Shown here: positions 1-38,214 of the stretch, piece by piece | How positions within the stretch are numbered: position 1 is the first letter of the stretch | How the letters are laid out: the number at the start of each line of letters is the position of its first letter | IMG/VR virus record: IMGVR_UViG_3300036846_001033 | Coordinates: 1 to 38,214 of that record | Length of the DNA stretch: 38,214 bases | Strand: one strand, 5' to 3' | From: a virus | Position numbers and translations under genes: made by a program | The notes under the pieces: model-generated | Databases searched by the model: none | What the model was told of the DNA's origin: nothing | What the model saw: the letters and a program-made list of their open reading frames with translations, nothing else

Positions 1-2
1 CG

Positions 3-620
3 ACGCAGTTCGCCCCGTCGACGAGGAACTATGCGACGCCGCCGTATGTGCTCCCCCCTCCCGGCAATCCGCAGATACTGGCGGCAGCGCCAGGGCCGCA
101 GCAAGGCCCGCCGCCGCCGCCCCAGGTCCAGAAATACGCGCAGTATGCGACGTTGCCCGACAGCACGATGACGCGCGCCGGGGTGCCGCTGGGGGTGCTG
201 CGCGACCTCGTCATCGGCAACGAAAGCCGCAGCACGGCGCAGGCCCGCGGGGTCGAGCCTTATGATGTGCTGGCGATCGGCCCGGGGGTCGAGCACAACG
301 CCCGGGCGCTACCAGTCAACGCGCAGGGCTTCCCCGACCGCGCCCCGGTGAAAAGCGCCTGGGGCAATCCCAGCAAAGGGAGCGGCGCCTATCAGTTTGA
401 ACAGGAGACCTACGAGGACGTCGCCAAGGTGCTCGGCATCAAGGATTTTTCGAAGGCCTCGCAGGACGCCGTCTTCAACTACATCGCGACGACCGCCTAT
501 GGCGGAAAATCGGGTGTCTTTCCCTGGGAGAAAAACACCAAGTTCATGCCGGCCCTGAGGGCGGCACAGCAGCAATACGGCCGGACGCGGGTCGCGCAAG
601 CCATCTGGGGGGATCGCTAG
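3..620 (+). CDS. Phage tail/virion lysozyme, GH104 (lambda R)-like, 5' partial
   Basis: The reading frame is open to the left edge, so the gene begins outside the window; a GTG at 48 is an internal possibility but the frame upstream still looks coding. After a proline-rich linker (roughly residues 15-40) comes a domain that resembles the lambda endolysin lytic transglycosylase. It has a candidate catalytic Glu in GNES, the GAYQF segment (lambda GRYQ), and DFSKASQDAVFNYIA, matching the DFSPKSQDAVALQQI stretch of lambda R. Such domains cleave murein glycan strands. The stop TAG directly abuts the next ATG, placing it in the virion operon, so a tail-associated lysozyme for DNA entry is more likely than a lysis endolysin. 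Family call by remembered motifs only. Confidence 0.75.
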   Translation, partial: TQFAPSTRNYATPPYVLPPPGNPQILAAAPGPQQGPPPPPQVQKYAQYATLPDSTMTRAGVPLGVLRDLVIGNESRSTAQARGVEPYDVLAIGPGVEHNARALPVNAQGFPDRAPVKSAWGNPSKGSGAYQFEQETYEDVAKVLGIKDFSKASQDAVFNYIATTAYGGKSGVFPWEKNTKFMPALRAAQQQYGRTRVAQAIWGDR

Positions 621-3308
621 ATGCCCGACCAGTTAGCACCCGCCAGCTTTATCTTTAATTCGCTCGCCTCGGGCGAGGTTTCGCCGGCGCTCTATGGCCG
701 CACCGACCTGGCGAAGTTCCACAGCGGCGCCTTCGTCATGCGCAATTTCTTTGTCGATTACAAAGGCGGTGCCAAGACCCGGCCCGGCACGCAGTTTATC
801 GGGTTCTCCAACAATGCCGGCCAGTATGTGCGGCTCTACCCGTTCAAGTTCTCTGCGGTGCTCGGCCAGACCTACATGCTGGTGTTTTCCGATCACCTGA
901 TCGAGTTCATCAAAAACCCGGGCGGGGCGAGCTACCCCAACAGCAGCAATGCCGGGTTCATCCTCTCCGGCGGGGTGCATTACACGGTCGCCTCGCCCTA
1001 TGCCGAGGCCGATCTGCTGACGCTCAAGTTCTCCCAGCTGGCCGATGTGCTGACCATCGTCCATCCCAGCTACCCACGCTATCAACTGAACCGCCTCGGC
1101 GATACCAACTGGACGCTGGTGCCGGAGATGGACACGGTCCCGATCGCCTCACCGGCTAATCTGCGAAACATGATCATCAGCCCGCTCCCGCCGGGTTCGA
1201 CCGATCCGGGGAATACCTATTACATCTACGCAGTGTCAGCGGTCGACGCGCAGGGCAACGAAAGCCCGCCCTGCCGGTCGACGATCAGCGGTGCCGGGAT
1301 CGACATCGGCGCGACCATGGGCTCGGTCAGCATGATCTGGGATCCCGTCCCCGGCGCGGCGTATTACAAGGTCTATAAAGGCCTGCCGACGTCCGGCAAC
1401 ATCCCGCCCTTCGCCACCCCGCTTGGCTTTGCCGGCTACGTCTACGGGACGAACTTTGTCGATGGCAATATCGTCCCCGATTTCACCAAGACGCCGCTCT
1501 TGCACCACGACCCGTTCTCGATCGGGCAGATCAGTGGCTACACGATCACCAGCCCGGGGAGCGGCTGGCCGGTCGGGCTGACCCTGATGAACGTCACGAC
1601 CTTTGCCGGCGACCCAGCGCCGACCACCACGGCGATCATCTACCCCATCCTCGACACCTCGAGCCCGGGCGCGACCGGTGGCATTGTCGGGCTCGACATC
1701 GTCGATCCGGGGCAAGGCTATCTGCACCCGCCGACCCTCTCGCCCTATACGCTCAGCGGTCCCGCAGGCAGCGGGTTTGCCGGGACCGTGACCCTCGGGC
1801 CCTCGAGCGGGGTCTACCCCGGGGTCGCCGGGCTCTTTCAGCAGCGCGCGATCTACGCCGACAGCGGTAACCAACCCAACACGCTGTGGGGCTCGCGCTC
1901 AGGCACGGCCAATGATTTCCGCGTGTCGAACCCGGTGGTCGATAGCGACAGTTTCACGTTCACCATCGCCAGCCCGCAGGTCAACACGATCCTCTGGCTG
2001 CAGTCGATGCCGGGCGGAATGCTGATCGGCACCGACAGCGGCATCGTCCAGCTGAGCGGCGGCGGGGTAGCGCCGGCCAACCCCCTGGCGGTGACGCCGA
2101 CCTCGGGCGTGATCGTGCCGCAGAGCTATTTCGGTTCGGCCGACGTGCCGCCGATCGTGATCAACTACAATGTCCTCTATGTGCAGTCGGAGGGCGCGAT
2201 CGTCCGCGATCTGCAATACATGTTCTACTTCAACATCTACACCGGCACCGACATCACCCAGCTATCGACCCATCTGTTCTATCCGCAGATAATCACCAGC
2301 TGGGCCTATCAGGACACACCCAACAAGGTGGTGTGGGCGATCCGCGGCGACGGCGCCCTCCTGTCGCTGACCTATCTCAAGGAACAAGAGATCGCCGGCT
2401 GGGCCCGGCAGGACACGCAGGGCATCTATGAGTCGATCGCGGCGGTGCAGGAAGGCAGCATGGACGCCGTCTACGTCTCGGTCAACCGCGGGGGGCAGCG
2501 CACGATCGAGCGCTTCGCCGATCAGGTCTACTACACGGTCGAGGATGCCTGGTGCCTCGATGCGGCGCTGAGCACGGCGTCGACTTACCCGGCCGCCAGC
2601 ATCGCCTATTCGGGGTCGAGCGGGAGCATCACCATCACCGCAAGCGCCGCCGTGTTCTCCGCGGGCAATGTCGGCAGCGTGATCCGGGCAGCGGCGATCA
2701 AGGCGGTGATCACCGGCTATGTCAGCCCGACCCAGGTCACCGCGAGCGTGGTGCCGGGATACGAGACCGGTGGTGTGCCGGGCACCGGTCAGGGCGTGTG
2801 GCGGATGGACCCCGTGGTCAGCACGGTGAGAGGCCTCGCGCACCTCAACGGCATGAGCGTCATGGCGCTGGCGGATGGGCAGGTGCAGGGCCCTTTTACC
2901 GTCTCAGGTGGCGCGATCACCCTGACCACGCCCGCGAGCCAGGTCGTCGTCGGTCTATCGTTCGTGGCGCAGGTGCAACCGGTCTATGCCGATCTGGGCC
3001 AGGAGGCGGGGACGATCCAGGGGCGGCGCAAGAAGGCTACGGCGGCGACGATCCGGGTCAAGGACACCGCGCGGATCAAGTTCGGCACCGACTTCGCCAA
3101 CCTGCGCGAGTGGGCGTTGGGCACCGCCGGCACCGACGCGGTCGATCCCCTCCCCTATATCCCGGTCGGTCTCTACACCGGCGACCAGAGAATGACGCTC
3201 AACCAGCAATTCAACAGGCTCGGCACGGTCGCCATCCAGCAGGACTACCCGCTGCCGGCGACCGTACTAGCCGTCATCCCGGAGTTGGCCCAAGGTGACA
3301 CGCGCTGA
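621..3308 (+). CDS. Tail nozzle protein, T7 gp12 (tail tubular protein B)-like
   Basis: A protein of 895 residues starting right after the upstream stop. Its N-terminus has the signature of podoviral nozzle/stabilisation proteins: FNSLASGEVSPALYGRTDL followed by a KYHSG-like stretch, then MRNFFVDYKGGAKTRPGTQF. In the family these proteins form the distal tail tube below the gp11-type adaptor. Length is near that of T7 gp12 (about 800). The middle carries repeated Ig/beta-like stretches (around residues 180-420), possibly an inserted module. Its 3' end overlaps the next gene by 14 bases, which suggests translational coupling. No membrane segment or catalytic motif is visible. Confidence 0.85.
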   Translation: MPDQLAPASFIFNSLASGEVSPALYGRTDLAKFHSGAFVMRNFFVDYKGGAKTRPGTQFIGFSNNAGQYVRLYPFKFSAVLGQTYMLVFSDHLIEFIKNPGGASYPNSSNAGFILSGGVHYTVASPYAEADLLTLKFSQLADVLTIVHPSYPRYQLNRLGDTNWTLVPEMDTVPIASPANLRNMIISPLPPGSTDPGNTYYIYAVSAVDAQGNESPPCRSTISGAGIDIGATMGSVSMIWDPVPGAAYYKVYKGLPTSGNIPPFATPLGFAGYVYGTNFVDGNIVPDFTKTPLLHHDPFSIGQISGYTITSPGSGWPVGLTLMNVTTFAGDPAPTTTAIIYPILDTSSPGATGGIVGLDIVDPGQGYLHPPTLSPYTLSGPAGSGFAGTVTLGPSSGVYPGVAGLFQQRAIYADSGNQPNTLWGSRSGTANDFRVSNPVVDSDSFTFTIASPQVNTILWLQSMPGGMLIGTDSGIVQLSGGGVAPANPLAVTPTSGVIVPQSYFGSADVPPIVINYNVLYVQSEGAIVRDLQYMFYFNIYTGTDITQLSTHLFYPQIITSWAYQDTPNKVVWAIRGDGALLSLTYLKEQEIAGWARQDTQGIYESIAAVQEGSMDAVYVSVNRGGQRTIERFADQVYYTVEDAWCLDAALSTASTYPAASIAYSGSSGSITITASAAVFSAGNVGSVIRAAAIKAVITGYVSPTQVTASVVPGYETGGVPGTGQGVWRMDPVVSTVRGLAHLNGMSVMALADGQVQGPFTVSGGAITLTTPASQVVVGLSFVAQVQPVYADLGQEAGTIQGRRKKATAATIRVKDTARIKFGTDFANLREWALGTAGTDAVDPLPYIPVGLYTGDQRMTLNQQFNRLGTVAIQQDYPLPATVLAVIPELAQGDTR

Positions 3309-3753
3309 AGTCGTCCCCGTCGACCCGCTGCACATCCGCGAGATCTGCGAGGTGATGCGCGAGCGCGAGCGGGCGGGCTTCCGCCAGCTGGGCAACGATC
3401 CCGAGGCGATGATCGCGCACGAGGTGGCGACGAGTTTTATGGTCTTTGCCGGTGTCGTCGATGACGAGGTGATCGCTCTGGGCGGGGTCAAATGCCCGGG
3501 CATCCTCTCGGATGAGGCCTATGCCTGGCTGATCTGCTCCGAGCGGGTCAGCGAGTTCCCGATCGCCTTTGCCCGCAGCGTGCTCAAGGTCTTCCGGCTG
3601 GTGCAGCAGCGCTTCCGGATCATCTGGGGGTTGGTCGACGCCGATTTCACCCAGTCGATCCACTGGCTTGAGTGGATGGGGTTTACCGTCGATCCACCCG
3701 ACGCGGCCGGGGCGCGCCTCTTCTGGTATGGCGAACGCCCGGTGAGGAATTAA
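3295..3753 (+). CDS. GNAT-fold internal virion protein, T7 gp13-like
   Basis: GTG start at 3295 inside the end of the nozzle gene. The 152-residue product resembles the gp13-type family of podoviruses, which have an acyl-CoA N-acyltransferase fold: an N-terminal helix region (HIREICEVMRERERAGF), a central GVVDDEVIALGGV strand-turn-strand, and a C-terminal IHWLEWMGFTVDPP like the last GNAT beta-alpha unit. In T7 gp13 helps virion assembly and no acetyltransferase activity has been shown, so an enzymatic role should not be assumed. Position between nozzle and gp14-like genes matches the T7 order. Confidence 0.75.
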   Translation: MTRAEVVPVDPLHIREICEVMRERERAGFRQLGNDPEAMIAHEVATSFMVFAGVVDDEVIALGGVKCPGILSDEAYAWLICSERVSEFPIAFARSVLKVFRLVQQRFRIIWGLVDADFTQSIHWLEWMGFTVDPPDAAGARLFWYGERPVRN

Positions 3754-3755
3754 AG

Positions 3756-4373
3756 ATGGATCCCGCAACCCTTGCCGTTGTCTCCCTCGCCACCACGGTC
3801 GCGTCGGCCGGTATCGGCTTTATGGGCGCCCAGCAACAGGCCTCGGCCCAGGCCGCCTCGGCCAATTACCAGGCCCAGGTCGCGCGCAACAACGCCGTCA
3901 TCCAGCAACAGAACGCGGCGCGCGCGGCGCAGACCGGGCGGGCCCAAGCGCAGCAGCAGGACCTCAAGAACGCCGCGACGTATGGCGGCGTCCTCGCCGC
4001 CGAGGGGGCCAGCGGGATCGACCTCAGTACGGGGTCGCCCCGCCAGGTGCAGAGCAGCGCCCAGCAGGTCGGCCGGCTCGACACCCTCAACATCGCCGAC
4101 CGGGCGGCGCAGCAGGTGCGCGGCTACCAGATCAACGCGCTGTCCGACACCGCGCAGGCGCAGCTCGACACGATGCAGGCGCAGAACGCTCAGACCGCCG
4201 GTACGATCTCAAGCGCGGGTTCAATCATCGGCGGCGCCTCCTCCTTCGCCGATAAGTGGCAACGGTTCCAGACCACCGGCGTGCCCGGGTTCGGCGGCAC
4301 GACCCCAGGCACTGTGTTTAGCCCCGGCTCATCAACACCGATCGTCGGCGGCTTCCCGATAGGGAACTTCTGA
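3756..4373 (+). CDS. Internal virion protein B, T7 gp14-like
   Basis: ATG at 3756 is chosen over the longer frame because the upstream codons overlap the previous gene. The 205-residue protein opens with a hydrophobic segment (LAVVSLATTVASAGIGFMGA) followed by a long Ala/Gln-rich helical region, then EGASGIDLSTGSPRQV, a motif typical of gp14-type internal virion proteins. In T7 gp14 is ejected and forms the outer-membrane pore of the DNA entry channel. The stop overlaps the next ATG (TGATG). Good agreement of position, composition and length. Confidence 0.8.
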   Translation: MDPATLAVVSLATTVASAGIGFMGAQQQASAQAASANYQAQVARNNAVIQQQNAARAAQTGRAQAQQQDLKNAATYGGVLAAEGASGIDLSTGSPRQVQSSAQQVGRLDTLNIADRAAQQVRGYQINALSDTAQAQLDTMQAQNAQTAGTISSAGSIIGGASSFADKWQRFQTTGVPGFGGTTPGTVFSPGSSTPIVGGFPIGNF

Positions 4374-7360
4374 TGCCGACCGTCTCTGCCGCCAACCCGC
4401 CCTACACCGGCGTCCCGACGGTCGAGCCGATCTCTGACCCGGCTGTCCGGTCTGAGCAGTTCAGGATCAACGTCGACCCGGAGCAGTTTGGCGCCGGGGT
4501 CGGGCGGGCAGTGTCGGGGCTGGGTCAGACGATCGGCGAGGCCGGTAATGTCGCCGCCCGGGGGGCCATCGCCCAGCAGGAGCTACAGAACAAGATCGTC
4601 GCCGACGATACCAACAACCAGTTCCAGAAAGCGGCGACCGACCTGCTCTATACCGGGCCGAATGCCCTCTTTGCCAAGAAGGGCGCAGACTTCCTTAGCT
4701 CCTATCAAGGGACGATGCAGCAACTCGAGCAGCTTCGCTCAAACCATGCGGCCAACCTGAATGCCCCAACGCGCGTCGAGTTCAACCGCGACAGCCGGTA
4801 CTACCTGCAGAGCGAGTACCGCAGTATCGGCTTCCATGCCGATCAGGCCCAATTGCTCTACGGCGACGATGTCAACAAAGCAAAAGAAGACAACGCGCTC
4901 CGCGGCATCGCCACCCATGCGAACGATCCGGTCGCTGTGGCCGGCTATACCCAACAACTGTTGGAAAGCCGCCTCGCGCGGTCCGCACTAAAGGGCGAAA
5001 CACAGAGCCCAGACATCCTTCAGCAGAACCTGGCGAGTTCTCAATCGGACGCGGCGGTTCAGCGAATCCGGGCGCTGGCACACGACCAGCCAGAGACCGC
5101 CAAACAAATTCTTCAAGAAAACAAGGGAATCCTCAAGGGGCCGCTCTACGACCAGCTCGAGCGCGAGGTCAATGGTCTCGCCGAGAACCATCAGGCGCAT
5201 GCCCTCGCCCAAGAGGTGATGGGTCTGCCGGGTGGCAGTGGCACCACCCGCCCGCGCCCGCAGAGCAGCAATCAGTATCCCGGCCAAGGCAGCGAGTTCT
5301 TGAAGAACCAGCGCGCGAGCCATGCCCAGGAAATTGAAAATACGCCCGGTCTGAAAGACGAAATCCTCGCGATGGCCAAAACCGAGGATGAAGCTGACCC
5401 CGCCGGGCCCATCGAATCTTTATTCAATCGCGCGGCTTACACGGGACAGAGCCTCAAGGAATTGCTGCATAGCGGCTTTTATGGGCCGATCAACCGGGGT
5501 GAATTGCCCGGCGCGGTCAAGGCGCTGAGCGATCCGGATCTCAGAGCGAGGATGGAGGCCGGGCTCAATACCGTCATCGGCGGATCGAACCGGCTCAAAG
5601 GCGCGACTGACCAAGGCGGCGCAGGTGATCCGAATGCCGGTTGGCAGGGCGGTCGGATCATGCCACCCGGCGGCACGGCCAGCGCAATTTACAATGATTG
5701 GGGCGGTGGTCCCGGTGGTCACGAGGGCGCGGCTCAGTTCCGTCAAGAACAGCAGCAAAAGGTCAGCGGAGCGGCACAACCGGCGGCTGGTCAGCCGAAA
5801 ACTGCCGCCAGTGCTACGCCACCAAAACTCGAGGTGTGGGGCGACAGCCTCGGTGTCGGGCTCAACACCCAGCTGAAAACTGCGGGCACGACACATGGCG
5901 ACGACTCGCCGGAAACGATCTTTAAGAACATCCAAGCGAAACCCGAGGATTACTGGCAGGGCAAAACGGTCGTGCTCTCCTCGGGGAGCAACGGCAACGA
6001 TATGGACAACGTCGAGCGGACGATGAGCTACCTTATGGGTAAAGGGGCCAACGTCATCGCCGTCGGCTATGGCCCAAAATTCCCACAGAAGAACGCGCAG
6101 CTGCGCGAGACCGCCGGTCGGCTCGGAGTGCCGGTGATCGACGCCGAAGGCGTCGGCGCCACAGAGGGCGTACACCCCGGCCCGCAGGGCTACGCCAGCA
6201 TGGCGACGAAGATCAAGGCACAAGCGGCGGCGCAAGGCCCTTCGGGAAGCGCTGGTCCGCAGGATGCGGCGGGTGCCGGTCAGCCCGCCAACCCGATCAT
6301 CGAGGAAGGCCCCGCCGCGACAACGAGGCCGCCGGTTCCTGCCGCACCGACGCAGCCGGATCAGCCGCCCGCGCAGCAGCAGCAGCGCCGGAATCTCGCC
6401 GATATCGAGAACGACATCTTTTCGCGAGATGTCCCGGACGAGGTCAAACAAAAGGCGTGGAACGAGGCGAAGTCTCACTACATGGCGATGGAAGCCGACG
6501 AGGCGCGGCAAACCCGCCTGCAGGACCAGCAAGCCAAGGACGCTCTGCACAAGCGCGAAGACCAGATCTGGGCCGATGTCTATAGCAACAACCCGAAGAT
6601 CACCGCCTCGTCGATCGCGACGGATCCGGCTTTTGCTGGCTTCACCGAAGAGCGCAACCGGATGATCAGCTTGATCAACAACCCGCCGGGCAGCGCCATA
6701 CCAGCGGCGCAGAGCGCGCAGGCCGCAAAAGCGCTACTCGGCCGGATGCGTCTTCCCCCGGGCGACCCGCAGCGGCTCACCGATATCAGCCCAATCTACG
6801 AGGCGGCGATCGGCGATCCGGCGAACGGCATCCCGCCGAAAATCAACAAGAATGACCTGGATTTCCTCAAAAAAGAGTTTACCGAGGCCCAGACCGCGAA
6901 CGGCGAGCAATTTAACACGGTGCTTGAAGACCTAAAGAAGCACATCGGCCCGATGATGACGAGAAGCAATCCAATGATGGGCACCGTGCACCCCGAGGGC
7001 GATGCGCAGGTCTATAATTTTGACCGGGCGGTCGCCGCCAAGAAGGACCAATACCTGCGCGAGAACAAAAACCCGATGGATCTGCTTGATCCAAAGAACC
7101 CGGATTTTGTCGGCGCACCAGCGTTCCTCGCGCCGTTCCAGACCTCGATGCAGCAATCGGTCCAAGATGTGATCAACAACATGAACAAGCCGCACCAATG
7201 GCCCGGCCTGCCCACGCCCACGGCACCCGCGACAACAGAGCCGAACGATCCGCAGCGCAAACCTGGTGAATCAGCTGAAGACTACTATCTGAGGCGTCAT
7301 GGCGGCGCGGCGCCACCGCCACCACCACCCGCGCAACCGCAAGCCCCGCTGGCGCGGTAG
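4373..7360 (+). CDS. Internal virion protein, gp15-like, with embedded SGNH hydrolase-like domain
   Basis: A protein of 995 residues in the T7 gp15 position. Residues 1-270 are helical and resemble internal core proteins. Residues about 310-450 hold a segment (KTEDEADPAGPIESLFNRA, later GSNRLKGATD) that looks like a murein hydrolase-type module, though I cannot assign a family. Residues about 485-615 look like an SGNH hydrolase: GDSLG with Ser492, SGSNGND with Asn540/Asn542, and EGVHPGPQGY with His601, Glu598 taking the usual Asp place. A proline/glutamine-rich linker leads to a helical C-terminal part (from about 675) and a poly-proline tail. Inference: the core protein carries enzymes that trim wall or surface polymer during DNA entry. 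Confidence 0.75.
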   Translation: MPTVSAANPPYTGVPTVEPISDPAVRSEQFRINVDPEQFGAGVGRAVSGLGQTIGEAGNVAARGAIAQQELQNKIVADDTNNQFQKAATDLLYTGPNALFAKKGADFLSSYQGTMQQLEQLRSNHAANLNAPTRVEFNRDSRYYLQSEYRSIGFHADQAQLLYGDDVNKAKEDNALRGIATHANDPVAVAGYTQQLLESRLARSALKGETQSPDILQQNLASSQSDAAVQRIRALAHDQPETAKQILQENKGILKGPLYDQLEREVNGLAENHQAHALAQEVMGLPGGSGTTRPRPQSSNQYPGQGSEFLKNQRASHAQEIENTPGLKDEILAMAKTEDEADPAGPIESLFNRAAYTGQSLKELLHSGFYGPINRGELPGAVKALSDPDLRARMEAGLNTVIGGSNRLKGATDQGGAGDPNAGWQGGRIMPPGGTASAIYNDWGGGPGGHEGAAQFRQEQQQKVSGAAQPAAGQPKTAASATPPKLEVWGDSLGVGLNTQLKTAGTTHGDDSPETIFKNIQAKPEDYWQGKTVVLSSGSNGNDMDNVERTMSYLMGKGANVIAVGYGPKFPQKNAQLRETAGRLGVPVIDAEGVGATEGVHPGPQGYASMATKIKAQAAAQGPSGSAGPQDAAGAGQPANPIIEEGPAATTRPPVPAAPTQPDQPPAQQQQRRNLADIENDIFSRDVPDEVKQKAWNEAKSHYMAMEADEARQTRLQDQQAKDALHKREDQIWADVYSNNPKITASSIATDPAFAGFTEERNRMISLINNPPGSAIPAAQSAQAAKALLGRMRLPPGDPQRLTDISPIYEAAIGDPANGIPPKINKNDLDFLKKEFTEAQTANGEQFNTVLEDLKKHIGPMMTRSNPMMGTVHPEGDAQVYNFDRAVAAKKDQYLRENKNPMDLLDPKNPDFVGAPAFLAPFQTSMQQSVQDVINNMNKPHQWPGLPTPTAPATTEPNDPQRKPGESAEDYYLRRHGGAAPPPPPPAQPQAPLAR

Positions 7361-7362
7361 CC

Positions 7363-10300
7363 ATGCCTGCGGGAGCCACAGGCGAGCTACAGACCGCTGG
7401 GTTTAGCAACGACGAAATCGCGGCGTGGGCCACCAAGCAGCGCCAAGAACTCACCGGCGCCGGGTTTAGCAACGACGAAATCGATAACTTTCTCGGCGGT
7501 CCAAAGCCGACAATGCCGCCCGCCTTTCTCGACCGCATCGCGCGCGCGACGGATATCAACACGGTCATCGGTGCGACGCTCAAAGGAGCCAAGGAAGGGT
7601 TCGGCACCCCCCAAGCCATGAGTCCCGAGACTGAGCAATTCTGGCGAGACATCGGCATCTTCAACGACCCGCAAAAGGGCCAGGCCAGCCCGATCCGCAG
7701 CTTTAATGAGTCGATCATCCGCCCGCTCGGGGCGGCCGTTAATGTCGTGGGTGCCGCCATTAATGCCGGGGTCACCGGCATCGGGGCCGGCGTCGAGCAA
7801 GCCGCCGAGCAGACCGGTGTTCCGCAACCCCAGAGGCTCGGGGAAGAGACCGTCAACTTCCTCAACTTTCTCGGCGCCCAAGCGATGTCGGGAACCCCGT
7901 TTATGCGCCCATCGCGCGGACCGATGGGCGAGATACATGAACTCCCGATCGGCGGGCTGCCGGAAAGAGGCGATTTTGCCGATGCCGGGAAAGCAACGGT
8001 CGGCACGATCAACCCCGAGATCGAAGCGAAGATCCGAGCGTTATGGGATGTCAACGGCATCCACCCGGCGGAGGTGGCGCACGACGCTCACAGCGATGTC
8101 ACGATCACGCAGGATCTCGCCTCGACGGGCGAGACGCCACCAAAGCATTACGTCGATCCGGTTGAACCGGCCCCGGCACCGGAAGTCCATGACCTCGCCC
8201 GCCAGCTTGAGCCAGAGTTGTTCGAGAACTGGCAGAACCTGACCGAGCGCGGCAACGCACTGCGCACGCAACTTGACCAGCTACAGACGTTGCAGCGGCA
8301 GCGGACCACACCGGAGATTACCGATCTCGATCGTCAGATCAACGAGAAGCGCGCGGAGCGGCTGGAAGCGCCGCGGGCCGATCAGGCAGGGTTGGCGAAC
8401 GACGTCATCGCGCTCGAGCGGCAGCGGACTGCATTGGTTGATCAGCTGCCCCCGGTCGGAACCGATACGCCAGCCATGGCGGCGGCGCGCAAAGAGCTAC
8501 AGGACATCGACTACCAGAGGCGAGACATCGCGCCGGATGTTTCTGCGACGTACCGCCGGGCAGAGGCGGAAATGCCGCCGCCGCCAACAGCAGAACCGGA
8601 TGCCTCTTTCACGATGGAGGCGCCGACCGAGCCTCCGGCGGCAGCGGCAGCGGCACCGACCGAGCCTGCCGCGATGTCCCTCGAAGAACAGTCTGCTCTT
8701 ATCAATGATCAGATCGGCCGGCTGAAGGACCGGCTTGATGAGACTACAAATGAAGGAGAGAAGGAGACCCTTAGAAATGAGATTGCGCTACAGCAGGCCA
8801 ATGTAGAACGCATTGAAGAACGAATTAAGAAAGAGGCAGAACCGGCCATTACGACGAGCGGCGAGGTCGCGCCGGAAGGACAGACCGCGCCCGTCCCTGC
8901 CGACAAAGAAGAACCCGACCCCTTCGCCTCCAAAGAAGCCGGTGCCATCCGCAACCCCTTTGCCCGCCAGCCGCCGCGCTCCACCACCCCCGAGGGGCAG
9001 GCCATGCTCGACCGGCTCAGCATCGGCGAAAGCGACCGCGGCCGCCCCTGGACATGGTCAAGAATTTATTCGGTGACGATCGATCGGCTGCACGCGCTTT
9101 CCACCACCACCAATTTTCTACGCGGTCAATCCGTTCTCTCGGCGGGAGAGAACCCCTATACGCTCGCGCGGCTCTATGCGGGTGTGTCGGGCAAGGCCAA
9201 CCAGTGGCTCAACCACGCCACCTATGACTTCGACACCTACGCCAATACCGGCAAGTCGCTGAGGGAAATCCTCGCGCCGGTGAACGACGACCTCAACGGC
9301 TTTCGCGAATATGCCAGCGCGTTGCGCGCGCTCGAACTCGAAAGCCAAGGGATCAAGACCGGGTTTGATCTGGGCGCGGCGCGGACGGTGGCGGCGGCTG
9401 GTCATGTCCAGTACGCGCCGATCATGGCGGATATCGTCGAATACCAGAACAAACTGATCGCCTATCTGCGCGACTCGGGTGTGATCAGCGATGCTTCCTA
9501 CAATGCAATGACCTCGCAGCACCTGCTCTACGTCCCGTTCCAGCGGGTGTTTGGCGATGCCGCGGGTGATCTCATCCCCCAAACCATGAAGGGGACGGGG
9601 ACAACCCTCCAGGCAAGCGATCCGATCCATCACATCGTCGGCTCGGAGCGGCGGGTCATCGATCCGCTCGAGTCGATGATCCGCAACACTTACCTCTCGA
9701 TCATGATGGCAGAGCGCAACGCCGTCGGAACAAAACTGATCGACCTGATCAACCGCGCCGGCGGGATGCCGGTACCCGGGCGCGCCGACACCATCAGCAT
9801 CTTCCGCAATGGCGTTAAGGAAACGCATCGGGTAGACGAGGCGCTGGCGGCGGCGATCAAAGGGCTCGACGAGGAGGCCGCCAACAGCTTGATCCGCCTG
9901 CTCGGTGTTCCAGCCCGAGTGCTGCGCGCGGGTGCGACCCTGTCGCCCGACTTTATGCTGCGCAATCCCATCCGCGATTTTTTCACCGCCATGATCAATA
10001 CGACCAAAGGTGTCTTTTCGCCGATCGACACGGCAAAGGGATTGCTCAGCGCCATCCACAAGGACGCGGATTTTCAGGAATGGCTCAAGGGCGGCGGCGC
10101 CAATGCGGCGCTGGTATCGCTCGACCGCCGCTATCTGCAACAAAACCTTGCCGACCTGACCAAGGAAACCGGTCTCATGACCCGCGCCTGGAATGTCGTG
10201 CGCCATCCGATCGATAGCCTGCGGGCCTTCTCTGAACTCAGCGAGCAGGCAACGCGGCTCGGCGAATTTAAGTCAGCGCGTGAGCAGGCCTTAGCGGCTG

Positions 10301-11613
10301 GCGCGACACCAAAGGAGGCGGCGCAAACAGCCGCCTTTGCCTCACGCGAATCAACGGTCGACTTTGCCCGGCGCGGCTCGGCGATGCGCTCGGCAAATAT
10401 GATCACAGCATTCTTTAACGCCAACCTTCAGGGCGTCGACCGGCTGGGGCGGGCCTTTCACGATAATCCGACGGGGACGAGTCTCAGAATTGCCGCTGGT
10501 ATCACCCTGCCATCAATCGCACTCTGGGCGCTCAACCACGACAACCCCGATTATCAGGAACTGCCTGCCTGGCAGCGCGACCTCTTCTGGATTGTCCCGG
10601 TCGGCAGCGCCCCCCCCTCGCCCCTGCATATCGCCCAAGCGCAGCAGCGCGGTGTTGCCCCGACGCCGAGCGCACGGTTCTTTATGCGTATCCCGAAGCC
10701 GTTTGAGCCGGGCGTTACGTTCGGTTCAGGCGTGGAACGCCTGTTGGACGCCTATTACGACGGTAAACCAGACGCCTTTAACGGGTTTGCCAGTTCGGTC
10801 ATTGGGGCGCTTTTGCCGGGCATCATCCCCACTTTCGCATTGCCATCGGTCGAGCAATTTGCCAACCGCAGTTCCTTTACGGATCGCACCCTGATCCCGG
10901 CAGACGTAGAAAAGCAGCTGCCCGAGTATCGATATCAACCCTACACCACCGAGACCGCCAAAAAGCTTGGCTCGCTGATCGCCGCCTTCCCCGGGATCCG
11001 CGAGCTCGGCGTCAGCAATGAGCCGGGTTCCGGGGTTGCCCGCGCGCTGCAGACACCGATCCTTCAGGAAAACTACTTACGGGCCTGGACCGGCGGGTTG
11101 GGCAATTATGCCCTCCAGGTCGTTGATGCGGGTTTGCGCAAAGCCGGCGTTGTCCCCGACCCGCCAAAACCCGAGGACACCCTAGCTGACATCCCGTTTG
11201 TAAAAGCCTTTGTCGTCCGCTATCCGAGCGCCGGCACGGAATCGATCCAGGGTTTCTATGACGAGTATGAGAGCAACAAGCAGTTCTACGATACCTGGCA
11301 GGCAAAGGCGCAGGAGGGCGACGCGACGGCTATGCTGCGCATCCAGAACGTCGGCGGGCCGCGCATGTTCCTCCAGTTCGACAGCATGAAACAGGCTCTC
11401 GGAGAGCAGGCAAAGCTGGTGCGTGACATCTGGAAGGATCCGAGCATGGATCCGCACGAGAAGCGGCAGCTGATCGATCAGATTTATTTTAACGAGATCC
11501 AGATCGCCAAGGCCGGGTTGACGGCGATGCGGTCCGCCGAGGCGCAATTAAACGCGCCGACGGCCCGCCCGAACTTGAGTGACTTTGCTCACGAGAATCG
11601 GCCGCGGCATTAA
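7363..11613 (+). CDS. Large internal virion / polyvalent protein, gp16-like
   Basis: The last and largest virion gene, 1416 residues, close to T7 gp16 (1318). The N-terminus has two copies of an AGFSNDEI unit (residues 12-41), typical of phage polyvalent proteins. Residues about 265-510 are charged and coiled-coil-like. A long helical body follows, with LSPDFMLRNPIRDFFTAMI and SANMITAFFNANLQGVDRLGRAF, resembling the large polyvalent-protein-associated domain LPD38. No lytic transglycosylase domain is obvious, in contrast to T7 gp16; the separate GH104-like gene may supply that activity. It likely lines the ejection channel with the gp14/gp15-like proteins. Its stop overlaps the convergent gene by four bases. 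Confidence 0.8.
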   Translation: MPAGATGELQTAGFSNDEIAAWATKQRQELTGAGFSNDEIDNFLGGPKPTMPPAFLDRIARATDINTVIGATLKGAKEGFGTPQAMSPETEQFWRDIGIFNDPQKGQASPIRSFNESIIRPLGAAVNVVGAAINAGVTGIGAGVEQAAEQTGVPQPQRLGEETVNFLNFLGAQAMSGTPFMRPSRGPMGEIHELPIGGLPERGDFADAGKATVGTINPEIEAKIRALWDVNGIHPAEVAHDAHSDVTITQDLASTGETPPKHYVDPVEPAPAPEVHDLARQLEPELFENWQNLTERGNALRTQLDQLQTLQRQRTTPEITDLDRQINEKRAERLEAPRADQAGLANDVIALERQRTALVDQLPPVGTDTPAMAAARKELQDIDYQRRDIAPDVSATYRRAEAEMPPPPTAEPDASFTMEAPTEPPAAAAAAPTEPAAMSLEEQSALINDQIGRLKDRLDETTNEGEKETLRNEIALQQANVERIEERIKKEAEPAITTSGEVAPEGQTAPVPADKEEPDPFASKEAGAIRNPFARQPPRSTTPEGQAMLDRLSIGESDRGRPWTWSRIYSVTIDRLHALSTTTNFLRGQSVLSAGENPYTLARLYAGVSGKANQWLNHATYDFDTYANTGKSLREILAPVNDDLNGFREYASALRALELESQGIKTGFDLGAARTVAAAGHVQYAPIMADIVEYQNKLIAYLRDSGVISDASYNAMTSQHLLYVPFQRVFGDAAGDLIPQTMKGTGTTLQASDPIHHIVGSERRVIDPLESMIRNTYLSIMMAERNAVGTKLIDLINRAGGMPVPGRADTISIFRNGVKETHRVDEALAAAIKGLDEEAANSLIRLLGVPARVLRAGATLSPDFMLRNPIRDFFTAMINTTKGVFSPIDTAKGLLSAIHKDADFQEWLKGGGANAALVSLDRRYLQQNLADLTKETGLMTRAWNVVRHPIDSLRAFSELSEQATRLGEFKSAREQALAAGATPKEAAQTAAFASRESTVDFARRGSAMRSANMITAFFNANLQGVDRLGRAFHDNPTGTSLRIAAGITLPSIALWALNHDNPDYQELPAWQRDLFWIVPVGSAPPSPLHIAQAQQRGVAPTPSARFFMRIPKPFEPGVTFGSGVERLLDAYYDGKPDAFNGFASSVIGALLPGIIPTFALPSVEQFANRSSFTDRTLIPADVEKQLPEYRYQPYTTETAKKLGSLIAAFPGIRELGVSNEPGSGVARALQTPILQENYLRAWTGGLGNYALQVVDAGLRKAGVVPDPPKPEDTLADIPFVKAFVVRYPSAGTESIQGFYDEYESNKQFYDTWQAKAQEGDATAMLRIQNVGGPRMFLQFDSMKQALGEQAKLVRDIWKDPSMDPHEKRQLIDQIYFNEIQIAKAGLTAMRSAEAQLNAPTARPNLSDFAHENRPRH
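7399..7483 (+). repeat. In-gene direct repeat, two identical 22-base copies 63 bases apart
   Basis: An identical 22-base stretch occurs at 7399-7420 and 7462-7483, both reading GFSNDEI in frame, in a 21-codon period. The surrounding residues (LQTAGF / LTGAGF) are also alike, so this is a tandem duplication of one small motif at the N-terminus of the gp16-like protein. Confidence 0.9.
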
Positions 11614-11837
11614 TCCTGGCAACGCCCAAGCTGATTGGCATAGCTGTAGTCGCACACTGATATCACGCCGGTTATCGTGTTGATGCGGTATGCGCGCCCT
11701 GGAGCAGCGGCGACCCGGTAGGGAGTGATCAGTTGCGAGCCGAGAATGGCAATTCCGATGATGGCCGCGCCGATTAAAATCGCGCGATCAGCGGACATGG
11801 AGTTTCGCCCCGTCGCCGTAACCCTGGTTATAATCAT
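11610..11837 (-). CDS. Small single-pass membrane protein, unknown
   Basis: A 75-residue protein with one strong hydrophobic segment (AILIGAAIIGIAILGSQLI) near residues 19-37, then a short basic/polar tail with two cysteines (VCDYSYANQLGRC). The ATG at 11837 is favoured by GGAG seven bases upstream; a second ATG at 11798 would begin just before the membrane segment but has no visible ribosome binding site. The gene overlaps the upstream small gene by 50 bases and its stop overlaps the end of the large virion gene on the other strand. Function unknown; a lysis accessory role is only a guess from size and place. Confidence 0.55.
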   Translation of the reverse strand: MIITRVTATGRNSMSADRAILIGAAIIGIAILGSQLITPYRVAAAPGRAYRINTITGVISVCDYSYANQLGRCQD

Positions 11838-12063
11838 GCTGAAACTCCGACGGGACGGTCATCCTCCCGTAATACGGAGACTGGCCAAACATACCGTCCT
11901 CAAATCCCCGGTGTTCAGCCTGAGTTTTGTTGTCGTAATACTCAGCCATATCCTTGGCAAACTGAGAACCGGCATCCTCGTTCGGCGCCAGCAGCTGCGC
12001 TGACGCCACGCCGGGCAGCAGCAGGGCGGCCAGCGCGGCCGCCGTCAACAAGGTGCTACGCAT
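11788..12063 (-). CDS. Small exported protein with Sec-type signal peptide
   Basis: 91 residues. The first 23 form a classic signal peptide: basic MRS, hydrophobic LLTAAALAALLLPG, and a VASA-Q cleavage site. The mature part is acidic and aromatic with YYDN, GQSPYYGR and HDYNQGYGDG. A good GGAGGG ribosome binding site lies upstream of the ATG. It is a candidate periplasmic phage protein (spanin-like or superinfection exclusion), but no lipobox Cys is present and there is no recognisable family. Confidence 0.65.
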   Translation of the reverse strand: MRSTLLTAAALAALLLPGVASAQLLAPNEDAGSQFAKDMAEYYDNKTQAEHRGFEDGMFGQSPYYGRMTVPSEFQHDYNQGYGDGAKLHVR

Positions 12064-12067
12064 TCTC

Positions 12068-12304
12068 TCAACCCTCCACCAGGTCGAGCCGGCGCTCGAG
12101 ACGTTCTAGACGGTCATTCGTACCGTCCAGCCGCTGCATGATGGCGGCGTAATGCCCCTGCTCGGAGGCGCTCAATTGCGCCATCTGTGCTTCCAGAATT
12201 GTCAGCCGCTGTCCGTGTTCGCGCAAAGTGAGGTCGATCCGCTCCAACCGGGTTTCGACCCGATTGAACCGTTCGCGGAGGAAGTCCAGTATTTCGTCAG
12301 CCAT
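12068..12304 (-). CDS. Small coiled-coil protein
   Basis: 78 residues, almost entirely heptad-like helix: LRERFNRVETRLERIDLTLREHGQRL and a second run IMQRLDGTNDRLERLERRL. AGGAGAGG precedes the ATG at a good distance. It is the first gene of a three-gene leftward unit with the exported and membrane proteins (4-base gap to the next). The coiled coil suggests oligomerisation, perhaps with the neighbouring membrane proteins; there is no hydrophobic anchor. Function unknown. Confidence 0.6.
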   Translation of the reverse strand: MADEILDFLRERFNRVETRLERIDLTLREHGQRLTILEAQMAQLSASEQGHYAAIMQRLDGTNDRLERLERRLDLVEG

Positions 12305-12337
12305 GTGATGCCTCTCCTACAGGCTCAGTGGTCAGGG

Positions 12338-12369
12338 GCCGGGGTTGTGGTTTCGACCCACACCCCGGC
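12338..12369. other. Strong imperfect hairpin in the leader of the leftward small genes
   Basis: GCCGGGGT-T-GTGG pairs with CCAC-ACCCCGGC around a 7-base loop, giving 12 base pairs with a single bulged T. It lies between an AT-rich TATATAAA stretch (12370-12380, possible leftward -10) and the ribosome binding site of the coiled-coil gene. No T-run follows on either strand, so an attenuator or protein-binding leader is more likely than a terminator. Confidence 0.5.
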
Positions 12370-12445
12370 GCCGCTTTATATAGCGCGTGATTCCTTAAAA
12401 AGCCAGGGATCGCTGACCCGCGAGGGAGGAAGCCAACCTTGAGAG

Positions 12446-12588
12446 TTGACTTCCCCCCGGCTGCTAGCGTGTGATCTTTGATTCGCAGAACCAAGATCAC
12501 TACTATCCGCAACCGGAGCTTACCGATCTTCCACATCGGTTTACTCCTTCGCAGGTGCCCGGCAATCCCCGCCGGGCATTTGCTTTAT
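12446..12588 (+). ncRNA. Candidate structured small RNA with its own promoter and terminator
   Basis: No convincing protein gene lies in 12305-12589. On the + strand TTGACT (12446-12451) stands 18 bases before TGTGAT (12470-12475). Downstream there are three hairpins: GTGATCTT/AAGATCAC (12471-12500), ACCGAT/ATCGGT (12522-12540) and the terminator stem at 12556-12578. Between the second and third lies unpaired TTTACTCCTTCG, complementary to Shine-Dalgarno sequences. The -10 is weak and the first hairpin starts before the predicted start point, so the exact 5' end is uncertain. Confidence 0.4.
12556..12588 (+). terminator. Rho-independent terminator
   Basis: TGCCCGGC and GCCGGGCA pair perfectly over 8 bases (12556-12563 with 12571-12578) around loop AATCCCC, followed by TTTGCTTTATAT. 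The T-rich tail is on the + strand only; read leftward no T-run follows. It stands just beyond the stop of the leftward 75-residue gene. Confidence 0.65.
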
Positions 12589-12589
12589 A

Positions 12590-12817
12590 TCACGCCCGTT
12601 CGCGCGCCGCCGTCACCCTGAGCATCATCCGCATCGCCCGCCATGCGGCCGTTTCGCTCGGCAGGGACAGGGTCACCGGTTCACCATGATGGCAGGGGCA
12701 GCGGCGCACGACGTACCAGCCGGGCGAGAATAGCTGCCGGTCATACGGCCGCGGCTTATGATCGAGCCAGGCGATCTCGAGCCAGCGCGCGGCGTTGTGA
12801 TCCTCGACCGCTTTCAC
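12590..12817 (-). CDS. Small conserved-looking protein downstream of RecT
   Basis: A longer frame exists, but its upstream part merely shadows recT; the real start is the GTG at 12817 that overlaps the recT stop (GTGA). The 75-residue product has a CPCHHGEP motif and several Trp/Tyr residues, then an Arg-rich helical tail. The Cys-x-Cys-His-His cluster may bind a metal. It is the last gene of the leftward early operon. Function unknown. Confidence 0.55.
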   Translation of the reverse strand: MKAVEDHNAARWLEIAWLDHKPRPYDRQLFSPGWYVVRRCPCHHGEPVTLSLPSETAAWRAMRMMLRVTAARERA

Positions 12818-13944
12818 GCGGTCTCCTTCTCCATCTCGGCGATCTCGTCCCAGCGTTGGGTGATCAGCGCCTCGAGCTCGCGCAAATCGCCGGCGGCGAG
12901 ATGGCGCTTGGCGGTGGCGAGCTCGGCCTCGTTGTCGCCGCAGAGCAAAGCCAGATCGGCCGACGACATCATCTGCCGCACCTGGGGGAGGAACAGCCCA
13001 AAGACCCACGCGCGGTAATCGGGTTTGCCGCTGGGAAGTTGTGGAACGGCAATGCCGCGGCTCTCGGATGGGGGTTGGTCGCCCGGGAAGGGGATGTCCT
13101 CCTGGATGACCCCATCCTCGTCATGCTCGATCACCGCCGCCTCGTCACGCTTCGGTTCTGGCTCAATTTGTTGCATCGCTGGCGCCGGCAAATCGGCGAT
13201 GTCATCGATGAGTTCGTCGTCACGGTCAAGCAGACCGGCCAATTCCGCCGACTGTGGTGCGTCTTTCGCCGCGTGTTTCAAGACCGTTTTGCAGCAACCT
13301 TCGTCATAAAACTTTGTCCACATCAGGCCGTCTTTTTGCCGGCTCTGGTTGCGAGCAGTTTCAATGCGAGTACGGCTCATCACGTCGCGGATTATTTCGC
13401 CGTTTTTTAGGCGAATGATCGCGTATGCGCCGACGATCTCGCCCCGATCCTCACCAAGCGGAGGCGGCTTATGGCGGATGAAAGCATTGTCGCCACGCTC
13501 ATACTCGAACTCATCATTCGCGCACACCACGTCAGTCTCGACGCTTAGCACTTCGCCGCTATTGCGCATGCGTTTCTTTATGCCGGCCAGCATCGGTAAA
13601 AATTGAACTGCGTCGATGCGAAATTTTTCGTCTAATTGAGTATTGGGATTACGCAGCTTTATTTCTGTATTGTAAATGACAAGAGCGGCGTCCCGTCCAT
13701 CAGGCATTAGACCATCGCTCGCGCATTTTATTGCTGCGGTATACAGCGTTCTCCGATCGGCAGACAGCAGATCAGGATTCGTCGCTACTGCCGTCACGAG
13801 AACACGTTTAAATTTATCCACCGAAATGTGTGCAGGTAGCGCCTGCACGATGTTCGGGGTGAATTGGTCAAGTTCAGTTTGAAATTGTCTCGTGCGATCG
13901 ACGGTAAGCCTCGTCGCTGCGGCTATCTGTTGATTGCGCGCCAT
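12814..13944 (-). CDS. recT: RecT-family single-strand annealing recombinase
   Basis: The protein matches RecT annealases: the conserved core runs from FKRVLVTAVATNPDLL and ADRRTLYTAAIKCASDGLMPDGRDAAL through FLPMLAGIKKRMRNSGEV, ending with FYDEGCCKTVLKHAAKDAP. RecT binds single strands left by a 5' exonuclease and anneals homologous DNA during phage recombination and replication. A C-terminal acidic linker and helical tail (from about residue 235) are extra. I chose ATG 13944 (GGGAG 11 bases upstream); ATG 13968 or GTG 13977 are possible. It overlaps the HNH gene by about 20 bases. No RecE or YqaJ exonuclease is recognisable beside it. Confidence 0.88.
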   Translation of the reverse strand: MARNQQIAAATRLTVDRTRQFQTELDQFTPNIVQALPAHISVDKFKRVLVTAVATNPDLLSADRRTLYTAAIKCASDGLMPDGRDAALVIYNTEIKLRNPNTQLDEKFRIDAVQFLPMLAGIKKRMRNSGEVLSVETDVVCANDEFEYERGDNAFIRHKPPPLGEDRGEIVGAYAIIRLKNGEIIRDVMSRTRIETARNQSRQKDGLMWTKFYDEGCCKTVLKHAAKDAPQSAELAGLLDRDDELIDDIADLPAPAMQQIEPEPKRDEAAVIEHDEDGVIQEDIPFPGDQPPSESRGIAVPQLPSGKPDYRAWVFGLFLPQVRQMMSSADLALLCGDNEAELATAKRHLAAGDLRELEALITQRWDEIAEMEKETA

Positions 13945-14453
13945 TGTCTTCGATACTCCCGTTGACATGCTATGCACCGGCGAAACCTGCCGCCATCGAG
14001 GCGAACGTTATCTCCCTCGAGGGGGTGGCCATTTTTGCAATGTGTTCGGTGGATATTGTGGTTGCGGTGCCGTCCCTTTGCGACGGCATCACGAATGTTA
14101 TCGCCTGCGGTCCCTAGAAAGAGATGATCAGGGCAGATGCAAAGGGGGACGTCGCAACGATGCAGAACATAAAGATGACAAGGATCACCGCGATGAACCA
14201 TGTACGACATGCGGTGCGCATAAATAACTAAATGATCCTGTCTGGGGCCCAAACCGACGCACCCATAACCCATTGGGGCGGTCGGTGCTCCGCTCCAAAT
14301 CCAGCAGCCCGCATCGTTAATCTCGAAGCGACCGTCGAGCCACGCGAGCATGTTCGGCACGTAGCGATCGATATGGCGGTACAAGTCATCACGGGTAGGA
14401 GCGGTATTACGCGCCTGGGCGACAAGCGCCGTTCGCTGGCTTCTCGGCATCAT
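13923..14453 (-). CDS. HNH endonuclease with C-terminal zinc-finger-like motif
   Basis: 176 residues. The central part is a phage HNH (HNH_3-like) nuclease: YAHRMSYMVHRGDP, VLHRCDVPLCICPDHLFLGT and DNIRDAVAKGR, in the order His-Asn/Asp-His. A C-terminal CKNGHPL...CIACQREY motif looks like a zinc knuckle that often accompanies these enzymes. HNH proteins nick or cut DNA and can act as free-standing homing nucleases or in packaging; here it sits inside an early operon, which favours homing/selfish use. Its ATG overlaps the stop of the upstream gene. Confidence 0.85.
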   Translation of the reverse strand: MMPRSQRTALVAQARNTAPTRDDLYRHIDRYVPNMLAWLDGRFEINDAGCWIWSGAPTAPMGYGCVGLGPRQDHLVIYAHRMSYMVHRGDPCHLYVLHRCDVPLCICPDHLFLGTAGDNIRDAVAKGRHRNHNIHRTHCKNGHPLEGDNVRLDGGRFRRCIACQREYRRQWRAINR

Positions 14454-14743
14454 TTCGGCCCTCTCTGTTCGAGGAAGTCGGCGACACGCCGCACCACGTC
14501 CATGCCCTCGTGAATGGGAAGGAACAGGTGCATGTTGTCACGCAGCGCCTTCACGTCCGCTGCATGCTGCTCGGCGCGGATAGCATCAGCGAAAGCATCA
14601 AATGCAAGGGCGATGGTGGCTTCCGCGCTATAGTGGCGCGTGCCTACCGGCCAGTGCTGAAAATGCTGCCGAAACCGCTCGCTCGCTAGAAGTTCTTGCG
14701 AGGCTTTTACGGCTTCCGGCGATGCCCACATACGCTCAGTCAT
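14450..14743 (-). CDS. Unknown helical protein, shares C-terminal tail with its neighbour
   Basis: 97 residues, mainly helical and rich in Ala and charged residues. The C-terminal half contains AEQHAADVKALRD and ends ADFLEQRGPK. The next gene upstream ends with the same module (AEQHAADVAALRE ... ADWLERNGPK), so the two share a duplicated tail. ATGA overlaps at both ends place it in the operon. No recognised family. Confidence 0.7.
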   Translation of the reverse strand: MTERMWASPEAVKASQELLASERFRQHFQHWPVGTRHYSAEATIALAFDAFADAIRAEQHAADVKALRDNMHLFLPIHEGMDVVRRVADFLEQRGPK

Positions 14744-15318
14744 TTGGGGCCGTTCCTTTCCAGCCAGTCGGCGGTATGTCTACAATCATGTTCCCGCAGC
14801 GCTGCCACATCCGCTGCGTGCTGCTCGGCCTTGGCTACGGCGACCGCCGACCTGATCGCGGCATCGACTTTCTTGGAAAAGGCGAGCGGATCGTTACGTT
14901 CTTCGGCCTTGGCCTCGGCATGGACGGTGGCAGCAAGAGTTACGATTGAGTCAACAAGATCGATCTCGTATGAGCTGAAATCGTCAACCCCCGCGCCCAT
15001 ATCGCGCAGATACGCGGCGACCATACCCTCAGCACGCTCTCGCAGATCGCCTGCTGATGGGGTTGGCCGCTTGTTTTCGACGTAGTTATGGAAAGCTTCA
15101 CGAGTGAAATCCTTGGCACTCGCTGGCGGGGTCGGGGCTGCTACTTGCCCCATAGCAGCGATGGCGGCGCGGACTCGGGCGGGGACCATTTCGCAGCCGC
15201 AGCCCTGCTTGTAGTGACACGGCACGTAACCGCTTACGGTCGGCCAGGCTTCACATGCAGCGACGACGGCATCCGCCTCACTCGGCGAGCCGGGAGGCTG
15301 GATACGCGGGCCATTCAT
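14740..15318 (-). CDS. Unknown protein with N-terminal Cys cluster and shared C-terminal tail
   Basis: 192 residues. Near the N-terminus is PCHYKQGCGCEMVP, a possible metal site. A central helical part (residues 65-150) contains FHNYVENKRPTPS. The last 35 residues repeat the tail of the downstream neighbour (AEQHAADV...WLERNGPK). It is linked by ATGA overlaps to genes on both sides. No family recognised; the duplicated tail suggests a common partner or fold. Confidence 0.7.
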   Translation of the reverse strand: MNGPRIQPPGSPSEADAVVAACEAWPTVSGYVPCHYKQGCGCEMVPARVRAAIAAMGQVAAPTPPASAKDFTREAFHNYVENKRPTPSAGDLRERAEGMVAAYLRDMGAGVDDFSSYEIDLVDSIVTLAATVHAEAKAEERNDPLAFSKKVDAAIRSAVAVAKAEQHAADVAALREHDCRHTADWLERNGPK

Positions 15319-15950
15319 GACCGCACCTGCGTCGTGTGCTCGATGCGGACATCGAGCCCGGGGATCCGCCCGGCGCCGCCTTGGTCGATCGCCTTGACCC
15401 CGAGGCTGCGCAGGTGGCGATCGACGAGTGTGCTGACCGCCTGCTCGAGCGGGGTGCGCAGGTCACCGCGCAGCATCCAGCCGATGAGGAGCCGCAGGTC
15501 GAGGATCTTGAAGACGATGTTGCGCCGCGTGCCGACCGTACCGAGGTCCGAGCGGATTGGGTCCATCGACCCCGCCGCTCGGGGCTCGGCTTCCTTCTGC
15601 CGCCGCCAGCCGTCGAGCAGTTTTAGCACCCCGCCGACGCGCGCCGCGGTGACCGGCTGCTTGACCGCTCCGAAGTTGTTCTCGATCAGCCGGCAGGCCG
15701 CGAGATAGGGCGCCTTGATCTCGTCCTTGACCGCGTCGATATCGCGCTCAAAGGTCCGCATGATGACCACCAGGTCGGTGGCCGCCTGCGCCTCGACGTC
15801 GTTCTCGATCCGGGCCGCGCCGGCGCTGGCGAGGATCTCGGCCTGGCGCTGGCAGAGCGGCAAGAGGGCCTCGGCGATCTGCTCGCTGAGACTAGGTCTG
15901 TTGTGGCCGATCCCCGGCGTCATCTCGTCGAGCAGCTGGTTGGTGCTCAT
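15315..15950 (-). CDS. Unknown phage protein with N-terminal GIGHNRP motif
   Basis: The ATG at 15950 is preceded by GGAGGAGG; the longer frame upstream is a shadow. The 211-residue product begins MSTNQLLDEMTPGIGHNRP, a short motif I recall from many alphaproteobacterial phage proteins of unknown role. A long amphipathic helical region (residues 25-120) follows with ERDIDAVKDEIKAPYL. It stands three genes ahead of recT in the same operon, so a recombination or replication accessory role is possible, but nothing in the sequence proves it. Confidence 0.7.
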   Translation of the reverse strand: MSTNQLLDEMTPGIGHNRPSLSEQIAEALLPLCQRQAEILASAGAARIENDVEAQAATDLVVIMRTFERDIDAVKDEIKAPYLAACRLIENNFGAVKQPVTAARVGGVLKLLDGWRRQKEAEPRAAGSMDPIRSDLGTVGTRRNIVFKILDLRLLIGWMLRGDLRTPLEQAVSTLVDRHLRSLGVKAIDQGGAGRIPGLDVRIEHTTQVRS

Positions 15951-16306
15951 GATCCTCCTCCGAATAGCGGCAGGCGTGCGGTGCGCGGGTCGATGCGGCG
16001 GCGCGGCCGCAGCGCGGGATGCGCCGGGTCGTTCGCCTCGGCCCAGCGCAGATGGTTGAGCCGGTAGGTGTACTCGGCCTCGGTGATCTCCTGTGCATGC
16101 TTCCAATGCCCCCGTTTCCAGAAGAACCGCTCGGTCAGCTCCTCCGGCGGCACCACCTCGCCGGCGATATCGACGACGATTGTGGTCGGCGGCCAGCGGT
16201 CGCGCTTGTTCTCGGGCTCACCCCACTCGAAGTCGATCTCCTGCAGCCGCGCCGGGACCAGCGGGCCGCCTCGCTGGAGGCGCAGGAGGTAGTAGCGGGC
16301 GGTCAT
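15947..16306 (-). CDS. Unknown 119-residue protein
   Basis: ATG 16306 overlaps the stop of the XRE regulator gene (ATGA), and its own stop overlaps the next start, which settles the frame. The product is rich in Arg, Trp and Pro, with YYLLRLQRGGPLVPARL at the start and HWKHAQEITEAEYTYRLNHLRWAE in the middle. The long upstream extension of this frame has shadow-like composition and is not included. No domain recognised. Confidence 0.65.
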   Translation of the reverse strand: MTARYYLLRLQRGGPLVPARLQEIDFEWGEPENKRDRWPPTTIVVDIAGEVVPPEELTERFFWKRGHWKHAQEITEAEYTYRLNHLRWAEANDPAHPALRPRRRIDPRTARLPLFGGGS

Positions 16307-16626
16307 GACCAGATGTCCTCGACCTCGCACCCCAGCGCCTGGCAGATGTCGCACAGCATTTCCGGCACGGGATGCTTGATCTGCCCCCTTTCCAAATCGC
16401 TGACACGATCGTGTGCATAGCCAGCGTTTCGAGCCAGGACCCGTTGCGACCATCCTTTGCTTTTGCGCAGCGCCCGCAGGCGCACCCCGGCTGCTCGTAG
16501 AGGGTCTATCGACATGACCGGTGTGTAGGGCGCAGAGGTGCCGCCCATCACCATCGCGAGGTCTTTGCGGAAGTTCAGCCGGATCGAGCGCCACGGTTCG
16601 GGAACGTCGGCCAGGTCGTCGCTCAT
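16303..16626 (-). CDS. XRE/Cro-CI family transcriptional regulator
   Basis: 107 residues with a clear helix-turn-helix of the XRE type in the C-terminal half: LRALRKSKGWSQRVLARNAGYAHDRVSDLERGQIKHP, then PEMLCDICQALGCEVEDIW. About 38 residues precede it; a second start at an internal ATG (MSIDPLRAAG) would give the bare domain. It is the second gene of the operon that starts at 16868, next to attP, so it may control this operon or integration. It is distinct from the main immunity repressor at 24285-24884. Confidence 0.85.
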   Translation of the reverse strand: MSDDLADVPEPWRSIRLNFRKDLAMVMGGTSAPYTPVMSIDPLRAAGVRLRALRKSKGWSQRVLARNAGYAHDRVSDLERGQIKHPVPEMLCDICQALGCEVEDIWS

Positions 16627-16868
16627 GGCTTCCCCACCAGTTGCTCGAGCTTGTGGATCGCGCGCTCAAACCGGCGGCAGGCGCGCTGGTGGCGTTTGGC
16701 GTCGGTCGGCTTCTGGCCGACGATGGTGATGCGCTCGGCGGCGATGATGGTCTCGCGCGCAGCGGCGATGAGTTCGTCGCCGAGTTTGCGGCTGATCGAC
16801 TCGGTCGCCGCGGCGGCATGGATCGCCTCACGGATAAAAGCGAGCTCCATGGCGGCCGAGACGGGCAT
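16623..16868 (-). CDS. Small helical protein, first gene of the RecT operon
   Basis: 81 residues, predicted all helical (MELAFIREAIHAAAATESISRKL ... QRACRRFERAIHKLEQLVGKP). ATG at 16868 is the first plausible start after the attP region; ATGA overlap with the XRE gene follows. No family recognised. As the leader gene of a densely overlapped operon its start marks the operon's 5' end. Confidence 0.6.
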   Translation of the reverse strand: MPVSAAMELAFIREAIHAAAATESISRKLGDELIAAARETIIAAERITIVGQKPTDAKRHQRACRRFERAIHKLEQLVGKP

Positions 16869-16964
16869 CAGAGAACAAACCCGGCCCGCGAGGGAGAGAA
16901 CAGTGTGGCATTTTGTGTGTCACTTTTACCGGAAATGTGCCACATTGTTCCCGATTCGAGCCTC

Positions 16965-16992
16965 TTGCGGAGGTTCGGAAATAGGGTATAAC
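16965..16992 (+). promoter_or_regulatory. Promoter aimed at the attP tRNA half
   Basis: TTGCGG (16965-16970), a 16-base spacer and TATAAC (16987-16992) point toward the tRNA segment that starts 19 bases further on. The -10 sits in the perfect dyad AGGGT-ATA-ACCCT (16983-16995). After integration this phage-borne promoter would drive the reconstituted host tRNA. Confidence 0.55.
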
Positions 16993-17011
16993 CCTTTGAT
17001 ATCACAGGTAA

Positions 17012-17050
17012 CGGGGCGTGGCGCAGTCCGGTAGCGCACCTGCTTTGGGA
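17012..17050 (+). other. tRNA-Pro(UGG) 5' half, attP identity segment
   Basis: The segment can be folded as the first 39 bases of a tRNA-Pro: acceptor strand CGGGGCG, D-arm GCGC-loop-GCGC, anticodon 5' stem CCTGC and loop TTTGGGA with anticodon TGG at 17046-17048. Similarity stops there: the 3' anticodon stem (GCAGG expected), T-arm and acceptor 3' strand are absent. It is therefore a truncated tRNA, expected to be identical to the bacterial attB. Confidence 0.85.
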
Positions 17051-17154
17051 ACCCCCGGCCTGCATATCCAACCTCCTTGAAACTATTGGCCTATTTCGCC
17101 TTACCTCAAAAAGTGTGGCAGTTTTTGTGGCATTCGCGCGGCGCGCCCCGCGGT

Positions 17155-17412
17155 TCACGGCTTTCCGAAGTATTCCCAGACGTAGATGACACGGCCCAAA
17201 TCGTCGACGATTTCGCCGTCGTCGCGGACAAAGTTGGCGACCCGCCAATCCTCGAGGCCGGGAACCCCGCAGGCGACAAAAACGACCGAGTCCTTGTCGA
17301 CCGCCTCGACCGATACGGTGAAGATGCCCTGGTCCGGGGGAGAGACGACAACGATGGTGCCGGGCTTGAGGTCGCCGGCCTTGAGGGGGACACCGATCTC
17401 GCTCTTGGTCAT
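17155..17412 (-). CDS. Small beta-rich protein next to the integrase
   Basis: 85 residues starting at ATG 17412, overlapping the integrase stop (ATGA). The sequence MTKSEIGVPLKAGDLKPGT then IVVVSPPDQGIFTVSVEAV looks like a small SH3/KOW-like beta barrel; the rest is acidic (VRDDGEIVDDLG). The longer frame upstream is an integrase shadow. It is the last gene before attP. Function unknown; a recombination directionality or integrase accessory role is only suggested by position. Confidence 0.6.
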   Translation of the reverse strand: MTKSEIGVPLKAGDLKPGTIVVVSPPDQGIFTVSVEAVDKDSVVFVACGVPGLEDWRVANFVRDDGEIVDDLGRVIYVWEYFGKP

Positions 17413-18542
17413 GCCACCACCCTCGCCTTGCGCCCGACCCTGGCCGCCGCGGTCTTCTCCATCGCCGCGCGGACATCGGCGACCTCGATCGCGGTGTAGC
17501 GCATCGTCGTCGCGATATCGGCGTGCCCGAGAAGCTTCTGCACGATCTTCAAATTCCCCACCGCCACCAGCGTCCGGGTCGCCGCGGTGTGGCGCAGGTC
17601 GTGGAACCGCAGCCCGGGCAACCCGGCTTCGCACCGGGCGCGGTCCCACTCCCGCCGCCAGCCATCGTGGCTAAAGGGATAGCGCTCGCCCTTCTCCTGC
17701 ATGATGCCGGTATGCGGGTCGTGGCGGTTGCGGGCGCAGACATAGGTAAAGACCATCTCGGGGTGGTTGCCGCGCTCGCGGGCGAGGACGGCGCGCACCG
17801 CATCGGTCAGCGGCACGACATGCAGCGCGCCCCCCGGTTTCTTTGACTTGGTCCTAAAGGTGATCCGCCCCTCGTCTTCGTCCCAGTCGATCTGCCGCCA
17901 TGTCAAACCCAGGACGTTTTCAAGGCGCACCCCGGTCAACAGGGCAAACTCGACGATCGGCCAGAAATCAGGACGCAGGCATTGAAAGAACCGCTCCTCA
18001 TCGGCGTCGGAGAGGATCAGCTGCACCTTGTCGGGTTCGGGGAGCCATAGCGTCTTCCAGTGGATCTCCGGCACCCGCGCCCCCCAACTCCGCGCCGCCA
18101 GCAGCACCGTGCGCAGATGCCCGACTTCCCGATTCACCGTGGCGTTGGCCCGTTGCTTGGTGATGACCTTGCCATAGCGTTTGGTCTTCACCTGGCGGCG
18201 GCGGGCGACAAAGCTCGAGAGATCCATGGTCGTCAGGTCGCTGATAATGGTCCGCTCGCCGAGCTCCTTGATGAGGGTCGCCGAGTGCTGCGCGATCATC
18301 GCCGCCGAGGCCACCGCCGACCCGCGGTCCTCCCAGTACTTGCCCAGCGCATCCGACAGCGACCACTCGGCCCGCCGGGCGCCGCGCCTCAGCTTTTCCT
18401 CGGTGTAGACGCGGAGGGCGATCTCTTCCGCCTTGGCACGGGATTCTTCCTTAGTGCTGTCGCGAAATCGACGACCGTTGATCTGGAAGTCAAGAAACCA
18501 GTACGGCGACCCGGCGCGCCGGATGACGAGTGACTTGCGCAT
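17409..18542 (-). CDS. int: Tyrosine-type phage integrase
   Basis: 377 residues with the full tyrosine recombinase set: Arg206 (LLTGVRLENVLGLTW), a Lys in the TKSKKPGG turn (about 232-235), His314 and Arg317 (FHDLRHTAATR), His340 (LGHADI) and the nucleophile Tyr349 (MRYTAIEV). The N-terminal 60 residues form a small arm-binding-type domain, then a SAM-like core-binding domain. AGGAG precedes ATG 18542. The gene lies next to attP, and its catalytic motifs show no damage. It should integrate the phage into a tRNA-Pro gene and, with an excisionase, excise it. Confidence 0.95.
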   Translation of the reverse strand: MRKSLVIRRAGSPYWFLDFQINGRRFRDSTKEESRAKAEEIALRVYTEEKLRRGARRAEWSLSDALGKYWEDRGSAVASAAMIAQHSATLIKELGERTIISDLTTMDLSSFVARRRQVKTKRYGKVITKQRANATVNREVGHLRTVLLAARSWGARVPEIHWKTLWLPEPDKVQLILSDADEERFFQCLRPDFWPIVEFALLTGVRLENVLGLTWRQIDWDEDEGRITFRTKSKKPGGALHVVPLTDAVRAVLARERGNHPEMVFTYVCARNRHDPHTGIMQEKGERYPFSHDGWRREWDRARCEAGLPGLRFHDLRHTAATRTLVAVGNLKIVQKLLGHADIATTMRYTAIEVADVRAAMEKTAAARVGRKARVVA

Positions 18543-18760
18543 GAGCGCTCCTGTCGCTGGATGTATTCAACAAGGTCGGCCGGGCGGTAGCGCCGGCGGG
18601 TCCCGATCAGCACGTATTTGAGGCGGCCCTCGTCGCGCTCGCGGCGCAGCACCGCCTTGGTCACGCCGAGCAGGCGCTGCGTCTCCGACTCGTGGATCAG
18701 GAGACGCCCGTGGGCGACTTCCTTCAGCCGCTCAGCAGTCAGTTCGTCGATCGCGGTCAT
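18389..18760 (-). CDS. Excisionase-like MerR/HTH_17 DNA-binding protein
   Basis: ATG 18760 is chosen; the frame above it is a shadow of the next gene. Residues 20-70 form a winged-helix of the AlpA/excisionase type: LIHESETQRLLGVTKAVLRRERDEGRL, then YVLIGTRRRYRPADLVEYIQ. Residues 73-123 are low-complexity, basic and overlap the start of the integrase gene by 154 bases in another frame. Domain ends exactly where the integrase starts. Expected role: DNA bending at attP to favour excision, or transcriptional control. Confidence 0.7.
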   Translation of the reverse strand: MTAIDELTAERLKEVAHGRLLIHESETQRLLGVTKAVLRRERDEGRLKYVLIGTRRRYRPADLVEYIQRQERSCASHSSSGAPGRRTGFLTSRSTVVDFATALRKNPVPRRKRSPSASTPRKS

Positions 18761-18950
18761 GGCGCATAGCCTCGAGGACGGCGTGGTTAGCGTCGTACAA
18801 CTTAAAGAGCAGGACTTCACGGCCGGCGATCACCCGACCAAACCCGGTAGCGTGGCGTGCCAAGCGGTACTCCCGCCAGAGTTTGCGCCACTCCGGCTTG
18901 GTGATCCCGCGATCGGGTCCGACGCGGTATATCTGACCCGGCTTGATCAT
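18732..18950 (-). CDS. Unknown basic 72-residue protein
   Basis: ATG 18950 has GGGAG six bases upstream and overlaps the stop of the upstream gene (ATGA), so the shorter start is preferred. The product begins MIKPGQIYRVGPDRG (a small beta-barrel-like opening, similar in style to the 85-residue protein beyond the integrase) and then a basic helical part (EWRKLWREYRLARHATGFGRV). Overlaps the excisionase start by 29 bases. Function unknown. Confidence 0.6.
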   Translation of the reverse strand: MIKPGQIYRVGPDRGITKPEWRKLWREYRLARHATGFGRVIAGREVLLFKLYDANHAVLEAMRHDRDRRTDC

Positions 18951-19180
18951 GCCGTCTCCCTTTCCGGGAACACGACGCCCTTGCCGTGTCGCCACTCAAA
19001 GCAGGCGTTGTCGCCGCCGTCGGTGATGATCACCCGCCGCGTCGTGCCCATCCGCGCCCCGAGGCTCTCGGTCAGCCGCTTCGCCGCCTTCACCGCGGTC
19101 TCGGCATCGACGTGGTCGAGGTCGAGCATCGAAGTTTCGTCCGGGAAGAAGACGTGGACGCTGAACTCGCCGTCAGGCAT
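18947..19180 (-). CDS. Unknown 77-residue protein
   Basis: ATG 19180 (MPDGEFSVHVFFPDE) is the likely start, inside the end of the upstream gene. The sequence has an alternating beta-alpha-beta look: FSVHVFF, a helical DAETAVKAAKRLTESLGA, then RRVIITDGGDNACFEWRHG. That is the pattern of a small ferredoxin-like or ACT-like fold, but no family is recognised. It is in the left early operon between unknown genes. Confidence 0.6.
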   Translation of the reverse strand: MPDGEFSVHVFFPDETSMLDLDHVDAETAVKAAKRLTESLGARMGTTRRVIITDGGDNACFEWRHGKGVVFPERETA

Positions 19181-19415
19181 CGGGGGTGTCCGGGGACAGA
19201 GATCGTGCAATAAAAAATCTGATCGCCGTTACAGCGCTCTCCGCATCGTCGTAAGTCCCAAGGATCGTATAGCCCTGGCGGCGATAACTAAGGCGATGCC
19301 GCACCGCTTCTTCGGGATAAAAATCAGCGGCAAAGCCATACACTCCCCCGTCACGAGTGCGCCTCACCAAGGCCCAATAGCGCAGGCGGGCATGGCGCTC
19401 AGCCATCGTTTTCAT
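19173..19415 (-). CDS. Unknown 80-residue protein
   Basis: Starts at ATG 19415 overlapping the stop of the large unknown gene (ATGA). Contains LRYWALVRRTRDGGVYGFAAD then YRRQGYTILGTYDDAESAVTAI, a beta-alpha pattern similar in outline to the next protein. No motif recognised. Its tight overlap on both sides argues that it is really translated. Confidence 0.6.
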   Translation of the reverse strand: MKTMAERHARLRYWALVRRTRDGGVYGFAADFYPEEAVRHRLSYRRQGYTILGTYDDAESAVTAIRFFIARSLSPDTPDA

Positions 19416-20842
19416 CGGATCGTACCCGGCGGATGAGGCAGGGTCGGCACCGCATATCGCGAGGTTGGCTCACCATGTCTGATCGGCACTCGCAGGGGCG
19501 AGCGTATGATGTTTTGTACCTTTGTTATCAGCTGCTCAACTGGCGCTAATTCATCGGGATTGACGTCGGCCGGCAGCGGGTTCTCCCGGTCACCCACGAT
19601 AAAAAGTTCCTGGTTAAATCCCTCAGGGGAGGGAAAGTGCAGGCCTGGCACGCCGACCGTTATATCGTAGCCGCGCCAGGTAAAATGGCGTTCGCCGCTA
19701 AGATGTTCTCCAACCGGAATGATGCGACCATCGGCCATGTATCGATCATGGCCAAGCCGGAGATGCATGATGGCCTTGCGGCGCAGACCTTCCTCTGCTG
19801 GATCGCGATCCGCAAAAAAGGTTCTAAGCGATTTGACTGGAACACCCAGCCGCGCGGTACGCTTACCTTGGCGGATCGTTACCGTGACCCCCGCCAGTGC
19901 CGTAGCCGTCGCTGCGACCGCCATATTAAAATATGTCCGCACAACATGATGAGGGCTTTTGTCAGGAATTAGCTTGTGGAGGCCGGGTGGAATGTGGAAG
20001 GCGGAATGATGAACGCCGCCACCATTCGGTAGTTTTTGGTAATGGGTCATATGGCACGGCAATGCCCGCACCTGTCCATCTGGCAACACCCCGAGATACC
20101 ACCAAAAACTGCCGTTGCTATTTTCTCCAGGGAACAGCTTCTTGCGTTCTTCGCGCGTAAAGGCGACATTGCGTTTAAACATAAAGGTGGCGTGGGTGAA
20201 TATTGTCGATCCGAGCGGCGCTATGGTCGCGTGGTTCTTCGGTTTCTCAAATAAGTGGAAGTCGTACAGCGTCGCCTTATCATTGAGAGCCGAATCCCGG
20301 TATTGTTCATTGGTCTCGCCAAAGAAGCAGCCAAAAAATGAGGGCAGCTGATTAGGCGAGGCTATTGTAATGGCATCTATCTGCGATGACCAAACTGCCG
20401 AGTTATTGGTGAAGACCGGGGCGCCAATTTTTGAAAAATAGGTGTAAGCGGCCGGCGCCATGCGTCGCAATTGGTCAAAAATGTCGAAATAGGTCTCTAC
20501 GCTGTCGAGGATGTCCTGCAGAGTTATGTCGTTGATGCGGGGATCGCCCATGATCGATTTAGCCCAGTCGGAAACTGGCAACCGGGTCACCCGCTCGATG
20601 TCCCGCTCTATCCGGCGGTTGGTGCGTTCGCCAGGTGATGGGCGCAGCTTGGCCGGCCTCACCGCATGCGGTTGGGGTTTGTGCAGTGGGCGTTGGATGG
20701 CAGGCTTTTTCCGCTGCTTTAGGAGCACGTTCTTTATGTGCGTGTCCTTGTCGCGGAGAAAGCGCGCCAGCGCGCTGTCCGGGCCGTAGAGTCCGACCCA
20801 ATATCGCAACCATGCCTGATCGGCTGGCGAACTATAATTCAT
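19412..20842 (-). CDS. Large unknown protein of the ParB-like island
   Basis: 476 residues, unrecognised. A basic proline-rich region (residues 42-72, KQRKKPAIQRPLHKPQPH) separates a short N-terminal helix from a globular body. A later segment, RRKAIMHLRLGHDRYMADGR then GERHFTWRGYDITVGVPG, has several His and Arg residues and the look of a small enzyme or nucleic-acid-binding barrel. The gene overlaps the ParB-like gene upstream by 11 bases. Base composition is visibly more AT-rich than the virion genes, as for its two upstream neighbours, which suggests a jointly acquired cassette. Confidence 0.7.
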   Translation of the reverse strand: MNYSSPADQAWLRYWVGLYGPDSALARFLRDKDTHIKNVLLKQRKKPAIQRPLHKPQPHAVRPAKLRPSPGERTNRRIERDIERVTRLPVSDWAKSIMGDPRINDITLQDILDSVETYFDIFDQLRRMAPAAYTYFSKIGAPVFTNNSAVWSSQIDAITIASPNQLPSFFGCFFGETNEQYRDSALNDKATLYDFHLFEKPKNHATIAPLGSTIFTHATFMFKRNVAFTREERKKLFPGENSNGSFWWYLGVLPDGQVRALPCHMTHYQKLPNGGGVHHSAFHIPPGLHKLIPDKSPHHVVRTYFNMAVAATATALAGVTVTIRQGKRTARLGVPVKSLRTFFADRDPAEEGLRRKAIMHLRLGHDRYMADGRIIPVGEHLSGERHFTWRGYDITVGVPGLHFPSPEGFNQELFIVGDRENPLPADVNPDELAPVEQLITKVQNIIRSPLRVPIRHGEPTSRYAVPTLPHPPGTIR

Positions 20843-21575
20843 GCCGTTTCCCGTCAGACATTAGAGAAATAGATCTGGGGCCTAACCGCGTTCTAAGTTC
20901 CTCGGCGAAGTCCCAGACCAGATCAGGCGGCCACGTTCGCAGCAAGATGGTCGCCGCTTGTTTGGCGCTCCACGGGATCTGGATCTTCCGCATACGTTGG
21001 GAGAGTCTTTTCTTTTTGGTCCGGTGATGGCGTTGGCCCTCCAGATTCTCGCGCAGCATGACTGGTTGCTTTTGGATTGGCGCGCCCGCGATCTGATAGG
21101 CGGCATTGACTGTGAGCTTTTTGTCGTCGAGTGCAGCAATGATCGCGGGATCGGCGTGCGTAACGACGTAATTGACCCTGCTCGCTTCTTGCCGATTGCG
21201 GAAACCCGCTGATTTCGCTGCGGTTTCTGCATTCGCTAATCCTAGCGAATGGGATTGGTTGCCACCGACCGACTTGCGCTGGATCGTCTGGAGGATCGCC
21301 AGGCGCTCGCTCATGGTGAAGTCTTTGCGTAGCTGGTTTTCGTCATGCTCGCCCTCGGCGATGCTGGTGACATCGACGATGCGGATATCGATCTCACTCC
21401 AACCGAGAATATCGCGACAGGCGACAAGACGCCGCTCGCCAAAGACGAGTTCCTTCTCTGCGGTGACGCCGATCGGATGCAGCAGACCCTGCAACTTGAT
21501 GCTGTCGGCCAGCCGCTGGAGACTACCCAAGACCTTGCGGTGCCGTTTGCCAATGTGGATGTCGCTAATCAACAT
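20832..21575 (-). CDS. ParB/Srx-fold (ParB N-terminal domain) protein
   Basis: 247 residues. The N-terminal part is a ParB/sulfiredoxin-type domain: IGKRHRKVLGSLQRLADSIKLQGLLHPIGV, then the motif FGERRLVACRDILGW (the GERR nucleotide-binding motif), and EHDENQLRKDFTMSERLAI (the E-N motif). The following region NRQEASRVNYVVTHADPAIIAALDDKKLTVNAAYQIAG is the HTH part seen in ParB/KorB/Noc relatives. In the family this fold binds CTP and clamps on DNA or acts as a nuclease. No ParA partner is present, so a partition function is not supported. Confidence 0.85.
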   Translation of the reverse strand: MLISDIHIGKRHRKVLGSLQRLADSIKLQGLLHPIGVTAEKELVFGERRLVACRDILGWSEIDIRIVDVTSIAEGEHDENQLRKDFTMSERLAILQTIQRKSVGGNQSHSLGLANAETAAKSAGFRNRQEASRVNYVVTHADPAIIAALDDKKLTVNAAYQIAGAPIQKQPVMLRENLEGQRHHRTKKKRLSQRMRKIQIPWSAKQAATILLRTWPPDLVWDFAEELRTRLGPRSISLMSDGKRHEL

Positions 21576-22567
21576 GTTGGTCGATTTTCGGGCTGCTGCA
21601 TCGCCTCGCGTGAAGAGGCCGATCGGCTGGCATATACGTCTTCATCAGGTATGACAATTTCGGGGCGGCGCGCTCTAAACCGCGTGCCGGCCAAGGTGAC
21701 GCCAATCATTCCATTAAAGGCCGGACGCACAATCGACATTGTCTGATTTGTATAAGCGGCATTCCAGATTGTCGCCAAGCCGCGTATCCGAGTTGTCGGA
21801 GCCATGGAGAGTGCGCCGCCGGCGCGCAGCGCTAGGAAATTCACTGCAGCTTTGCGCGGATCATTGGCACCAAGTCCATCGTCATGAGCGACAGAAGTCC
21901 AAAACTCTGCTGCTTTATCCATGATTTTGGGGGAGTTTAGGAGCGCCAGAGCGATGGCGACCGTCGTGGTGAGGCGCAATGGTCGCGTCAGATAGCCAAC
22001 ACTATTGGCAATGCACTCGAGATAGAGTCCCATGGCGGCCCGCCAATCGCCCGTCTGATCGGCGAGATAGATAAGGTCGCGTATCGGAACCCGATTGGGG
22101 CCGACTCTCTCGGGCGGTCGGAAATCATTAAGTATCCAACGCAGGGCACCAGCCAGCAGCTCGGTATTTTTTGGTGTCAGTCCCAAGGTCTCGGGAAGAC
22201 CCAACCCGTTTAAAACATCAGCGGGTGTGCGCTGCAATTCGCGGCCAAAGGTGGCGTAGACGCGGCGCAATTCAGTAATGTCGCCAACTTGCCGGCGATG
22301 CACCAAAAACCAGATCGCACAACCGCTTTTAACGACGGCGCTTAAGCTGTGCTGACCATCGACAAGATGAGGAACCGCATCCAAGACCGCGAACTCGATA
22401 TGTGATCCTGGTCGGTAATGATCCTGAACCATGGCACGCGCCAGCAGGTCGACATGGACCGGGCGAATCCGGCGTTGATCAGTGTAATTGTGTTTGATTA
22501 ACCACTGTTCTGCCGTTTCGGGACTAACTGAAATAAGTTCCGTGATAATTGGGGGCTTCATCATCAT
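21569..22567 (-). CDS. ParB-like / DGQHR-type phage protein
   Basis: ATG 22567 (first of three ATGs) is supported by GAGGAG seven to eight bases upstream. The 332-residue protein begins with a helix (SPETAEQWLIKHNYTDQRRIRPVHVDLLARAM) and then HLVDGQHSLSAVVKSGCAIWFLVHR, the DGQHR motif region of ParB-like phage proteins; here Arg is replaced by Ser (DGQHS). The C-terminal two thirds is helical. It overlaps the second ParB-like gene by seven bases. Proteins of this type are widespread in phages and have no agreed role. Confidence 0.7.
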   Translation of the reverse strand: MMMKPPIITELISVSPETAEQWLIKHNYTDQRRIRPVHVDLLARAMVQDHYRPGSHIEFAVLDAVPHLVDGQHSLSAVVKSGCAIWFLVHRRQVGDITELRRVYATFGRELQRTPADVLNGLGLPETLGLTPKNTELLAGALRWILNDFRPPERVGPNRVPIRDLIYLADQTGDWRAAMGLYLECIANSVGYLTRPLRLTTTVAIALALLNSPKIMDKAAEFWTSVAHDDGLGANDPRKAAVNFLALRAGGALSMAPTTRIRGLATIWNAAYTNQTMSIVRPAFNGMIGVTLAGTRFRARRPEIVIPDEDVYASRSASSREAMQQPENRPTC

Positions 22568-22575
22568 TCCGCTCC

Positions 22576-22629
22576 TCACCTTATCCCCGGGATAAACAAA
22601 AACACGGTGATCAGGATCTCGATGATCAT
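22576..22629 (-). CDS. Hydrophobic 17-residue micropeptide, translationally coupled
   Basis: ATG at 22629 overlaps the stop of the upstream gene (TGATG). The product MIIEILITVFLFIPGIR is a short membrane-like peptide, ending nine bases before the ATG of the DGQHR-type gene, with its stop embedded in that gene's ribosome binding region (AGGTGAGGAG). The arrangement suggests a leader peptide or a tiny membrane toxin-like product; it may equally be a coupling device only. Confidence 0.4.
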   Translation of the reverse strand: MIIEILITVFLFIPGIR

Positions 22630-22832
22630 CAGTCGTCCTCCCGTGCGCCCGCCACGAGGCGTGATTGACGGGCCGCTTCTTCCGCATCCAACCGGTGGAG
22701 CTTGCGCACGCGTCGCCAGAAGCGGCCCTTGATCTCCTTGGATCGCGCGGTGCGCCCGAGGTGGCGCGTCTTGCGGGAGAACACATCAAATTCGTCGCCA
22801 TTGATCAGGCGCTCGCGGGTGCCCATCGTCAT
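22629..22832 (-). CDS. Small basic protein
   Basis: 67 residues, basic and helical (LINGDEFDVFSRKTRHLGRTARSKEIKGRFWRRVRKLHRLDAEEAARQ). GGAAGGA lies before ATG 22832, and ATGA overlaps the stop of the upstream gene. The basic middle could bind nucleic acid. Function unknown. Confidence 0.6.
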   Translation of the reverse strand: MTMGTRERLINGDEFDVFSRKTRHLGRTARSKEIKGRFWRRVRKLHRLDAEEAARQSRLVAGAREDD

Positions 22833-23053
22833 GGTGCGAATCCTTCCAGAGGCTCATTCCCCCTCTTGCTCGCCAGGTGCCACTGTCCGCACCAGCACTG
22901 GTAGACATCGGCACGACTACCCTTGCGACGCAGGATATGGCGGGCGAAAGCATCCGCCTCAGCTTCGGTGGCATACGGCTTTTTGAGACAGTCACCATCC
23001 CGCGCTGCGGTAAACCGGCGTAGACGTTTCAGCGACTGGTACATCTGATCCAA
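22829..23053 (-). CDS. Small protein with CxC-type putative metal site
   Basis: 74 residues. The C-terminal half has YQCWCGQWHLASKRG, a C-x-C...H motif like small zinc-ribbon proteins of phages. Start is uncertain: TTG 23053 has GGAGG eight bases upstream, whereas ATG 23044 is further from it. It directly follows the upstream stop. Function unknown. Confidence 0.6.
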   Translation of the reverse strand: MDQMYQSLKRLRRFTAARDGDCLKKPYATEAEADAFARHILRRKGSRADVYQCWCGQWHLASKRGNEPLEGFAP

Positions 23054-23257
23054 TCAGTCGTCCTCCCCCCTTGGCCCATTGGCGTGCATCCTGACCACCT
23101 GCGCCCCCATCCGCTCCAGCTGGCGCAGCACCTCCTCGGCGACGCTGTGGGCGATATAGCTGGGGTCGGGCGGCTGGTTGCCCTGGCCCACCCGGCGCAG
23201 CGCATCGGCGACCTCGTCCACGATGATCCGGCGCAGCAGGTCGGTCTCGTCAGTCAT
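23054..23257 (-). CDS. Small acidic helical protein
   Basis: 67 residues: MTDETDLLRRIIVDEVADAL then SYIAHSVAEEVLRQLERMG, two amphipathic helices with an acidic end. The ATG immediately follows the stop of the 57-residue gene upstream. No family recognised. Confidence 0.6.
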   Translation of the reverse strand: MTDETDLLRRIIVDEVADALRRVGQGNQPPDPSYIAHSVAEEVLRQLERMGAQVVRMHANGPRGEDD

Positions 23258-23431
23258 CTACTCGGCCGCCAGCCGGGGCCGCCGCGGCCCGCGTTTGCGC
23301 GGCTCCTTGTAGAGGACGGCGAGCGCCCGCCGCATCGCCTCGAGCCACACCTCGCGCTCCTCCTCGGACCACGATGTACCCGGCTTGGGCAGCCGCCCGA
23401 CCAGCGCCTCGATGACGGGATTGTCGCTCAT
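23258..23431 (-). CDS. Small basic protein, 57 residues
   Basis: A gene of 57 residues: MSDNPVIEALVGRLPKPGTS followed by WSEEEREVWLEAMRRALAVLY and a basic tail (KEPRKRGPRRPRLA). Its ATG (23431) overlaps the stop of the upstream gene (ATGA) and its stop abuts the next ATG. SEEEREVW plus the following helix resembles a short DNA-binding helix pair, similar to small phage regulators seen in rhizobial phages. Function unknown. Confidence 0.6.
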   Translation of the reverse strand: MSDNPVIEALVGRLPKPGTSWSEEEREVWLEAMRRALAVLYKEPRKRGPRRPRLAAE

Positions 23432-23631
23432 CTCTTCCCCTTCTTCGCCGGCACCACCTTCTCGCCCTTGTGCAGCGTGTAGGTCCCGGTCTTCGGCACC
23501 CGGCCTCCGCGCTTCATGCTCGGCGCGCCGGCATAGGCTCCCGCCATATCCGGCGGCATGCCCTGCGCCTCCATCTGCTGCTGCTGGACGGGCTTCTGCG
23601 GCGGGGCCGTCTTGCGCTTGGCGCGGGCCAT
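23428..23631 (-). CDS. Small basic glycine-rich phage protein
   Basis: 67 residues, Lys/Gln-rich N-terminus, then MKRGGRVPKTGTYTLHKGEKVV, a motif common in tiny phage proteins (G-x-V-x-K-T-G-x-Y-x-L-H-K-G-E). Start ATG 23631 overlaps the stop of the membrane gene upstream (TGATG). Role unknown. Confidence 0.65.
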   Translation of the reverse strand: MARAKRKTAPPQKPVQQQQMEAQGMPPDMAGAYAGAPSMKRGGRVPKTGTYTLHKGEKVVPAKKGKR

Positions 23632-23768
23632 CAGTGTTTCTCCCTCAAGATTGCCTGGATCAGACCGCCGGGTGGGCGGTGGCGGTAACGCTCGTAGAGA
23701 ACGGCGATCGCGACGCCGATGACGAGGCCGATCGCGATGCCGAGGAAGAAGGACGCGACCTCGATCAC
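23631..23768 (-). CDS. Small single-pass membrane protein (45 residues)
   Basis: GTG 23768 overlaps the stop of the previous membrane gene (GTGA). The product has one long hydrophobic segment (VASFFLGIAIGLVIGVAIAVLY) and a basic C-terminal tail (ERYRHRPPGGLIQAILREKH), so it should insert with the tail in the cytoplasm. The longer frame upstream is a shadow. Its place just behind the operator-controlled promoter is typical of superinfection-exclusion or early membrane proteins. Confidence 0.6.
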   Translation of the reverse strand: MIEVASFFLGIAIGLVIGVAIAVLYERYRHRPPGGLIQAILREKH

Positions 23769-23932
23769 GACCCGCCGGCGAGGTAATAGAGGAGATGGAG
23801 CAGCACCGACAGGAGCACCACCCAGAGCGCCGCCGCCAGGGGCACGGCGATGATCATCCCGGCGACAAAATTCCCGGCGTCCGGGATTTCCGGGACGGGC
23901 GGCATAATCGGGTGTTTGCAGTTTCCGGCCAT
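23765..23932 (-). CDS. Small single-pass membrane protein, first gene of the left early operon
   Basis: The start ATG 23932 has GGAGG five bases upstream. A longer start at 23959 would lie exactly at the predicted transcription start (leaderless). The 55-residue product (longer form 64) has one membrane segment, VAGMIIAVPLAAALWVVLLSVLLHLLYYLA. It is the first gene expressed from the operator-bearing promoter at 23966-23995. Function unknown; an early membrane role is likely. Confidence 0.6.
   Translation of the reverse strand: MAGNCKHPIMPPVPEIPDAGNFVAGMIIAVPLAAALWVVLLSVLLHLLYYLAGGS
23872..23886. promoter_or_regulatory. Operator-like dyad inside the first left-operon gene
   Basis: TCCCGG-CGT-CCGGGA, a 6-base inverted repeat, followed directly by another half-site (TTTCCGGGA). 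It resembles the dyads in the two early promoters and may be an auxiliary operator. Confidence 0.4.
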
Positions 23933-23965
23933 GGCGGCCTCCGGGATCGACGGGGCCATTTCCGG

Positions 23966-23995
23966 AGCCTAACCGGGAATTCCCGGACATGTCAA
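23966..23995 (-). promoter_or_regulatory. Left early promoter with operator
   Basis: Reading leftward: TTGACA (23990-23995), an 18-base spacer, then TAGGCT (23966-23971). The spacer contains the perfect 14-base dyad CCGGGAATTCCCGG (23973-23986). A near-identical arrangement exists at 24898-24926 on the + strand. Additional CCGGG half-sites lie at 24000-24025. Confidence 0.75.
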
Positions 23996-24025
23996 ACCCG
24001 GCGTTGATTCCCGGCGTACCCGGAG

Positions 24026-24054
24026 TTGCCATAGGCTCATCATGTATTTTTAAT
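24026..24054 (+). promoter_or_regulatory. Strong-looking + strand promoter between the left promoter and the repressor gene
   Basis: TTGCCA (24026-24031), 17-base spacer, TTTAAT (24049-24054), five of six matches to each consensus hexamer, followed by an A-rich stretch. Start of transcription would be about 24061. The transcript heads toward the 3' end of the repressor gene and can form a TTGCCGGG/CCCGGCAA stem (24081-24133). Confidence 0.6.
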
Positions 24055-24194
24055 AAAAACTACGTGAGGTGGTTGCTCGTTTGCCGGGAGAGCCTTACGG
24101 TTATCTGTCCGGTGGCGTACCCCCCCCCGGCAACGGCCCCGCGAGAGGCCCAACTGAACCTTGGAGGCAACGTCTACAATGCGAGGCGTAGCAT

Positions 24195-24393
24195 CATGTG
24201 TAGTTCAGAAATCAACGCGGAAATGCGCGTGGCGATCAGAGAGTTAGCGCAGGAACTGAACCTTTCCGAGCCGGCTTTTAGGGCTCACCCCGAGGTCTTC
24301 CCGGAGTCGTTTATGTCAGCGGCCAACAGAAGACCGACATTGAGTAACCACTGCCGCGAGGGTTGCGGGCCGCCCATCAGCAGCAGGTCATGA
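24195..24393 (+). CDS. Possible small gene convergent with the repressor
   Basis: A 65-residue frame from ATG 24195 whose first 30 residues (MCSSEINAEMRVAIRELAQE, LNLSEPAF) read like a helical protein, while the last third overlaps the 3' end of the repressor gene on the other strand. The frame is also open upstream to a GTG at 24065, four bases after the predicted transcription start. GGAGG lies too far from ATG 24195 to be decisive. It may be a real control protein or only a leader/antisense transcript. Confidence 0.3.
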
Positions 24394-24884
24394 AGCCGCC
24401 GCGCGAGCCTGGCGGTCTGCGCTGGCGGCGGCCGATCGTGCGTCCGTGAATAGATTTCGATGGCGACCTCGATGGCGTATTCGAGCAGGTCAATCGGCGC
24501 CGGCGGTTCAGCTTCCGCCTCTGGCGCATCGCGCGGTTTGCGCCGGTCACGCGACTGCGCGTTGGGCGAGACGTGGGCTCTCGGCATGCGGCCCTCCGCC
24601 CCGATCAGCTGATCGATCGACCATCCCAGCGCGGCGGCGATGGCCTCCACCTTGTCGCGCCGCCAGCCGACGGTGGGAACTTCCGACAAATAGGTCTTGT
24701 TGACCCCCGCCTCGCGATAGACCTGGGCCAGTGATTTGCCGAGCTCGGCGGCTCGGCGCTCCGCGCGGAGCTTCACGGGATACTGACTGTCTCGCACTTC
24801 CCCTATTGTCTGCGGTTTGCTTTGGCCTGTTGAGATGAGAACCACCTCACCGCCCGACGCCGGAATTCGTCCCACTACCGGCAC
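24285..24884 (-). CDS. CI-like phage repressor (XRE family)
   Basis: A 199-residue frame with an XRE-type helix-turn-helix at about residues 38-90: LRAERRAAELGKSLAQVYREAGVNKTYLSEVP, then RDKVEAIAAALGWSIDQLIG. After a basic/acidic linker the C-terminal half is helical (IDLLEYAIEVAIEIYSRTHD ... LARRLHDLLLMGG), with no visible S24 self-cleavage motif. It is transcribed away from the Cro-like gene, and a CCGGGA/TCCCGG operator lies between them. No ATG occurs near the N-terminus, so a GTG is used; 24884 is the outermost, later GTGs are possible. It is the best candidate for the immunity repressor. Confidence 0.75.
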   Translation of the reverse strand: MPVVGRIPASGGEVVLISTGQSKPQTIGEVRDSQYPVKLRAERRAAELGKSLAQVYREAGVNKTYLSEVPTVGWRRDKVEAIAAALGWSIDQLIGAEGRMPRAHVSPNAQSRDRRKPRDAPEAEAEPPAPIDLLEYAIEVAIEIYSRTHDRPPPAQTARLARRLHDLLLMGGPQPSRQWLLNVGLLLAADINDSGKTSG

Positions 24885-24897
24885 CGGGAATCGACCC

Positions 24898-24926
24898 TTG
24901 AGTGTCCGGGATTTCCCGGATAGGCT
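24898..24926 (+). promoter_or_regulatory. Promoter of the Cro-like gene with operator in the spacer
   Basis: TTGAGT (24898-24903), a 17-base spacer, and TAGGCT (24921-24926). The spacer holds TCCGGG-ATTT-CCCGGA (24905-24920). Aligned with the left promoter the two share GTCCGGGAwTTCCCGGwTAGG almost base for base, so one protein should control both. The first ATG follows the -10 by ten bases, giving an almost leaderless mRNA. Confidence 0.75.
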
Positions 24927-24936
24927 TTCCGGCGTG

Positions 24937-25206
24937 ATGCTGGTTTTCTCAATGAAACAACTCCTCTCATTGGCGGAAACCTACGCCAGTGCGACGAGCA
25001 CCTCGACGATCTCCCTGGCGGAAAAGATTTCCGGCAACTGGAAACTCTTCACGCAGATCAAATCCGGCAAGGCCTGCACCGCCAAAACGGCGGAAGCCGC
25101 AACCGAATGGTTCCTCGACAACTGGCCCGAGGATATCGCCTGGCCGCATGACCAGGTCCCGGATCTGCGTCAATACAAACGCGACCTCGAACTGGTGCGC
25201 GGATAA
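24937..25206 (+). CDS. Cro-like small HTH DNA-binding protein
   Basis: 89 residues from ATG 24937 (or 74-84 from ATG 24952). It resembles a family of small HTH proteins of alphaproteobacteria and their phages: LLSLAETYASATSTSTISLAEKISGNWKLFTQIKSG, then CTAKTAEAATEWFLDNWPED. It is divergent from the repressor and lies behind an operator-bearing promoter, so it is a plausible Cro counterpart that lowers repressor expression and allows lytic growth. No classical ribosome binding site is seen. Confidence 0.75.
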   Translation: MLVFSMKQLLSLAETYASATSTSTISLAEKISGNWKLFTQIKSGKACTAKTAEAATEWFLDNWPEDIAWPHDQVPDLRQYKRDLELVRG

Positions 25207-25211
25207 GCAAA

Positions 25212-25228
25212 ACCGCCTCGGAGGCGGT
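25212..25228 (+). terminator. Weak terminator-like hairpin after the Cro-like gene
   Basis: ACCGCC and GGCGGT pair around TCGGA six bases after the stop. Only a mixed GT-rich tail (CGTGTTGG) follows, not a T-run, so termination would be partial; it may serve as an attenuator before the right operon. Confidence 0.4.
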
Positions 25229-25283
25229 CGTGTTGGGGTGGTACCTCTTGGGGATAACCGGGCCATCACACCGAAATTATTAT

Positions 25284-25319
25284 CCGGAAATTTCCGGTTT
25301 GTCCAGAACATGGGATAAT
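25284..25319 (+). promoter_or_regulatory. Right early promoter with operator-like dyad
   Basis: The perfect 14-base dyad CCGGAAATTTCCGG (25284-25297) overlaps the -35 position (TTTCCG at 25291-25296) of a GATAAT -10 (25314-25319), 17 bases apart. It is a variant of the CCGGGA/TCCCGG operators. The promoter lies just upstream of the VRR-NUC gene, whose leader begins about 25326. Confidence 0.6.
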
Positions 25320-25339
25320 GACGGGGGAGTCTATCCGGT

Positions 25340-25810
25340 ATGGCATCCACGACCGGGACAGCGGCACGCTCCCGTCCATCCCGTCCCTTCCGCCTCACCG
25401 CCCCGGCGCCGCTCGAGCGCGACATCCACGCCAGCTGCGCCCGCGCCCTCGACCTCCTCCTCCAGCCCCCGGCGCTGTGGTGGACCTACCCCGCCGGCGC
25501 CGCGCAACTCTCCCCGCAGCAACAGGCGGCCTATTCCCGCATCGGTTTGAAGCGCGGCCTCCCCGACATCATGGTGCTCCACGGCACGCTCTACGGGATC
25601 GAACTCAAACGCCGCGGCGGCCGGGTCTCCAAGACAAAGATCGTCCACACCCGGCGCGGCACCCCGCGCGAACTCCTCGGCCAGGAGGACATGTTCCCGC
25701 GCCTCATCGCCGCCGGGATGACCGAGATCGCCATCGCCCACTCGGTCGACGAGGTGCTCGCTCACCTCCAGCGCTGGGGGGTGCCATTGAGAGGGAGGGT
25801 CGCGGCATGA
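25340..25810 (+). CDS. VRR-NUC domain nuclease
   Basis: 156 residues with the VRR-NUC (PD-(D/E)XK superfamily) core: KRGLPDIMVLHGTLYGIELKRRGG, where the D of LPDI and E-x-K of IELK are catalytic, then GQEDMFPRLIAAGMTEIAIAHSVDEVL as the C-terminal alpha-beta part. GGGGGAG lies nine bases before ATG 25340. VRR-NUC enzymes cut branched or double-strand DNA; as first gene of the right operon it may process replication or recombination intermediates. A role as the nuclease partner of RecT is possible but unproven. Confidence 0.85.
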   Translation: MASTTGTAARSRPSRPFRLTAPAPLERDIHASCARALDLLLQPPALWWTYPAGAAQLSPQQQAAYSRIGLKRGLPDIMVLHGTLYGIELKRRGGRVSKTKIVHTRRGTPRELLGQEDMFPRLIAAGMTEIAIAHSVDEVLAHLQRWGVPLRGRVAA

Positions 25811-26001
25811 ACGCCATGGAACTCGCGAAGATCATGAACCTGCCACGCGACACCGACATCACCTCCCTCTTGATCCGCGCCGCCCTCACCTCCCCCGCCG
25901 CCGCCGAGATCCTCACCACCCGCAGCCTGCGCTTCCTCGACCAGCGCCGCCACGCCGTCGCCGAGGTCGTCGCCCTGCTCCAGGCGAGGACCGCCGCATG
26001 A
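25807..26001 (+). CDS. Small helical protein, member of a tandem paralogous pair (1)
   Basis: 64 residues, ATG overlapping the VRR-NUC stop (ATGA). Core: DITSLLIRAALTSPAAAEIL, then RSLRFLDQRRHAVAEVVALL. The next gene has the same pattern (GITTLLLRAAVMYPEVGDEL ... DRYQAVTDAVKLI), so these are duplicated copies of one helical family. Function unknown; because both are expressed with the nuclease they could be accessory subunits. Confidence 0.65.
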   Translation: MNAMELAKIMNLPRDTDITSLLIRAALTSPAAAEILTTRSLRFLDQRRHAVAEVVALLQARTAA

Positions 26002-26228
26002 CCCCGATCCAGCGGCTGCAACAACTAACCATGACCCCAAACACCTACGGCATCACCACCCTGCTCCTGCGCGCCGCGGTGATGTACCCCGAGGTTGGCG
26101 ACGAACTGTGCGGCCGCAACATCCGCGGCCAGCACGACCGCTACCAGGCCGTCACCGACGCGGTGAAGCTGATCGACGGCGACACTTCACCTGTGACCAA
26201 TGGAGCCACCGATGCCCTCCAAGTCTAA
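25998..26228 (+). CDS. Small helical protein, tandem paralogous pair (2)
   Basis: 76 residues, ATGA overlap with the upstream paralogue. Shares the xIT(S/T)LLxRAAxxxP motif and AVxxxVxLI ending with the neighbour, at clearly less than full identity. The C-terminus (DTSPVTNGATDALQV) overlaps the start of the following small gene. Function unknown. Confidence 0.65.
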   Translation: MTPIQRLQQLTMTPNTYGITTLLLRAAVMYPEVGDELCGRNIRGQHDRYQAVTDAVKLIDGDTSPVTNGATDALQV

Positions 26229-26367
26229 ACCCCAGGCCCGGTTGATGGCTGCGGCCGCGCACAACCCCGCCTTCGCCAAAAAGGCCGGCATCCCGGTGAA
26301 GGTCGCGAAGGAGTTCAACACCGCCGACGCCAAGACCGGCATCCTGCGGAAGAAGAAAGGTAAGTGA
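26212..26367 (+). CDS. Small basic phage protein (51 residues)
   Basis: 51 residues. GGAG sits six bases ahead of ATG 26212. The product, MPSKSKPQARLMAAAAHNPAFAKKAGIPVKVAKEF, resembles a small basic protein very common in phages (SKSKxQxRLM ... GIPxKVAKEF). Overlaps the previous gene by 17 bases and the next start (GTGA). Function unknown. Confidence 0.7.
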   Translation: MPSKSKPQARLMAAAAHNPAFAKKAGIPVKVAKEFNTADAKTGILRKKKGK

Positions 26368-26588
26368 CCACCGAGAAAGAAGTGCAGTTCTACCTGCGCT
26401 GTCTCCGAGCGGCGCCGCCCCAACAACATCATCCTGATGAGGAACACATGAAGGCCAAACCTTCCACCCGCTCCGACACCGCCCAGGACCGCGCCATCGT
26501 CACCCGCGGCGTCCACCAGCACGAAGCCAACCTACACAAAGGAAAACCCAAAACCAAGCTCAAGCTCGGCGGCAAGAAAGGCAAGTGA
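26364..26588 (+). CDS. Small basic phage protein with KPKTKLKLGGK tail
   Basis: 74 residues from GTG 26364 (overlapping the upstream stop); a shorter start at ATG 26448 with GAGGA just upstream would give 46 residues, MKAKPSTRSDTAQDRAIVTRG, which matches the usual length of the phage family ending HKGKPKTKLKLGGK. The two alternatives cannot be separated by eye. Basic C-terminus suggests nucleic acid binding. Confidence 0.6.
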   Translation: MTTEKEVQFYLRCLRAAPPQQHHPDEEHMKAKPSTRSDTAQDRAIVTRGVHQHEANLHKGKPKTKLKLGGKKGK

Positions 26589-26591
26589 ACC

Positions 26592-27635
26592 ATGCCGATA
26601 GTCCCAATCGGTAGCAATCTCGGCTTGCGGGGGCGCGTGTTCCAAACGGGCTGGGAATTGCCTGCCGACCTATCTGAAACCGATTGGCAAGCTGCCGGTG
26701 AGGTGCTCGGTAAGGTCGAGCGCAGCGTGTCATGGTGGATTGGCGATTGGTGGGCCTACGGCGAGGCCACGTATGGCGACCGCAAAGCCATCATCGATGC
26801 CGACGATTGGCAAGGGCCGGCGTTCCAAACGGCGGCGAATGCCGCAACGGTGTGCAGGATGTTTGAAACTTCCCGGCGCCGGGAAATTCTTTCATTTTCT
26901 CACCACGCTGAAGTAGCGGGGCTCGCCGCCGCCGCCGCCGACCGCTGGCTGGACTGGTGTGAAGAAACCATCGCCGAAACCGGCAAGCCGCGGTCGACAC
27001 GTGAATTGCGCGCTGCGGTGAACCAAGCGCGACGGCTGACAAACGGTCATGACCTAGTCACTGACCCTTGCACCGTTGACGATCTCTATAGCCTCATCGA
27101 CAGCGCCAAAAAGTTTGGCTGCATCTATGCCGATCCGCCGTGGTCATACGACAACCAAGCGACGCGCGCCAGCACCGACAATCACTACGAAACGATGAGC
27201 GTCGATGAGATTGCGGCCTTACCAATTGCCGAATTGGCCGCCGACGCGGCGCATCTTCATTTATGGACAACCAACGCTTTTCTGTTCGAGAGCGAAAAAA
27301 TCATCACGGCGTGGGGGTTCAAATTTCGCGCAACCTTCACTTGGATCAAGCCCGATATGGGCATCGGTAATTACTGGCGGAACGCGCACGAAATCATGCT
27401 GACGGCGGTGCGCGGTGATGCGACACGATTCGATGACCATTCGCTGTTGTCGTGGCTGCAGTGCGCGCGCGGCGAGCATAGCGCAAAGCCGGAAGAAGTG
27501 CGGCACCGGCTGATGCGCGCAAGCCGTGGTCCCTACCTCGAATTGTTTGCGCGCCGGCAAGAACCAGTATCGGGTTGGACGTTTTGGGGCAATCAAATTG
27601 AACGCGACCTCTTTCGTCAGAGGACCGCAGAATGA
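26592..27635 (+). CDS. MT-A70 family N6-adenine methyltransferase with N-terminal accessory domain
   Basis: 347 residues. The C-terminal half is an MT-A70 methyltransferase: catalytic DPPW at residues 181-184 (YADPPWSYDN), TNAFLFESEKIITAWGF, and the end SRGPYLELFARR ... GWTFWGNQI. It should methylate adenine N6 in DNA. The N-terminal 150 residues (IGDWWAYGEATYGDRKAI, then LSFSHHAEVAGLAAAAADRWLDW) match a domain seen in actinobacterial and alphaproteobacterial phage proteins that probably recognises DNA. Start and stop overlaps link it to the small genes and the nuclease-like gene. Uses: protecting phage DNA, or modification beside its neighbour. Confidence 0.85.
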   Translation: MPIVPIGSNLGLRGRVFQTGWELPADLSETDWQAAGEVLGKVERSVSWWIGDWWAYGEATYGDRKAIIDADDWQGPAFQTAANAATVCRMFETSRRREILSFSHHAEVAGLAAAAADRWLDWCEETIAETGKPRSTRELRAAVNQARRLTNGHDLVTDPCTVDDLYSLIDSAKKFGCIYADPPWSYDNQATRASTDNHYETMSVDEIAALPIAELAADAAHLHLWTTNAFLFESEKIITAWGFKFRATFTWIKPDMGIGNYWRNAHEIMLTAVRGDATRFDDHSLLSWLQCARGEHSAKPEEVRHRLMRASRGPYLELFARRQEPVSGWTFWGNQIERDLFRQRTAE

Positions 27636-28264
27636 ACGGCTTCGACAGCGCGCGGCAGGTCGAGCGCCGGGCCGTCGAGCGGTTGTTACCGTTCCTGAAA
27701 GAACGTGCCTATGACGGGCGCTTTGTGTTGACCAACAAGGGACCGCTCGCCCGTCACCTGCAAACGACTGTCGGTGACGTTTTGTTGAACAGCGACCCCG
27801 ATCAAATTTGGGGCATCGAAATCAAAGCGGAGGAAGAGGAGCGCTGGGGCAATTTCTTTCTCGAATTATTCAGCAATCGGAAGTGGGGGACGCCTGGTTG
27901 GATGGTGACCCTGCAATCCGACCTGCTCTTTTATTATTTTCTCGACACCGATCGATTGTATGTCATGAACCTTCCCAGGCTTCAATGCTGGGCCTTCAGC
28001 GACGGCCAACTCTGGCGACATCCACAAAAACGGCAGAACAAATACGCTCAACTCAATGACACTTGGGGCGCGTGCGTTCCAATCAAACGCATCCAGCGTG
28101 AAGTCGGGTTTAAGGTGCTGCACCCAACCCAGCTTCAATTGCCGCTCGACAATGACCCGGTGCCGCGGGTGCCATACCCGCCGCCGCCACCGCGTCTGTG
28201 GGAGAACACCCGTGAGCTTGCTGGTTTGCGTGTCTTGCGCTCGATATTGGGTCACGCACCATGA
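27632..28264 (+). CDS. PD-(D/E)XK-like nuclease or DNA-binding protein
   Basis: 210 residues. A PD-(D/E)XK-like core is visible: Asp49 in TTVGDVLLN, Glu63 and Lys65 in IWGIEIKAE, then an acidic helix (EEEERWGNFFLELFSNRKWGT), with PGWMVTLQSDLLFYYFLDTDRLYVM as the following strand-helix pair. ATG 27632 overlaps the methyltransferase stop (ATGA). The residues could form an active nuclease, so with the MT-A70 enzyme it may make a restriction-modification-like pair; related single proteins occur in other phages without a methyltransferase, so a resolvase or single-strand nuclease role is an alternative. Confidence 0.6.
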   Translation: MNGFDSARQVERRAVERLLPFLKERAYDGRFVLTNKGPLARHLQTTVGDVLLNSDPDQIWGIEIKAEEEERWGNFFLELFSNRKWGTPGWMVTLQSDLLFYYFLDTDRLYVMNLPRLQCWAFSDGQLWRHPQKRQNKYAQLNDTWGACVPIKRIQREVGFKVLHPTQLQLPLDNDPVPRVPYPPPPPRLWENTRELAGLRVLRSILGHAP

Positions 28265-28920
28265 CACCACCCCTCGTCCCGCCCGACACCGTCATCCCCC
28301 GCCTGCCGTGGGTCCCGATCTATGCCGACCGCCTGTGGGAAAGCAACTTCTGGGGCGTCGCCACCGACGCCGAGTTCCGCGCCGCGTTCTGCCTCTGGCT
28401 CAAGTCGTGGAACCAGAAACCGCCCGGCTCGCTCCCCACCGACGACCGCATCCTCTGTCGGCTCGCCGAGCTCGGTGGCAACCTCAGAAAATGGAAAAAG
28501 GTCAAACCGGTTGCCCTGCGACATTGGATCCAATGTGACGACGGCCGGCTGTATCATCCGACAATTTCGGAACTCGTACTCGATGCTCACGAAAAACTCC
28601 GACGCGGACAAGAACGGACCTCGGCAGCAACGGCAAACCGTTGGAATGGTTCAAATACTAATGTCCGTAACGGTGACCGTAACGCACTCCGTAACGGTGA
28701 CCGTAACGACCATCCTCACGGATCCGTCGACGGAGACGACCTTAAGATAGAGAAGAAATCCCCCCCTAAATCCCCCCCACGACATGGGGGGGACCAAGGC
28801 TTTTCTAAAAATGGGGTAGGGGGGCCTCACCAGCCGACGCCGATCAATCCCAAAATCCTCCACCACACCGATCCCTGCCACTGCGACAACTGCACCCGAT
28901 GGGCAGCCCTCCACCCATGA
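28261..28920 (+). CDS. DUF1376 (YdaU-like) replication initiation-type protein
   Basis: 219 residues. The N-terminal 115 match DUF1376: WVPIYADRLWESNFWGVATDAEFRAAFCLWLKSWNQKPPGSLP, then LCRLAELGGNLRKWKKVKPVALRHWI and the DGRLYHPTISELV strand. Such genes sit where lambda O or DnaT genes lie and are thought to recruit replication machinery. The rest is low-complexity and basic, encoding RNGDRNxLRNGDRN from DNA iterons, then a proline-rich stretch and a C-terminal CHCDNC-like pair. The ATG overlaps the nuclease stop (ATGA). The combination of repeats inside a replication protein gene is typical for a phage origin. Confidence 0.75.
   Translation: MTPPLVPPDTVIPRLPWVPIYADRLWESNFWGVATDAEFRAAFCLWLKSWNQKPPGSLPTDDRILCRLAELGGNLRKWKKVKPVALRHWIQCDDGRLYHPTISELVLDAHEKLRRGQERTSAATANRWNGSNTNVRNGDRNALRNGDRNDHPHGSVDGDDLKIEKKSPPKSPPRHGGDQGFSKNGVGGPHQPTPINPKILHHTDPCHCDNCTRWAALHP
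28665..28708. repeat. Four direct iterons, putative replication origin
   Basis: CCGTAACG occurs four times at exactly 12-base spacing (28665, 28677, 28689, 28701), giving an array in the middle of the DUF1376 gene. An A-rich stretch (28741-28759) follows, as a candidate unwinding region. The layout parallels the lambda ori inside gene O. Confidence 0.7.
28771..28793. repeat. Perfect 9-base hairpin of C- and G-runs beside the iterons
   Basis: TCCCCCCCA pairs with TGGGGGGGA around loop CGACA. A further C-run lies upstream and G-runs (GGGG, GGGGGG) downstream at about 28812-28825. Such an extruding, GC-rich element near iterons could serve as a primase or helicase loading site; it is inside the coding frame. 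Confidence 0.7.
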
Positions 28921-29240
28921 TCACCATCTCCCTCAGCATGGCCCCCAACTCACAGACCAAAGAGAGACCCACAAAGTGGGTCGCTCAATGCACCGTCGAC
29001 GGCAAATCCTTCGCCGCCACATCCCGCATGAACCCCTGCTCCGACCTCGCCAGAGCCTTGGTTGCCGCCAATATCCCAGACCAACCCGTCCAACGCTGGA
29101 ACGAAAAACTCAATCACTGGGCCCTCCGCTGGAAATCCCTCCACACCATGGCACAGTGGATGATCATCGATCCCCCCTCCTCATACCTCCACCGCGTCAA
29201 ATACAAACCCCCACCCAAAAACTGGGCCATAACCGAATAA
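28917..29240 (+). CDS. Unknown protein, last gene of the right early operon
   Basis: ATG 28917 overlaps the DUF1376 stop (ATGA). The 107-residue product has WVAQCTVDGKSFAATSRMNPCSDLARALVAANIPDQPVQRW, then LNHWALRWKSLHTMAQWMI; Trp-rich with no motif recognised. The pattern (beta hairpin then helices) is compatible with a small DNA- or RNA-binding fold. It is followed by a non-coding convergent region. Confidence 0.65.
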   Translation: MITISLSMAPNSQTKERPTKWVAQCTVDGKSFAATSRMNPCSDLARALVAANIPDQPVQRWNEKLNHWALRWKSLHTMAQWMIIDPPSSYLHRVKYKPPPKNWAITE

Positions 29241-29620
29241 CCATCCCACCCTTTTTTGCAAACACCCTACCCTCCGACCTACCACATTACCCACAAAACC
29301 AATCCAGCGCCAAAATACCCCCGATGCCTACCTACAAACCAGATGCAACCTTCGGGCGAAAAAGATCAGAGCTCATAAAATTTGCGAGGGGGTAGTCGAT
29401 AAGAGGTGGGACCCCCATCGGCGGCGGGCGGGTGGCAGGGGTGGGCGGTGACGGTCGCAGCTCACGGAGGGTCGATTGACCAGCTCGAAACGGCTCGATC
29501 AGTCACCGAATGATGGGTACAAGTATGGGTCAGCCGATCGGCTGTCGACCAATACCTTTAATATTGCTCGCATAATCACTCGAGTGAGGCGGAGACCATA
29601 TCCGCCGCATTGCCGAGAAC
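29241..29620. other. Convergent intergenic region with G-quadruplex motif, no firm gene
   Basis: About 380 bases between the right operon and the micro-ORFs, with no supported gene. It contains a T-run after the last early stop (29250-29257), a weak 23-codon frame at 29324-29395 without ribosome binding site, a canonical + strand G-quadruplex pattern GGG-C-GGG-N5-GGGG-T-GGG at 29426-29445, and the perfect dyad CAGCCGATCGGCTG at 29531-29544. Confidence 0.5.
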
Positions 29621-29665
29621 ATGACGGAAACACTCCTTAAATACCGCGCGGTTGCGCGCGTGTGA
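29621..29665 (+). CDS. Possible 14-residue micro-ORF
   Basis: ATG 29621 gives MTETLLKYRAVARV; the codons just before it (GGDHIRRIAEN) also read like protein but lie behind an in-frame stop. Its stop overlaps the GTG of the next small frame, suggesting translational coupling or the remnant of a decayed gene. No ribosome binding site is convincing. Confidence 0.25.
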   Translation: MTETLLKYRAVARV

Positions 29666-29802
29666 GTATCGATCGGTTCGTTGGTTGTAGTGAATTGAGT
29701 TTTGATGGTCGCAGCCGATATCCCGGAAACCGTTTTTCGGAGCGGCGGGAGGAGCTCGCCGGGATGGCGCAACAGCTAGCAGCAAGGATCGAGGACGATT
29801 GA
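29662..29802 (+). CDS. Possible small gene (46 residues) facing the tail fibre gene
   Basis: GTG 29662 overlaps the preceding micro-ORF stop. The product (VSIDRFVGCSELSFDGRSRY, then ERREELAGMAQQLAARIEDD) has a charged amphipathic C-terminal helix and normal codon composition for this genome, ending two bases short of the convergent tail fibre stop. Too short for a family call; real expression is uncertain. Confidence 0.35.
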   Translation: MSIDRFVGCSELSFDGRSRYPGNRFSERREELAGMAQQLAARIEDD

Positions 29803-29804
29803 GC

Positions 29805-31172
29805 CTATTGGTTTGCCTCGAGTTCCGCGACGCGGGCAGCCAGTTCCTTGACGGCGTTGACCAGCATGTAAACCAGCGGCCCGGCATCCACGGTATCGAT
29901 TTCGACGGGTTCCTTTGTGGCATCGATGTGCAGCGTCGCGCGGCCGACAAGGTCGCCATGGGCTTCGTCCGCGACCAGGCCGACATAGGTCATTTCCTGC
30001 GGCAGACCGGCCAGGCCGTTATAGCGGTAACGGACCGGGTTGAGCGCCAATACCGCCTGTAGTCCCTCGCGGTAGGGCGTAATCTCCTGTTTTAGTTCGC
30101 GCGAGGACGGCGCCACCCACGGGCCGCCGCCGGGTTTGGTTGCGGTCGCACCGGAAGCCGTGAAGTTGCCGGCATTGTCGGTATAGATAGTGTTGAGGGT
30201 TCCGTTGTAGTTGAGTGTGGCGTAGGGCGAGGCGGCGGACCATAGCCAAGGTTGACCGCCGCTTCGGTCGTTAAAGACAAATCCGGCGGTGCTGCCGCCC
30301 GATGTCACACTGCCGGAAAATGTTGCCGCATTGCCGTTGAGGATGAGCGTGCTGACAACGGTCGTGGTCCCTGCCGGAACGGTGTTAAGATTGATCTGGC
30401 TGCCCAGATGCGCGGCGGTCCACGCCTCCGTCGTCGCGATCGAAATACCTGGACCACCGGCGTAAGCAGTGCCGTTGTAGCCCTGCGGTGCCAACAGAAA
30501 AAGACTATCGCCAGCGGCCATCGCAGCTGGCGCTGCCGCCGTCCCGCGTGCGACGCGTGGGAGGATAGAGGGGTAGTTGGTGTTAGGCCCGTAGCCGTCG
30601 AGCAGCAGCATCGGGTTTGTCGTTTCCGAGGCGACTGTCAGGCGCCCGCGCACCGCGTAACCCTGCGGCACGGTCGCGGTGTCGTTGATCACCATGCCGA
30701 GCGGGCCGGGATCGGAGGGCGGCCCGATACACAGGCTGCGGGTCAAGGTTGCCGCGCCGGTGACGCCCAGCGTGCCGCCGACGCTGAGGTTGCCCGGCCC
30801 GCTCAGCGTCCCGCCGGTGATCGGCAACCAGTGGGCGTTCACATACGTGGCGTCGAGGGCGAAGGTGCCGCTGGCGGTGATCGTCCCACCGGTCAGCCCC
30901 GTCCCGGCCGTGATGCTGGTGACCGAGCCGGTCCCATAGCCCTGCGCCTTGACAAAGGCGGTGGTGGCGATGGCGGTGCTGTTGTTGGCGGTCGCTGGGG
31001 TGGTCGCGGTGGATCCGTCGAGCGCGGTGGTGCCGGCCACGGTGAGGTTTCCCCCGATCGCCAGGTTGCCGGTGATGGTGCCGCCGCTGGTCGATAATGT
31101 GCTGTCGTGTAAGAGGGCGATGCGGCGGAAGTTGCCGGCGGCGAGGCCCCAGGTTGAGTTGTTATCGGGCAT
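29805..31172 (-). CDS. Tail fibre/spike with C-terminal S74 intramolecular chaperone
   Basis: 455 residues. The N-terminus (MPDNNSTWGLAAGNFRRIALLHDSTLS) is followed by Gly/Thr-rich repeats (GGTITGNLAIGGNLTVAG, then SITAGTGLTGGTITASGTF) typical of trimeric fibres. The last 105 residues match the endosialidase-type S74 chaperone: SSRELKQEITPYREGLQAVLALNPVRYRYN, then TYVGLVADEAHGDLV and a final coiled coil (LVNAVKELAARVAELEANQ). The chaperone folds the trimer and cuts itself off at the Ser before the helix. The gene stands in reverse orientation to the late block and likely decides host range. Confidence is high for the chaperone, moderate for receptor role. Confidence 0.9.
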   Translation of the reverse strand: MPDNNSTWGLAAGNFRRIALLHDSTLSTSGGTITGNLAIGGNLTVAGTTALDGSTATTPATANNSTAIATTAFVKAQGYGTGSVTSITAGTGLTGGTITASGTFALDATYVNAHWLPITGGTLSGPGNLSVGGTLGVTGAATLTRSLCIGPPSDPGPLGMVINDTATVPQGYAVRGRLTVASETTNPMLLLDGYGPNTNYPSILPRVARGTAAAPAAMAAGDSLFLLAPQGYNGTAYAGGPGISIATTEAWTAAHLGSQINLNTVPAGTTTVVSTLILNGNAATFSGSVTSGGSTAGFVFNDRSGGQPWLWSAASPYATLNYNGTLNTIYTDNAGNFTASGATATKPGGGPWVAPSSRELKQEITPYREGLQAVLALNPVRYRYNGLAGLPQEMTYVGLVADEAHGDLVGRATLHIDATKEPVEIDTVDAGPLVYMLVNAVKELAARVAELEANQ

Positions 31173-31181
31173 GGGCAGACC

Positions 31182-31400
31182 TCATGGGGCGGCTTTCAGG
31201 GTCATTTCTAAACACCGATCGAAGAGTTGCTTGGCCATAGCATCGCGCTGGCTCAATTGGTCCTCGAGGAACCACATGAGAAACCCGATAAACCCGACAT
31301 TGATCAGCACGAGGAGCAGGAAGGCGGGCGGCAGCGTGGTGATCAGCGACTGGCCGATGCGCGCGACGGCGCCGGGGATGGTGCCATTGCCCTCAGCCAT
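31182..31400 (-). CDS. Small membrane protein, holin-like candidate
   Basis: 72 residues from ATG 31400 (overlaps the upstream stop by 8 bases). One membrane segment, TTLPPAFLLLVLINVGFIGFLMWFL, and a charged amphipathic C-terminal helix (EDQLSQRDAMAKQLFDRCLE). The family is frequent in alphaproteobacterial phages near tail genes. Size and one membrane span fit a class III-like holin or accessory membrane protein; the presence of endolysin-like genes elsewhere leaves this open. Confidence 0.6.
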   Translation of the reverse strand: MAEGNGTIPGAVARIGQSLITTLPPAFLLLVLINVGFIGFLMWFLEDQLSQRDAMAKQLFDRCLEMTLKAAP

Positions 31401-32103
31401 CCCACGGGTCGTCGCGGCTGGTGGCGCGGACGGCGCGCAGGGTCTCGCGGAAGGAAGCCGCATCGCGGCGATAGCTGTCGGCGATCGCCGATGGCGGCCA
31501 GGACCACATCCCGGGCCAGTCGGGTGGCCAGGCGAAGACATCCGCCGTGTCGAGCCACCAGCGCTGAGCGCAGGGCCATGCGCCCCGCGCCACAAGGGCG
31601 GCGCGCCGTTCGGTATTGACGAGCTCCACCAACATCTGCCGCTTCATCCCCAGCTGCTCGCCGGCGTTGCGGATTTGGCTCCGCATGTTTTCGACTTGGG
31701 CGATGGCCTTGAGCACCCGCATTTCGAGTTGCTCGGGGATGTCGGGATAGGAGACGACGGCCTTTAAAAACTTGTAGGAACCTGCGGCGACCGCGTCGGG
31801 ATCGGCGCCCGCGAGCGCGCCGGGGGCGAGTTCGTAGCCGAGGGTGATTTCGGCGGCTTCGATCCGGCGGTAGAGCGGCGCGTCGGGATTGCCCATGATG
31901 GCGCGCAGCCGGTTGAGCGAGCCTGAATTGCCGCTGGTTTCGGCGGTGAGATCGGCGGCGATCCGGGCCGCCTCAATCTGATCCCATCGGGCTTTGATGC
32001 GGTTATTGGCGTTGTTGGGGTTCTCGTGCCACGCCTTGGATTTCGCCGCGCGGCGTTCCGCTGCTTTTGACGGCGATAGGTGCCTGACCGGGATAATGGG
32101 CAT
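31393..32103 (-). CDS. Conserved-type phage protein of unknown function
   Basis: 236 residues from ATG 32103 (TTG 32109 is an alternative). The protein begins MPIIPVRHLSPSKAAERRAAKSKAW, then SGNSGSLNRLRAIMGNPDAPLYRRIEAAEITLGYELAPGALAG, a helical region, and a Trp-rich end (WPPDWPGMWSWPP). I recall very similar proteins of unknown role in Rhizobiales phages and prophages. It is the first gene of the inverted cassette and diverges from the terminase block. Not a terminase small subunit by any motif I can see. Confidence 0.65.
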   Translation of the reverse strand: MPIIPVRHLSPSKAAERRAAKSKAWHENPNNANNRIKARWDQIEAARIAADLTAETSGNSGSLNRLRAIMGNPDAPLYRRIEAAEITLGYELAPGALAGADPDAVAAGSYKFLKAVVSYPDIPEQLEMRVLKAIAQVENMRSQIRNAGEQLGMKRQMLVELVNTERRAALVARGAWPCAQRWWLDTADVFAWPPDWPGMWSWPPSAIADSYRRDAASFRETLRAVRATSRDDPWDG

Positions 32104-32205
32104 TTCCAACCCATTGATATAAAACGGGTCACACTACATCTATTGCGCACTCTACCATATCTTGTGCGTATTATGCGCCCATCTTCGCTACCGATGGGGG
32201 TAATC
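32104..32205. promoter_or_regulatory. Divergent control region between fibre cassette and late block
   Basis: About 100 bases without a gene, AT-richer than its surroundings. It contains an imperfect dyad TTGCGCAC ... GTGCGTA (32143-32170), TATTAT (32169-32174) as a + strand -10 candidate, and ATATC/TTTATA (leftward -10 candidate at 32115-32123). No -35 of good match is visible, so late expression may need a phage activator. Confidence 0.45.
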
Positions 32206-32328
32206 ATGGGTCCGGATCCGCAACCGGAGACGCCGAGCAACCCGGTGCCGGCGCCGGAAAGTCCCGGCGACGCGCCCGAGGACGACGGCACCCTCGACAC
32301 CGAGAGCGACGAGGAAAATGCAGCCTGA
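32206..32328 (+). CDS. Small acidic disordered protein
   Basis: 40 residues from ATG 32206 with GGGGG before it: MGPDPQPETPSNPVPAPE then SPGDAPEDDGTLDTESDEENAA. Strongly acidic and disordered, similar to tiny proteins that precede terminase genes in many phages. It overlaps the next gene by 11 bases. Confidence 0.55.
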   Translation: MGPDPQPETPSNPVPAPESPGDAPEDDGTLDTESDEENAA

Positions 32329-32545
32329 CCGCGTCCTCGGGCAGGAGCGGCTAAACGAGCACGAGGCGTTCCGCAATTTTATCGAGGCGCTGAAGGTAGC
32401 GGAGAGCGCGGCGCGGCAGCTGGCCTTTGTGCGCTCTGACAAGCAGTGGATGCTGGTGGCGGCGGCGATGGAGGGAGCGCGGGTCCGCGCCACCGATCTG
32501 GCCCAGGCGCGGCATCGTCCGCTGATCCATCCGTGGGTGCAGTGA
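32318..32545 (+). CDS. Small helical protein upstream of the terminase
   Basis: 75 residues, helical (LNEHEAFRNFIEALKVAESAARQLAFVR, MLVAAAMEGARVRATDLAQARH). Directly upstream of the large terminase, where small terminase subunits or head-completion genes often lie, but no HTH motif is visible. The stop is followed by GAGGTGAACC, the same ten bases that serve as ribosome binding region at 34061-34069. Confidence 0.6.
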   Translation: MQPDRVLGQERLNEHEAFRNFIEALKVAESAARQLAFVRSDKQWMLVAAAMEGARVRATDLAQARHRPLIHPWVQ

Positions 32546-32578
32546 GGTGAACCCCCGGTTCCAGCGGAGCGCAGCGAC

Positions 32579-34060
32579 GTGAGCGCGCCCGACGACATGA
32601 TCGGCTATCTGGCGTCGTTCAGCCGCGACCCGCTGGGGTTTGTCATGGCGCTGTTCCCGTGGGGGACGGGCGAGCTCGCCGACCGCTACGGGCCGGAACC
32701 GTGGCAGAAGAACCTGCTCGAGCGGATCGGCAAAGGCCTCAACCCGCGCACCGCGATCCTCGAGGCGATCGCTTCAGGGCACGGGGTGGGGAAGAGCGCC
32801 CTCGTCGCCTGGGTGATCCTGTGGGCGACGACGACCGCGGTCGACACCAGGGGCGTCGTCACGGCGAACACCGAGACGCAGCTGAAGACCAAGACCTGGG
32901 CCGAGCTCGCGAAGTGGTTCCGGCTGTTTCTCTACCGCGACCTCTTCAAATTGGAAGCCACCTGCCTCTTCGCGATCGAGGCGAGCCGGCAGAAGACCTG
33001 GCGGGTCGACATGGTGGCGTGGTCGGAGAGGAACCCCGAGGCCTTTGCCGGTCTGCACAACCAGGGCCGCCGGGTCTTTATGATCTATGACGAAGCGAGC
33101 GCCATCCCCGATCTGATCTTTGAGACCTCGGAAGGCTTCCTCACCGACGAGGACACCGAGCGGCTGTGGCTGATCTGCGGCAACCCGACCCGGGCGTCGG
33201 GGCGGTTCCGCGAGGCGTTTGAGAGCCAACGCTGGCATGTGACGCAGGTCGACGCGCGCGAGGTGAGCTTCACCAACAAGCAGCAGATCGCGCAGTGGGC
33301 CGAGGCCTATGGCGACGACAGCGATTTCTTTCGGGTGCGGGTCAAGGGCGTCTTCCCGCGGGTCGGCAGCAGCGAGTTCATCCCCTCCTACCTGGTCAAC
33401 GAGGCCCGCTCCCGCCCGGCCGAGGCGCAGGCCTTTGACCCATGTGTGATGGGGTGCGACATCGCGCGGTTTGGCGATGACGAGACGGTGATCGTGATCC
33501 GCAAGGGGCGTGACGCGCGGTCGATCCCGGCGACCCGGCTGCGCGGGGCGGACACGATGACGGTGGCGGCGCGGATCGTCGAGGTGGCGCAGGCCTATCG
33601 CTGTGACGCGGTGTTTATCGACGGCACCGGGGTCGGCGGCGGGGTGGTCGACCGCTGCCGCCAGCTGCGGCTCGATGTCATCGACGTGAATTTCGGCAGC
33701 CGCCCTGCCGTCATTGACCCGCTCGCCCGGGCCGAGAAATACGCCAACAAGCGGGCCGAGATGTGGGGCGCGCTGCGGGCGTGGCTGGCGGTCGGGGCGA
33801 TCGAGGACGTGCCCGAATTGGGGGCGCAGCTGGTCGGCCCGACCTATGGCTACAACGCGCAGGACGCGATCCAGTTGGAGCGCAAGGACGACATGCGCAG
33901 GCGAGGCGTAGCCTCGCCAGACTGGGCCGACGCTCTGGCGCTGACCTTTGCCTGGCCGGTGGCGCCCAACATCGGCGCCGGCGGCGAGGGTCCGCAGCGC
34001 AGCAACATCGAAACCGACTACGACCCGTTCGATCCAAAGAACTGGGGCATTGCCGCGTGA
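32579..34060 (+). CDS. terL: Terminase large subunit
   Basis: 493 residues from GTG 32579 (GGAG nine bases upstream). ATPase part: Walker A GHGVGKS at residues 67-73 and Walker B VFMIYDE with Asp171-Glu172. Nuclease part, RNase H-like: Asp294 (GCDIARFGDD), Asp348 (FIDGTGVGGG) and Asp448/Asp451 (SPDWADALALTFAWP). The enzyme pumps phage DNA into the prohead and cuts it. All expected motifs are intact. It opens the packaging block; the small subunit is not recognised. Confidence 0.95.
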   Translation: MSAPDDMIGYLASFSRDPLGFVMALFPWGTGELADRYGPEPWQKNLLERIGKGLNPRTAILEAIASGHGVGKSALVAWVILWATTTAVDTRGVVTANTETQLKTKTWAELAKWFRLFLYRDLFKLEATCLFAIEASRQKTWRVDMVAWSERNPEAFAGLHNQGRRVFMIYDEASAIPDLIFETSEGFLTDEDTERLWLICGNPTRASGRFREAFESQRWHVTQVDAREVSFTNKQQIAQWAEAYGDDSDFFRVRVKGVFPRVGSSEFIPSYLVNEARSRPAEAQAFDPCVMGCDIARFGDDETVIVIRKGRDARSIPATRLRGADTMTVAARIVEVAQAYRCDAVFIDGTGVGGGVVDRCRQLRLDVIDVNFGSRPAVIDPLARAEKYANKRAEMWGALRAWLAVGAIEDVPELGAQLVGPTYGYNAQDAIQLERKDDMRRRGVASPDWADALALTFAWPVAPNIGAGGEGPQRSNIETDYDPFDPKNWGIAA

Positions 34061-34069
34061 GGTGAACCG

Positions 34070-34291
34070 ATGGCGAAGACCTATTACGGGCAGACCTCTG
34101 GCGGGACGCATCCCCCGACCGATGCGACCAAGCTGACATCGCCGCCGGCGTCAGGCCCGGTCAAGTGCCTGGTCTACAAAGGCCCGGCGTTTGGCAACCA
34201 GTGGGACTACTCGGGCGCGGTGAACGGCACGACGACATTCTTCATCGTCGACAACGGGCCGACGCTCGGGCGGCAGCGCAGCGCGACCTAA
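34070..34291 (+). CDS. Small late protein, stand-alone copy of a duplicated domain
   Basis: 73 residues with GAGGTGA ahead of ATG 34070. From SPPASGPVKCLV to GPTLGRQRSAT, 37 of 50 residues are identical to the C-terminus of the next protein. The domain is a compact beta pattern (KCLVYKGPAFGNQW, TTTFFIVDNGP). Position after the terminase suggests a virion decoration or head protein. No family recognised. Confidence 0.7.
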   Translation: MAKTYYGQTSGGTHPPTDATKLTSPPASGPVKCLVYKGPAFGNQWDYSGAVNGTTTFFIVDNGPTLGRQRSAT

Positions 34292-34295
34292 AGCG

Positions 34296-35075
34296 ATGGC
34301 GAACACCACTTGGTCAAGCACCGACAAAACCGCTGTCACATTAAGTGGAACCAACAACCTTACTGCAACCGCAACAGGATCGGGTGGCGTCCGGACGGCC
34401 GACTGGCATAACAGTGGCAAATATTACTTCGAATACACATGCCCTAACCTCGGAACATCAGGTCACGCCATTGGCATCGCAAACGCGAGCGCTGTCTTAA
34501 TCTCGGTTTACAATACCGGCGCTAACGCCGCTTATGTTTATAACCCAGGGACAATCTACATCAACGGCTCTAGCTCCGGTTCGACTTTAGGAAGTCGAGC
34601 GAACGGAGACATCATTGGAATAGCGCTCGACTGTAGCGCTAATCTCATTTGGTTCCGCGTTGCGCCGTCCGGAAACTGGAATGGTTCCGGCACTGCTAAC
34701 CCAGCTACTGGAGCGGGCGGCCTCAGCGTTGCCTCAATTGCTTCGTCCGGCCTCTATGGCCTTTTTTGTGCAAGTGGTCCCCCCCTTGCGGCGACTGCCA
34801 ACTTCGGCGATAGCGCATTTACCGGCGCGGTTCCGTCCGGCTTCACCGCAGGCTTTCCCGTCACCTCGTCCAGCGCAATCTACTACGGTCGCGACAACAG
34901 CTATGTAGATACCAGCCTCGTGTCTCCGCCCGCCTCCGGGCCAGTTACCTGTCTCATCGATATGGGCCCGACGTTCGGGAAGCAGTGGCAGTATTCCGGC
35001 GCGGTGAACGGCACGACCACTTTCTATTTCATCAACAGCGGGCCGAGCCTCGGCCGGCAGCGGAGTGCGACCTGA
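34296..35075 (+). CDS. SPRY-like domain fused to the duplicated late domain
   Basis: 259 residues. Residues about 1-195 look like a SPRY/B30.2-type beta sandwich: SGKYYFEYTCPNLGTSGHAIGI, GDIIGIALDCSANLIWFRV, NWNGSGTANPATGAGG, ATANFGDSAF and PSGFTAGF. Residues about 210-259 repeat the neighbour's domain (SPPASGPVTCLIDMGP to GPSLGRQRSAT). The SPRY stretch is clearly more AT-rich and uses less biased codons than the flanks. Inference: a horizontally gained recognition domain fused onto a copy of the neighbour gene, exposed on the virion and possibly binding host or surface ligands. Confidence 0.75.
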   Translation: MANTTWSSTDKTAVTLSGTNNLTATATGSGGVRTADWHNSGKYYFEYTCPNLGTSGHAIGIANASAVLISVYNTGANAAYVYNPGTIYINGSSSGSTLGSRANGDIIGIALDCSANLIWFRVAPSGNWNGSGTANPATGAGGLSVASIASSGLYGLFCASGPPLAATANFGDSAFTGAVPSGFTAGFPVTSSSAIYYGRDNSYVDTSLVSPPASGPVTCLIDMGPTFGKQWQYSGAVNGTTTFYFINSGPSLGRQRSAT

Positions 35076-35236
35076 TGGCAAAGTCGCATCCCGGGTTTAA
35101 GGCGGCGGCCTCTTCGATCGCCAAGCGTCAGGGGGTCTCCAAGGACCGTGCCGGGGCGATCCTCGCGGCTGGGGCGCGAGGCGCCAGCGCGGCGGCGAAG
35201 AAGGCCAATCCGCGCCTCAAGAGGGTCAAGGGATGA
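35075..35236 (+). CDS. Small basic phage protein (53 residues)
   Basis: ATG 35075 overlaps the upstream stop (TGATG). The product, MAKSHPGFKAAASSIAKRQ then GVSKDRAGAILAAGARGASAAAKKANPRLKRV, matches a frequent small phage protein. Basic and helical, perhaps DNA-binding or a minor head component. Too short for more. Confidence 0.75.
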   Translation: MAKSHPGFKAAASSIAKRQGVSKDRAGAILAAGARGASAAAKKANPRLKRVKG

Positions 35237-35682
35237 AAGCACTGTTCCTAGCAATTGCCCTGCTGCTGGTCACGACAGGCGACTCCCGGCCGCAGGCCTT
35301 GAGTGCCGTGACGGTGGGACCGTCATCGCCCAATGGCCCGGCCGTGGGCTTGGTGCCGCAGACCGGCATCGGCGCGGCCGCCGACACGCTGCTGACCGCG
35401 CCCGGCAATGTCTACAATGTCTATGCCGTCAACCGCACCGCGACGGCCGGGTTCATCATCATCTACAACGCCACCTCGTCGCCCGGCACCGGCGCGCTGA
35501 CCGCCAACCTGATCCTCGGCTGCGTGGCGCTGCCCGCATCATCCAGCGGCTACCTCAACTATGCGCCCGGCCCGCCGCTGCGGGCGTCGATCGGCGCGGT
35601 GGTGCTGATCACCAGCGCCGCCAACTGCGCCACCTACACCACGGGCGTCATCACCGCCGACATCTTTGGTTTAGCCCTATAG
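35233..35682 (+). CDS. Exported or structural protein with N-terminal signal peptide
   Basis: 149 residues. ATG 35233 overlaps the upstream stop (ATGA). The first 20 residues look like a Sec signal peptide (MKALFLAIALLLVTTGDSRPQ). The rest is beta-rich: SAVTVGPSSPNGPAVGLVPQTG, NVYNVYAVNRTATAGFIIIYNAT, and a C-terminal ANCATYTTGVITADIF. Related proteins in rhizobial phages are found in the late block; whether the signal is used or the hydrophobic N-terminus is structural is open. Confidence 0.7.
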   Translation: MKALFLAIALLLVTTGDSRPQALSAVTVGPSSPNGPAVGLVPQTGIGAAADTLLTAPGNVYNVYAVNRTATAGFIIIYNATSSPGTGALTANLILGCVALPASSSGYLNYAPGPPLRASIGAVVLITSAANCATYTTGVITADIFGLAL

Positions 35683-35692
35683 GAGACATCCG

Positions 35693-35968
35693 ATGAAAGG
35701 CCATGTGGGTGAACTGAACAAGCACTCGAAGCAGTTTGGCGGGTCGAAGACCGAGGGTGGTCAGGTGCGCATCCATCACACCGTGGAAGGCGACCGGCGC
35801 AACGGGGTGAACGACAGCCGGGGCTACAAATCGCCGCTCGGCAACACCGACGAGGGCTACTCGACCGACAACCAGATCGTCCAGGAGGCGCGCAACCGGG
35901 CGCAGACCCCGATCAGCAAGAGCGGGGTGCTCGACCGCTTCCACAACGGTGGTAAGGGTCCGATCTGA
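35693..35968 (+). CDS. Small hydrophilic late protein
   Basis: 91 residues, AGGAGAC upstream of ATG 35693. Contains KGHVGELNKHSKQFGGSK, VRIHHTVEGDRRNGVNDSRGY and LDRFHNGGKGPI; polar, Gly/Asn/His-rich, no hydrophobic core visible, so possibly a flexible virion component. Overlaps the next start (TGATG). No family recognised. Confidence 0.65.
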   Translation: MKGHVGELNKHSKQFGGSKTEGGQVRIHHTVEGDRRNGVNDSRGYKSPLGNTDEGYSTDNQIVQEARNRAQTPISKSGVLDRFHNGGKGPI

Positions 35969-36183
35969 TGGGCCTCTTCGGCGGAGGGTCGACCCCGGCC
36001 CCGCCACCACCGCCGCCACCGCCGCCCAATCCGCCGACCTATGCGAGCGCGGCGTTTAACCCGCCACAGACGACGGGCCAGGTGCCGGCCGGATTGTTCC
36101 AGGGGTCCATCCTCAACCCGGGCGGGGCCCTGGGCGCGCCATCGGCGGGCGCGACCCAGCGCAAGCAATTGTTCGGAGGTTGA
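35968..36183 (+). CDS. Proline-rich small late protein
   Basis: 71 residues with a nine-proline run (MGLFGGGSTPAPPPPPPP...) and then PPTYASAAFNPPQTTGQVPAG. Resembles short phage proteins with a glycine-rich N-terminus and proline linker, known in podovirus late blocks. Disordered apart from a C-terminal GATQRKQLFGG. Confidence 0.6.
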   Translation: MGLFGGGSTPAPPPPPPPPPNPPTYASAAFNPPQTTGQVPAGLFQGSILNPGGALGAPSAGATQRKQLFGG

Positions 36184-36187
36184 CGCG

Positions 36188-36829
36188 ATGTTTGGCGGAT
36201 GCCTCGAGGTGCATGCCGGGCGCGGGCGGATCCAGTGGCGCGACGTGCCGGCCGAGTATGTGCTGGTCTTCGCGATGGCGACGCTCGGCAGCCGCTATGT
36301 CGACCCGCTCTTGGATATCAATCTCCAGGGCCTCGCCGAGACCGGCCGCTGGTTGATCCCGTTTCACGTGGTGACCGCCGAGCCGGCCGGGCTGCAGTGC
36401 GAGCACTTCGCCAAGACCGTCGGGTTGCGCACCGGCGGCCCGACGATGGTCGCCTGGGAGCCGGCCTTTGGCGCCGCCGACCCGGCCCCGCCGCCGGTGA
36501 TCGAGGACGTCATCCACTGGCTGGAGACGGCGACCGGGCGGCTGCCCGTGGTGCGCGCCGCGCGGGTGCCGGAGACGGCGCTGATGCGCGACTGCCCGCG
36601 CATGGTGTCGCCCTCGCCCGAGCACCCGAAGGGACCGTGGTGGTTCTGGCAGCAGCCCAGGCTCGAGGTGGTGCCGGGCATCACCGGCGGGCGCGTCGAC
36701 CATGTCTGGTGGAACGGGACACAAGATGAACTGGAACCCTTTTACCGCTCGGGCCAGCTACCTCGCGATCGCGCTCGTGCTGCTGCTGATCCTGGCGGCG
36801 GTGCTGGTGTGGCTGATCCTGTGAGTTGA
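36188..36829 (+). CDS. GH25-like lysozyme (endolysin candidate)
   Basis: 213 residues from ATG 36188; the longer frame upstream is a shadow. A GH25 TIM-barrel pattern is visible: GGCLEVHAGRGRIQWRDVPAEYVLVFAMATLGSRYVDP, then GLAETGRWLIPFHVV, MVAWEP (Glu91, the likely catalytic acid), PPVIEDVIHWLETATGRLPVV, WWFWQQP and GGRVDHVWWNGTQDELE. Two family residues differ: the N-terminal Asp is Glu (LEVH), and the Asp two before the catalytic Glu is Ala89. It would cleave murein glycans. The tail overlaps a hidden membrane peptide. Weakened activity or alternative residues are possible. Confidence 0.75.
   Translation: MFGGCLEVHAGRGRIQWRDVPAEYVLVFAMATLGSRYVDPLLDINLQGLAETGRWLIPFHVVTAEPAGLQCEHFAKTVGLRTGGPTMVAWEPAFGAADPAPPPVIEDVIHWLETATGRLPVVRAARVPETALMRDCPRMVSPSPEHPKGPWWFWQQPRLEVVPGITGGRVDHVWWNGTQDELEPFYRSGQLPRDRARAAADPGGGAGVADPVS
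36726..36824 (+). CDS. Hidden 32-residue membrane peptide, possible holin-like lysis protein
   Basis: ATG 36726 starts a frame inside the 3' end of the GH25 gene (+1 relative): MNWNPFTARASYLAIALVLL, then LILAAVLVWLIL. It is one long hydrophobic helix with a short N-terminal polar arm and ends just before the GH25 stop. A GH25-type gene with an overlapping single-span peptide fits a compact lysis cassette. No Shine-Dalgarno is strong (AAG/GGA nearby), so the call rests on composition and position. Confidence 0.5.
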   Translation: MNWNPFTARASYLAIALVLLLILAAVLVWLIL

Positions 36830-36832
36830 GAC

Positions 36833-38214
36833 GTGGCCTCGATCGACGACTACAGGACCTACGCCGATTCGAAGCTCGCGGGCATGCGTATCCGCCGCTA
36901 TTCGTGGTGGCTGCACTGGCGCGAGCTGGCCGAGTTTATCCTGCCGCGGCGCTATCGCTGGCTGGTGATCACCAACCAGTGGAACCGCGGGTCGCCGATC
37001 AACCAGAACATCGTCGACAGCACGGGGACGCTAGCGGCGCGGGTGCTGGCCTCGGGGATGATGGCGGGGATCACCTCGCCGACCCGCCCGTGGTTCAAGT
37101 TCTCGATCCAGAACATGGAGGACGACCTCACCGTCGCCGCTTGGCTCAGCGAGTGCGAGCGCCGGATGATGGCGGTGTTCCAGGAGTCGAATTTCTACAG
37201 CGCGATGGGGGTGATGTATTTCGACCTCGTGGTGTTCGGCACCAGCTGCGTCATCATCTACGAGGACTTCGAGAACGTCATCCACTGTTACAATCCGTGC
37301 GCGGGCGAGTATTTCCTCGAGCAGGACGAGCGCTTCCAGGTCAACAACCTGGCGCGCGAGTTCACCCTGACCCACCGCCAGATCGCCGACATGTTCGGCA
37401 TCGACAACGTCACCGACGACGTCAAGCAGTCGGTCAATTCGACCAAGAACCCGGGCATGAGCGGGCAGCAGACCCACGAGAAGCTGGTGATGCACCTGAT
37501 CGAACCCAACACTGGGTTTCCCGGTCTGGTGCCCAAGCGCTTCCCGTGGCGCGAGGCCTATTGGGAATGGGGCAGCCCGCGCGACAAGCTCCTGCGCGTC
37601 AAGGGGTTCTACGAGTGGCCGGGGATGTGCCCGCGCTGGGACGTGGTGGCGAACGATCCCTATGGCCGCAGCCCGGGGATGGACGCGCTCGGCGACATCA
37701 AGCAGCTGCAGCAGGAGACCCGGCGCAAGGCGCAGGCGATCGACAAGATGGTCAACCCGCCGATGATCGCGGATGTCCAATTAAAGAACCAGCCGGCCAG
37801 CACGATCCCGGGCGGCTGGACCTATGTCGCCGGGCTCGACAACCAGCGGGTCGGCGCCAAACCGCTCTACACGGTGATGCCGCCGATCGCCGAGATGAAG
37901 CAGGACATCGCCGAGGTTCAGTCGCGCATCAAGATCACCTTCCACAACGACCTCTTCACCGGCATTTCCGACCTCACCACGGTGCGCACCGCGACCGAGA
38001 TCGACGCCCGGCGCGAGGAGAAGCTGGTGCTCTTGGGGCCGGTGCTCGAGCGCATTCTCGGCGAAGGCCTCGGCAAGGCGATCGACCGCACTTGGGGGAT
38101 CATGGAGCGCGGTCGCCTCTTGCCGCCGCCGCCGCCGCAGCTGCGCAACATGCCGACCCATGTCCAGGTCGACTACATCTCGATGCTGGCGCTGGCGCAG
38201 CGCGGGATCGCCAC
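36833..38214 (+). CDS. Portal / head-to-tail connecting protein, T7 gp8-like, 3' partial
   Basis: GTG 36833 is the only good start after the lysis gene; the frame is open to the window edge (460 complete codons). The product matches the podoviral head-tail connector family: RRYSWWLHWRELAEFILPRRYRW, STGTLAARVLASGMMAGITSPTRPWFKF, DPYGRSPGMDALGDIKQLQQETRRKAQAIDKMVNPPM and TATEIDARREEKLVLLGPVLER. It forms the dodecameric portal through which DNA enters and leaves. The rest, and presumably scaffold and capsid genes, are beyond the edge. Confidence 0.93.
   Translation, partial: MASIDDYRTYADSKLAGMRIRRYSWWLHWRELAEFILPRRYRWLVITNQWNRGSPINQNIVDSTGTLAARVLASGMMAGITSPTRPWFKFSIQNMEDDLTVAAWLSECERRMMAVFQESNFYSAMGVMYFDLVVFGTSCVIIYEDFENVIHCYNPCAGEYFLEQDERFQVNNLAREFTLTHRQIADMFGIDNVTDDVKQSVNSTKNPGMSGQQTHEKLVMHLIEPNTGFPGLVPKRFPWREAYWEWGSPRDKLLRVKGFYEWPGMCPRWDVVANDPYGRSPGMDALGDIKQLQQETRRKAQAIDKMVNPPMIADVQLKNQPASTIPGGWTYVAGLDNQRVGAKPLYTVMPPIAEMKQDIAEVQSRIKITFHNDLFTGISDLTTVRTATEIDARREEKLVLLGPVLERILGEGLGKAIDRTWGIMERGRLLPPPPPQLRNMPTHVQVDYISMLALAQRGIA

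Follow-up and report, generated by a model that had tools for sequence, protein, structure and literature searches.

The stretch of DNA analyzed here, hereafter the window (38,214 nucleotides; IMG/VR virus record IMGVR_UViG_3300036846_001033), carries at positions 17012 to 17050 of its plus strand a block of 39 nt that reads CGGGGCGTGGCGCAGTCCGGTAGCGCACCTGCTTTGGGA and corresponds to bases 1 to 39 of a tRNA-Pro(TGG) gene. The block comprises the 5' strand of the acceptor stem, the D arm, and the 5' strand of the anticodon stem with the loop, and it matches sphingomonad genes identified by ARAGORN as tRNA-Pro(TGG) at 36 of 39 bases (E = 3e-6). The half terminates precisely with the last base of the anticodon loop, where the stem strand CCTGC and the loop TTTGGGA are followed by ACCCC in place of GCAGG. 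ARAGORN detects no complete tRNA anywhere in the window, showing that the block is a true half, and no tRNA 3' half adjoins it, the match ending at base 39. These features confirm the original prediction that the phage carries the first 39 bases of a tRNA-Pro up to the anticodon loop, and they set the window apart from the usual type of integration at tRNA genes, in which attP holds the 3' part of the tRNA. Only one further viral contig contains the exact 40-mer from this site, and the exact tRNA sequence runs on into its 3' half at no locus.

A tyrosine integrase of 377 amino acids (17409 to 18542, minus strand; PF00589, E = 5.5e-28; phrog_1 integrase, E = 1.6e-53) is encoded convergently with the tRNA half, and its catalytic residues R206, H314, R317, H340, and Y349 are invariant in alignment A2. 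The distance between the half and the integrase gene is 358 nt, and it is far shorter in most relatives. A small open reading frame of 85 amino acids with no Pfam match (17155 to 17412, minus strand) occupies this interval, and a Cro/C1-type helix-turn-helix (HTH) regulator is encoded nearby (16303 to 16626, minus strand; PF13560, E = 3.9e-14).

The half is surrounded by short repeats of the kind expected for integrase arm-type sites. TGTGGCA or its complement TGCCACA occurs six times in the 38 kb, and four of these copies fall within a 230-nt interval (16904 to 17132; Poisson P of ∼3e-8, calculated from base composition), which bears out the earlier description of TGTGGCA arm-like repeats around the half. 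A 24-nt direct repeat, 83% identical between its two copies and with a spacing of 210 nt, brackets the half, with AACAGTGTGGCATTTTGTGTGTCA on the integrase-distal side (16899 to 16922, plus strand) and AAAAGTGTGGCAGTTTTTGTGGCA, which contains two TGTGGCA copies, on the integrase side (17109 to 17132, plus strand). An inverted copy, TGCCACATTGTTC (16938 to 16950, minus strand), is 92% complementary to positions 16898 to 16910. A shared-word test for arms gave values at the shuffle level for the window, so the assignment of the arms here rests on the clustered TGTGGCA copies. Upstream of the half, the promoter-like sequence that had been described is present as TTGCGG-N16-TATAAC (16965 to 16992, plus strand), with TTGCGG at 16965 to 16970, TATAAC at 16987 to 16992, and a spacer of 16 nt. 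The region of the −10 hexamer also coincides with a palindrome, AGGGT-ATA-ACCCT (16983 to 16995).

At least 18 related integrases lie beside a 5' half of tRNA-Pro that is placed as in the window. They are encoded in the circular genomes of Rhizobium phage RHph_I3_18 (43 kb) and Sphingopyxis phage VSN-002 (41.8 kb) and in IMG/VR contigs L055, L058, L059, L060, L061, L064, G267, G270, G278, G284, G293, and G298, among others. In these phages and contigs, the integrases have roughly 30 to 56% identity and the D arm of the half lies 20 to 51 nt past the integrase stop codon, always in one orientation. L081 and L092 are more distant, and their halves have diverged; in the Rhizobium-type elements, the tRNA-Pro isoacceptor is GGG. 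Nine further related integrases (L037, L038, L073, L075, L079, L080, L086, L087, and L094), including those of a phage region in a Sphingomonas plasmid and of Synechococcus phage Ssp-JY40, are instead followed directly by a 5' half from tRNA-Val(TAC), placed and oriented like the tRNA-Pro halves. The integrase of VSN-002 (L035, 2477 to 3595; MZ127829.1) is annotated as a telomere resolvase, and its sequence and attP are those of this tyrosine integrase clade.

In every relative, across three tRNAs, the tRNA match extends at least to the last base of the anticodon loop, and it stops exactly at the loop end in the window, L027, L055, L060, RHph_I3_18, and pSK06. Since the match never falls short of the loop end, the 7-nt loop is the probable overlap region for strand exchange, which in the window would be TTTGGGA at 17044 to 17050 (plus strand). 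A 7-nt overlap in the anticodon loop is usual for tyrosine integrases that act at tRNA genes (PMC8371274). The block from 17012 to 17050 thus runs from the first base of the tRNA up to the predicted crossover, as would an attP identity block. The original prediction placed the crossover within the half, and the block shared among relatives, which spans tRNA bases 1 to ∼39 to 45, agrees with it and argues against a crossover outside the half.

A tree of 69 integrases, built by a quick method, places the window in a clade of 31 rows (SH-aLRT, 94), in which 25 of the 31 carry 5' halves, 16 of them from tRNA-Pro and 9 from tRNA-Val; 2 carry 3' halves, and 4 could not be assigned to either type. 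The two exceptions, L063 (11090 to 11138) and G282 (10632 to 10680 and 22165 to 22241), involve tRNA-Pro that is turned round relative to the integrase gene, and the position of the shared block, on the integrase-distal side of the crossover, is thereby unchanged. A simple reading is that this lineage may capture whatever is integrase-distal, which would yield a 5' half and a promoter where the tRNA points toward the integrase gene. As judged from the sequences compared, capture of the 5' half is the rule in this one integrase lineage, whose known hosts are alphaproteobacteria.

The only close relative of the window is L027, a contig of 51.9 kb with an integrase 96% identical to that of the window. 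The half is identical in both (39/39), whereas the flanks match at 180 of 212 positions (Fisher P = 0.007), and the three flanking zones show 82.7, 85.0, and 87.3% identity. This difference indicates constraint on the tRNA half within the phage. The two sequences align on both sides of the half, upstream in pieces out to window position 12004. The hexamers in L027 are TTACGG and CGTAAG, and the promoter region, at 85%, is no better conserved than the other flanks. At the −10 region, L027 reads AGGGC-GTAA-GCCCT, so that the dyad is kept and the hexamer is lost.

Neither a prophage of the window phage itself nor its host with an empty attB was found. A scan of genome contigs with the single sequence retrieved only distant integrases, and searches guided by kinship reached no genome with a close one. 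Integrated relatives support the proposal that insertion occurs at tRNA-Pro, since both junctions are seen in G272, attR is seen in G263, and what looks like attL is seen in pSK06. G272 (IMG/VR 3300034072_001363; 39,968 bp) contains both junctions in one contig, with a complete tRNA-Pro at 209 to 285 (minus strand; Rfam, 69.7 bits) and, at 39861 to 39901 (minus strand), an orphan 5' half identical over 41 bases, which lies 39.6 kb from the complete gene and directly after the integrase gene (38765 to 39790, plus strand). The element is thus bracketed by a full tRNA and an upstream 5' fragment. The sequences upstream of the tRNA at the two ends are unrelated. Upstream of the complete tRNA lies phage DNA with the arm repeat CGGGACTATTCCGGGACTC, which is also found beside the integrase gene, and with the motif TTGCCT-N16-CTAAGG ending 12 nt ahead of the tRNA. 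The G263 provirus has the same attR, with a complete tRNA-Pro at 392 to 468 at one end and the integrase gene at the other (46589 to 47635), and its IMG number (2643221744) suggests an isolate genome. In Rhizobium leguminosarum pSK06 (L034, NZ_CP022570.1), the integrase gene is followed by an orphan tRNA-Pro half and then by genes for a HAD hydrolase and cellulose synthesis, which look chromosomal; this sequence is therefore probably an attL within a misassembled “plasmid.”

The orphan half of G272 is preceded by 67 nt of available sequence, which is host-side and looks like the 3'-terminal part of a second tRNA-like gene, with GGTTCGAATCC ahead of an acceptor end (the tmRNA match of 16 bits is below the family threshold). 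No promoter motif is present in the 32-nt spacer that follows. A tRNA-like 3' end and a motif-free spacer suggest that tRNA-Pro was formerly part of a longer transcript in this host and that the phage probably provided its own promoter. The host genes beside attR of G272 have no family match.

In both pSK06 and G272, the half next to the integrase gene has host DNA upstream, which raises the question of whether the window might itself be a prophage junction (attL), with a promoter and half that belong to the host rather than to the phage. Such an origin is very improbable and is largely refuted by the arm repeats on both sides of the window half, by the match of the upstream DNA to phage L027, and by the tail and regulator genes on the upstream side. 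The interval from 17012 to 17050 is, with high confidence, predicted to be the core of a phage attP, whose integration would join the phage half and the motif upstream of it to the host 3' half.

The integrated copies also bear on whether the half might function as RNA in the free phage, either as a 5' tRNA-half decoy or as an antisense leader over the integrase gene, with a secondary role as attP. In the circular phage, a transcript starting at the motif would enter the integrase gene in antisense, and no terminator-like site was seen between 16840 and 17480. An RNA function of this kind is nevertheless considered highly improbable, because the match always extends to the end of the anticodon loop beside the integrase gene for three different tRNAs and because integrated copies have the half as their junction.

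If the half is an attP core, as favored here, the sequence upstream of it becomes the candidate promoter of the rebuilt tRNA. The motif TTG[ACT]NN-N15..17-[CG]TA[AGT]NN was searched within 60 nt of the half in 20 phage-side sequences and was found in 16 of them, against a mean of 0.33 and a maximum of 3 in dinucleotide shuffles, counts that overstate independence because the sequences are related to one another and were inspected before the motif was defined. The corresponding controls gave 0 of 59 windows further upstream and 0 of 20 on the opposite strand. Among the 20, contigs L055, L060, and G293 terminate near the half, and their upstream DNA could be host. The distance from motif to tRNA is mostly 11 to 12 or 18 to 20 nt, and the motif also precedes the native tRNA-Pro genes of L053 and G282, at a distance of 12 nt. 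A TTGC...CTAAGG motif, also found at host tRNA-Pro genes, scored above shuffles, and for most relatives a consensus of Caulobacter type did not do so.

It is accordingly worth weighing that the half is a genuine attP core behind a motif that does not work as a promoter, with transcription supplied by read-through from phage genes or by a promoter of unrecognized type. The strict motif is missing in L027, RHph_I3_18, L081, and G284, and a generic Escherichia coli-type σ70 scan of the window does not call a promoter. The recurrence of the motif and its spacing, as at the native tRNA-Pro genes, speak against this, and for read-through, no plus-strand source gene was identified in the window, where the integrase and HTH genes point the other way. 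A nonworking motif is thus regarded as unlikely. With the motif absent from 4 of 20 elements and possibly host-side in 3 of 20, TTGCGG-N16-TATAAC is best described as the putative active promoter of the rebuilt tRNA. The original prediction that the phage replaces both the host promoter and the 5' half hence stands as to the DNA, since phage DNA lies upstream of the rebuilt tRNA of G272, and its part on promoter activity is retained as a conjecture from the recurrent motif.

According to the favored mechanism, strand exchange by the integrase would take place within the anticodon loop of the tRNA-Pro(TGG) gene of the host. The host 3' half would become continuous with the phage half and the promoter-like sequence ahead of it, so that a complete tRNA-Pro would stand at the prophage end far from the integrase gene and would be transcribed from phage-borne DNA. 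Beside the integrase gene, the displaced 5' half of the host gene would remain as a dead fragment, together with the promoter (or upstream operon) that had served it. The window phage presumably behaves like its relatives in this respect. A broader proposal, put forward tentatively, is that this phage clade of alphaproteobacteria systematically swaps the promoter of an essential tRNA, such that tRNA-Pro or tRNA-Val in a lysogen might come under phage control, uncoupled from the host operon.

Insertion through a 5' half is a known minority type, as indicated by the portions of the literature considered on the Islander islands, Sinorhizobium meliloti, and the element of Zhao and Williams. The original statement that carriage of the 3' part predominates among tRNA-targeting phages agrees with Islander, where 3760 of 3919 islands have a 3' fragment and 159 a 5' fragment (PMC4383910). 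Zhao and Williams (2002) described an element with a displaced 5' tDNA fragment, as summarized in PMC6563490, and such islands, in the accounts cited, share with the present elements a full tRNA at one end, a displaced 5' fragment upstream, a tyrosine integrase, and crossover in the anticodon loop. Islander provides counts only, whereas here a single integrase clade, two tRNAs (tRNA-Pro and tRNA-Val), and a recurrent promoter motif are involved. In S. meliloti, attR lies at the 5' end of a tRNA gene in 9 of 88 phage-related sequences (PMC11476347). These cases resemble the present ones in their alphaproteobacterial hosts, 5' end, and intact tRNA, but the word “promoter” is absent from that text, and the passages considered do not tie the cases to this integrase clade.

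Other systems are related more loosely. In archaeal pTN3-like elements, attB is likewise a 5' half and element DNA drives transcription of the rebuilt tRNA, in that case through the integrase promoter with attP inside the integrase gene, whereas here the integrase gene is intact, convergent, and 358 nt from the core, with a separate tRNA-type promoter motif (PMC8371274). Phage phiLM21 inserts at tRNA-Pro(GGG) and has a related integrase (32.6% identity) and the same tRNA family, but the part of the tRNA that it carries is the 3' half, and the host promoter stays where it was (PMC12429752). In tRNA-dependent lysogeny, a tyrosine integrase also acts at a tRNA gene and the phage supplies what integration breaks; there, the core is ∼10 bp and does not rebuild the gene, and a whole phage tRNA of matching isotype is provided (PMC10865867), whereas the window has a 39-nt core that would rebuild the gene and no tRNA gene of its own.

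The present comparison adds a phage integrase clade with the 5' half as its rule and two tRNA families as targets. It also adds a single contig that shows the two junctions, and a promoter motif of tRNA type that recurs in the phage-side sequences. According to a 2021 review, very few bacterial tRNA genes lose their original promoter when they are rebuilt after integration (PMC8371274), and for this integrase clade, the exception would be the rule. These phages offer a clean natural system in which to ask whether prophages alter how much of an essential tRNA is made or how it is regulated, and for what reason certain integrases take the 5' side. A full tRNA with phage DNA upstream, together with a 5' fragment beside the integrase gene, also provides a route to host assignment. 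In the G286 provirus, an integrase gene interrupted by TGA is followed by a complete and codirectional tRNA-Pro (34214 to 34290 and 34589 to 35680).
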